Assembly: GCF_905475395.1 (NCBI RefSeq)
Contig: NC_058339.1
Span: 48,245,172 to 48,309,171, forward strand
Direction of reading: 5' to 3'
DNA from: Chrysoperla carnea
Taxonomy: Eukaryota > Arthropoda > Insecta > Neuroptera > Chrysopidae
DNA length: 64,000 nucleotides
Positions 1 to 64,000 of this stretch are shown here, in pieces. A program made the position numbers and the translations under genes. Every line of letters starts with the position of its first letter. The stretch's first letter is position 1. Under the pieces are notes generated by a model. It was not told the origin of the DNA. It did no database searches and worked only from the letters and a program-made list of their open reading frames with translations.

Positions 1-428
1 ATTATGAGAAAATTACTATTATGCCACACTTTATGGATTGTATGTATACATACTATATAAACTACACAATGATTACATTGTATGCGGTTATAATACGGTA
101 AAATAGTGATCCTTCACTGCTGCAATATGGATACATTGTTATTGTTAGGGGTCAACATTTATACCGTTGAACACCTCGTTATAAATCCATTAAAATTGTA
201 AAACAGTACCATTAAAGTACACAATCATTCATTTGATTAAATAATTGACTTTTGGTGCACGCGGTAATGACGTCGAAATAATTTGCTTAGTTTGTTTTAA
301 AAAGAAATTTTTTCAAAAAATTCATTTTTCAAGGGGCTGAAATAACGGGTGAAAGTTTATATGAAAGTTTGCCATTTTTTAAGTCAGAAATGTACAAATG
401 GATATATGTGCTTATAGTTTGAGACAGA
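1..428. other. Gene-free AT-rich DNA
   Basis: No supported ORF, RNA gene or element is visible before the local duplication that starts at 429. Confidence 0.6.
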
Positions 429-900
429 AGTATACTGAATCACTTTTTTATTTCACTCCTAATAGACGCACAGCGAACTCTATGACCGAATACCGCGTTA
501 TTTTCCAAGGGGATGTAAGTATAGTTGATATTTAGTGGGCGAACTAAGCGAAGGCAAGTGGATTGAAGGGTAGCATGAGGGTCGTCAAAGTTGATATTGT
601 GTATATTGTAGTATATATATATACAGAGGATAAATGAGGTAAAGGTTGGTTCTCTAAATAAATCAATGATTCACTAAATAAAAATGAGAAAAAAGTATAC
701 TGTATCATTATACTTTTTTTATTTCATTCTTTAAAAAAGCACAGCGAAATCCACGACCAAATGCTGCGTTATTTTCCAAGAGATTGTAAGTAAAGTTGAT
801 GTTTAGAATGTAAGCTAAGTGAGGAAAAGCTGGTTGAAAGATAGCATGTGAGTCTTTAAAGTTGATTATCTAAATGAATCAATGATTCACCAAATGAATC
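429..900 (+). repeat. Local direct duplication, two diverged units
   Basis: Unit one starts at 429 and unit two at 694. Both read AGTATACTG, TTTTTATTTCA, GCACAGCGAA, GCGTTATTTTCCAAG, TAAGT-AGTTGAT, TAGCATG and AAAGTTGAT in the same order, ending near ATCAATGATTCAC (663 and 878). The spacing differs because unit one carries a TATA-rich insert near 600-620. It is probably part of an old transposon rather than a gene. Confidence 0.7.
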
Positions 901-1747
901 ATGTATGGAATATATTGAAATGAATCATAATCAAGGGTGGAGCCGTAGACAAACGCTGGTATAATTTATATTGCTTAAAGGACATTTTTCAATCTGATAA
1001 AAAAAATCTTAAAATTATTTTAAATTTAGCAATTTTCGCAACATTTTTCGGTAATGCACACTAGTAAACGCAGTAGCCGCAATCAGTCTCAGGTACTCTT
1101 TATTCCTACATAATTAAAAAAAATAAAATAAAAGTATTCGAAAGCCAGCCATCTTGAAATCAACTATTTCGTGACGTTGCTATGTCTTATACTATTGCAT
1201 TTTATTCCTCGGGGACAAAGATTATTTATTGTATAGTTATATACATCCGATCCATATTTTTACATCAATTTTGAGAATTAGTTTTGAAGTTGAAATTGCC
1301 ATCAAATTTCAGAAACGAATAAAAATTATGGATTTAATTTCAGTGAATCATTTAGTATTGTGTAATAACTTATCAAGTACTCATGTACCTACCAATAGTT
1401 TATAATAATGTAACATTTCATTATTATTATAATCATAATTGAAGTTAGAACATATTATTCAGATGAGTTAAATCGAATTGTTTAATAATTATATAATAAT
1501 AATAAATACTTGTATTTAATGACACTCAAATACAATAGAAATGAATCACAGGCAAAATAAATGCCACTTGTTATCAGTATAAAACGAAAATACGAACAGA
1601 GACAATCGGGCTATAGTTTTCTACCCTTAAAAAATCTGACCTAAATCGGCTCATAAATATCAGCAATATATATAGCTATTTGGATAATCTTAAATGAAGA
1701 CAACTGAGTGCTTCAACGGATTCTAGATTTTTGCACTAGGGTCCCAT

Positions 1748-1952
1748 TTCTCAAATTTTGAAATTTGAAAATTTTGTTTAATTATTTAGCTTTCGATATT
1801 TCGAAAACCAAGGTAGATATGGAAAAAAATGTTTCTTATTTTTCGTCTAAATTCATGAAATTATAACAAAATTCATCAAAAAAGTTGAAAATAAGGTACA
1901 AATAATTTTAACCACAAGGCTAAACTTTCCTTGGCGCTCGTACTACCTTAAA
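1748..1952 (-). repeat. Dispersed repeat family R3, copy 1 (reverse orientation)
   Basis: The reverse complement of this stretch aligns along its length with 39557-39762: AAGGT-GTACGA-CGC-AAGG, TTAGNCTTGTGGTTNAAAT, ATTTGTAC-TTATTTTCAAC and TCGAAATATNGAAAGCTAAA followed by TAATTAAACAAAATTT. It has no coding content. Two diverged copies in opposite orientation point to an old mobile element. Confidence 0.75.
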
Positions 1953-2979
1953 CTGTGTTGTAGTTAATAGAATGCAAACGGTTGTTTGTAGTATGCGCAT
2001 TGTGAACTTATCTAGTCTGTGATGATTGTTCATATTTTTTGCATTGAATTGCACCGTATGCATGACTAACAACATTCATTTTCAAAATCTATTAGTAATA
2101 AAATAGGACAATGAGGGATTTACTTACTTAAAATAATAATATTATTGTATCGTTCGACGATGTACATTAACCGGTCAAGAAAATCTTGTAACTTTTATTA
2201 CAGGAATCATTAACTACGTAAAAAATTGGGAAAATTTCTGAAACCATGTTTTTTGCTGCGTGTTATATCTTTATACAGGGTGGTCCAACTTATAAAAGCA
2301 TAGATAAAGCAAATGGCTAGTTACGTTAAATTAATGATAATTTCTCAATACATTCATGGCCGTGAATGCTTCTTTTTCTAGAACATACAGCCCAAGTCTA
2401 GAAAAATTGGACATTTGGAATTCGGTACGAACTGCTTCATGATTTAAAAAATCGAGGTATGGGTGTTCCATAACCCATTTTCCAAAAATGTATTACGTCA
2501 CTAATATTTATTTCATTGCAAATACAATAACACAAAAGTATTGTTTTACTTCCAATGAACTTATCGGCGAAACAGGGTTATGGCATATTAAAGTCTCCCC
2601 CGCTGGTTACGCGGGGGAGACTTTAAATTGATCACCATAAGCTTTAAATCAAGAAGAATTCTTCCTACGGTGTGCCAATTTAATTTAAGTTCAATGTTTC
2701 TAAGCTCCCGAACTTGTACTACTTTCAAAAATATCAAAAATTCACTCATTTTTTTAATAATTTCTATCTAGGAAGATCGTGGAAAATTCGTCTTATGTTT
2801 TTTTGAACGTTGCCACTAACACTTATCCATTTCGAGATATCCTTTTCCAGATGTTACTGCGCATGGTTTCAATAATTTATAAATCCAATAAATTGCCAAC
2901 ATATAGATAAATATCTACAGTTTTTTGAAACATTTTCTATACCGTTCATTTTACATGAAAATAGTGGATACTTACAATA
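1953..2979. other. Gene-free stretch holding the GC-rich hairpin
   Basis: ACAGGGTGGTCCAACTT near 2275 resembles a DNA-transposon terminus but has no partner. Apart from the hairpin region at 2468-2626, nothing is recognisable. Confidence 0.5.
2588..2626. other. Perfect 16-bp GC-rich hairpin with 7-nt loop
   Basis: TTAAAGTCTCCCCCGC (2588-2603), loop TGGTTAC, then its exact reverse complement at 2611-2626. A second, outer inverted pair, CCATAACCC (2468-2476) and GGGTTATGG (2575-2583), lies just upstream. The GC-rich arms stand out in very AT-rich DNA. It could be a transposon terminal structure, a cruciform or a structured RNA. No flanking gene explains it. Confidence 0.85.
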
Positions 2980-3532
2980 TCTATAATATAAAAATGAATC
3001 GCTGTATGTGTTGCTAAACACATATCTCGAGAGCAGCTGAACCGATTTCACAAATTCTTTTTTATAATGTTCCTTGAAGTACGAGGATGGATCTTACGGA
3101 AGGAAAAATGGCCAAAAAAGGCTAAAAACAACACTTTTCTATATTCTCAAACAGAAGATTCATAAACATAATGAGTCAATTTGAATTTTAATACCATACC
3201 ATAAAATTTAAGTGTTAGTAAAGGAGTTTTGGGAAAACAAAACAATTGAATGTCGTTTGTATCGTATAACTATTAGTGTCAATATTTATCAATATTTATA
3301 CTATTGTAACATTAGGTACTCAAAAACAAAGTTTCTAGGGTAAAATGTAAATTGTCTGTGGTAAAATGTCAATTGAAATGTAAACGTCTCTTTGCTGTGC
3401 ATCTATTATTTTTACAAAATCTAAAAGCTACAAATTTCTATAAAATTAAAAAAGTGTTGTGTGTAATATTTCTAAATTGTAAACAAAAAAGAATCGACTG
3501 TTAGGCGGTACGAAGTTTGCCGGGCCAGCTAC
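2980..3532 (+). mobile_element. Older non-autonomous Helitron of a second family
   Basis: It begins TCTATAATATAAAAATGAAT after A. The following text (AATCGCTGTATGTGTTG, then AACCGATTT and TTCCTTGAAGTACGAGGATG) matches a Helitron type I recall from many insects. It ends with TACGAAGTTTGCCGGGCCAG followed by CTAC, where CTAG is expected, so the 3' terminus carries a mutation. CGAA-G-TTTG forms the core of the terminal hairpin. The flank is A on the left and T on the right. Confidence 0.65.
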
Positions 3533-5696
3533 TTTATAGATAAATATGCACAGATTTTCTACACTAAAACTATCATAATTTAATTATTTTATAATTATAT
3601 GTATATGCAATATAAAATTATATTCAAGTGGAATAATAATTAATTACTTTTATTAGAAAGTGTGTATGTGTGTGTATATTATTTTCAATTTTTTTTTTTT
3701 TTTTTTTTTTTTTGTTAATACATGGAAATTAATAATTGATTTTTATCTTTTATTTATTTTAAACTTATATTAAAATTTTAGGGTTTATGTATATATTTTT
3801 TAATAAACTATTTTAAAAAGTAAGGCTAGTTATCTCTTTACTATTACAAAAATAGGGAAGAGTTCGATACGAAGAGCGTAATTGTGAGCAGTGGAGCTTT
3901 GGGGTTTATAGAATCATTTTGTATGGCATTATTAATAGTTATGTCTCTAATTTTTAATTAACAATATTTTCCTAAACAAAATGGGATAGTTAGCATAGAA
4001 ATAGTATCCTTGTTATCTAATTTTCTTAATTCCTTTTGCTTTATGTTGTAGGAGTAATCACAAACAGTGTATTTTATAAATAAAAGTGGACTAAGCAAAG
4101 TAAATTGGAAATTTTATTTCTTCAAATCTTATTGTATTTTTCATTTAAAACAATAAGAGGAATCACGAACATAAATCTAGATATTACAAATATTTTCAAA
4201 AAAGCTTTATTACCCAATCTCCTCTATCAGGCATGGTTTTCATGCGAGGATTTATCAAAATAAAACACTGCCATGATAAGTTGAATAATATTCTGACAAA
4301 AACAAACCATAAGAATATTTGCATATGATAAAAATACAGTTCAAGTCATATAGTTTCGTTGTCATAACAATCTTTGAATCCTAAAATAAAATTATAGGTT
4401 TTTAAGGTCACAAAACCTCGGAGGTGAAAGAGCTGAAAAGTCAATATTTGAAACATGACTTTCCGCAGTTGAGGAACTTATTTATCAAATATTACACAGA
4501 CCCAGTCCCGAAAGTTTTTATTGTCTAATTGAATCGTTAGACGAAAATACAAATAATCTCGTGCATTTTCCTTTTATCTGCTTTTTTAAACGCTGAGTTT
4601 TTTATGTATAATTATACTGTATTTTTAACTTAAATGTCATATAGACAGTTGGTGCGAGTTTTAAATTGGGATTCATGACAGTAACAAGAAAAAAGAACAT
4701 TTGAGGAAAAAAGATCAGAAATAATAACCATTTTGTAAAACTCCTTGTAGGGCAACACAAAATCTTGTAGGGCAGATATATTTTGTATTATCAAATTCCC
4801 TTGAAATATATAAAATATGAAATATTGATAGTTTTTTTTTTCCCAGCTCGTTCGCAATAGTTTTTCATTCTATTTTTTGGTAAAATCGAAAAGGTAAACA
4901 AACTAACTTTCTCTTTTCTTTCGAGATAATCTTAAATTAAGTAAAATCCTGATAATGCGCTGTGATGAAAAACAATAATTATGGGGAAATTAAATTAAAC
5001 ATGAACCAAATTTGTGATAAAAATGGTAGTAGTAATTTTAGTAAAATATAAATTAGTGGGTATCACGTTTATTCAAACAATTATTTAAATTCTCATTCAT
5101 TTGTAATTTATGATGAGTTTTGCGATAATTTAAAATATCTGCTTTGGTCAAGGATATTTGTTTGTTTAAAATATTTGTTCTAAATAAAATAATTTGAAAT
5201 CATGTTTTATTAAAATAAAAAAATAAAAATAAAAACTTTATACATTATTTTTTATTAAATAATTTAATAACTCTATCAATAATTAAAATTTAAAATAGAA
5301 TATAACAAAAATACAAAAACACATTATATACAATGTAGTTACTAAAAAAAGTATCTTACGAAATACACTTTTTATTTTAATAAAGTTAGAATATATTTAT
5401 ATTTATTATTTGTTCTTATTAAAATTATAAGTATTTATAATTAAATTACTTCATTTGTGAATGAAATAATAATAGTAAAATAAGTCAATGTCTTTTATGT
5501 TTGTCACGAATAAAAAATTATATTTCTATTTTAAAATATAAATATTATTTTTCATTTTTATTTACAGGTTGATTAACAATTAATAAACAAATAAAGAAAC
5601 AAATTTTTGGCTTTAAACTTTTACTTGCATTACTCGAAAGTTTTTAAAATTGTTATTCAATACAGTAATGTACGCCGATCTGGTTTTCAAGATGTC
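3533..5696. other. Gene-free, extremely AT-rich
   Basis: Only a TG-rich run and a poly-T run stand out. Short ORFs here are chance. No splice-consistent coding exon was seen. Confidence 0.6.
3689..3713 (+). repeat. Poly-T run (25 nt)
   Basis: Unbroken T run following a TG-rich stretch (GTGTGTATGTGTGTGTATAT) at 3660. It may be a reversed poly-A tail of a retroposon, but no body is recognisable beside it. Confidence 0.8.
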
Positions 5697-6260
5697 AAAA
5701 GATAATTATACCATGCATATATGTAATATGCAAAGTATACTAAGTTTAGTACAAAGTTTGTTACGCTTAAATATATTAATGGTATGAACAAAATTTTGGT
5801 ATAGGTGTTTATAAAACCACCTAAATACTCCATTTTTGGTTGTTTGTCCGTCTGTCTGCCAAAACGATAACTCAAAAACGAAATTTTTACAGCTTACTCA
5901 GGACGTAAAAAATGAGGTCAAGTTCGAAAATGAGCAACATAGGTCAATTGGGTCTTGACTTAAGGGTCCCTAGGACCCATCTTGTAAACCGTTAGAGATA
6001 GAACAAAAGTTTAAAAGTAAAAAATCTTGCTCATCAAAAAATAAACAACATTTGTACGAACATTTTTTCGTAAATATCACTGTTTATCCCTGAGGCCGTA
6101 AATTACGCGGAAATTGTATAGTATGTATTATGTGGGAATATCAGTTACGGATGTGTGACATGTATGTATGTGTAATGCGACAGAGTAATCAACACTGTCT
6201 ATGCATGGTATGTAAGCAATGAACTCAGTCAATTGTTTGTTTTCACTTGTTTTTTTTTTG
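5697..6260 (+). mobile_element. Dispersed repeat family R1, copy 1 (longest)
   Basis: It contains TATACTAAGTTTAGT, TTTTGGTATAGGTGTT, TGAGCAACATAGGTCAATTG, TTGTAAACCGTTAGAGATAG and ATTTTTTCGTAAA. All recur in order at 42404 and, in part, at 44488. The copy continues through TGCATGGTATGTAAGCAATG to a T-run near 6250. It resembles a repeat I recall from insect genomes, but its class is unclear. The short ORF on the minus strand here is a by-product. Confidence 0.75.
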
Positions 6261-9200
6261 TTTTTAATTTTATTATAAACAGTTATTTTTATAAAAATCC
6301 CTGCATGTCAAGAGAGTAAGGTTTCCATGTACTAAACTTTAATTAAACACTATAATGAACAAATATTTTGTAGCGCAGGAGCTGAGTTAGCTAAGCGAAT
6401 TTCCTCAGAGATTGAAAAAAATGACCCTTTTTTTTAAAAATCGAATATTACATTTTTAATTTTTCAAGAATTTTTATTTAGAACTTTTTTTCTTAAAACT
6501 GATAAAACATTAAAGAAATATTTTTATTTTGAACAAATTCAAAGTTTTGTACTTTACGAACCAAACCTCCGTCCACCCCTTCCTTGTTTATCGATCGATT
6601 TTTCTCATTAACGAAATTGAACTATATAAAAATTATAACAGCTTCCACCATTAGTACAAAAGCAATAGCTTCATTTCCTTCGACGCCCGCACACAAAGTT
6701 TTGCCTCGTGTTGCCTACTGTATCTCGGATAAAAAAACCTTTTTAGCGATGAAAAATCAAAATTTGAGAAAAGTGTTTAAAATTTGGTTAAAGATCAAAT
6801 ATTTCAATTTATATTATTTCGTCACCTCCTACGAAGTATTTTGTATTCTCGTGTTCGATTTCCTATTAATTTTTGGTTGTCACATAATTTGTAACAACAC
6901 ATACCTACCATGTTTATCGTTAACAGATGACATGAAATGTTATGTAAACCATTTAGCAATACAATATACTAGACAACAACATTAATTGAAAGATTTGTTT
7001 GTAATACAAGCAGTACACAACTCCACAAGACACACAAGCTCTTCTCTCATCAACATCAGCTATAGCTCTACTCAACAACCAGATATTATTGAACATTTAC
7101 TACGTGGTTGGTGGTATACAATTCTGATAGATGATGTTGTTTTGTATAGTTGGATGAATCTAGGTATTTGATAAACAATCATATCTATTATCTCTCTATG
7201 TTATGTTGCTTTACATAACTTCTAGGATATAAGTTCTATGAAGTTACACAATTAAATCTACTACGAGTTTTAGAAAATTATTCCATAAACTTGAAACATA
7301 ACTATGTTAGACATAGTCGAGAAAATCATACTCATAGAAAATGGAACAAAATTTCAAGACATTTAACCGTAGGTTTAGTATCGACTAGAACCTATATGTA
7401 AAACTTTTTACCGTACTAAGCCATGTTCGTATCAGCTTCACCCGAACTGCTTATGTGAATACTACTTCTTTTTGGATCGGCATACCTCTGGCTAGTTGGC
7501 CGTGGTAAGGAATATACAGAGAAATATAGTCTACTATATCTATATCTATAGTCTATATAGTAGTATATAGAAATATATAATAGAATAATTTTAATTGTAA
7601 TTTTTTTGAAATCAATTGCTTACAAAACTGACAACGGAATTCCGGATATATTAGCTGGTCATGAAGTAAATCTTGTATCAGAGAGCGGTTGCGTTAACTA
7701 CAGTTGAAAAGGTGCTAGGAAAGCAACCTAATTTCTATCTAGCAACTTAAAATTACATTCTCTAACTATGAAACTTAATTATAAAATTACATGTCACACT
7801 CAAATTATTTAATTATTAAAATTTGTGTTTTTCTGGCGTAGAGTTAGCAAAGGAAAACTGTTTGGCAGGTTATATGGCTAATAGATCGTGAAAAGGATTT
7901 GAAAAAAACTTAAAATGATTTGAAAATCATCGATTTAGCAGTTTTTTCGAGAATTCAAAGTAGTTAAACGCTCTCAGACGCCTGGCGTTCTTCATCCCTT
8001 CTTAATTTCAATATAAGAAAGGAAATATGCAAACCCCAATCATCAGCCTTTGTCAGCTCTTAAAACATTAGTAAAATTAATCACTGTTTTATCAAGATCG
8101 ACTTTCCAAATTTGTATATTTCCGTTGTATAGTGTTATTTTTAGTTTCTCTTTATTTTCTAAGCAATTTTGTTATTTTGTGTTTATTTCTAATTTGGTTA
8201 GATATCATATAGTAATTTAACTCGTTTTTAGTTTTTGAATGAAATAATGATTTAAAAATTATTTGAAAGAATATAATTTGTATACAGATTATATTTGAAG
8301 GTTACTTGAATTTAATTTTTTCTATTTTATATATAAATACAGAATACTAAAATATTCTCATTATATATTTTTACAAAGTTTTATTATTGCAACATAAGAT
8401 TTTACAGTGCACATCCAACAGCATTATTATTTTATATATTTTCAATATAAATAACGAATTCGCATTGTTTTTTTACAAACGGTTTATTAAAAGAATAAAA
8501 AAAGATATTGTTTTCATCTTATTATATTTTATTTAATTAACGAAGTAGGGTAAGGTGTAGTGCCCTGGACATAATGTACCTTGAATCCCTATAGTTTCTC
8601 TCTGTTGATATTGCTATCTATGAAATAGCAACTCCATGAAAATAGACTTTACTTAATATAACAAAAACAATACGAGAAAATGAATATCCATGGACATTTG
8701 TTTTTTCTTGTTTCAAAGTAAGGAATTATGCTTTTAGTGGTCTTTTGTTTAAGAGTTGCGTATTTTGTTACGCACCAATGTAGCTAACAAAATTCATGCC
8801 ACATTTCAGTTCTAAACATATATTTTATTTTTAAACATAGCGTGAGTAAAAATTTTGAGAAATTAAAGTTTGAAAATATGCATCGTCATGTACCTTGGAT
8901 CAAACAACGTAATGCACCACTGATCTATTATAGGTACTAAATTATTTTTTTCTTTGTTATAGGCAATTATGTATAAGTTAGGATAGGGCAAGTGGGGCAA
9001 TTTTTTTAAAGATATGTCGATAAAAAAGAGGATTTATAAAAAAAAATAAGTGCTCAGTTTTTCTCTTAAGCAAATTGAATCAATCATATATCTGACGTCT
9101 AGCGTTTACATCTTGAGGACAATATTCATAATTGAATAATTAGACGATAAAATTATACTCATCGATAAGAGTGGTTGGAGGTCTTTCTAAGTACATTAAC

Positions 9201-9829
9201 GTCCATTCCATGGTAAATAATGCTCTTGTAACATGGATCAAAAATGATATAGTATTTAATTATATCTGTGCTATTCACGTCTATTGTAATATTTTAAATA
9301 ATAACTTCAAAAACACATAAATGTTCAGTTTTATATCTGGCACAACACTCCTCAACTCTGTTGTTAATTTGTTCAGAAGTTTAATACGATAATTATTGCA
9401 TTTAATGTGTTACCATGTCAGTAATTAGGATGTGAATATTATCATTCAATATCATTATCAGACAATTGTAATTTAATATGTTTAGAAAAAAAAACTAACA
9501 ATAATAATATGTAATTTCTTAATGATTTCACTTTAAATTTGATGCTACAGTGAATAATTGAATTGTGTTTGTTTATCGTCAGTTAACTGAAAAAGATGAT
9601 GAAAACAATATAATCATTAAAATGATGATGGTCTTTTGTATTAATCAGCAAGATAAGATTGTCATACATTGTTATTATAGCAAATGTATGTTGAATTGGT
9701 TGAAATATACTAATTAAATAAACATTTGAAACATTGCAACAGCGTTGAGCTAAGATAAAAATTATTATTATCCCATTTATTTTCCCAATATGTACCTTAT
9801 TCGAATAAATTAAAAATAATGGAGTATAA
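6261..9829. other. Gene-free stretch with weak repeat traces
   Basis: The 133-residue ORF at 6584-6985 has no domain and typical AT-rich chance composition. A small hairpin CTACTATAT...ATATAGTAG lies at 7531-7563. Around 8560-9000, phrases such as ATAATGTACCTTGAA, CATGTACCTTGGATCAA and AAGTGGGGCAA suggest an old repeat. Part of this wording recurs reversed near 29940-29985. Confidence 0.45.
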
Positions 9830-9974
9830 TCTCCGCTCCTCAAGCATATTGACCAAGGGTGATCAATTTATCGCCCATTAATTACAATTGTTTAGACTAC
9901 TGCTACCTGAATTTGAACCCCCAATCTAAGTCTAAGTAGTCAAACGGTCAATTGCGCCTTAACTCGCTCGGGCA
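9830..9974 (-). mobile_element. tRNA-derived SINE (or tRNA pseudogene with tail)
   Basis: The minus strand from 9974 reads TGCCCGAGCGAGTTAAGGCG, which looks like the A-box half of a leucine- or serine-type tRNA. About 45 nt later comes GGTTCAAATTC (9919-9909), a near-perfect B box. The sequence then continues without tRNA character (GGGCGATAAATTGATCACCC and onward), which suggests a tRNA-headed SINE rather than a plain tRNA. The 3' edge near 9830 is approximate. Confidence 0.6.
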
Positions 9975-12892
9975 CTTTCATATTCATTGTTGATTAAGGC
10001 ATTAACTAATTTAAACTTGTGGCTGATAGGGAAAATTTGTACCTATGATTTTTTTTGTATGCTATTTGCAGAATTGTTAAAGGAAAGTTACGTAATAAAG
10101 ATTATTGAGGTTTGTATTATGTCTCGATTTTTGAATTTATTAAGAGAATTTATTTATATTTTAATTTATTTATTTTCGGATTTTTGCGTTTCGATTTTCG
10201 ACAATTTGTGTATGCCAGTTGTTTATGTTAAGATAAATTCATTGACTACATAACAACCAAAAATTTGTAGCTATCGAAGGGGTTGAAAAACGGAATATAT
10301 TTTGTAACCCTTCTGTTATTTGTCTCTACATATTATGTAGTGATATACTTTATAACCGTTTGAGCTATACCTAGTGTGCTCAATAATAAATACAAAGCAA
10401 TGAAAATCCTGGAAAATCTGGACAGCACACCCTGCTGGACAGCATTATTGCATTCATTTGGATACATAAACTTGATAAACAAGCTTCCAAAAACATAAAA
10501 ATATTACCTACTATAACTTAAACCATCATCTCCCTTGCGTTAGAAGTTCAATTGTTCTGAATTTTATTTTTAATATTATTTAAAATAATATTATTTATTT
10601 TATTTACAAAATACGAACTAAAGTGTAAGTGTTGAATGATTAAACTTTTAGGATACATGACAGAACAATAGGCTTACAATTAAACTTCTTCTATAATTTA
10701 AAACTCAAGTAACTGTTTTAGGTAATGGATTAAAAAAAAGTGAAGGATATGAGATTTTGCAACTTTTTCGAGAGTTCATTTTTAGACTGTTAAATTACCC
10801 ATTGAACTAACGTACGAGTGAAATACATCTTCGCCTGAGAGTGGCTGCGTTAATTTACTGCTTTGCTGGCAAAAAAAGGTTGCATTTAATGATGTCACAC
10901 ATTTATTCCAGCAGATGTTAGAAGTTTAACTTGAGCAATACATATTAGAATTGATAATAAATCATAAAAAAATTTTGTAATTATTAATTAATTGGAATTT
11001 ATGAGTTATTTGACGGAAACCGATTTTTTTTCGTAGTAAGTATTTTAGTTGAGGCTTTTAATTATGCTAGATTCAATACAAATTTCGGTTATAATAATAA
11101 ACGGCGAAATGAACAGGTCTGAAACCGTAAACACATATGTGGATGTATCGACTATAACAATATCGAACATAAAAACATGTTCCCTATTATGATCACATTA
11201 CCCTTAAAAATGTATGTAATAGCAAAATTTAAAAGTTAAATTAAAATTGGTTAAAAAACGAAGAAGTTATAAACTATAATTATTATTGCACAGAGTTTTT
11301 TATGAAATTTTTACGGCGATACTCAACAATAACGTGACTTTTTAAGTATATTCCTCTTTATTTAATTAGCATTTTTAAGCGTTCATATTTTGCATACTTC
11401 TTATGATTTTCAAAACCCAACTTCACTTTTCTGTCCATACAGTGGCAATTCTTCACCTGAAGACTTAGCAAAAAGTTATTCATCACCTCCTTTGTCATCG
11501 GAATTACTCAGCAATAACGACAAAGATATGTAGATACGTAAAAACATGCTTTCACTTTAATATGAAAATGTACAAATTGCTTATAATGACCATAATTGTT
11601 GGTCTCTTCAATATTATATTCGATTTTCAGCGTTGATAATTCGTTTTATATTATGATTTCTTAGAAAATGAATACAGTTTTACTGTAACACATTATTATT
11701 TGTTAGAAAATATGATGCATAAATAACAAATTTCTTATCTTTATTTTCATCTTACTTGACAATTTTGACAATAATTACAATATCTACCAAAATAATTGGG
11801 GTAAATTTTGTTAAATTTTGTTGTATTCATTCAGATAAAAATCTTTAATAGTATAAGCGCTGTAAACTTTAAAAAATTTGATTGGAATTCAAATAAAATA
11901 TCATGAATTAACCATAAATGAACTGTCAAGTTAATTTTCTAGTTTTCTCACGGTAAGAATTTGCATTTTATTATGAAAATATGGTGGTCGATCAAAACTT
12001 AAACCATCTACCAAGATATACGATAGTCTTATAAAACCAGCGTTGAACAAGCTAAATCAAAACGATAATCAGTGTTCTGTGTTGTATCTTTGTTAACTGA
12101 AGATTTATCAGATCAAATCTGTTCGAATGTAAAAAATATGCTTCGGATATAAGGTTATTTCTTTTCCGACATAAAATATATTCTCTTCGTTACAACAGAG
12201 GTACGAGCGCAACACTCCTTAAGCAAAAAAGAATTAGAAATTATAACGAGGCTTTTATTTAATTAGAATATTTGCATACGTAATTTGAAAGTGTTTATTT
12301 GGTCTTATAGCTCTTAGACTATGGATAGATGATTTAAAATGACTTATTATGTTTTATTTACGTTCTTTGACAAAAACAATGAGTATATGTGAAGATTTAT
12401 GTATCAAAAGTGTAAAAAGCTTTCTACTTTCTTGATAATTAAGAATTTATTTTAAATGTTTGGTTTTACTTCTAACTAAAATGATTGCGTACAATAAAAC
12501 ATAAAGTGTATAAAATATGTATTAAATCTGAAATATGTGGGCAAAATGGGATTAAAAGAAGATATTTTATTAAAGGAAAGTAGCAAATTTTTGTTTATAA
12601 AGTAAAGCATTTTAATCCTTTCGCCACTATAAGATTGTAAGTGTTCGAAAATTTTTGTTCGTAGTCAGCAGCTGGATGAGAGGCCATTACAACTTTTGAT
12701 TCATATTTCGATCAATAGTAAGGACTAACTTAAGATGTACCAAATACTTTTACTAACGAATTTATTTATAAAATGTACATATTTCTAATTTTTTTATCTT
12801 TTGTTTTATTGTTGTTTAAAGAAAAATATTTTTATTTAGTAAAGTAATATAGCCTAATCAGAAATCTTTGCTCTAATAGACTGCAAGCCATG
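9975..12892. other. Gene-free AT-rich DNA
   Basis: An AT palindrome (AATATTATTTAAAATAATATT type) lies at 10572-10592. No other feature is supported. Confidence 0.55.
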
Positions 12893-13335
12893 CTGAAATT
12901 TTTCAGGTGAATTCCACCAGGGATAATGTTGAAAAAGATGCTTCCCATATGTAAAAGTAAGTTTACGCACAATGGCCTCATTTTTGCGCGGTACAGTTGA
13001 GTACAGGTGAGAATATGAATATCACACCCCTGGCTGTCTTGGTCCTGCACCACGAAAAATGTACGGTATTGCTGGATACTAACTTTTTGAAGCGAGTTAC
13101 ATAAATAAGCCTGGTAACTTCGGTAACGGAACTTAAAAAATCTTCCGTCATTTTCCGCAGAACCACGTGATTATATCTGAACGAAATTTATGTAATTCGC
13201 TTCAAATACTTATGCAAAGTTAGTATTTACCTGTACTACGCAAAAATAATGGCATGGTGCTTAAACTTACTTTTACAAACAGTAGCATCTTTTTCAACAT
13301 GATTTCTGGTGGGTTATTTCACCCAAAAATTTCAG
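12893..13335. mobile_element. Large fold-back element
   Basis: The outer left arm starting CTGAAATTTTT near 12893, with GTTGAAAAAGATGCTTCC and TGTAAAAGTAAGTTTACGCA, is matched on the opposite strand by the right arm ending at 13335. Inner arms GATACTAAC...GAAGCGAGTTACATAAAT and ATTTATGTAATTCGCTTC...GTTAGTATT meet around a loop at 13107-13185. The left arm carries an extra insert of about 70 bp. Overall this is one imperfect hairpin of about 440 bp. It has no gene, and overlapping short ORFs are by-products. Confidence 0.75.
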
Positions 13336-16300
13336 TTTGGGTTTGTGGTCTGTAATATAAAAAAATATATGTAATATATCTAATTTAATATTTATCGAGG
13401 TTAATTAGCACTAAGTAATGACCACGATGAAGTTATCATGGTATTTCATCATTTCATGCCTATCAAAAATTGGAAAATGATTAGAAATGATTTTTTGGAA
13501 TCTTGCAATACAAATTAAAAAAAAAGGTAATAATAGAACAGCTCCTAGCTTAGAAAATTCTCCAAAATGCTACTTGCATCACCTGTTAAAATCCCTACAA
13601 AAAACATTTCTACTCCGATAATTTTCATTCACTTTTACTTCGAAATATAACAATTAAAAATTTAATTATTTAATCTGAGCGCCATTTATGCCAATACAAA
13701 TTGAAAGTGCTTTTTAAATCGCATATATGATAGTTATTTAACTTATTATTATTTAACTGCAAAATGATCATCTAAATTTTCTTGGAACAGTTATGTCAGT
13801 TGATTAAGATTATATAAAAAAAATTTTGTCTAGATTTCATTTCAATCTACTATGTACCTAGTAGATAATTACGACAAAAAATTGGAAAGCTTTTAGACTA
13901 ATAATAAACTCTCCACTTCGATTCCAACGATATGAGTTGCCACGAGCAATTACATAATATCGTGGATACTTAGAAAAACATTCCGAGCATATTGATCCCG
14001 AATTCGAAACTTTTGCCAGCTTCATAGTGTACCAAATTTAATGAATCCCAGTAAGACATATGCATATTATAACATTAAACACAAAAGGCATACATCTTAC
14101 TTACTATGCACATAAATGATGACAAGAGACAATGAACAAACCAACTCTGAATGCATACATTAATATATTATACTTCTTGTAAAAACTCAAAGTATAGTTT
14201 ATGGTTTTCACAAAATAAAACACAAAAAAAACCATATTTTTAAACAAAAGAATTATCAAATTAATTCATATTATATTTTTTTTACAACATATAAAAGAAT
14301 TATTGTAATTTAAAATATTAAATAATTTATTTAAATGTTTTTGGGTATTATTATATTATAATGTTAGTTAATATATCTGTGTTAAATGCACACATATGAA
14401 TATTTATTGTACTTAAATTTTAGTATTCCGTATCTAACTAGATCATAAAGAATATTATGTATTTTCTGATCCCTCATTCACACTTTCGCGGAGTATCTTT
14501 GCCGAGTAAACTCTCCAAAGTTAGCCAAATTGAAGCATTCACTGTTACACTGTCATCTTACTTCGCAAGCTTCTCGTTGGTATGAATGAAATTGAAGTAA
14601 CCTGCTGCAGCACTGGCTTTCTGTGCATATAGTTAATAAAATTGTTTTCATGTTTATTACAATAAAAAAATTTTCTCCTCTCGGGGCGGAAAGTGTTAGC
14701 TTTTGTCCCGTAGAAAAATAAAATACGCATCACGGAAGCAAGTAAAGAATGTCTCAGATCTCATATATCTGAATTTCTGTAACATTCTCTACTTTTGCTC
14801 ATTAGATGTGTAATATACTAATAACACGATCATCTAAGTCAAAAAAAGTTGACAACCTCGGAATCGAAATGAATAAATGCGATTGAACGAAAAGGAAACG
14901 AGATTTTATCAAAAAACCAATTTTTATGACCTTTGACCTGGAATGTCTGAGTACGCGCACACGTCATTTGTGACTTTTGAGACAGCATTTGTACTATCAA
15001 AATAAAGGTTTGTACAGAAATTCAGCTTTTTCCGTTAGATTCCGAGGTGATACTCTAAGATGATTGGAGTATATAGTTTTTTAAGAAATTAATCGTTATC
15101 AATATCAGTTTCATACAAGTCACAATAATTACTGGACTACCTGGAGATGAAGCTTGCCTATGCACGTTTTGATGTCTTGTGTTTTCTTGGACTCGAGCTT
15201 TGCAAAACCAATGAAGGATTAACGCAATTGTAATAGCACTTTTTAACGAACTGAAAAATTTAAATTAAATTTTTCTTATTGATAACATATACGTGTTAGC
15301 ATATAAATGCTCGAAGCGATTGTGCTTCAAATTTCTTTATAATGAAAATTTTATAAATGGTGTTTAATGTGTAATACCCATTTCATGGCCGAAGTTCCTC
15401 GATGAGTTTCTTGAACAACAATTTATATTTCACAAAAAATTTTGTTATAGTTTCTGCAGAGTTAGATAACACGTGTCAGTCTTGTAAGGTGGAACTGACC
15501 TTAAAAGTGTGATACATATATATTTTATATTCTATACCAAACCAGAAATAAAACGCTTGATTGAGTCCTAAGGTATAAATATGGAAAACTTTAACAAACA
15601 CGACGAGTGAAATAAAAATTCAGACAATCCTTCAGAATCTTTAAGTTGTCGTTTCATTTTCTTTAAATACAGTTTATTTTATGTTCTTTGTATAATTTTT
15701 GTTCATACAATAACCTACAATGTTTTGTTAAACTAATTATGATTCTTTTTTTTTCTTTTTTGTTATTTCAAGTGCAGGGTTTATTCTGACACTGAAATTT
15801 CTAATTATCATAACAATCATTGAACCAATTACTTATAATAGTTGTTGAAAAGATGTTTTCAATGGATAAAAGAAAAAGGTATAATCCAAATAAACAGTCA
15901 AACACCGCATTGGACAACGGATTTATATGTTGACATAAGAATAAAATACTCACGAATAAAATAAACTTTACTAATAAATAGTGTTCCTAAATTATCAAAT
16001 CAAGAAGAAATTTTGAATTCCTGAAAAAATTCTAAGAATAAAAGTCTTTTGGCGTTTTTCGATCTGATCATTAAAGAGTAATGTGTTGTTAATTATCATT
16101 TTTAAATTGTAGAACTGCTCGAATAGAATTAAGAAAATTAAGACTATTATAATAAATAAATTTGGAAATAAAGTTTACTATCGTATTAGAATTTCTTTTG
16201 TTCCAGTGATTTTGGATCAAAAAACTGTTTAATAATACGTGCATGTAAAAGCTCTATATCTAATTGAAAATAGTTATTGATTTTGAAAACAGCGTTTCAT

Positions 16301-16822
16301 CAAATAAGTTCAGAAATATTTTGAAAAAGCACACCATAAAATGCAAAAAGGATCCTTTATAATTGATCATTGGTTCAAAAATCAGGGATTTTGAAGACTT
16401 TAATTTCTGATCGAATTACTTTCTCATTCACTCACTAGCTCTTGATTTATTTTGGTTGCTATTTCGATCAAATATATTTTTAATTTACAATGATTAATAT
16501 AAATTTAATGAACGACAACCGTAGCTCCCTAAATTTTTTTTTTATGAAAATGTATGGATGACAGTTTCTTAATTGAAATGTGCACAGTTTGTAAGAATAT
16601 AGATACACTGTTTTATTAAATTCGTAGACTTTAATTGATGAATTCAGTGAAAAAATATAATTAGTTAAAAAAAATGCTGTATGAAAAAGAATCACAGAAC
16701 CTGCATAGCAACCTTATAAAAGAAAGACTATATGGAAATTTTCTTAGCCTCTTAACTTTACTATTATCAGCTTTAAACAGAAATATAGAGTGATTACAAG
16801 AGAAGAACATGCATTTAATTTA
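13336..16822. other. Gene-free except a candidate miniature element
   Basis: Outside 14829-15064 I see only short chance ORFs and homopolymer tracts. Confidence 0.55.
14829..15064. mobile_element. Candidate miniature inverted-repeat element
   Basis: The ends ATCATCTAAG (14829) and CTAAGATGAT (15055-15064) are inverted at 9 of 10 bases. Inside them ACCTCGGAATC (14855-14865) and GATTCCGAGGT (15038-15048) are an exact 11-bp inverted pair. The roughly 236-bp length and absence of coding fit a non-autonomous DNA transposon. A target duplication is not evident. Confidence 0.55.
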
Positions 16823-17313
16823 TCTATAAATATATAGGAGACTTTCTATAGATCTATATAGATAGATAGTCACTCATCACGATATCTCTGGAACTATAAG
16901 ACCTAGAGACTTGAAATTTGGCAGGAATATTCCTTTTGCCAAGTAGAGGTCAGCTAAGAACGGATTTTACGAAATTCCACCCACAAGGGGGGTTGCGGGG
17001 GTGTTCATGAATAAAAAATTCATATTTTTAAATTATGGCTTTTAATAGTTCAAAACTTGGTCAGAATGTTTTAAATTACATTTAGAAATTTTTTTAACCT
17101 TCGGAGGGTAGAAAGGTGTAGCGAGAAAGTGGGAAGGAAATATCGAATATTTACAAATATACCTAAGTGGGGTATCAAATAAAAGAGCATGACGTGTACA
17201 TTACAAAAATGTTATCCAACGCGAGGAAATGTGGAGGGAGGGGTGCAAGTGAGGATGTTGCCCAGCAAAGCGGGTATATTTTACGCCACGCAAAGCGGGC
17301 GGGTAACAGCTAG
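16823..17313 (+). mobile_element. Non-autonomous Helitron, copy 1
   Basis: The element begins TCTATAAATATATA after an A and ends CTAG before a T, as expected for Helitrons, which insert between A and T without target duplication. Just inside the 3' end (17284-17301) is a hairpin: CGCC-A-CGC, loop AAA, GCG-GGCG, eight bases before CTAG. It has no ORF of note, so it would depend on a Rep/helicase supplied elsewhere. It is almost identical to the copy at 54159-54647. The few bases after the end (TCCTT) are shared by both copies, so the true end could lie slightly further on. Confidence 0.8.
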
Positions 17314-20212
17314 TCCTTGTATATTTGCCATAATCAACAAGCACGACTCCAGGGATATTATCTAATTATCAAATAACTTGCAACCATATAGTCATAAATA
17401 TATGACTATGCCATATGTTTATAACTATAAAGAGTCGTTTTATGCATTTTTTTGAAATCTTCAGAATCACTTTTTAAGAAAAGCTTTTGGTACAGAATTT
17501 CAGGCGATATCTCAAAAACAACTAAAGTAATCAATTTTAGGACCACGATTTTTGTATTTTCGAGGTCAAAGTTTCATTCAATTTTTGTAATGACTTCTAT
17601 GATTTCTTCAAGAGATATCTCATAAAAAATGGCTAAAATTTAACTCAAGAAATAGTAAAATTGGGAGACTTAATCAGTTAAGCGACCAATTTTGAAGATA
17701 TCGACTAAAATTGTATGTGAGGAACGACATCCCGCAAAAATTACCTCGATTTTCTTGCATTCAATTCGTTAGAATATCAGGAAATTTTGTGACTTAAATT
17801 TATAAGAAATTTAAAATATGCAATTATGCATAAATAATATGCATTTTATAATTGCATTTTAAATTGACCGTAAATACTAAATTACAAGAAAACAACTGTG
17901 ACAGAACATTTTGGTACATTAATTTGGCTGACATCGTCTCCAAAAGTCAGTTTTTTTTTGTTAAAAGTTTTTTTAATTTGAACATAAGTTAACAAAAACT
18001 GCGTGCATATCTTCACATACAGCATGTAGACCTATGAAGGTAAAAATAGAGTCATCAATTAAATTTATATATTATTATTATATATGATGTGATGCGATGA
18101 TATCTTTACGATGAACATATTATACGTTTGTTATAATAATGATATATTAATTTAATGACATATTTTAAACATTAATCTTTGATGACAGTAAGACGGAAAT
18201 ATTTTCTAACATATATTTTTATTGTGCAGTTATTATTATTTTTTTTATATCAGTAAATAATAGTAGAAATTCAAATGAATTAGGTACCAGAAAAAAAGGC
18301 AAAGAGCGAATTGGTTACCCCCGACAAAGGTTTCGTTTCCAATTTTTAATTCTAAACAATAACTTTTAGGGAAAACATTTTTTCTTTCAACTGATACTTT
18401 TATTATCGAAAAAATTTACTCAAAGTAACTTAAGGTGTTACGATATCAACACGAAAGTGTTTCGATACCTAAAATTTTGTAAGTCTATTATTGAGTATTA
18501 AATTCTTCTCACTCTGTATAAATTTCAAGTCGATTTTCTGTACGGTTTAAGATAAGTTTATTAAAAAATTATTATGGTGGTATATGAAAAAGACATCATA
18601 AATGTTGGTTTTTCAGTCAATAAGTGCTTTTAAAAATGTTTTACCATTTTCATAAAAAACGTTTATCAATATGCTTCAAGTTTTAAGCTTTAAAATGGTA
18701 TGATTAAGAACTGAGTATAAAAATGAAAAACTTTTTTTTGTAAAAACACTGACTTCGAGAGTTCTCCAAAACCGTACAGAGGCATCGATATGAATTTTTC
18801 ACAAAAGACATATAAATGGGTGGTTAATTGATCAATAAAATTTCGAATATTTTAGATCATTTTCATTTTTTCGGTATCGAAATATCCTAACATTAAATAT
18901 TAGGTACTGTTGCAAAAGAAATCGAGGTTTACAGAAGTTACTCTTTAGACAAGACGTATTGACATGACCTTGATAACTGTTACCTCCTTACGGATCAGTA
19001 ATAAATATAGGCTTCTGAAAGCAGACTTTATTGAACCAACTTATAAAATGTATTTTCACAAGATACGTAACGGTTTTTTAATTGGGCAGTAATTTTGGAG
19101 ATAATTATCACTAGGAAGCAACTTATGATACAATAACTTTCGTACTGAGATTTTTTACGTATGAAAAACATCACTCTTGAATTGCAGTCAGGTAAAAGTT
19201 TAATTTTTTTACGAATATGAGTTACAATTTAATATGGCGTGAATACCATTTAGGTACGGATTTCTAAAACATTTTTATCTCTATAGTATATCTAATACAC
19301 GAAAGTCGATTAATGCATAATTTTTTAGTCATTTTTAGCTGGTGTACTTTTTTATAATCATAATAATGTTTCATTTCCGTTTTATAGACAACTTTAACTT
19401 TTTATAGACAAACAAAGGCCACCCACATGTACTAATTTTCTTCTTTTCGATATTTTTTTCATGAAGTAAATTAGCTGTTAATTTTTATAAAATTTTTGAA
19501 TTTATTTACATAGTATGAATAGAGATAAACTAAAAAGTCCGTGATTGTTTCAAAATTTCTGTATGTATAAATTACTGAAATTTATCAAAATTTATTTTTT
19601 CGACCCCATATATTGCAATTAAAAACAATATTATGTCCGTGAACTAATAGTAACGAAATATTTTATAATAGTAGAAGGTTAAACGTCGCATAAAAAAAGA
19701 TTACAAAATTTTTCTTGTCATTATTTTTATTACTTTAAATATAAACAAATTATGTAAAATAAAAACTATATATATTATATAAATTTTTACTACCACAAAT
19801 TTTATTACCAAATACGAAATATTTTACAAGGCCTATTTATGTTAAATTATATTCAACCACGATTTTTTAAAAGCCGGTATAAACATATTAACTTTAAATA
19901 GAACAACTTGTTTTTTGTTCATTGTTTCCAAAAAATGCCCTGTTGACGAAAAATTTGCTGGGGAAATTAAAATACTCTTATTGTAACGAGTCTGATTTTC
20001 CGAGTGGCTGTGAAGGTCTTTTCTACTAGAATGCATGGATCATCATTATGGATAGTCGATCTTGAGATAGGCGCTTGCTGCCACAGTGCAGTGTTGAGAC
20101 CTTTTGTGAAATTATTAGATATGAAATATAATGAATATTTGTGGATTAAGAATTGTAAATTTATTTAATGTGTAATAATTAATTTAGTACCTTTGCAATA
20201 TATAGTACCTAT
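17314..20212. other. Gene-free AT-rich DNA
   Basis: No coding or RNA gene is visible. The text around 18420-18900 has short recurring phrases such as CGATATC and TCGATACC but no clear repeat unit. Confidence 0.55.
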
Positions 20213-20646
20213 AGTAAAAGATATTACAAAAATCGGCTAATAAATAAAAATGAAAGAAACCGCCTGCATTTTGCTAATCCCTCATGGAATATTGTTTAAT
20301 AAACAATAAATTTTTCATTCAATGAAACGATCAATGTTAAAGTTCACTCCAAAAATTAGTAATTAGGCAACTTATATGACGTAATTGTTTGTCAAATAAT
20401 CTAAAACTATTTACAGATATAACATATACGTAATTCAAGTTGTATATTCATTAATTTTGTAAGTCAACTTTAACATTGATCGTTTCATTGAATTAAAAAT
20501 TTATCGTTTATTTACAAATAGAAACCTTTGCACCACTGACTCATGCCTTACTAAGGATATTTGACACCTAAAAAACACATTCCATGAGGTTTTAGTAAAA
20601 GGCGAGCGATTTTTTTCCTTTTTCTTTATTTATAACATCTTTTACT
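20213..20646. mobile_element. Large fold-back element
   Basis: The left arm AGTAAAAGATATTACA...CTCATGGAATATTGTTTAAT...AATGAAACGATCAATGTTAA (20213-20345) is matched on the opposite strand by the right arm 20465-20646, with about 119 bp of loop. The inner 40 bp are the best conserved. The right arm carries an extra stretch near 20521-20570. No target duplication is clear. Confidence 0.75.
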
Positions 20647-21849
20647 GTGCTAATACAGTAAAATTTATTCAAAGCTTTAATTGTATCGAACCAACTGTGG
20701 GTAAACATTACAATATACCTATATAATAAAACATTTTACCTATTATTTTCGAAAAGATGAGATTACATTTTCGAAGATGAAGAAGTCACGCCAGATTTGA
20801 ATAAAAAGCTTTCTGTTTTCATTATGCGATACAAAGTGCGTTTTTGCCTCGATACTAAATAAAGGAGTAATTATTAATATTATGAAATACTAAAATTAGA
20901 GATAAAATGTCCAAATGAATTTTTCTGTTTCGTAACTATGGCCAAATTAAGAAATTGGGGATTATATAAAATACATTTTTTTACAAAGATTTGATAACAA
21001 GTAAAGTATGTTTTCAATTTATTTAATATATACTTTTGTCCAAACAATTATGTCTGAGTACATTGAAAGATTTGTTTATTTAGGTGCTAATAGTGGTGTG
21101 TATTTATTATACGATTTTTACAGGTTGTCTTAAAATTTGGGCACTTTTTCTTAAATTATAATGAGTACTAAAAGAAATGTAGACAGAGAAAATCCAATCA
21201 TTGTTAAATTTGATTTTGTCAATTATTATATTATGGATACCGTAAGCACAAGGAATGGTTCCTAAGGAATTCTTCCATAAGGAATGGTAATATTTTCCGA
21301 AAAGTCATCAAAGCTACCTTGCTCCTAGTTAATTTGTGTATTTTTAGATGGTGGGATTAAAATATTGGAAATCTTTCATTCGAATTGTGTTTCTATTTTT
21401 CTAAATTATTTTTCTAATTTTCATTTCATTGTTTTCAAATGCATTAGTCCCTTAAAAATAAATATATATTTTGAACGGTAGTTTTGAAACACTCAATAGA
21501 TTTGAGTGAAAGTTTTTAGTAAATATAACTTGAATTGTCATTTTTAAATTAGTGAAAGCAATAAATAGATATTATGTATTAACCAGTAAGGTTGTATTTA
21601 TTATGGCCTCTGTGTGTACAAGTATTACAAATTTAATACCTTCGTTTTAGCAAAATCATATTTATAAATCCTAAAACTAAATTTTTAATTACCTTATCTA
21701 TTTTTGTAACAATTTTAATAATGTATGCTGCTTATCGATTAAATAATGGTCAAATATTATTGTTGCTTGATACATTCATGCATTTTGTAAGTACTATTTA
21801 TAAGGGTCGGGGAATAAAATTCATAACAGAATGGTGAATTGTGGTAATG

Positions 21850-21873
21850 TTTTTTTTTTTTTTTTTTTTTTTT
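21850..21873 (+). repeat. Poly-T run (24 nt)
   Basis: Unbroken T run with no recognisable element beside it. It could mark an old minus-strand retroposon insertion. Confidence 0.8.
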
Positions 21874-22365
21874 AAATGTGGCTCAATTTTTTAATTTTTT
21901 TCAGCGTTTACTTTAGCATTAAGTAATAGAGAGATAGATGTGAAAAATTTTAAAATTGTTGTATATGATGACATATATTTGCGTATTTACCATAATTTGG
22001 CCATACTAAAACTATGCAATAGTTGCAGCCTATAGCTTTGTAAGTCACATCATTATTATGAATATAAAACATTTTTATTTGATTTTGCGTAATATGAACA
22101 AATTGTTTTTTTGATGGTTTTTGCTTATTGCTACTAAATAAAAACCAAGCTTAAGTGTTTCGGGCTTATCAAAATGATGTAATGAAAATACACAGTCTTT
22201 GTTTTTTATAATGAGTTCGTCCCTAGAGCCTTAGGGTTCTTACAAAATGAAATTCAGATTTAAATGATTTGATTTGCATTCTACATCTTTACTTCTCAGG
22301 TTTACAAGTTGCATACCACTGACAATTGTTCATTGTTTTATACGTACAATTTACTTAATTTAAGC

Positions 22366-22470
22366 ATAATATGTAATGCCTTGTCCTGATAATGAAACGT
22401 AAAGATATGTAGAAATATTTTGATTTCGAAAATCGGTCCCATTACAATAACTTTCATACAAGGAAGTTAA
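22366..22470 (+). mobile_element. Dispersed repeat family R2, 3'-end fragment
   Basis: TGCCTTGTCCTGATAATGAA, ACGTAAAGATATGTAGAAAT, GATTTCGAAAATCGGTCCCA and ATTACAATAACTTTCATACA match the 3' part of the R2 copies at 58.6 and 61.9 kb. The GTACGTACACAC part is absent, so only the 3' end is present, as in many retroposon copies. Confidence 0.6.
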
Positions 22471-23595
22471 AAAAAATATTAAGACAAGGCTAATTTTGCC
22501 ATGGATCTACTTTCAAAATAGAAGGATTTTTTCATTTCACATTAACTGTTCATTGTTCACGTTACAAAAGCTATTAAAAAAATCAAAAATTGTTTAAAAT
22601 ATATTTCACATCCTTATACCATTACTGTTGGTATATATTTTAAAAGCTATTTTATCTATGATAAAAATTTTATATATGAGTGTTATTGAAATGTTATCAA
22701 TCACTAGGTCGGTTAACGAAAAACTTTAAAAAGATGGATAGATGACATGCTTGAAAAAAACAAAAACTTATCCGTATAAAAACTTGAAAGTTTTATAATG
22801 TATACCTCTAAAGTGTTGAATAATATTGAATTAAAATATAGTTTATCGTGTAGGTACATACACTGACATTTTACGCTGCATAACAATTTTTTATAGACCG
22901 GCGTTTAGCATAAAAAATGGTTCAGGAATCTATTTTTTACGCCATTAAGATAAATTGTTCGGATTTTTTCAATCAAGAACTCTAGCCCCCTTCAATTTAA
23001 TTTTCATTTTCGGATATTGACGATTAAAATTTTTTTTTTTTGCAAAATAAGTTTAATTATTGTTTTACCCTGAAAAAATAATATAATACTTATACGAAAC
23101 TGATGGCAATGGAGTTCGGATTTTTAAAAAGAATCAATCCGTTATATTTCAAAGTAAGCGATCAAAGAAAATGAATGGAATTATTCAAGAAGGCTAGGAA
23201 TGTTGTTTAATGGTATTTCACTGACTTTTCGAGGTAAACACTGTACTATTACTCTTTCTTTCAACCCAATTTTACATGGTGTGAAAGTACAAGGTATGAT
23301 AGATATGAAGTATCAGACATGTCGATGAATACACAAGTAGAAAATAATGGTAAAATCGTGACCAAAGTTACAGTGCTTTAAAATGAGTTTTTCTTTCTTA
23401 CGATTTTTTTATATTTTCGTTTAAATTGAAAATAAATATTAAAATTATTATGAGTGATGCAGAAAATTGAAAGAAAACATTTGTATTTGATTAGAGTCGA
23501 GATCCGTAGACAAAAAGTTTGCAATGTTTTAAAACATGATATGGTACTTGAAAAGATGCTATGATAAGAATTATTTCGTTCAATTTATAAAAATA

Positions 23596-23630
23596 CAGTA
23601 GAGTCTCCATAATCGGAAAAGTCCAGTAAT
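23596..23630 (+). mobile_element. Possible pogo/Tigger-like terminal sequence
   Basis: CAGTAGAGTCTCCATAATCG, next to TA, resembles the termini of pogo-type DNA transposons. No inverted partner was found within a few kilobases, so it is at most a solo end. Confidence 0.3.
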
Positions 23631-24523
23631 CATAACAGTTTTCTATACGACGCAACGGTATATAATGTGTTTATATCTTGTATGTAGGTACATCAAATAT
23701 GATTTATTGTTATGATTATACAAACACAATAGCATCACAATAGCACGGGGTTGATGCAGTGCATCCAGTCTTAAATACATCAAAAGTAATTTATTCTTTT
23801 GCTAATTAAAAATGTTCAAACAAGGGCTATAACTAATGTAATTCTGCACATTTTCGTTTTTAGTCAACTTTTCACCATCAAAATTTTGCTGAGATATGTC
23901 ATTTTTTAATATTAAATTAACATTAAGACAAGCACTTACCGTAAAAAGTAGCATATTTCAGTCAATTTTGATGCCAAGTTCAATAAAAAACGAAAATTAT
24001 TAATTAGTAAAACATTAAATAGCTTTTACCCAACAATGTATTTACATTATTGGCTAAATTCAATAGTTCTCATAACTCTTTAACTATTGGGCTTTGTACA
24101 AAAGTCCAAAAGATACTTTAGATTGTTCAAAGAATACACTCTTAAGTTGTGTAATCGAGTAAGGATACTCTGTATATAGGTCTTTCAATAAAATTTATAA
24201 TTTTTAGAATTTGAGTAAAAAAACTAATACAGTTCGACTTATCTCTGATTATAAATAAGCAAATTGTGCTTCATTTATATTTTATACTGATGGCAATGGA
24301 GTTCGGATTTTAAAAACATACAAACATATTTGTTTAAATAATTAGAGTTATATTTTGTCCAAAATATGGTTCGGATGTCTACCACACAAACATTGATTTT
24401 TTTGTATTCAATTTGTTGTAAATTATTAACATCATATTAATTTCATATTAATTTATGAATTTAATTTAAGAAAAGCTGCAAAATTATTTTAGTTTTTAAC
24501 ACGCTTTTTATTAGCTTCATATG

Positions 24524-24563
24524 TATGTTAGTATGTTAGTATATTAGTATGTTAGTATGATAG
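24524..24563 (+). repeat. Octamer microsatellite, five copies
   Basis: TATGTTAG is repeated five times with two units carrying one substitution each (TATATTAG and TATGATAG). Confidence 0.85.
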
Positions 24564-27500
24564 AATATAACGGAAACTTTGAACATGATTTTGAACCCTT
24601 TCAAAACGTCGCATTAACTTGAAATTTGGCTTACTTATCAAGGATCGATGACAATGCTATAATTTTATAAGTTTATTTCATTATCATGATCATGCTTTTC
24701 GTTATTAACGATTCCCATTTCTGAAAATAAATACATTTACTTGCGCTCCTACCATATTTATACTGAATTTTTCAAAAATAAGTAATGGTATAAAAACCTA
24801 AAACACACAAAATAAATAATTGTTTAGAAAAACTAAAAAACACGCTTTTGTATCCAGAGCTGAGCTAAACGGTAGAAAATTGAATTGAATGAATTTATTA
24901 AAAAAAAAGGTAGAAAATAATTATTTTAAAATTCAAAAAAATCATTTTATCGTAAAAAATCGTGGAGCGCTTTTTAAAATATTTTAGAATGACTTTATTT
25001 TTACCATTATCTGCCTGTAAGGTATTTACAATAATTGAAGTTTAGCAACCCACGCTTTTTTATGATAAGATGATTTTTTTGGATTTTAGAAATTACCAAA
25101 AAAATCGAATTTGTGAATGACATTTCAAGATATGTTGTTCAAAATAAAATTTTTATGTTTAAGCTGCAAAATATGTCATTCTTATTGAAAAATCCTGTAT
25201 AAATGGCAGTCAGTTATTGTTAAAAGTAATAAAAAAAACTGCAATAAGTATTCTGGAATATAAAAGAGAAATTTTACCCTTAAAAATTTATTCGTGTTAA
25301 ATAATTAATTTTCTTCCTAGTGCGAGGTTGAATTTAAAAGAATGATATAATAGAACTTACATTATTAATAATAATCTACTCGTGGTAAAGACAAATGATT
25401 TAGGTTTTGCTAGATTTTATAAATTCATGTCATACAAAATTTTATATAGTATTTTCATGTAAAGAATGGATTTATGAACTCAAATAAAAATATGTTAAAT
25501 ATTGTGTATATGTTTTACTTGTTAGTATTAATAATTGATATCAAAAATTGTCGGTCACACATTAAGTTCAAGGGCCATCTAGAATGAGTGATGAAAAACG
25601 ATTATTATTCTAACGAAACACTTACCAGAGAGACAGTAAGCATCGAGTAAATTTTCATGTTTATAAAAAACATTAAAAAATAGATCGTTTGACGACAAGA
25701 GTATTTTTGATATATTCTCAGAATCGTTCCGAAATAGTTTTTCTTAGAGAGGATTTTCGGTGAAATCTCAAAAATTACTCCCCCAATCGATATTTGAACA
25801 CGATTTTTATATTTTTGGATTAAAATTACTCTACTCTGTATATCAAGTTTAACAATATTCCGAAACTAAAAACTAAAACATAATTCCATAAAATGAGAAA
25901 TTTTTGTTAGCTTCTACTTGGATAAAAATCATTCTGCAGAATATTTTTGTCCCAACAAATACGAAAATCGTATATCTTTAACGGTTAGACGAGTACTATA
26001 TGATATACAGTACGCAATCGAAAACGAGGGTTGGATTTTGATTTGTAACTCATTTTAACAACTAAAATATTGAACGAACAACAAACATGCCGTATACCTA
26101 ACAAATAGGTACGAACAGTTGCAGATAATTTGAACATAAAACAGTTTTCATAGCATACGTGGTGTAAGTTTATATATTCAACTGATTATTATAACGAGTT
26201 TTTTATAAACCAATTAAAACTTAATATATTATTTAAAAATTGTTTTAACAGTCTTACAAAAGCGACAAAAGTTTACATTAGAAATTTAATCTACAGACAG
26301 CTATAACATCATACAATAATTTTCAATATTGGAAAATACTCCAATGTAAAACTAATAAACTAGATTAAATATTGTTATTTTCCTTCGATAACAATTAAGC
26401 TTTTTTTTCCTAGCTAATTATTTCGAAACTCTATTTGTGCCAACAAAATTAATTTAAATTAAGTCTCGTCCACACTTTCACGTGGATGTGTTTCAAGATG
26501 TAGTTGTGGATGATACCTGACTCGATTTTACAGATTCCGCTAATAAAAGAGAGATTTTTTTTGTACGGAGTCAAAAAACATGTGAATTAGTTAATAACTT
26601 AAATTTAAACTTAAAAGATTTTTGCTTGATAGTTAATCTCGTCCTAAGACATGTTCAAATAATAACGGCATTTCTATATGGTACGAATAATCTGTTCGCA
26701 AAATGTCTTTTAAATTTTGCACAGTTATTTATATGATTGTAGCAACTACCTACTCGAAAAATCGATGGTTTACTCAGAGAAAGGATTAGTATAATTGTTG
26801 GTTAAATGTTAATAATTATTGGTTACATCGATTTTTTGTAACTTGTAAAAACTGCTTTTTTTAAACCTCCAAAAGATACTTAAAAAATATCGTAAGATTT
26901 GACTGACTGTAAATTACGTCACAAAATTAGCAACTGATAACAAACGCTATTTATAAGAGTTTTATGGTATACGGCTATCTAATAATACTTATGATTACTA
27001 AATGGTGGTCGAAAAACGTATTCATATAATACACAAAAGTATCTAGCAAATTAGGGAAAAATAGAAATTTAAATAGAAAATTTTAATATAATTTTTTATT
27101 TTTATAACTTAGTTTACCATTAAACTGGTCGATAACTGGCGATTTGCATACGTCACTAGGCTCATCTTTTTATCGTAGGTTACTGATGTTATAATAATTT
27201 ATAATGGAAATATATTTTCTTCATATTACGTACATCTCCATAAAAATATACATCTATTAATTCTTTACTGGCATGTACTCATTTCCAGAGGCGCAACTTT
27301 ATGTTGTATGAAAATTATCAGAATAAATAATTTTTTGTATTAACTTCCATAAGACTACTCAAAAACTTCAATAAGTGCAATAACTTTCGTTTACTAAAAC
27401 AGAATATAAACAACTATCAGATGAAGTCTTGCATCGCTTTAGCTATCAAAACATTAATTAAAAATCTTTACGGTTATACGAAAAACATACCAGAAAGTGA

Positions 27501-30500
27501 GAACGTCGGTATTATCTTTAAGTTCACCTATTAAGAGAAAATGACAACATCATTGCATACAAGATTTTCAAAAAATTACTTGCCCTAATCATGGAAAATA
27601 AGAACTTTGAAGAAGGAGTTTGAAATTATACAAAAAAGGCTGTTTGTCTCACCTCAGTTTGTAAAAACCTTCCCTGCTTTCTATTTATTATTTACTGAGC
27701 TTCTTTTTAGAATAACAAAACGATGATTTACGAATTTTAAAATTGTAACGCAATCAAAAAGATGTGCTTCAAATGAAAACTTTCCACATTCCAAAATTTT
27801 ACAAATTTTGTCCCCAGTACATCGTGTAATTTTTCAGTTGTTAAAACACGTTCCAAGCTTCATGAGTGGCTCCGATTTGACGAGTGAACAAAAGTAATGC
27901 AGCGTAGGTTGATTATACCGTCCGTAGTAAATAAATTTAACGGGATATTGATTGCTGATGACCACAAGACTGGTTATTGTTAGTATGACGTTCGAAACAT
28001 GTCAGTAAACATTATATTACATGTGTAGTAGACAGTAAACATAGCCTCGATTAAACGGTATGTTTCGAACGTACGGCTGAATAAACACCGCAGAAATTTT
28101 GTTGGAAAACTTCATCGACAAATAATGCATATATTTATTGACTGTTTCCACAAAAACTTGACAAAAATTATCTTAATCTACAGCACATAATCGTTCATAT
28201 CAATAAGAAAGTAGTTTGTGATCGAAAATAATAAGCACACGGTTTAATTGGCATGTTTACAGACGTTAGGCTCGAATACGCAGTATTTCTGAGTTCTGAA
28301 CGAAGTTTGAAACAAGTGATAATAGCTTAAAAATATTTTTTTCCCAATTTTTATTGCAAACAAATGCATATTTTCTAATATTCTTAGTTAGAGCCCCCAG
28401 CACTATACATTCCCCTACAATATCCAGCTAAAAATCCTCCCTTTAGCTACGTTCATGTAAAAGCATGGATAATAAATATATTACCTACCTAATACATGCA
28501 ATTTGAATATGTGTCGAATACCTCTTTTGTTAAAATGATTGTGTGGATGGATGGATATACGGTAAGTGAGATATATCTTATATCCATATACCATATATAC
28601 CTTTAACTATTACCTCTGGTTTTATACTTTTTAATAAAATATTCAAATACATTATGAAAAGTTTTTAAGACATTCATACTTTGATATTCATATCAACATT
28701 ATATTATATACTGCTGCATATTATAAAAGAATTTCGGTCTTTTTTTTTTCGTTTCTTTTTCTCTTCATTCAATTTTTTTATACTTTTCGAACATTAAACA
28801 TTTCTTTTCAAAAACTATAAGGATAATAAAATAATTAATGATAAAACCAACTGATGACTTTTTCATCGATATATTTCGTAAGGATGATATCATTTATCAC
28901 TTGAATATATAGAATACTCTAAAGAAAAATACTCAAAAAAATAAAAATCTATATAATATTGAATACGATATATAATGATGGTTTAAACACTTTATCTTTT
29001 AATATTAAAAATATAAATTGTATAAAGTGTTATTTATGTTCTCGGCTAAATTCGATTACAGAGTATTCAGTTTTTCATAAACCAATGTTTTATGAAACAA
29101 ATTTAATTAAAAAATACTTGTTTGAAGTATAACGTTTTAAGGCAGTTTCCTTCTCATAGCGTACATCATATTTTTTCAAAATTAAGAACTGTTATTCATT
29201 TTATAGCACTGTCTGAGTTGCAATTTATTTTTACATGGTCCAGCATATTAATAATAATAATAAACATACGTTGTATTTATATACAATTTACTCACAATCT
29301 GCGACTATTCCATTAAATAGAGAGGCGTGCCTACGGATGATAAATGAAGGTGGAACATCGGAAAAGGTGGTGAAACACATTTATCAAAATGGGTTCTACG
29401 ATTTAAGTGTATCTCTCGTGGTCAGTCAATATAATCTAACCAAATCTAACAAGCAGGCAGGCATGAGCACGAGTGAATAGAATAATTTCCATTCAAGTAT
29501 ATCAAGTTTCGCGATTATGCAGTTTTATAAAATGAATATCTGCCATGGGTTTATATCATAAGAAGATGTTTTATTACTTATCACAATTCAATATCAATTT
29601 GAACATAAGTATTACAAACAGGCTTTTTAAGGAATGTTGAAATAATATAAAAAATGGGTCGTGTGAATCATGGTTCAGGAAGTGTGTTCCATGGTACAAT
29701 ACCATAATTTACTATGACATCATAATGTACCTAGAATCACCCCCCAGCGATTGTACTCACTATAATAAATCCGTTTAAGCACTATTTGTTTTTCTTTTAG
29801 CCTTATAGGAATCATTTCTCTTAATAACAACAAGCGCTTCAACGGGCATTTTTAATGGCTCGGACTGATTGAGACTTCTTTTTCCTACTGATACTTCACT
29901 TTTATAGCTATACATGAGAATACCTAAACAAGAATATAATGGTACATTATGTTGTTGAGCTCAAGGTACATCATTTTGCGTAATTGACACTTAAATTCTC
30001 TAAATTTACGTGTTTAAAACTTAAATATAGTATAGCAATTTATTTATCAATAATCAATTATCGTTGATCAACAACGATTTATAATATATATACATTGGTT
30101 AGCTTGTAAATAGACAGCCAGAAAATACAAGAGTTTTGTTTTTACGCAAAAAAAATTTGATTTTTAGTTTATTCTTAAACAAACCAAATTGACAACCAGT
30201 TTTCATCCTACCTGCTTTCTGAATGCCGTTTCCATACAACTGCTGTTAAGTAAATCGTAATATCTGCCGAAAACTATTGAATGATTCAAGATACATTGTA
30301 CCAACACGGACCAGCAAGAAATGCATAGCGTTTACTACAATACTGGTTAGTAAAAAGACCGATATTATAGCATCTATGTTAGGATAATAACAGTATTTAA
30401 TAGGGCTATGCACCAAAAATATTGTGTGTATTGCCTACCAGTATGGGCTTAGCGTCCTTAACGTACTTCATTGACTCGTCTGCCATAACTATTGCTAATG

Positions 30501-31887
30501 CTACTATTCCCTCAATACAGTACACGTACATATTTCCACAAGAAATTTCTTACCGTGTACATGCTATTATCTTTAGCATTCTCTGCCAATTTTGTATGAT
30601 TTATAAAACAGTTTTGACCTGATGTTTATCCTTCTCATTCTACTCAGCTTTTATTTTACTTTAAAATGGAAATACACAAAAAAAAATTATGTTAGATGGA
30701 TGAGATGGTAAGTTAAAAATCTAGTAAGTACCTTCTTGACGGTAACAACTAAAATGGATGAATGGTTTTCTTTTTTTTTATATATAAAGACAACCAGTAA
30801 TATTATGGGGTGAGCAAGAATTTGATGGTGTATAAAGAGGGTACAGTTTCTTAGTTTAGGTAGGTAGTGAAAATACTTATATATCTACTGTATAGATATA
30901 TAGTGTTGATACTTGACAGATGTGAATGACAGACATGTAACGGATCTCGACATTTTTCTTTTCAAGTACATAAAGTAATATAACAGATATTGAAAGATGA
31001 AGAAGGTAAACAGAGCATACCACACCATCAAAGAATAACGTAAACAATTTTCTTACACATTCATATAAAGAATCCGTATCTTGTCCAAAATGAAACATTA
31101 TATTATGAATTGATGGGTCACTACCAGGACTTAACCAGCTTTTAATATAGTGCTGGCTCTAGCAAAGCAGAGGCCTGGCACAATACTGTGATAATTTTCA
31201 ACGCTCTAGCTCTAACTATTTTCAAATTAATTTTTAGCGGTTTCGAATCTATGTAAATAAACATATCCTATTATGATAATAGAAAGCTAAATTTCAGTTT
31301 TAAATCGTTTTGGTTCAAACAAAATAAAAAAATATAAAATAATTAATTATATTGAAGAAATTTGTATTAGGCATTTAATAATTTTTTTTTCATGGTGATA
31401 AAGTTTTTTTTAAATTAGGACGACAGTTCACTATTAGAAAAATCACAAGTGACGTCAAGCAATTAATATAAAAATACAGCATTGGTCTATGAAATAAACA
31501 GACAATGAAAAGCTTAGATCATTTTTTTTATTAGACAGCTCGTCCAAGCATTTGAGCACTTGTTAGTGTCCGTCAACTTTTTTTAACGATTGGGTTGTCG
31601 CATAGAAAATTTTTTTTCTCAATTATGTGAAAATGAAAGTACAAAAGAATTGCTCAAAGGAATTATGAAATATAGAAAATGCCATCTATATTCACTCACT
31701 TAAATTTTATAAACTATTGAATAAAATCAGATTGTGGACCCAATCTAACAAATCAAGATATCCTAAAACTTTATTTCAAATGAAACGAAATTGATAAATA
31801 TTTGGAATGTAAATTGAATTCCAATATCCTGGAAGACATATAGTTAAATAGTTTAGTAGGTTAGGTCAAATAACCATTATAGTAGTT

Positions 31888-31987
31888 TGTGTATTTAATA
31901 AGAAAAGCAATTCATTCCCGGACCATTATGAAATTTGTTGGGAATCATAGGAATCAGGGAATGTGTTTTTCTTATTAAATATACACA
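31888..31987. repeat. 100-bp hairpin with 33-bp arms
   Basis: TGTGTATTTAATAAGAAAAG and on through ATTCCCG (31888-31920) pairs with the reverse complement at 31955-31987, with a few mismatches and one 2-nt bulge. The loop is about 34 nt. The size fits a miniature inverted-repeat element, and less probably a small-RNA precursor. Confidence 0.65.
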
Positions 31988-34900
31988 TTTATTTCAAGTT
32001 TCGTTTTGACACCAGAAAACTTTCTGGTATTTTCTATGTTTACCGGGAATGAAAAAAAAATTTACTTTCCCGAATTGTTATTTGTTCACCGTGGGGTAAC
32101 CATTAAACATACCACAAAAACAGGTTCTCTGATGCCAAAACGCTTCTTGGAAAAGAAAATTGTTGGAAAATTACAGTTTACAATTTTAATTATTTTAGAA
32201 TTATGAGAAATGAGAACCTATCGACTAAGATTCAGATTGGGCTACAGTTCCACTGTCTCTCAAACGTACGTTTTGCGTGCGTTTTTGCAATACAAATGTT
32301 AAATATAGTTGTCAAATAAGTTTAACCCTGAAAGTTCTAAAAAAAGCGTTCGTTTAAATATACGGCAAAATTCGCAGTGGTCATGGTCGTTTACATTAGA
32401 TTTTTATTAAAAGTAAATTTTTTTTTCGGAAAATTTGTTGAAAACATCAGGTAGTGATTTCAATACAGAACCAATATTGTACAGTGTTGAACATCGCACA
32501 TAACACTAGAGTTTTCTTATTTTTACATGTCTATTTTCATAAAGCAATCCATCAAAATGCCGGATATAAAACAATTAATAAAAGTTAACTACATTGCTGT
32601 TACTGTTTATCAACTGTCGACCTTTATACACTTACTTTTAGTTTTTTGTTATGAATTTACAATAAAATTAATATACTTAAATGAATAATGACAATATTCA
32701 TCCAGGCATCATCAAAGAAAATGACTTACAATTAGGTAGGTAAAAAAAACATTACCAAATACATTCTTGCCTTTTAGTATTTGAAAATTTATTGTCAAAT
32801 AAGGACCAAAGAAGATTCCTACCATTTCTTTGTCGCTCTTCCTAAATAGAAACATTTGTGTTATAAAATATTGAACACTTACGGTATTTACTTATACGAA
32901 GTACTATTAAAACTGATAACTTACTGAACCACCAATAAATAATCAATTATTATTTTCAATATTCTTTAGCCACTGCTCTTTGATTTCACAATAGACTAAC
33001 ATGGTTTTTTAAACGGATTTTAAATGGATTTTAAGCAAATAAAATGTGTTTAAAAAAATGTTAATAACTTCCACAAATTAACGCTCTCAAACTTAAATTA
33101 AAAAGACTAACATGGCTTTAGAAAAATGAATTTTTCAACTTCTGTATCTTGGCCTTTCTATTTTCAGTTTATTTAAACTTTTTTGCTAATTTTGAACTAG
33201 GACACACGCACCTTAAATAAATTTTGATACACCTGGTATATACAAGAATGAAAATATCACAGAGAAACAACTAAAAGACTGTAAAATTCGCTAGGAAAGA
33301 TTTCCTAACAACAAGTTTAGTATATTTCATAGAAAACGACTGAAACATGATTATGGGAGAGAAGATGTTAGGTATTTTACATTTATTTATCTATCAACGA
33401 AGAAGCCCATGGTCATAAAATTAGAATTAATTGAAATAAAAACACAAAGGAGTTCTTATTAATATGAATATTTTTCATGTTTTGTTTTTCAAGTTTGTAC
33501 CTAAAAGTTTTTTTTCATGATAATTTAATTATATTTTTATACTTTCGTAGTAAATACTTAAAAATGTCTATTTAACAGACCCTTTACCCCACCCTTATAT
33601 AACGAGAAACTCCTGTTAAATCACAAATTCTCGAATCCATATCTCCAAAGACGGCAACTCACGAATGTAATATTACTTATGATGATAAATTATTACTAGC
33701 AGTAACTCATCCGATTGGCTTTACAATCTCATTTAGCCTTCCATGCATAACACTCGATATATGTACATATTTGTCACTTCTTACTTTGAAACCATATTAT
33801 GACAAGAGAAATTTACAATATTTAAAAAAAAAACCTTCGACAAATTCTTCGGGTACGGAAACGTATATATGAACTTTCTCCATTAAATTACCTTTTTGGG
33901 TACGGAACTCTAAGCTCGCACTTGAAACATAACTAAGAACACTTTCCGTAAAATTACCTTTCAAACGATACCAAAAAAATTTAAATCGGTTCTCTCAAAT
34001 ATAGAGGTCAAACTTATAACACCTCTTTGTTTTAGTTCGGGGATAAAAAATGGGTTAAAGCAAGACGAAACATATGTAAGTAACAATAGATTTTAAGTAA
34101 AAAATCTTAATATTATTGTGGATTACTGCAAAGTAAAATAAAAAATATATTATCTGTATATTTCAATTATTAAAATGCAAGTCCCCAAAGTAAAGCTCGA
34201 CATAATAGATTTCTACGAAAAATTAAAAAAAAAGAAAGTAAGTGATACTAGAAACTTCCTTCTGTAAAAACACAATTCCTTAAATTAGCTATAGTCATGT
34301 TGAAAAAGAAAATTTTTATTTCGAGCAATATGAATGATAAAGTAAATATATATGTAATTACCGTGCTATTCAAAGGTTTTTTTTCTATTTTTCATTACCT
34401 TTATGTAATCAGTTATTTCTCAGAACTATATCGAGAAGTATTTTTTACTCACATCAAATACCCTAGGGATATTATATGTGTTAAAAACAAAAATCCATTT
34501 ATTGTCACGTTGTAAGATTGTAAGTTTTTCAAAGACTTTTTCTAAATAATTCGAGTGATTTGTTTTCTGTGAAACTTAATATATTTATTATAAAACGACC
34601 TTTTTTCTACAACACACTTCAAATGAAAAATGATAATAATAAATAGAAATGTATATTGTTTCATTGTGCCACATTTTTCACAAAGTAATTTTCTTTTTTA
34701 CTGGTCTAGAATATCGTTATTAGGTTTAATATTATATACGTTCATGTCATAAATAATAAAAAAAACATCATATTTTTGATATTTTTTTCAACATCAAAGT
34801 GAAATTATATAACTATCAGAGCCATGTATGTCTCTGCTTCAGGCCAATATATTTTTGTGAAAAATTTGTTGATGAAATTAGTTAGATGTCTTATAAAAAT

Positions 34901-36419
34901 GAAATCAATTAATCAAAAAATTCATACAAATTGAAAAAAATAAAAATGAAAAAACAATACTAATTTGTGCAATTTTTCGATATGGAGAAAATATAAGGAA
35001 GTAAGTGATGATTCAAACTGTACGCGACTCTTTATGATTTCATAAAAGAAAAATTTATTTTCTTAAATCCGCTGACGAGTTAAGCATTGAACGTATCGAG
35101 CTAAGCGTAAAAGAATACACTGTAAAAAAGTTCTTGCAAGAAAATATATTATCTATATATGATTTTAAATAAAAATTTATCGGATTCAAAATTTTGTTTA
35201 AGCAGTCATATAATTATTTTGTTGAATTAAGTATTGAGAAAGTTGGCTCAAGCTCAAAAAATATTTATTTATTATAAGAAAATGATCAACCATATTTCTC
35301 GACCATATTGGGTGCTGGGATGCGAAAATCATAAAAATTCATTTTGATGTTCTATTCCTTTCTTTAATTTACTATATTAGATGCATTTATCGATCGTCTG
35401 TTTTGAAATCAACTACGGATTCGAAATTTAGTATTATGGCAAAATTTGTCAATCTCTCTCGGATCATCGTCGAATTTGTATCGTATTGTACGTAGTTATC
35501 AATTGAATTAAATAATTAACTTTTCTATTCGATAAAAAATAAAAGTAAGTATACAAAACGCTATGTTTTTATCTTATACATTACTTCTCTAGCCGAAAAA
35601 CTGGCCACATATTTGTTTTTCCTTTATCAATTTCCATGATTTATTATTCATTTTAATTTCAATTTTAACATTTCAGCCAATTATTATTATTATTTTCAGC
35701 TTACCTATTACTTTTTTTACCGACTATTTTAGAGGCAAGGCTTACTCTCGTAGCTTTTTGTGTCACGACATTACCAGATGTTTATTGCAGGTACCCTTGA
35801 TATAGAGATTATCTAAGCCACTAATTGACCGATCATTATATGAAAGATATAATCAAAAAAAATTAAAGACCTATCGTTAAACAAAAACTGAAATATAAAA
35901 ATAAAAATAAAACTATACTTGCTCTATAATTGAAGTATAAATAAAATAATGTAGTAAAGTTAAACTACATTGTAAAAGAAACCTTTCAAATGTTTACGTT
36001 TTGTCACAAAATCCGTTTAAGAATGTATTAATTGATTCTATATATTGTGTATAATATACCTGTACCTAAGTAATAAGTTGGCTTCATGGTTTTCTACTAA
36101 AAACACACATTCGAAGAAGAAAAATAGTTTTGAACTTTTTCTAAAAAATAATAGTTTATTGTTTTTTGTTTATTATTGACTTAATTCGAACATTGCCTGT
36201 ATAGTTTCACAATTTTAATTCTTAACCTAAAGTATAAAATTTAAACCTACCAACGATACAAAAAAATGTTTGTTTACTACTCCCTTGTATACAAATTTAT
36301 TTGCCGTCAAAGTCTGTCGATTATAATTGACATTTTCAATATCATACAAAATGCGTTAAACAAAATAAATAAAAATTCAACGAGTTGAAAAAATAACACA
36401 TAGTGCCTAAAGCTTGTAT
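31988..36419. other. Gene-free AT-rich DNA with repeat R4
   Basis: Only the R4 copy at 33810-34050 is supported. Short ORFs such as 32006-32206 and 34297-34515 lack any recognisable content. Confidence 0.55.
33810..34050 (+). mobile_element. Dispersed repeat family R4, copy 1
   Basis: AAACCTTCGACAAATTCTTC, GGTACGGAA, CTCGCACTTGAAACATA, ATTACCTTTCAAACGATACC, TTAAATCGGTT, GTCAAACTTATAACACCTCT and GTTCGGGGATAAAAAA recur in order at 49461-49660. The pattern TCAAACTTATAACACC...GTTCGGGG, then TAAAAAA, resembles a retroposon tail common in insect genomes (recall). No coding part remains. Confidence 0.65.
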
Positions 36420-36492
36420 TTCCGAAATGACTATGGTGCTTGGTATGAAACTCACAGGTCCGGATTCGACTCCTGGTGCGAGTGCATTTTTT
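36420..36492 (+). other. tRNA-like fragment with B box and T-run terminator
   Basis: CCGGATTCGACTCCTGG folds as a T arm with one mismatch, GATTCGACTCC fits the B-box consensus, and the sequence continues TGCGAGTGCA then TTTTTTT. I cannot find a matching acceptor strand or D arm upstream, so this is a degenerate tRNA or a SINE piece rather than a working tRNA gene. Confidence 0.35.
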
Positions 36493-38250
36493 TCAATTCT
36501 TCTTAGATAAGATTGTTTTTATCAAACACAACTTTTACATTTAACATTTTTCAGTTAATTTATAGAATTCAAGTTGTTAGAAGAACATTTTTAACTTTCC
36601 ATTTCCCAATTTTCTAAAAATTTCACGTGACAGTTACTTTGACATGCTATTAAACATCCTCTTAAATATCTATGACCAAATTTTCAGCATGGTGCTTAAT
36701 TTTTCAAAGACCAAAATATATATTTCTTGTGCTATATGTATATGTGTTATCGCTTTATTATTTTTTAAATAAAATAGATATAAATCTTTAGTTTATTTAT
36801 TAATTAATATTCTATATTTGCATAAAATACCGTTTGTTTTGGATGTAGACTTTAGTTTCAGCATCAAACAATAAATGATTTATATTTTACTCAATTTTTT
36901 TGAAATTACCCTACACATAAACATTTCAAAGAATAAATTTATAAACAAATGATATAATTTAAAAAATCAAAAAAATTAAGCCTTAAAACAGTCTTATAAA
37001 ACTCTTCATGCTGTGATTCGTATAGCCAGTAACGTCCGATATCTAATCATACCTAGACTATCCCCAAGTTTCTATCGATACGTCATTTTTTAAGGTATTT
37101 GGAGTCATCAGGGTAACAACGAGATAGGAATTACGAGGCCTTACACCTTCGTTACGTCGGATAAAAATAGCTGAAATGACTGAATCATTGCAGGATTCAA
37201 CGACTCAAGTTTTAATATACTCAATTTCTTACCCAGTCTGATTATTTTTTATTTTTGAATCTGTTATTTTTATATGAAACTTTATGCGATTATTATGTTC
37301 GCTAACTTCTGCAATGGACATATCCTGAGAAATAACTTATCTCATGTCACCCGGACCGCCCCGCAGGTTTTTATGGATTTGAAATTGATTACGTAACCGT
37401 GATACCGTGATACGATATCGTAATAGTTATTTTTGCATTATAAAATTTATTATTTTTATATGAAACTTTAATTAAATTTTGTATCTTTTTTGGTCGTAAA
37501 TCTATGTACATTTATTTGTGTGTCTAATTGAAAATTAAATAATCTGTATAATGAACAAAACTTTATTCCACATATTAAATAACTGATATTCATGATAGAA
37601 AAATAGTCAATAATAGTTACCATAGGGGTACACAGACCAATGTTTAGTAGTATCATTATTTTATTCGTTTGTGTCACAACTCAACCATACCTAGTTAATA
37701 TTATTAAAAATCATTTACTAATACACATATTCATGGTAAACTTTATGTAACTTACATAGCTCCGGAAAACCCTGAACGTTAAACTGAATATCAATCTGTG
37801 AGTAGTGTAATCGAAAAATAGTTTGAGAAGATCACTAGAATTCTTGTTGTGTTCATTACTCTGTGATTTTAATAAAAACTCATTTACATTTTTATCTGTG
37901 AATCGAAAGTAATTTTAATTCTAAAAGGTACGTAAATGTTTTGTCACGTAATAGTTATTATTTTTAACTAAGTATTGAAAAAAGGCACGTATATTTAATG
38001 ATTAATTAGTCATGTATACAGATTGGAAAAACGAATATTATGTAATTAGAATAATCAATAAGTCTTGTAAGTTATAAGACTTTTAAAAAATAGTAAAGAA
38101 GTAGTTGGAGCTGAATATTTAAAAAAATTTAAGCAAAAATATAATTTTTATGGACAACCTTTTTTTTGTAATAAGAAGTGGAAAAATTTTTTTAGTCACT
38201 CTTACATGACTAGAGCACCTAAATGTCTGTATGTTACTACGCTTGTTCGG

Positions 38251-38399
38251 GTGGAATCTTGCAACTCAATATTTATCTTGAGTGACATTGAGTGCTTCCT
38301 AAGAACAATTATTTTTTACTTATTAGTATTTCGTGTATACAAAATTTCAGCTCAATCGGTTGAGGATAACTACTTCAAAATTGAGTTGCCAAATTCCAC
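38251..38399. repeat. Inverted-repeat element with 20-bp arms
   Basis: GTGGAATCTTGCAACTCAAT (38251-38270) and ATTGAGTTGCCAAATTCCAC (38380-38399) are inverted at 18 of 20 bases. Between them lies TTTCAGCTCAATCGGTTGAG, a phrase I recall from insect repeats. The 77-residue ORF at 38206-38439 falls across it and is not taken as a gene. Confidence 0.55.
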
Positions 38400-38691
38400 G
38401 CGTTCAAACATGCATTACAAGTTTAGTAAAAGTTTGTGAAAACCACTAAGCACATGTTTGATCATTTTTATTTTAAATTGTTTAAAAAAATTTCAATTTA
38501 ATCAACTCAAAAATAAGATCTACTCTTTACAAACTTTGAAAGGTAATTTAGAAAGTATTCTTTTCTATGTTTCAAGTACGAGTTTAGGGTTGCATACCCG
38601 ATAACAACCAGAAAAAGGTGATAATCTTCAAATGGCTGATCAAAATTTAAATAATTTCTCAGTTCACTTTAGACATTTTGGGATTTTATTA

Positions 38692-38736
38692 CTTACAATA
38701 ATCTTGGTCAAAATGTTCTTACAATAATCTTGGTCA
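38692..38736 (+). repeat. 26-bp direct duplication
   Basis: CTTACAATAATCTTGGTCA occurs at 38692 and again at 38718, separated by AAATGTT. This is a simple local duplication. Confidence 0.8.
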
Positions 38737-39556
38737 GAACTTCTTGACTGAGTTTGTTATAAAGAGGTAAGCCTTACAAGGCTATACAAATGAGACCTCT
38801 TCACTCTGAATGTTGCCCGAGTAACGCCAAGTACCTATCCTACAACGTTCATATCATAATATGAGTTTACCTTATCTATGAATTGTTTGCATGGTATTTA
38901 ATTTCAAAGAATATTAACAATTTATGGAATTTTAAATAAAAATATATGATACTTGATAACACTATGTGTGCACTATGAATATAGTCAAAGTTGATTACAG
39001 CGACATTGAAGAGATCAATAAAGAGTTCGTCACTATAACCGATAGTCACAATAACCAATATATATTTTGGTTTAAATATGACTTGATCGATAGTGTTCTT
39101 AGCTATGTTTCAAAAAAATCAGTATAGCAGAGAGTTACAAGAAAAAAAACCGAATTTGTCGGAAGTTTTTTAAATTTTCTGAACTTTACTCCTTCTTCTC
39201 ATTTTACTATATGTAATCATTATACAAATCAAGTTTTTACGCAGTTCCAGAAGAATCATCTTTATAACATATTTTAAGTAAAATAGCTGAATTTTTTTGC
39301 TCTAAACAGATAAATACTTTTTATTATAAACGATTTATGCATTTTTCGTAAAAATAAGATAAATAAAATAAAATATTTAGATTGACCACAACAAATGCGG
39401 AATCAAGTAATATATTATACATGAAAACTGTTCGTATTTATAATCGTATTCCTTTCAAATCGTATTCGTTTAAATTTATTGCATGTGTATTATCAAATCT
39501 ACTTTATTTGAATTACTCTAATATACGGTTTAATGAAAAATACTTAATAAAATTTA

Positions 39557-39762
39557 ATTAAGGTTGTACGATCGCTAAGGCACGTTTAGACTTGTGGTTT
39601 AAATTATTTGTACTTTATTTTCAACTTTGATAGTGAATTTTGATATAACTTCGAAATGTAGACGACAAATAATAATACAATTTTTCGATATTTGCCTTGA
39701 TTTTCGAAATATTGAAAGCTAAATAATTAAACAAAATTTCCAATTTTCGATATTAAGAAAAT
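39557..39762 (+). repeat. Dispersed repeat family R3, copy 2
   Basis: This is the partner of the reversed copy at 1748-1952. The best matched part is GAAAGCTAAATAATTAAACA near 39714. The edges are approximate and no target duplication is obvious. Confidence 0.75.
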
Positions 39763-42403
39763 TACTTCAGATATCGAAAACTTTATTCATACTGTTCGTC
39801 TTATATTGTCAAGTTATAACATAATTCACCATCAAAATAGAAAAAATATATATATTTTTTAATTTGTGGCCCCGAAACCTTGCCCATACATCTTTAATTA
39901 GTCAGGCAGAACGGGTTTTTTGTTTTCAACAATTCATTAAGGTTTTAACTTTAACTTAAGTTATTTTTTTTTTTAAATTTCCACCGACTAGTTTTAGAGA
40001 AATTTATGAAAACATATCATTCATCTACCGTTATCCCATAAGATCAATGTTAACTATGCTCCTTTTGAAGTCATTTATTTATTGTAATAATCGAGATACC
40101 CTTCCCAAAATTTTCAGATTTGATTTAGACTTAGCCCAACTTCATATAAGAAAAGCTTTTTATCCTGGCGCTCTTAAATCCTTAACGTAATTGTAACTTA
40201 ATTAAAACGACTTTTTAAGCAATTGTCCTCAATAAAGTCGGAATGTAGGATACTTTTATGATATAAATGATATAAATCACGTTTGACATTTTATTGTAAA
40301 CAAAATCATACAAATATATAAAGAAGTTGCGTTCGTCGAACAACTGAACAAATTAAAGAGCTATGACTCCAACTATGGAATAAACATTAAAGAAAAAGTT
40401 CAAAATTTTAAAGACAATTAGTTACATTCAGGAAGTAATGCATGATTTCTTAACATTCGGCAGCTACATTCTAGTAATAATTCGCAAATTTTAAACATTG
40501 CCATACACTTATATAGTGAACGCATTTTACAGTATTACTGCCATATATACGTATATAAAAATTTGTCGAATATGTGAACAAAGGTAACCACAAAAGGTTC
40601 GCAAGCATTACTTACTCCAATGTAGTTAGTATAGTCATATCATTGCGTATTATGTATGAAGACAACTCGAAGGAAAAAACGGGTGCTGCCAGTAAAATGA
40701 CTTCTCAAAAACGGATCAATTTTGTTCACTGTTTCTGTCAAACTTTTAATTATGCAATGGAAATTTAATTCACCAGTACTTCCATAATAATCATCTTGCT
40801 CACGCTCGATTTAAAACATAAATAACTTTTATTTTTCAAATAGCATATGTGGTTGAAACTTTTTCTATCTTAATATAATTTTATCTATTTTCGAATTATG
40901 AATTTTTCAACTTATCTACAGTTTTTAAAAATATGTTTTTTACAACCCTTGAGAATTTGTGAGAATTTCTGTCATCATGAGAGTAAGCAAAAAAGCAACA
41001 CCTTCGAAAATTTTCGGGACTGTTCATGTATATGTACGGGACGAATGCAGGCTGGCTTAAAAACCAAACATGATATGCCATGTGATAGACATAGTAATAA
41101 ATTTCTTTGAATTTTTTGGGTCACCACTTCCACACTTGGTTTCATCACTTAATTTCTATATGGTTAGTTAAAAAAAAGTTATATAAAAAGTTCCATTTTT
41201 CTGGAGGATAAAACTATCCAAATTATATTCGCGAATTCTCTCAAACGTGGAAATCTCTATACGTTTTTATGTGTATAGCTTCGCAAGTCACATAGTTTTA
41301 CAATAATTGTTTTGAAATATTTGACCACCGGCGTACCCATCTTTTGGCCTAAATAGAGTAAGAGTTTTTTATCTAAAGCGAAGTAAATCAGATATTTTTT
41401 TCTTAAAAATTGCATAAATTTAACATAACTTTGGTATAAACTTATATTATTTATATAAATCAATTATAAATCCAGTTTCATGGGGGTAGCTTACTTGGCA
41501 ACTCTTTTTTAGGTACGCCTATATTAATTGGCTATAAGAAAATGTATAATTGAAGAAATTGTTATGAGAAATTACTATCTGTGCTACGCCGCTAGCTATT
41601 TTAGAACGATAAATATTCGAGGAAATATTATTATGTATAACAGTTGTACTGAAAATTGTAAATTTATAATCCACCGGACCTTAAGAATTTATTTGTGCTG
41701 ACATCAGCTTCACACAAATAACCAAAAATCAAGTAAAAGATGTGTAGTGTGGTAACTAAGTATGACTATGAACGTTTTGTGCAGTGACTCGGTAACAAAT
41801 GATAACATAAATAATAATAATAATTCAGATTACGTTGGTAGTAAACGAACAACAGTTAAAATTGTAATTTACTTCATGTATATTATTTGGCTATTATACA
41901 GTTTGTCCGTCTCAATTTTTGGGAATAAGTTCCTTAGCGTACGTTACACATTTGGTGAATGAGAGTTTGACTGAAAAAAATGTAAAATTTTTAAAATAAC
42001 GGAACTTTTTTTTTACTTGGTACGAACTAGAATCGCTGTTTACTGAGCTGTGAAAGATGTAGTTATACACGACTTGAAATTTTTTGTGGATATCACTATA
42101 TCAATATCGATGTGAACGACATACTGTATACTGTATTGTCGGTATTGAGAGAATAGTAGTAACATTAGTAGTAGTTATGGCGGGCGAATCAATGCAGTAT
42201 GAGCATCAGGCCCGTACAGGTATGGCGATACCCACAATACTTTTTGTGGATATCCTTATTCGATATTGTAATTTTACTTTCATAACATAGATATTATATG
42301 TATCTGTCTCTATGCCATACACATTGTATTAAACGCCATGCATTTCATAACGTTTATCCATCAATTACTATAATTCTAAGTCTGTCAGTATTTGTTTTAT
42401 CAT

Positions 42404-42830
42404 AACTTTTTATATCCTGTATATATGTAATATATATCAAGGTGTATTAAGTTTAGTCACAAGTTAATAACGCTTAAAAATATTGATGCTACGAACAAAA
42501 TCTTGGTATAGGTTTCATAGAATCTCATAAGAAATCATTTCTCATTGTCTGTCTGACAAAACTGAAAAAATTATGTGCTCAGGATATAAAAAGTGAGGGT
42601 AAGTTCGTAAATGAGCAACATAGGTCAATTGGGTCTTGTAGAACCTATTTTGTAAACTGTTAGAGATACAACAAAAGTTTCATTGTGAGAAATGTTTCTT
42701 ATAAAAAATTAACAACTTTTGTTTGAAACATTTTTTCGTAAACGTCACTGTTTACCCGTGAGAGCGCAAATTAGGACAAAATTTTGGTGTCCATTGTCTC
42801 CAAAACTATAATAGGGAGTTGTGAAATATT
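42404..42830 (+). mobile_element. Dispersed repeat family R1, copy 2
   Basis: It shares with copy 1 the order AAGTTTAGT, ACGAACAAAATCTTGGTATA, GTCTGTCTG, TGAGCAACATAGGTCAATTG, CTGTTAGAGATACAACAAAA, TTTTTTCGTAAACGTCACTG and TTTACCCGTGAG. It extends into GGACAAAATTTTGGTGTCCA, itself a short inverted repeat. The 3' part of copy 1 (the ATGTATGTGTAATGCGACAG region) is missing. Confidence 0.75.
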
Positions 42831-43385
42831 CACAAAAACGAAAAAAATTCGTTTTTCATCGGAAATTTTCGAAAAACACATAAATAACGGCCGAAATAAA
42901 AAAATATTGCAAGCACTGATTTTCTAGATATATAGAATAATATTGCAAGCACTAAATATAATTAGCGTGAAAGTAAAGTATAAAATGAAACAATAAATGA
43001 AATTTCTTTGTACCTACTTTATTCATTACAGTTTTATTGTGTGTCTATTGTAATGCTGGAATATGAAAATTTAGAGTACTGTTTACTGAATCACAAATAT
43101 TTTGAAACTCTACCAATTACGAAAAATATCTTCTGACAAAACTTTTCCTGAGGGACTTACTGTATCATCATGAAAAACCACGTATACAATTGAAAGAAAA
43201 AAAGCAGGAGTAGTAACCACAGTTGTTGAGGTGGTACCTCATAAAAATAGTAAAAATATTTATTCACACTATGGTGATTTTATTATTTTTTTTAATGTTT
43301 GCAAAGTAGTTTTCTATTCACCAAATATAATCACAAAAAACCTAGTATAATTTTGGGTTTGAGTGATGAAGATTCGGTATAAAAG

Positions 43386-43514
43386 ATGCATTATTTATTA
43401 GCATTGAGCTGTCACAATGAGGAGAAGGTAAAAGCGATGACTCACGTCCTATGTTGTTGCCCATGGTATTGGGAAAATTACTCATGCGACGGCCATATTA
43501 ACATCAAGCAGTGA
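43386..43514 (+). pseudogene. Possible C-terminal zinc-motif remnant of a non-LTR retrotransposon
   Basis: A 42-codon ORF contains CHNEEKVKAMTHVLCCCP. Many Jockey- and R1-like retrotransposons end their protein with C-x-E-E-x-x-x-HxLC-x-CP, and this fits that spacing. Nothing else of the element is readable nearby. A tiny Cys-rich gene is the alternative, but there is no signal peptide or intron to support it. Confidence 0.4.
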
Positions 43515-44487
43515 ATCCTGCAATTAAAAGCCGGCTTAAGACTTAAAAGAAATAAAAGTGGTAGAAATGGAAAAATAAATTATATTTTCGCTCCCAGTCG
43601 TTGATTATATTTCAAATCAGACTTTTTATGGAATTTTCGACCAGCAACACTAGGTACTCCATGAAAAATAATATACCTACCACAACAAAAAATAGACGCA
43701 AGCCTAGGATACTACGACATACTAATGCTAAGCATTGTAGAAAATTTATTTGCAAGGGAGGCGAAATTCTATAGGGACTTATATTTGCCACGCTTTTTTG
43801 CTTTTAAAATTTTAAAATTTTTCCGGGCAAAGTGTGCATCGTCTATTTCTACAGACGAGTTTTCCATTCAAATGTGAATCTTTTGACATAATATGTGTGT
43901 TTACAAACGGAATTACAAACACTAAATTAAAGTATCCATCTACATTCTGATATTAAAGTTAAAATTGGTTTTCTTCAATGAATTTTAATATAAATAAATT
44001 TAAAAATAATAAAAATGCATATTAAATTTTAAATTAACAATATGAAAGAAATTCAGTACCTACGTTTGTGAATAAATAAATTTTTTCAAATTTACATTTT
44101 TTAATTAAAGTTTATTGGATTTTCAAAATAATTTAAGAATTTGAATAATTATTGTAAAAAATATATTATAAAAACAAATTCAATTATTTGCAGATTAAAA
44201 AATGTGTCTACAGAGTGATTTAGTAAAATGATAATAGCATGATAGAAATTTAAAACATCCATATCGAAATTATTAAATTACAGATATAAAGACGTGTAAG
44301 AACATGAAAAAATGAGAATGAAAAAATGAGATGAAAAAGTGAAATAATTTTGTTAATACCACTTATAAAAGCAAAAATTAAGTAAAAAAAAACTTGAAGA
44401 AGTTGATGAAATTTATAAAACATATAAAACTTGTTCATTTTCCGAAAGCAGAAATGCTTTTATTATTTTGAATGATATTATTTTTAT

Positions 44488-44745
44488 ATTTTTATACCAT
44501 GTTTAATATTTTAAATATATCAGACTATACTAAGTTTAGTTCCAAGTTTGTAATAATTAAGTCCATTTCCAGCTGTGTGTCTGGCCGTTTGTCTGTGGGT
44601 ACGATAACTTGATAACTCAAAAACGGAAAGAGAGAGATATCAAGCTGAAATTTTATAACGTGTTTACGACGTAAAAAGTGAGGTCAAGTTCGTTAATGAG
44701 CAACATAGGTTAATTGGATCTCCTACGAACTCATCTTGTAAAAAT
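44488..44745 (+). mobile_element. Dispersed repeat family R1, copy 3 (truncated)
   Basis: It carries TATACTAAGTTTAGTTCCAA, GTCTGTGGGTACGATAACTT, ACTCAAAAACGGAAAG, AGTGAGGTCAAGTTCGTTAA, TGAGCAACATAGG and CATCTTGTAAA, then stops. The minus-strand ORF at 44664-44936 overlaps it and is not a gene. Confidence 0.7.
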
Positions 44746-47109
44746 ATTGCAACAACTGCAAATACAGCAACCAAGAATAAGTTAAATAAGAAGGTCTTAC
44801 AAGTTAAACAGGGATATTTGAATCCAATTACTTTCGAACACCACTGACAACGCAAATTTTTTTTTAACTTGCTATAGTAAGTACAAAAATCAAATTGAAT
44901 GCATACAGTTTGCCGGAAAGCAATTTTTTTTTTCAATCTAAAAACTTCGTTTTTTCTTTGATGTAATAACAGTCATTTTAAAAAGTAACAAATAGGTAAA
45001 AATTTTTCAATCAACAAATTCACAAACCACGAACTACAGTTTCTTAAGTGTCATAGAATGTTGGCGCCAAATGTCAATAAATACGATGAATTTTTTTCTG
45101 TTTGTTTGTTTCTTCTTTTGCTTTCAAATGCTAAGAAAAGTTCCGCCTTGATAATCATTTATGTATGTTAGGAATTTTTATTAAAAACTAGAAATGAACA
45201 CATTTATTTTCTTTTAAAAAAGTATTCAAAACACGAATGTGTGTGTTCAACAACAATTTTTCTCTGGTGGGCTTTAATGTTTTGTACCGGGTCGTTCTTA
45301 TAAGAACGTTATGAAACAAAAATATGTTATAGAGTTAACAAAGCTTTTTTAATACTAACGTAGCGACTGAGTTGATACATTTTAGGAAACCTAAACGCTG
45401 AAAGTAACGGGAAAGTGGCTTAAAAATTTTTACATCGAATAAATATATTAATTTATTTCGAAAATAGTTAATTCGGTCAGAAATAAAATTTTCAAACTTT
45501 AAATAAGTATTCAGATTAATGAATTTGAAATTTCATAATAAATTATATTAAATAGAAAAATTCTGTTTCAGAAAATCCCGAAATTTTAAAACTTCTTTTT
45601 AGTTTCTCGATATTCTAAATTTGATTAAAATCGAATCTCTGTAATACACAACAAAAATTTCAAGCATAATCTTTATTTCTTATGAAAATTAATCTCGTAC
45701 CACAGTGCGTCTATTATTTCAGTAATATCCAAGACTACAGTGTGAAACAAACGATAATATTTCATGAATAGTCTTTTTAAATTGAACGTCGTTATCACAT
45801 GTATGTTTCAGATTCTGAAGGAAGGTGTTAAAAAGCTTTGTGTTAAAAAAAGTTGATCTCCAATTTTTTTGTTTTTAGTACTAATAATCTTTTGAATTTC
45901 CCAACTCACATATTTTATTTGCCACTTTTCATTTACTTGATGAGTGAATTTTCTGATTTTTCTTTGTTGCTACTAAGTATAAATTTTCATACCTACTTTA
46001 CTGTGCAAAGCCCGTTTTTCACCCACGCTTCTATTCCTACTCCAGATGGGTATGTGATGCGTAGGTATTTTTTCATTTTAGTATAGTTTCACTCTTTATT
46101 TTTAAGGACATCGACTCCTTATCCTTTCAGCTCTTCACGCTCAAACTCCTTTTCAACTCTTCATGCCTTTTTTGTCTCTCCCTATATATTAACAAAGAAG
46201 TTGATATTTTTTTTCCTCTTTCGGTGTATCTTTGAGTTTGTCCAAGCTTTTCGAAAAAGCTCTTAGGTTTCAGATCTACAGTATATGTTGTAAAGAATCT
46301 CTCATTTTTCGAAAGCCCACATTAAATTTTAATATTTAATCATATAAAATTGAAATTCGTTTTTCAAGGCACACCTGGTAAAATGGAAAGTTGGCACATC
46401 TACATGTAAAATAATGAATTTACTATTGTGTGAGACAGCAACCAATCGGTATTCTCTTTTCATTTAAATTTCATGTCACAGTTAGTTATTTCGTTAGATT
46501 GATAAGTTTGAACTGTATGTATGTATATTGTGACACAAAAGACAATGGATGGAAAAGAAAGATTTGTGAGTGGTGTTGAATGAATTTGTCGTATATGTTG
46601 GTGTAACTGATAAAATATATGAATGTGATGATTCAGAAAATATACGATTTTCAGGGTTTTATATTATTTAAAATACATAGTAAATATATAAAAGAAAGGG
46701 TTTAAAATAATATATATTACTCTTATTTTGTAATGCAGGCATATAGTTATTAAATGACTTAGTTCACAATGTAAGTTTAAAAGTTGCTTTGAATCCATTG
46801 AAATTTAATGATAAAATATAAGGGTCTAAAATCATATATGAGTAGCTACCTGAAGTAACTTATGGATTCCATGATTTCCGAAATAAAATTAAGGAATAAG
46901 AAATAACAACATTTTTTTTTATTTATTTTTTTAAGTAAAGTAAATCTATATTAAAAACATATAAAAAAGATGAATACAAAATACCCGTTTCAGTAAAAAT
47001 ATGGGAAAGCTACATCGACACCTTATATGGTTTTGTTAAAAGTCTACTTAAAACTTTAAATAATAGAGAACCCTATTCGAGAGCGAGTTATATTCAACTG
47101 TTCTCATGA

Positions 47110-47182
47110 GGGGGTGTAGCTCAAATGGTAGAGCGCTCGCTTTGCATGCGAGAGGTACCAGGATCGATACCTGGCATCTCCA
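47110..47182 (+). tRNA. tRNA-Ala (anticodon TGC)
   Basis: This is a 73-nt cloverleaf. The acceptor GGGGGTG pairs with CATCTCC and includes the G3-U70 pair that marks alanine tRNAs. The D arm is GCTC/GAGC, the anticodon stem CTCGC/GCGAG, and the T arm CCAGG/CCTGG with loop ATCGATA. The anticodon TGC is at 47143-47145 and the discriminator base is A. A TTTTT terminator follows at 47192. It is the first member of a 167-bp tandem array and the only one with TGC. It differs from its neighbours by T instead of A at the wobble position. Confidence 0.93.
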
Positions 47183-47276
47183 TTTCTCAAATTTTTGTTC
47201 TTTTTCTATTTATATTTAATATTCAAATAATACAGAACTATTTTTGAAACTGAGTTATGTTCAAGTGTTCTCATCA

Positions 47277-47349
47277 GGGGGTATAGCTCAAATGGTAGAG
47301 CGCTCGCTTAGCATGCGAGAGGTACCAGGATCGATACCTGGCACCTTCA
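47277..47349 (+). tRNA. tRNA-Ala (anticodon AGC), slightly weakened acceptor stem
   Basis: This is the second array member, with the same body as the first copy but anticodon loop TTAGCAT, so it reads as AGC. The acceptor GGGGGTA against CACCTTC has G-U pairs at 2-71 and 3-70 and an A-C mismatch at 7-66. It is probably still foldable but weaker than copies 1, 3 and 4. The D, anticodon and T arms are intact, and a TTTTT terminator is at 47359. It could be a working gene or an early pseudogene. Confidence 0.83.
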
Positions 47350-47443
47350 TTTCTCAAATTTTTGTTCTTTTTCTATTTATATTTAATATTCAAATAATAC
47401 AGAACTATTTTTGAAAGTAAGTTATGTTCGAGTGTTCTCATCA

Positions 47444-47516
47444 GGGGGTGTAGCTCAAATGGTAGAGCGCTTGCTTAGCATGCGAGAGGTACCAGGATCG
47501 ATACCTGGCATCTCCA
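47444..47516 (+). tRNA. tRNA-Ala (anticodon AGC)
   Basis: This is the third array member. The acceptor GGGGGTG/CATCTCC keeps the G3-U70 alanine determinant. The anticodon stem CTTGC/GCGAG has one G-U pair and the loop is TTAGCAT. The T arm CCAGG/CCTGG is intact, the discriminator is A, and a TTTTT terminator is at 47526. It is spaced exactly 167 bp from the copy before it. Confidence 0.9.
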
Positions 47517-47610
47517 TATCTCAAATTTTTGTTCTTTTTCTTTTTATAATTAATATTCAAATAATACAGAACTATTTTTGAAAGTGAGTTAGATTCAAGT
47601 GTTCTCATCA

Positions 47611-47683
47611 GGGGGTGTAGCTCAAATGGTAGAGCGCTCGCTTAGCATGCGAGAGGTACTAGGATCGATACCTGTCACCTCCA
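47611..47683 (+). tRNA. tRNA-Ala (anticodon AGC), one T-stem mismatch
   Basis: This is the fourth array member. The acceptor GGGGGTG/CACCTCC is the best paired in the array and keeps G3-U70. The anticodon arm is CTCGC-TTAGCAT-GCGAG. The T stem is CTAGG against CCTGT, with one C-U mismatch and one U-G pair at its base, so T-arm stability is reduced. A TTTTT terminator is at 47693. It is probably functional but less certain than copies 1 and 3. Confidence 0.82.
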
Positions 47684-47776
47684 TTCATAATATTTTTGTT
47701 CTTTTTCTACTTTTAATTTATATTCAAATGATACCGAACTGTTTTTGAAAGTGAGTTATGTCGAGTGTTCTCATCA

Positions 47777-47849
47777 GAGGGTGCACCTCAAATGGTAGGG
47801 CACTCACTTAACATGAAAGAGGTACCTGGATCGATACCTAGCACTTCCA
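47777..47849 (+). pseudogene. tRNA-Ala pseudogene (fifth array copy)
   Basis: It aligns over the full 73 nt with the intact copies but is damaged. The acceptor is GAGGGTG/CACTTCC with an A-C mismatch, the D stem is broken (CCTC/GGGC), and the anticodon stem CTCAC/GAAAG mismatches at two pairs. The anticodon has become AAC. The T arm is nearly intact. It sits 166 bp after copy 4, in phase with the array, so it arose in the same tandem duplication and decayed in place. Confidence 0.8.
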
Positions 47850-47934
47850 TGCATATTATTGTGCTTAACTTCCATATTATTATCATTATATATTCTTTTA
47901 ATTTATATTCAAATAATACAGAAATACTAGATAT

Positions 47935-47958
47935 GTACCAGGGTCGATACCTGGCATC
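47935..47958 (+). pseudogene. T-arm remnant of a sixth tRNA-Ala copy
   Basis: GTACCAGGGTCGATACCTGG and the next few bases match the variable loop, T arm and start of the acceptor of the array genes. The array spacer motif ATTCAAATAATACAGAA lies just upstream, so this is a true sixth unit whose spacer end and tRNA 5' half have been deleted. Confidence 0.7.
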
Positions 47959-49034
47959 AAATTTTTTATAATTTTCAGTTTCCATTAACAATTCATTGTC
48001 AAACTAGCATGATGAAAATATGAAAGTAACTTCCCTGAAAGTATATGTGCACTTTTCAAGTTTATCATAAAATCCCGTTTGGGCAACTGGTTCTTAATTA
48101 TATCTCCTTCACTCTTTTTGCAGAAATCTTTAATATATAGTTTACAATGATGTTCATAGATGATGCAGGGAAACGTCAAAAAAATATTTTTGAATAATTG
48201 TTCATTTGTTATTCTGATGCATGAGCTACATTATTGTCAATCAATTTCATAAAATCTATTGATTTGTTTTTGCGTGTAAGTGTAACAAACAAACAAACGC
48301 ATATAATCTTGAATTTTTGTTAATTTTGAATTTTTGAGAACACTCGAAATATTATTTCGAGTATCGTGGCTTTTATTTCAATAACTAAACGAACTAAGTT
48401 TAATAATAAAACATTAGTATTATATCAAATTGCTTAGGATACTCTGAATACTACTTATCACAATAATTAATGTTTTCTTAAGGATTTAAATTAACCGGTC
48501 CAGTGCCTTTTTTTCTCTTGGGTCACATTATGTGACCATAGCTCTCGTAGTGAGATATGCTTTCACATTATATGCAAATTGTAGCTTATAAAATTAAGAA
48601 TTTTATTTAATACGACAATAATCAGAACTACATTTATTCATTGAGGTAAAAAATACTATAAACGAATTTCTTTTCTACAACAAAGAATAAAATCGTCGTC
48701 ACATATCAAGAATTTGTTACATAGAATCATTTTCAAGATAGAAAATTTAATAATATTGGTGTTATAAAAAGAAATAAATAAATATAAAGTATACACATGA
48801 GATGTAATGGATGTTAGAAAAGTCTATAATAAGAATCGTTAAGAAATGCTGATAAACGAACGAGGTCATTAGGAACCAATTGGATATCTTATATCAATAT
48901 GAATTGATGCTCAAAATCTTCCATCATGAATTTGTAGTGAAAATGTATAATTTATTTCGTTGTTTGTTCGATGTCTTTTTGTATTTTAAAATCTATTATT
49001 TCATAAATGATGTGTATGATTATATGATGAACCT
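47959..49034. other. Gene-free; one short palindrome
   Basis: GGTCACATTATGTGACC at 48531-48547 is an 8-bp inverted repeat around a single base. Nothing else is supported. Confidence 0.55.
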
Positions 49035-49322
49035 CCATTTTCGAGATTGAGGGGGGGTGAAAATAAAATGAGTGAAAAACGATTCTGCTCCATACCAAAC
49101 AGGTTTCCTAAAGACCGTACAAATGTTACGTAACTCTAGTAGACATATCCCCCTTCCCTTCCGACTACTATCAATCAAACCATGCTACCCTTTTTAGGTC
49201 GTTTGGAAGGAGGGAGTGGGGGGAGTAGCAGTAGTATGTAACGTTTGTGGGAAGCTTATTTGGTAAGGAGCAGAAACTCAATTTTTGATAATTATTTTTC
49301 CAGTCTATATCTCGAAAATGGG
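49035..49322. mobile_element. Large fold-back element
   Basis: CCATTTTCGAGAT near 49035 pairs with ATCTCGAAAATGG ending at 49321. Inside, CTGCTCCATACCAAACAGG then AAATGTTACGTA then CCCCCTTCCCTTCC on the left matches GGAAGGAGGGAGTGGGGG then ATGTAACGTTTGTGG then TTTGGTAAGGAGCAG on the right in reverse complement. The loop is about 40 bp near 49161-49200. Repeat R4 begins about 140 bp downstream. Confidence 0.75.
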
Positions 49323-49460
49323 CGCTCTATCTCGAAAGTAAACTTAGGGTTCATGGATTTTTTGTCGTGCCATATCCTAAAATACAATCGTTATGTCAGA
49401 CTGAGGCTGCCTTCATTGTTCCTGTTCTAGAGCTGATTAGGAGAAGCAACAAATTAAATT

Positions 49461-49660
49461 CACAAAATTTAAAAAAACCTTCGACAAATGTGTTGGGTAG
49501 GGCTAAATTCGCGCTTGAAGCATATAGCTTAGAACACTCACCAATAAATAACCTTTCAAAAATAAAAAATATAAATTGGTTCATTCGTTTCGACAGAAAC
49601 ATAGACACACATACCGATCAAACTTATAACAACCCTCTTTTTGGTTCGAGGGTAAAAAAG
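49461..49660 (+). mobile_element. Dispersed repeat family R4, copy 2
   Basis: This is the partner of 33810-34050: AAACCTTCGACAAATGTGTT, CGCGCTTGAAGCATATA, TAACCTTTCAAAAATAAAAA, AAATTGGTTCATTCGTTT, ACAGAAACATAGACACACAT, ATCAAACTTATAACAACCCT and GTTCGAGGGTAAAAAA. The 130-residue ORF at 49367-49759 is produced by this repeat and is not a gene. Confidence 0.65.
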
Positions 49661-52600
49661 CATACTTATCATATATGTCTGATTATCACAAATAATCATT
49701 TTGTTTTCAATCTCACTAATTTTGCTATTAAAATATTTTCATTGAACTTTAATCATTGAAAAAGGGGGAAAGACTTGTTATATCAACTATCAAAGCTTAG
49801 AAATATACCGGGTGAAAATTTTAAGTTTTAAGTTAATTTGTTTAACTGTTGGTGGTCGGTTTCCCTATTACAGTTTCTTTCCCTATTGATACTCGTTTTT
49901 TCAGGTAAACTCACAAATACTTGTTTGTACTTATGTATTTTAAGAGGATAAAATTTTGCTTTATAAAAATTGGCGGGTTTTTGTTTTACGGCGTTTTCAA
50001 AAACACACACTACTCCGCCACACACCATATTCACAAACTATCAACAATAGATTGGAAAAATCACTGAATAAGCAGATTTATCATGATAAATTAGGTATAT
50101 TTACCGCACAAGATCATGTGTATCTATCTATTCACTTCCTATTATTCGTGATTAATATCACACAATTTGATCTGATATAACATTAGATTACATGCACTCT
50201 TATTTCACATATAGATCAACTGAGACAATAAAATGAATATATCAATTTGTATGTATTTATCTTGCTTGTTTCATTATTTTTTGGTTCAAATAACTGTGAT
50301 TTTTATTAAATTTTTCATAGAAAGATATTGTTTTCACCCCGAAATTTAAATGTCTCTCCAAATCAAATTGTCAAATTTCTGTCTATATTAAATTTCTCGA
50401 GGAAATCTTACGAACAAATAAATGATGGCTCAAATGAAGTGCGAGTGTGCATGGTGCAAAAACCACAAATGACTTTACCGTTTATAGGGGGGAAAGGGGG
50501 AATTTCACACTTGACAGATGATTTCTGGACAATATTTTCTGTGGTAATTTCTAGAGTTTCTAGATTACGCCGATAAAGCGCACATGTAAAACTCATTGGA
50601 ATCAAGCATTTGTTGTCTGTACATTGTCAGGAATATAGCCGGTCGGTATACATCCTTTGTTCATAGACAAAATGGTTGAAAATAGGACTCCCAAATAATG
50701 CTTAATTTGAGTTACCTATACGGTGTCTTCAAGACCAGAGTCATATTTAAACACAAATGGTATAAAGTTAGCTTTCTTATAAACTCAATATCGTGGTGTT
50801 TGATGGTTTTTTATGGGTATAGTTTCTATTTATAGTTTATACCTTTAAGAAATACCCGTTTCGTATAATTCTGACAGTGATAGGTAGATGTACACTATAC
50901 TGATTCGAAACACAAAGTTTATAATGATAGAATACGCTGAGCGTCACAATCACCACTTCTCGTTACTTATATGTATTTCTTTTTATTTCAAATAAGAATT
51001 TCTAAGTTATACTTGAATTCACTCATAAATTTTAATTCGTTTCAATTATCGACATTGATCTATTTATTTTGTATGTAATTTTCTTCATTGATATAAATAT
51101 TTACCATTCGCAATAAAACATTGCTCATTAACTAAATTGAAAATTTTAACAAAGAGTTGTCACGATGGTGACATTAGTCGTCCGGATACAAAAACTTTTT
51201 CATTCATGTTTCATTCTGGATTTTAAATAATAAATTCTTTCAATAGTACCTGCTAGTTTGAGAAGTAAAACCAACCGTTGTAAAAAAAAAAAAAAAAACG
51301 TGCTTTATATGTAAACGATTGAGGGACTCAAATGGAAATTTATTATATTTAATTTGGGTCGTATAGCTCGGGGCCTCAAACTTTTATATATGATTATGTA
51401 TAGATAGCTCAAGGAGAAATTTCCTTGTAGTACAATGGTACAATAGAATTTTAGAAAGTATGTTGGATTATAGAGCTTTCAAGAATATACCAAGAAATAT
51501 TTAAAATTATTGAATTTTCATGGGAAACAAAAATTTTGCGAACGAAACCCGGAATTATAATTCAAATTCCAAGCTGGTGACGAGGAATTCGAGACAGACT
51601 AGTACTAGCTCGATTTTATTAAATTTGTCATTACGCCCATAAAAAATATCTTTCTTTTTTTTTAGTAAGAAGGATAAAATTTTTATCCTACAAATCGACT
51701 CCTTGCTAACATTGCAAATGATGCTTTATTCTGTTTAATATCGCGTTTTGGCATGTGAAATAAGGTGAAGGAAGTAAGACTGCTATATTTTTTATGACTA
51801 ATTAAGTTTCGTTTCCATTCAACGTTTCGGTGGTATTTCGTGGGTAAAGTCAAAATGCAAACAGCAAAAATGATCAAATAAATCAAATAGTATTTTTCAT
51901 CCACAAAATCGTGTTCTTTTTCTTTAGTTACCTTCCTTATTACATTTCATGGAGCTTTTCCCTCAAATTTCATACAAAATTATACTGATCATTATATCAG
52001 ATAAATTCCGATTTATGGCCCAATTTCCTAGATCAATTTTTGTATTATATTAATATGTATTTCTCTCCTTTCAACGTGTAAAATCTTTCCTAATTTTATC
52101 CAATTTGAAACATACAAAGCAGATAAGTTAGTAAATCATTATTAGCTGTGAAACAAAAGTGGCTTAATTTAGTAATCAAGTGACTTTGTTTTTATGCGAA
52201 AGGCTGGCTCAAAAAGTGGGTATTTAAATAATTTTTTAATTCTTTAAAGTGGGCTTTGGAAAAATAATTTCAATAAAAAATACTGAAATCAAACACTCTT
52301 GCACAGGTTTATTTTACACGCGTTGTATATTTTGTAAATACAGAATATACGCGGTGGGGCAGAGAATTATGCGACTTTGAAAACCAAGTAAAACTAAAAC
52401 CGACCAATTTTTCCAAATGATTTTTCCTTAAAATATACAAAAAATCATTTAAGAAAGCTATACAAAAATGTTTTTTCAAATGAATTATAAATTGTATTTT
52501 GAACTGGATTAAGTAAATTGTATTTTTAATAATTTACATTGTAAATTTACATCAAGAAGTATTCATGAAAATTAACTAAATGTAACTGAGCTCAATAAAT

Positions 52601-53373
52601 AACTCAAGTAAGATGACACCCATTCAGTCGGACATGCCTCCAGGCGACAAAATTATTCATCATATTCCGCAGGATTTGAATCAACTATACAGTTCCGTTC
52701 TTTCGTAATTATTCAACCCTTGGTGATCAGTTATTCTAAAACAGTCTTTATAGTGTCAGATTTTAGATTAGACCATTTACGGCTGATTTAATTTACTTTA
52801 TTTAGTTAAAAGTACAATTTATTTAATTTATGTCTTTTAGTATTGTAAAAACTAATTTAGACAAATTGACGGTTTTTATTTTTACAGAATTTTCAAAATC
52901 GCACACTTCTCTGCTCCACCTTGTACACACATACAAAACTCTGTATATGGAATGATATAAATTAATAGAAAATTAATTTAGTTTAGTTACATATGTTTAA
53001 CTTCTATCTATGTATCTAGTACTTATTACATTTTATAACAATAACAGTTATTCAAAAGTTTAATTCACATGATCAATTTTTATTTAAACATAACAAAAAC
53101 AGAATATTTACTCATATTTTATTAAATTAAATAAATTTTAACGGTTGGAATCCACACCATGATCACAGGATGATTAAGCCCTGGAAGTTAAACTCCCTCA
53201 GAAGCCCTGAAGGTAATGCTGCACCCTTTGCCAAATTACCTGTATAAAGAGAAATGTGCTACTATAGATGAAGGCCGTAGTATTTTAAAATGACGAATCT
53301 TAACTTAAAAAGAAGACTGTGGAATCTACTCTGAGAACCCAGACGTAATGTTTCTTTGTAACTCCTAGACTGA
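49661..53373. other. Gene-free AT-rich DNA
   Basis: A few less AT-rich patches (50400-50660, 52600-52720) hold no recognisable protein or RNA. ORFs at 49828-50605 overlap one another on both strands, which argues against coding. Confidence 0.5.
51282..51298 (+). repeat. Poly-A run (17 nt)
   Basis: Unbroken A run, possibly the tail of an old plus-strand retroposon. The sequence before it is not recognisable. Confidence 0.8.
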
Positions 53374-53645
53374 AAGGTATATCACGCGGAAAAGATATAT
53401 GTATGGATAAGTACGAACACTATCTTCTCTGACAGCCAAGCGGCGATAAAACTTCTATACTCGATTTATCTTCTAAAGTGGAACAGAGCTACCGATACTC
53501 TCTCAAACATCTGTCGGGATGATACTCTGAACAATCTAGTAGGGACATCACCAGGTATTTCGAGACTAAAGCCATTGCTAGAAATGACACAAAACTTTCG
53601 GATGCTCTAGCATCACTAAACCTTCAGATGCGCCAGTTATAATTA
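53374..53645 (+). pseudogene. Decayed RNase H domain of a non-LTR retrotransposon
   Basis: An open stretch from 53374 to 53610 encodes VYHAEKIYVW and then IFSDSQAAIKLL. These match the usual order in retrotransposon RNase H domains: a V-F-Q-A-E-type motif carrying the catalytic Glu, then F-S-D-S-Q-A-A carrying an Asp. After a frame change, ETKAIARN (near 53560) fits the N-E-K-A-D-x-L-A-R region. The Asp normally found there is lost, and stops close both frames (53608 and about 53640). The surrounding 53160-53650 is visibly less AT-rich. I cannot identify the clade or find the reverse transcriptase. Confidence 0.65.
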
Positions 53646-54158
53646 AAAACTATATTTAGTACTTATTATTTAGGGGATAAAAAAAGGACATCGCCATTAA
53701 AACATTATCATATTCCAGCGATTCTTTAACAATCTTTCGTTAAAATGGGTTTAACTTATATTTCTTCTGCTGTTTTTCTTCTGGAAAATACAAACTTAAA
53801 TATAATTTACTACCAATATAAATGGCTTCTCATCACTTCCATCAAAGTTCGAATTTCTAATGTGATATTATGAGAATTTTCTCTGGATAGTATGTATAAT
53901 ATTTGTCCTTGAAGGTTAATAGTTCAACATAAATAATAGTCCAACGGATGATAAATTTTCAGTCAATTTTACGTTTGCCATATTTTGAACGATTCAGTAA
54001 CCAGTTTTCAAAATTTCATATTCTTAATCGAATATAGACTTATTTTATATACTGAATATAGATTGCTGTATTTCTGTAAATTGAAAGACGATCGAAGAGT
54101 TCCGATGAATGATGAATTGACCTCTACATCAAAAACGAATCAAAGGGTGGATCGATCA

Positions 54159-54647
54159 TCTATATATATATATAGGAGACTTTCTATAGATCTATATAGA
54201 TAGTCACTCATCACGATATCTCTGGAACTATAAGACCTAGAGACTTGAAATTTGGCGGGAATATTCCTTTTGCCAAGTAGAGGTCAGCTAAGAACGGATT
54301 TTACGAAATTCCACCCACAAGGGGGGTTGCGGGGGTGTTCATGAATAAAAAATTCATATTTTTAAATTATGGCTTTTAATAGTTCAAAACTTGGTCAGAA
54401 TGTTTTAAATTACATTTAGAAATTTTTTTAACCTTCGGAGGGTAGAAAGGTGTAGCGAGAAAGTGGGAAGGAAATATCGAATATTTACAAATATACCTAA
54501 GTGGGGTATCAAATAAAAGAGCATGACGTGTACATTACAAAAATGTTATCCAATGCGAGGAAATGTGGAGGGAGGGGTGCAAGTGGGGATGTTGCCCAGC
54601 AAAGCGGGTATATTTTACGCCACGCAAAGCGGGCGGGTAACAGCTAG
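54159..54647 (+). mobile_element. Non-autonomous Helitron, copy 2
   Basis: It has the same TC start after A, the same CTAG end before T, and the same 3' hairpin (54618-54635) as the copy at 16823. I find three substitutions and two short indels in the AT-repeat and GATA-repeat part of the 5' end, over about 490 bp. Such similarity implies recent copying. It has no coding capacity of its own. Confidence 0.82.
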
Positions 54648-57084
54648 TCCTTTATAAAGCCACAAAATTTGTGTAAAATAAAAACAAATAATAAAAATTA
54701 ATTTATTTTAATTCAAATTTATTGGTATTTTTAATCCAAATACGTATTTATCAAGAATTATTTGTTATTTAAATTAAAATACAAAGCTATCAAATATAAA
54801 AATAAAATTTTACTGCCATCAAAAAAATAACAAAAATAAATGCACGTTGATTTTAAAATAGCTTTTAGCTCGTTTTGCTAAAAATGCAAAATTATTGGAC
54901 ATAGTCGAAACATTTTGATTTGCTTATTAACGATTTTATAAGCAATTTATCACCTATTTTAGAAACCAACAAACATTAGATTCAATATATAAATTTTGTA
55001 TTATTAAATGGGTATTATACTATTAAATAGGTATTTTATAGGTTCTAGCTTGAATCAGAAATGTACTTTCAATTTGCATGAAAGAAATAGTGTTCGTATA
55101 CCTTATATGTCAGTTCCTTATCTTTAGCAAAACCATTTTATTTATACGTTTATGTAAGAAATTTTGATATGTTTTGATTGTAATGCTATAAGCTCGTGAG
55201 AAAAATTTTTTGGCCATTTTATATCTCGTAAACTAAACGGGGAATATCTCTTCATTTGATTTTTTTGATAAAACAGAAATAAAAACTCATTTAAAAAAAT
55301 GAGTTTATGTTTAAGTTCGCCTACTAGGTCAGCCATCAAAAGTTGGTTAACTAATTTATTTTTATTAAAATTCCTTTTGTGAACAATCTAATTTTTTTTA
55401 AACATAAAAAAACATTGCAAAAATACATCTGCAGTCAATGAAAGTGCCTACCTAGTTGTTTGAAATAAATTTCCTTTTACCATATATACTCGAATAAAAT
55501 GTTCTGAATGTCGAATGTTAACTTCAAAAACATTTCATTTTACTTGTTTAAATATCAAAAATTATATAACACACAAATTTGTAATTACTTGAACATATTC
55601 AACTGAAATGAGATGTAGCTGACATTTTAAAACGTGAAATAACATAAATTATTAATTGTACACATATTAATTATTAATTTTTATTTTACCTAGTCAGTGG
55701 ATGTTTTTAAACCTTGTAAATTACACAAGGAAAATTTTTACTCTAACGAATGAAAAAGAAATAAAAATTAAAAGTTACTAAAAATATACCTACTTGCAAT
55801 ATTGTATTCGCACCGTGCGTAAGTTTTATTTGAGGCGTTTCCATGATAACGATACACTACTTTAATTATGGAATTGTATGGATGCATATATAATTGTATG
55901 GATTATATTGAAAATTTAATATTATTGTCTCACAAATTGTCTCACAAATATTTGAAAAGTAATATTTGTGCAATTTGATTTTTTATTTTCAACAGCCTCC
56001 TTCATCGCCAAAATTTTTCACTGGAAGCGCTGGCATCGATTTTATTGTCCCTAGCATGACTACGCACACAACGAATAAGTGTTGAGTGCGGAATAAAAAC
56101 CTAAACGAATGTCTCGCCAATACTGTAGAAATGCTGAGCGGGAATGGGAACCCAAACGATTGTCCTTACAATTCTGTAAAAGTTTTGAGTTGGATATAAG
56201 AATCTGGAGAATGCTGCCTTTTCCTTAAGTTCCTGAAATTCTGAATGTGGAATAGTATATCTGCCAAAACAACAGATGAAACATTCTGAAGATTTATCAA
56301 AGTCACTTTTTTTCATAGAGCTACCACTTTACAGATTCTGTTTGACAACTATTTAATGCTGAGTCTCTGTTAAAAACTGTTGTTACTTCAACTTTATTTT
56401 TTCATGAGCTTCGATAAAATTTCGTAAAAGTTTAAGCTTACACTTTCTTGGTTTATTTTGGAACATTGATAAAACATTGTGTTACATCCTGAAAACGGAA
56501 ATTTTTTACAATTTCAGACATTCAGTCAGACATTCTCTGTCCATTTTAAAATTAGTAGGATTACTCCTGTCAACAAATAAATAAAAACATATTTCGTGCT
56601 TTTTCAAAACAATCCTTTCAGGGATGTCATTCCCGAGATAAACACGGTGATCAACACATATGACACAACAATACATATTAATTAATTATACCGTTAAAAT
56701 TCTAAATTCGTTGAAATCAACGAATCATTCATATTTTAAGCTTATTCGGCGCATGGACACTTCTTTTATATTGTTACAAAATTTGAAACATTCCTAAACT
56801 ATGCCACGGAACCAGATTGAAAGTCTAGGCGTTACATTGTAATAGAGGGGAAACTGTAATTGTATTTCAAATGCTTTCATCCCGAATTATCTGTTCGAAT
56901 TCAAGCCATTTCATTTTTCCTCCAAAGGATTCAAGTCTGAAGGACAGGCACCAACCAATAAATTACTGGAGAATATCGTCTATAAAGAAGTTTTGTAATA
57001 TTTTTTATATCATTATGACTATATTGTTAAATTAAAACACTAAAACTAAATGGTTAAATCTAAAAGTTGTTACTCAAAATCAAA
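54648..57084. other. Gene-free apart from the minisatellite
   Basis: Nothing is supported outside 56084-56287. The minus-strand ORF at 55142-55339 is unremarkable. Confidence 0.5.
56084..56287. repeat. Degenerate minisatellite, about 51-bp unit, four units
   Basis: Units start GAGTGCGGAAT (56084), GAGCGGGAATG (56136), GAGTTGGATAT (56187) and GAATGTGGAAT (56243), with lengths 52, 51, 56 and 45. The first three share AAACGA-TGTC or the equivalent and end in CTGTAGAAATGCT-like text. The 71-residue minus-strand ORF at 56101-56316 simply reads through these units. Confidence 0.65.
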
Positions 57085-57117
57085 CTTGGCGCGAGCGAAG
57101 CCGTGGGAAAAAGCCAG
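57085..57117 (+). mobile_element. Helitron 3'-end remnant
   Basis: GGCGCGAGCGAAGCCGTGGG followed by AAAAAGCCAG, then T, resembles a Helitron terminus, with GGC...GCC forming the hairpin and CCAG standing for CTAG. No matching 5' end was found nearby, so this is a solo, mutated end or a truncated copy. Confidence 0.4.
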
Positions 57118-57591
57118 TTAAAAATAAGACGTGTATCTACCTTCAGCATTGAAGTCCTGATACAAATACACATTGAATCGACTAAATGGATTTATATGAA
57201 TGGGATAAATAGTGTAATATTATTTATTTTTTATAATAATGTAACATAAGCTTTACTACTAAGCAATAATGATCATTCTAGCAGCTACTAACTACACTAT
57301 GTACAGTACTTGTTTGTTTGTTTATATGGAAATAAATAATGAGTTATTTATGTGTGTGCGATAATAACGTATATAATGCCACTATTACCTACTCCATTAT
57401 ATGTATACTAAATATGGAGTTTAAGTTCATACAGAAATGATACAGAGTCATTCATATAATTAATTATTTTAAATTACCTATATATTTATTTATATTATTG
57501 TTGTGCATAAAAATATGATGAATAAATATTATACATAATAAACAATGAGAAACAAAAAAAGTCCATTTTATCTTTTTTTTTTTATTCTTAC

Positions 57592-58102
57592 ATAAGGTGT
57601 ATCCAATTAAGTAGGCACCATTTGAAAAGTTTTTTATTATTTGTCTGATGTAAAATAATCAGTTATCATTTTTTGCACCAGTTTACAAAAAGAGTTGTCG
57701 AAAAATTTTGCTCAGGATTAAAGTACTTTTGTTTTTTTACAATATCGGCATTCTTTGTTAAGAAAAGTTTATTTTAATTGAAAATTGCGGTCACATATCC
57801 AATATTACCTATCTGACAAAACAGATTTTGTTATTATTTTTACTAACTTTTTTCTGTATTAGCATATATATAACTTGTCTACAATTCGACGTGTAGACAA
57901 ATTAATATTACACTGGATTTGTCCGTGCATCCTTGATTAAATGAAGATAAAAATTATCAATTACAGAGAAGAGTTAGTAAAAATTATTATTTCATATTGC
58001 TTTCTAAGCCATGCAGGACTATATCAAAAGTAATGTTTTTTCATAAAACTAATAATAATCACTATTTTATATGTTGTCGAACTTATTGGACACACTGTAT
58101 AA
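57592..58102. mobile_element. Possible mariner-like remnant with diverged terminal repeats
   Basis: AAGGTGTATCCAATTAAGT at the left and, on the opposite strand at the right, ACAGTGTGTCCAATAAGT, both next to TA. They are about 510 bp apart. The TA flanks and the GTGT-TCCAAT-AAGT ends recall Tc1/mariner termini. No transposase reading frame is visible between them. Confidence 0.35.
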
Positions 58103-58229
58103 GGTGTTACAAAATTGCACGGCACTTACTTATTTTGTACTCCAGCTTAATTAAGCAAAAAAGACTTATTATCTACTGAGATATTTCAGTTGAATTGGTT
58201 ATCCATCCTTCTTTTGGTACTTATACCCA

Positions 58230-58685
58230 GGTTATTTTAGATAAGCCAACCGTGTAAAAGGCGTCGGGCTAAGTAATTTCCCAGCATAATAAATAGTTAT
58301 AAAAATTAAAAATTCAACCGATTCAAAACGGCTCGACCGAATGTTATGAAATTCATTTCGGATCATATTTTCGTCACCTCAACGAGGCGGTATGTTGTCC
58401 ATGCGATATCGACCAGAAGAAAATTAAAAAAAGCTCACTTGACGCGAAACGACTCGATCGAATGTTATGAAATGAGATTATTTTGCCGTGAATACGCTTC
58501 GATCGACGACTTAACGACATCGACATCATTTTTTGTCCGTGCGATATCGATTACGAAAAAAATGATCACGAACGTACGTACACACACACACACATACATA
58601 AATTTTTCAAAGTTGATGTTTAAGCATTGTCCTGATCATAAAACGTAAAGATACGTTGAAATTTCGATTTCGAAAATTGGACCGC
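58230..58685 (+). mobile_element. Dispersed repeat family R2, copy with internal duplication
   Basis: It has TTTCCCAGCATAATAAATAG, CTCGACCGAATGTTATGAAA, ACGAACGTACGTACACACAC, then GTCCTGATCATAAAACGTAA and GATTTCGAAAATTGGACCG. The block around CGAATGTTATGAAAT occurs twice, at 58332 and 58453, and GCGATATCGA also repeats, so there is an internal tandem duplication of about 120 bp. The 100-residue ORF at 58346-58648 lies wholly inside and I treat it as fortuitous. Confidence 0.7.
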
Positions 58686-60491
58686 TTAATTTAACTGGTT
58701 CTATATTTTTATTCTACTTTAATTTTGTACTACTAAGCACGAAAACACATTTTGAAGTTCTCATGATTGGACTCACTAAAAAAACACGGGTATGGTAATT
58801 ACAAGTTAAAATTTGTTATGGGTTATTGAGGAAACTAGAACATTAAAAAAGTTACTCTAGTAACTGGTTGTTAGTTTATATTTTGATAGTAATTTTGCTA
58901 ATTTTATTCGTTGAAAATGCGTGTGGTCATGAAAATAAGTACGATAATAAACTACTTTTCCCAGAAAAAATTAGTGGCATAAGTAGTTTTTATCTCACGG
59001 ACGTAAATAATAGTTAATAATAGTTATTTTGGTACCTATCAATAATATTACGGTACTGACAAAAGTTAATGATATTTCTGTAATCAATTATATCTACCAC
59101 TCAACGATAATGAATTACACGGTAACTATAATTCATTACCCTGATACATATAGATTTAGCTAATGTTTATTTGGTATATCTATGTGTACTCTATTATTTG
59201 AATGTGTGTATTTTAATGTCTGTTATATGTAGTAGCTACAAGTTTACAACAAATAACTTGTAAAATAATTGTATGTGATATGCTAAAGGTGTTGACCATA
59301 ACTAATTTATCACAACTAATTACTTATAAACTCTTATTTATTTACATATGTTTTACTTTATTTTTATGTATAAAACTTGTATTTTAGTAGGTAATAATTA
59401 CTAAGGGATATATTATTATTGCTTTTTTTTAAACTGTTGTAAATATGTAATATATTGTTATTTAATCCGAAATATGGGTCAAGATTCTGAAGCAAATTAC
59501 GTTAATTATTGGGCATAATAATAAAAAAAAAACATTCCTTGCCTGCGCTAATTCTTTTTCACATTTACTTCCAAAAATAATTATTTGATTATTTCAATAC
59601 ATAAATGAAAGCAGGAGTAATTAAATAAAACAATACGTATTTATTAAAATGTTAAACAAAAGTCGATAGTGTTCAATTTGTTTTGAATTTGTAACTTGGT
59701 CAAAAAATGATAAATTAATTTTTTGTATCCTTCCAATCCTTTGCACAAAGCGGTGAAAAGAGATAATATAAAATCCGTCTTCCCAAGGTAAGACAATTTT
59801 TCTTTGCGATACAATCGTTTCACAAATAATGCAATTTTTAAAAAGAACGATTTTTTGATACCGAGTGTATATCACATTCACAAACTGACCTTGCTCGCTC
59901 CGTGTATGAGTTTTATTTCAGTGAGTTACCATCGTAACGTCGTACTACTTTATTAATATAATTGTATGATGAACAAATAAGTTTATAGATTGTACCTATA
60001 TATGTTTTACTTTCTTTTATTTGAAAATTTAATTATATTTTCTAACAAATTTAAATAAGAAATTATGTTAATTTATATTTATAATTATATAGATTTTTAT
60101 ATCTTATATTTTTCACAATTTCTAATGCAACAAGTTTTATTAATTGTTATTTTTCATGAATTTTAATTTACCATTAATATGTAAACAATTGAAAATTATT
60201 CATATTTAAATTTTACAAGATAACAGCGCTGCGGTCGATTAAGCTATCCTCTCCACCTACTATGCTCCCTGCTAATATCCCTACTGGTAACCTCAACTAT
60301 AAAAGGCTTACAAAATATATACATTACATAATTATAGCAATAAAATAGATATAGTGTAAGCTTGATGTATAGTAAAGAAAGCAGTCTGTCCTTCCTTAGT
60401 GTGAATTTTCATGCTAATTTGCACGAATTTGCCTAGTATCCAAGTGTTTAAAATTCATGAATTATCTATTAAATATGGAAGTTCTTTATCT
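58686..60491. other. Downstream flank of the secreted-protein gene
   Basis: No other gene is visible. TTTATT at 60136-60141 would read AATAAA on the minus strand and might serve as the poly(A) signal. The ORF at 59621-59881 is unrecognised and has no support. Confidence 0.45.
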
Positions 60492-61446
60492 TTAAGCGCT
60501 AATTTGACGCCTGTTCACGTACGTCTGAGGTTTCGAAATCATAAAAGTTGAATTCCCAACTAAATATGCTTTCCATGTGTCTAGGTATTGAATAATATAT
60601 AAAACATATAAATTTCCTGGGTACTTTTCTTTTAAAGCAGCAACAGTTTTGTCTATAGCGTTTATTATTAACTTTTTAATTCCATCAAGCAGTCCAGTAA
60701 ACGTTCTACGAGATTCTATTTCAAAGTCATAAGCAGTTGAATTTCCAACTAAATACGCTTTCCATGCCTCTAGGTATTGAATAATATATGAAGCATATAC
60801 ATTTCCTGGATACTTTTCTTTTAAAGCATTAATAATTTCATCAATAGCGTGTATTAGTCGCTTTTTAATTCCGTCGAGAAGTCCAGTAAACATTCTATGA
60901 GATGCTACTCCAAAATCATAAAAAGATGAACCTGGAACTAGGTTTGCTCTCATTTCTTTTAAGAAATTGATTGCAAATTTGACAAATTCGTTTTCTAATT
61001 GAGGCTTTCTCAAAGCATTAATCGCTTTGTCTATAATAATTACAAGTTGTTCATTATGTTCTGTAATATATTCCAACCACTCAAATGGCTCTATTTTATT
61101 TTGAGATCTAGTATTTGTTGCAACAACATCGTTTTTGGGTTTCAGAATTTCTACTAAAAAAAAAATAAAACAAATCAAAAATTAAATTACTCGTATCACT
61201 GTATTCTAGAATGATTCGAAAAATTTTAAATTTTAACGTAAGTGAGGCTACTATTAGTTCATAGCCATTCAGATGGCATATTATCGAAAGTTTTTTTAAG
61301 TTCCTATTTAAATAAAATAAAAAGTTGTTAAAACTAAAATTTTTCCTAAGACTAATAATATTTTACTCACCCAAAGATTTTGGTTGTTCAGCCGCTTCTA
61401 CGTACCCAAAAGCTAAAAAAGAAACTATGATTATAACGATTTTCAT
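60492..61446 (-). CDS. Two-exon gene for a small secreted repeat protein of unknown family
   Basis: Exon 1 is 61446-61371 (76 nt) and exon 2 is 61153-60492, joined by a 217-nt intron with donor GTGAGT and a T-rich acceptor. The frame runs open through the junction and gives 245 residues. Residues 1-18 (MKIVIIIVSFLAFGYVEA) form a signal peptide with a likely cut after V-E-A, so the product should be secreted. After a short polar linker come helix-prone repeats. A divergent partial one covers residues 62-100. Two full 63-residue units start at the YDF motifs at residues 104 and 167, each carrying FTGLLDGIKK, ALKEKYPGN and YIIQYL. A third unit starts and then loses frame. Two NST sequons (residues 163 and 226) could be glycosylated. 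The start is chosen because it gives the signal peptide and lies about 40 bases below a TATA box. The nearest AATAAA on this strand is about 350 nt after the stop (60141-60136). I do not recognise the family. A salivary, gland or haemolymph role would be guesswork. Confidence 0.82.
60542..60920 (-). repeat. 189-bp in-frame coding repeat, two units plus the start of a third
   Basis: Unit one begins at the YDF codon at 60920, unit two at 60731, and a third would begin at 60542. That is an exact 189-bp (63-codon) spacing. The two full units share long identical peptides such as FTGLLDGIKK and ALKEKYPGN and differ by scattered substitutions, so the repeat arose by duplication and then diverged. 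In the third unit the expected run of five Ts before ATGATTT is four, which breaks the frame at exactly the repeat boundary. Confidence 0.8.
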
Positions 61447-61487
61447 TGTAAAAAAGCTGATTGATGCTTGATTTCGAAAATTCTATC

Positions 61488-61495
61488 TTTTTATA
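61488..61495 (-). promoter_or_regulatory. TATA box of the secreted-protein gene
   Basis: TATAAAAA on the minus strand lies 41 bases upstream of the chosen ATG at 61446. Counting about 30 bases down from it puts the transcription start in a run with ATCAAG and CATCAAT, which resemble arthropod initiators. That leaves a very short 5' leader of about 12-20 nt. A strong TATA promoter with a short leader suits a highly or tissue-specifically expressed secreted protein, but that is inference. Confidence 0.6.
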
Positions 61496-61651
61496 CAAAT
61501 AGCGAAACGTAATTTTTTTTGAAGGCTCTTTTAAAATGTATGTTAAAAATAATAAACACTACTTCCATATCAATTTATGACTGAGGCGTTTTTATGCTGT
61601 TTTAAACATTTTCGAAACAATCAATTTAAAATATTTGTATTATATACAAGG

Positions 61652-61970
61652 TGTTTCCGTAGAATACGTGGATGAAAAAAAAAACAAGCCTTGGGGTGAG
61701 TCTGGTGTGACCCTTGAGGTTCACACGAATAACTTCCCAGTATTATAAAGAACTATAAAAAAAATTAAATAATTGGACCGACTCGACCGAATGTTATGAT
61801 TTTCTTTTCTGATCATATTGCTTTTAATATGTTTCTTCGATCGAAACCTCAAGGAAGTCGATATCATTTTTTCGACACGAACGTACGTACACACACATAC
61901 ACCTACTTCTTCTTACTCTAATTGATGTGAATGCTTTGTTCTGACCATGAAACGTAAAGAATTGTTAAAA
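61652..61970 (+). mobile_element. Dispersed repeat family R2, shorter copy
   Basis: It matches the 58.3-kb copy in order: ACTTCCCAGTATTATAAAGA, GACTCGACCGAATGTTATGA, GATCATATT, ACGAACGTACGTACACACAC, TGTTCTGACCATGAAACGTA. It has only one CGAATGTTATG block. It lies about 150 bp upstream of the TATA box of the secreted-protein gene. Confidence 0.7.
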
Positions 61971-64000
61971 ATTATGAATATATAACAAAATCAGGAATTA
62001 TTTTCTATTCGTAATCCTAAAGGAGTGATTATTTTTATTTGCTTTTAGAAGGATTTATAAAATTGTTAATAAAGTAAATGAAGGTTCAGGCAGTGTTTCG
62101 AGTATCATCGAAATAAAAATCGAAATTGATGTTTCTTGATGTTCTTTTTTTTGGTGCCACAGATTGGAATTTTCTTATATCAAACTTGTATCCATCAATC
62201 ATCAAAAACAACTAAAACTTTGTACTCCTAAAGAGGGTTTTTTTTAGGCCTTCAGGTTCTATAGGCTATAATTTCAATCAATTTTTTCTGCCGCCAAACA
62301 CATGTTTCGAAAAATTTTACATAACTAAGGAAAACGTTAATTTTTTGTTTGGATGTAAATGTTGCAAGTGCTGCTTTATTTCGGATAAATCAAAACTATG
62401 TATCGTGTAACACATAAAATTTCAAGATAACTCTATTTAAGTTATTCGAAAGTTTGAAGAAAAAAAAATGTTATTAAGAAGCTTCAAAAGTGTATATTAT
62501 TTAGGTACAACTTTATTTACTTTGTGAAGTTGGTTAATAATTACTTTGTTACTCTTTTATCGCTTCTATCTTTTAACATTAATAGCCCTCTTAACAAAAT
62601 AACTTTACATAGGCACACTTTATATTGCTTAATCTATAAGAAATTCGAATACGTCATACAAAAATGTTAAAGACAGGACAAAATAAATAAAAGTTACGTT
62701 TTTAGGAATGCGAATTCATAAACATCATGAAAAATTTTTTGTATGCAGATATTCAAGTCATGTGAGTATAAATGATACACACAATACTGTAATTACACTT
62801 AATTTTGGTACTTTACGGTTTTTCCAAAAGATAAATGTGTAACGTATTCTTTAAGCTCACTTAAAAGGTCGTAAAATTTTAACTAAAATTATAATTATTC
62901 AATATCAATTTATCTGTTTATTTATTTGCTTTTTTGTTTGTACTACTTTCACAACCAATGTTAACAAGTATAAGTATAATTTTGGTGCCAGCAAAATTAT
63001 CCTAAATCAAATAAAACTTAGTGGCATATTACAGTTCTTTGTGCATCATTTATCCCCATACCCAAATTACTGCAATTATTCTGAATTTTGTTTAATTTAG
63101 GATAATTTTGGTACCTTACAGTTTTTCAATATGTTTTACCAAGCTCACTTAAAAGATTGTTAAATTTTAACTCATATTAAAATTACTCAATATAAATTTG
63201 TCTATTTATTTGCTCTTTTGTCTGTACATCTTTCACAACTTTCAGTCGATATTTGCATTAGAGGTGGCTGGAAGCTTTAAGCCAGTAAAGATAGCTTTGT
63301 TTAAAGGCCTTTAGAAAGGCTACTTAAAAATTTCTGGAATTAAAATTTATCTAAAATTAAAATTAGTGTAATTATCATCATGAATAAAAGCGTTTGCAAG
63401 GAACTTGTTTTATTACAGTCAAAATATTTCCCAACGCTTTCTTCATCTTCTTTAGAATACATTCTATATCTAAGCACTGACAATTTTAAAGGTGAGGCTA
63501 CATACTTCCACGCAAACTCGATAAGTTTTTATGGTCAATCTTTTTATACAATCAAACTTTTACCCAAAACACATACAAGTAAATCGAAAATTGATTGAAT
63601 TTGAACCATACAAATTAGTAAACTGTAACGTGTGTATCAAATACTCGTAGACAAACTCTGGCTAGTTTTTGAATTTTTTTGATTAGAGGCTTTCGATAAC
63701 TTAGTTATGAACCGCGCGTTTAACCAATAACCGTGTTTTACTTTTTTAATCACCTTTGTTCTTGTTACAAATCGTGCTTTGTCGTTGATAGAGTTTAAAG
63801 GTTGACAAGTTTTCTATCCTCTGGAAATAGAGACGTCAAACGAGGTGTTAAGAACTAATAAGAAAAATCAGGCTAAAATATGAGTTGATGAAGACATAAA
63901 AAAGGATTTGAAACTTGGAGAGTCAGAAAAAGGAACAAGAATATTCAAGGGCCCACTACTAAACAAAGACAGTTCCATACTATAATTGGTTTTGTTACTT
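61971..64000. other. Gene-free flank
   Basis: TACTTTACGGTTTTTCC then GCTCACTTAAAAGGTCGTAAA then ATTTTAACT (62809-62885) recurs in diverged form near 63112-63175, together with the following TCAATAT-AATTT and TATTTGCT-TTTTG, so there is a local direct duplication about 300 bp apart. The ORF at 63380-63598 is unrecognised. Confidence 0.5.

What the first reader, a model, noticed from the sequence alone, without database searches (positions are those of the whole stretch)
60492..61446. Orphan secreted protein made of 63-residue helical repeats
Seen: a signal peptide in exon 1, a clean GT-AG intron, a TATA box, and two exact 63-codon repeats with conserved FTGLLDGIKK, ALKEKYPGN and GNST motifs. 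I know no family with this unit. It is the only convincing protein gene in 64 kb and sits alone among repeats. That setting is typical of fast-evolving, lineage-specific secreted proteins (inference).
Basis: partly seen in the sequence, partly recalled or inferred. Interest (0 to 1): 0.75.

Follow-up and report, generated by a model that had tools for sequence, protein, structure and literature searches.

The report
Lone lacewing gene of helical repeats
A single, probably working insect gene appears to make a small secreted protein built from three copies of a 63-residue helical unit; it matches no family I could search, but lone fast-changing secreted genes of this sort are common in insects.

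Summary
The gene is real as drawn. On the minus strand, 61446-60492, two exons encode a 245-residue precursor: a signal-peptide-like N-terminus, a GT-AG intron, then a 229-codon open frame. In 60 simulated 64-kb sequences no frame exceeded 156 codons, and three-base periodicity beats all 5000 random stretches. There are three repeats, not two: two close ones (159/189 bases, 45/63 residues, so not identical) and an older one before them (36%). The register is lost near the end.

The genome is most likely Chrysoperla carnea, a green lacewing (337 scaffolds and chromosome 4 length agree; total and chromosome 3 lengths differ slightly). The gene is single-copy there as far as these searches reach. 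No Pfam model reached its cut-off. PDB, GTDB, IMG/VR and fold searches gave nothing usable. Apolipophorin-III genes lie elsewhere in this genome.

Best reading: a cysteine-free, basic, ~26-kDa secreted protein of amphipathic helical hairpins, grown by internal duplication, probably binding lipid or membranes outside cells. That function is inference. 'Orphan' is untested, since no insect proteome or RNA-seq was available.

The parts
61487..61495 (-). TATA-like box (TATAAAAAG), 41-49 bases before the ATG
   Evidence: Read directly and in the upstream printout; the motif TATAAAW is common here, 1.6 per kb per strand
61371..61446 (-). Exon 1 coding part: 25 codons plus 1 base; starts MKIVIIIVSFLAFGYVEA, signal-peptide-like; cleavage assumed after residue 18
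   Evidence: signal-peptide call is by eye (charged start, hydrophobic core, small residues at -3/-1 by the recalled rule), no predictor was available; only one place in the genome
61154..61370 (-). Intron, GTGAGT...polyT-AG, phase 1; alternative acceptor 3 bases on (61151)
60492..61153 (-). Exon 2 coding part to the stop codon (60492-60494)
   Evidence: periodicity
60891..61079 (-). Repeat 1, oldest, 63 aa, 36% identical to repeat 2 over 53 residues
60702..60890 (-). Repeat 2, 63 aa (FTGLLDGIKK ... ALKEKYPGN ... GNST)
60546..60701 (-). Repeat 3, 52 aa up to GNST
60495..60545 (-). C-terminal 17 residues, out of register with the other copies; the tandem array at DNA level continues only to 60531

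Best explanation
A functional single-copy gene of a green lacewing. It encodes a secreted, cysteine-free, basic protein (mature about 26 kDa, pI about 9) made of three tandem 63-residue units. Each unit is a long amphipathic helix (about 36 residues), a PGN turn, and a shorter aromatic, hydrophobic helix (about 17 residues); an NST glycosylation sequon closes repeats 2 and 3. It grew by internal duplication in frame: an older event gave repeat 1 and the ancestor of 2 and 3, a later one gave 2 and 3. Most likely it works outside cells as an amphipathic helix protein that opens onto or coats lipid, membrane or another hydrophobic ligand, apolipoprotein-like in manner though not by descent as far as tested. 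Shown: frame, periodicity, intron signals, repeats, single copy. Predicted: helices. Inferred: secretion, glycosylation, lipid binding, site of expression.
For: Open frame, splice signals and coding periodicity. Repeats in exact codon register. No cysteine, pI 8.99, 26.1 kDa for residues 19-245, two NST sequons at 163 and 226; hydrophobic moment above the 95% level of shuffled 18-mers in the long helix of repeats 2 and 3, and at two windows of repeat 1. Two AlphaFold models without an alignment are all-helix with the same long-short helix pattern in repeats 2 and 3. Genome-wide single copy by DNA and protein.
Against: No expression data. Model confidence is moderate (pLDDT 66.8 and 75.2, pTM 0.42 and 0.47). 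The second helix of each unit is hydrophobic but its moment is low, which fits a buried helix as well as a lipid-binding one. No apolipoprotein profile or fold matched. Substitutions between repeats 2 and 3 are 10/10/10 over codon positions, dN/dS about 0.56, and the amino-acid-change test is not significant (P = 0.15), although 85.5% of the neutral shuffles of those differences would have made a stop. No AATAAA within 292 bases of the stop.
Confidence: 0.35

Rival explanations
1. A component of larval oral secretion (venom) that is injected or spread on prey. Green lacewing larvae are venomous, and the published core venom holds seven proteins without similarity to known families; this gene could be one.
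For: The genome fits C. carnea. The venom study reports seven uncharacterized core-venom genes and apolipophorin-III-like venom proteins (PMC12758981, section 8 read).
Against: No sequence of those genes was available here (supplementary files not open to me), so there is no direct link. 281 venom genes against some 13,000 protein-coding genes make a low prior. The paper says several of the uncharacterized proteins are disordered, whereas this one is predicted helical.
Confidence: 0.15
2. A secreted protein of another tissue (fat body and haemolymph, midgut, accessory gland, or egg and silk secretion) in which the repeats give a helical scaffold or protein-binding solenoid and not lipid binding.
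For: Regular helical hairpins with a hydrophobic second helix suit a packed solenoid.
Confidence: 0.3
3. A gene in early decay: once coding, now losing its repeat register and its 3' end.
For: Register lost after the last GNST, no canonical polyadenylation signal within 292 bases, and only weak evidence of constraint between the copies.
Against: 229 codons open with strong codon periodicity, intact ATG, donor and acceptor, no stop among 30 differences between repeats 2 and 3 where 85.5% of shuffles make one. A changed tail of 17 residues need not abolish function.
Confidence: 0.13
4. A strongly diverged apolipophorin-III or another known insect helical family, beyond the reach of sequence profiles.
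For: Same general make-up: secreted, cysteine-free, amphipathic helices.
Against: The ApoLp-III profile finds three frames above its cut-off on C5 and one weak on C1 in the same genome, and not this locus; hmmscan of the protein and of its pieces lists no ApoLp-III at E up to 10.
Confidence: 0.07

Closest known systems
Apolipophorin-III (PF07464), insect exchangeable apolipoprotein
   Same: Secreted, cysteine-free, amphipathic helices (family features recalled)
   Different: Three tandem 63-residue units; no profile match; the lacewing's own ApoLp-III-like frames lie on C5, with one weak on C1
Uncharacterized core-venom proteins of Chrysoperla carnea (PMC12758981)
   Same: Probably the same species; secreted, no known domain
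   Different: Not comparable here, as no sequences were available; several are described as disordered, this one is predicted helical
NA2 of the antlion Euroleon nostras (PMC11319779, passages seen)
   Same: Neuropteran secreted orphan with internal tandem repeats
   Different: NA2 has 14 glutamine-rich six-residue repeats, not 63-residue helical units, and is described as missing from the C. carnea genome

Membership tests
Apolipophorin-III (PF07464) | Match to the family profile above its cut-off | tested here: not met
   Not listed at E up to 10 for the protein or its pieces; the same profile finds 3 frames above cut-off on C5 and 1 below on C1, none at this locus
Apolipophorin-III (PF07464) | Secreted, cysteine-free, amphipathic helices | tested here: inconclusive
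   No cysteine and high helical moments in the long helices; signal peptide judged by eye; helices predicted only
Apolipophorin-III (PF07464) | Five-helix bundle that opens on lipid | not testable with these tools
   Models too uncertain; not among listed fold matches, which excludes nothing
DUF5645 (PF18713) | Profile score of at least 26.8 bits | tested here: not met
   17.8 bits, 12.8 and 19.4 bits for pieces; E 0.0035 and 0.0011 are borderline. A genome search lists 5 places, none at this locus
Transposon or viral protein | Match to a transposase, integrase, RT or other mobile-element domain, or many genomic copies | tested here: not met
   No such domain over cut-off; one copy by DNA and by protein; no viral-contig relative. 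The DNA search skips very common words, so it does not prove rarity
Bacterial gene acquired by transfer | Homologue in prokaryote genomes | tested here: not met
   47 pattern matches in GTDB contigs, none confirmed by tblastn at E 1e-3; only close relatives would be found
C. carnea venom proteins | Detected in venom and upregulated in venom gland | not testable with these tools
   No proteome, expression or supplementary data open here

The most novel reading that the evidence does not exclude
The founding member of a new lacewing-specific family of secreted helical-hairpin repeat proteins, with a fold not in the PDB, that grows by whole-unit duplication and serves as a lipid- or membrane-active component of larval oral secretion.
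Probability: 0.08. Interest if true: 0.5.

Novelty: new member of a known kind. Interest (0 to 1): 0.25.

Why it matters
If expressed, it is a compact case of a secreted protein that grew by in-frame duplication of a two-helix unit, with an old and a young copy preserved side by side. It could help to show how new secreted proteins arise in a predatory insect used in biological control. The kind is common: unique secreted genes are found in most insect genomes (recalled), so its interest depends on expression and function data not available here.

Full report
WHAT IS THERE. On the minus strand a frame starts at the ATG at 61446 and, after 25 codons plus one base, meets a GTGAGT donor at 61370. 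A poly-T tract and two AGs three bases apart end the intron at 61154 or 61151; both keep the frame and give 245 or 244 residues. The exon 2 frame is the longest in the window, 229 codons stop to stop, the next being 155. Sixty first-order Markov sequences of the window's composition and size never gave more than 156 codons. GC at codon positions 1, 2 and 3 is 0.42, 0.30 and 0.22, and the codon-position periodicity (0.0406) exceeds all 5000 random stretches of the same length taken from the first 60 kb (maximum 0.0229). This is a coding sequence, past or present.

REPEATS. The DNA array 60531-60923 has a period of 189 bases and 2.1 copies. The two close copies (60735-60923 and 60546-60734) agree at 159 of 189 bases and 45 of 63 residues, so they are not exact. 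Their differences fall 10/10/10 on the three codon positions and dN/dS is about 0.56; shuffling the same differences gives as few amino-acid changes in 15% of cases, but 85.5% of shuffles would create a stop. Constraint is therefore suggested, not proven. A third copy before them (61079-60891) is 36% identical over 53 residues (E 3.7e-7); its dS to repeat 2 is about 1.2, so it is much older. After the last GNST the register is lost and the final 17 residues do not match the other copies.

THE PROTEIN. The N-terminus looks like a signal peptide (judged by eye; cleavage assumed after residue 18). Residues 19-245 have no cysteine, a mass of 26.1 kDa and pI 8.99, with NST sequons at 163 and 226. 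Hydrophobic moments pass the 95% level of shuffled 18-mers in the long helices of repeats 2 and 3 and at two windows of repeat 1; the second helices are hydrophobic but have low moments. AlphaFold without an alignment gives helices only, at pLDDT 66.8 for exon 2 and 75.2 for two repeats, with pTM 0.42 and 0.47, so the packing is not reliable.

WHICH ORGANISM. The window lies at C3:48245172-48309171 of a genome of 559,487,470 bases in 337 contigs. The published Chrysoperla carnea assembly has 337 scaffolds, 560,248,701 bases, chromosome 4 of 77.48 Mb, chromosome 3 of 94.41 Mb and 28.9% GC (PMC10116181, abstract and first part of section 3 read). Contig C4 here is 77,476,099 bases, in agreement; C3 is 94,120,854 and the total 0.76 Mb smaller, which I cannot explain. 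The identification is an inference from these numbers.

COPIES AND SETTING. Protein searches of the whole genome give only this locus (5 candidates scored in each). The first part of exon 2 also finds the neighbouring repeat (E 0.015) and one chance match in a DOP1 exon. The DNA of the gene matches only itself, and so does the signal-peptide exon. Paralogs below about 35% identity could be missed: repeat 1 against repeat 2 itself scored only E 0.015 in that search. No paralog lies in 219.9 kb to the right or 70 kb to the left. Frames of 120 codons or more are few there: 9 to the right, the two longest (235 and 197 codons) about 200 kb away, and 3 to the left. The setting is gene-poor.

RELATIVES. 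None found with Pfam, NCBIfam, PDB sequences, PDB and viral folds, IMG/VR contigs or GTDB genomes. DUF5645 is borderline in E (0.0035 for exon 2, 0.0011 for repeats 2+3), but 7 to 9 bits under its cut-off, and a genome search with it does not list this locus. Apolipophorin-III, the nearest functional analogue I could think of, is present elsewhere in the genome and does not match here. None of these collections holds insect proteomes, so 'orphan' stays open.

FUNCTION. I commit to an extracellular amphipathic-helix protein that binds lipid or membrane (0.35), ahead of a helical scaffold in some other secretion (0.3), a larval venom component (0.15; this overlaps with the others as to tissue), a gene in decay (0.13) and a diverged known family (0.07). 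The venom possibility rests on the species: the C. carnea venom study reports seven uncharacterized core-venom genes and apolipophorin-III-like proteins (PMC12758981; abstract, 12 of 20 passages, sections 5 and 8 seen). I could not compare sequences. The related antlion study (PMC11319779; search listing and seven passages) reports many venom proteins without known homologues in Euroleon, which shows that such genes are usual in the group.

VERDICT.

Noticed in passing
window 47058-47850: Tandem array of a 167-base unit (4.8 copies) that carries four tRNA-Ala genes, the first with anticodon TGC and the other three with AGC.
   Followed up: no
G000:C1:138886126-138887466 (-): A COX1-like frame of 542 codons without a TGA near the end of contig 1, unlike an insect mitochondrial gene, which would use TGA for tryptophan (recalled). 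It may be a bacterial (symbiont) sequence inserted or assembled there.
   Followed up: no
G000:C5:4762509-4773738 (-): Three ApoLp-III frames above the family cut-off within about 11 kb, with a fourth weak one on C1.
   Followed up: no
window 61151-61154 (-): Two splice acceptors three bases apart (AGTAG), which would give two protein forms differing by one residue.
   Followed up: no
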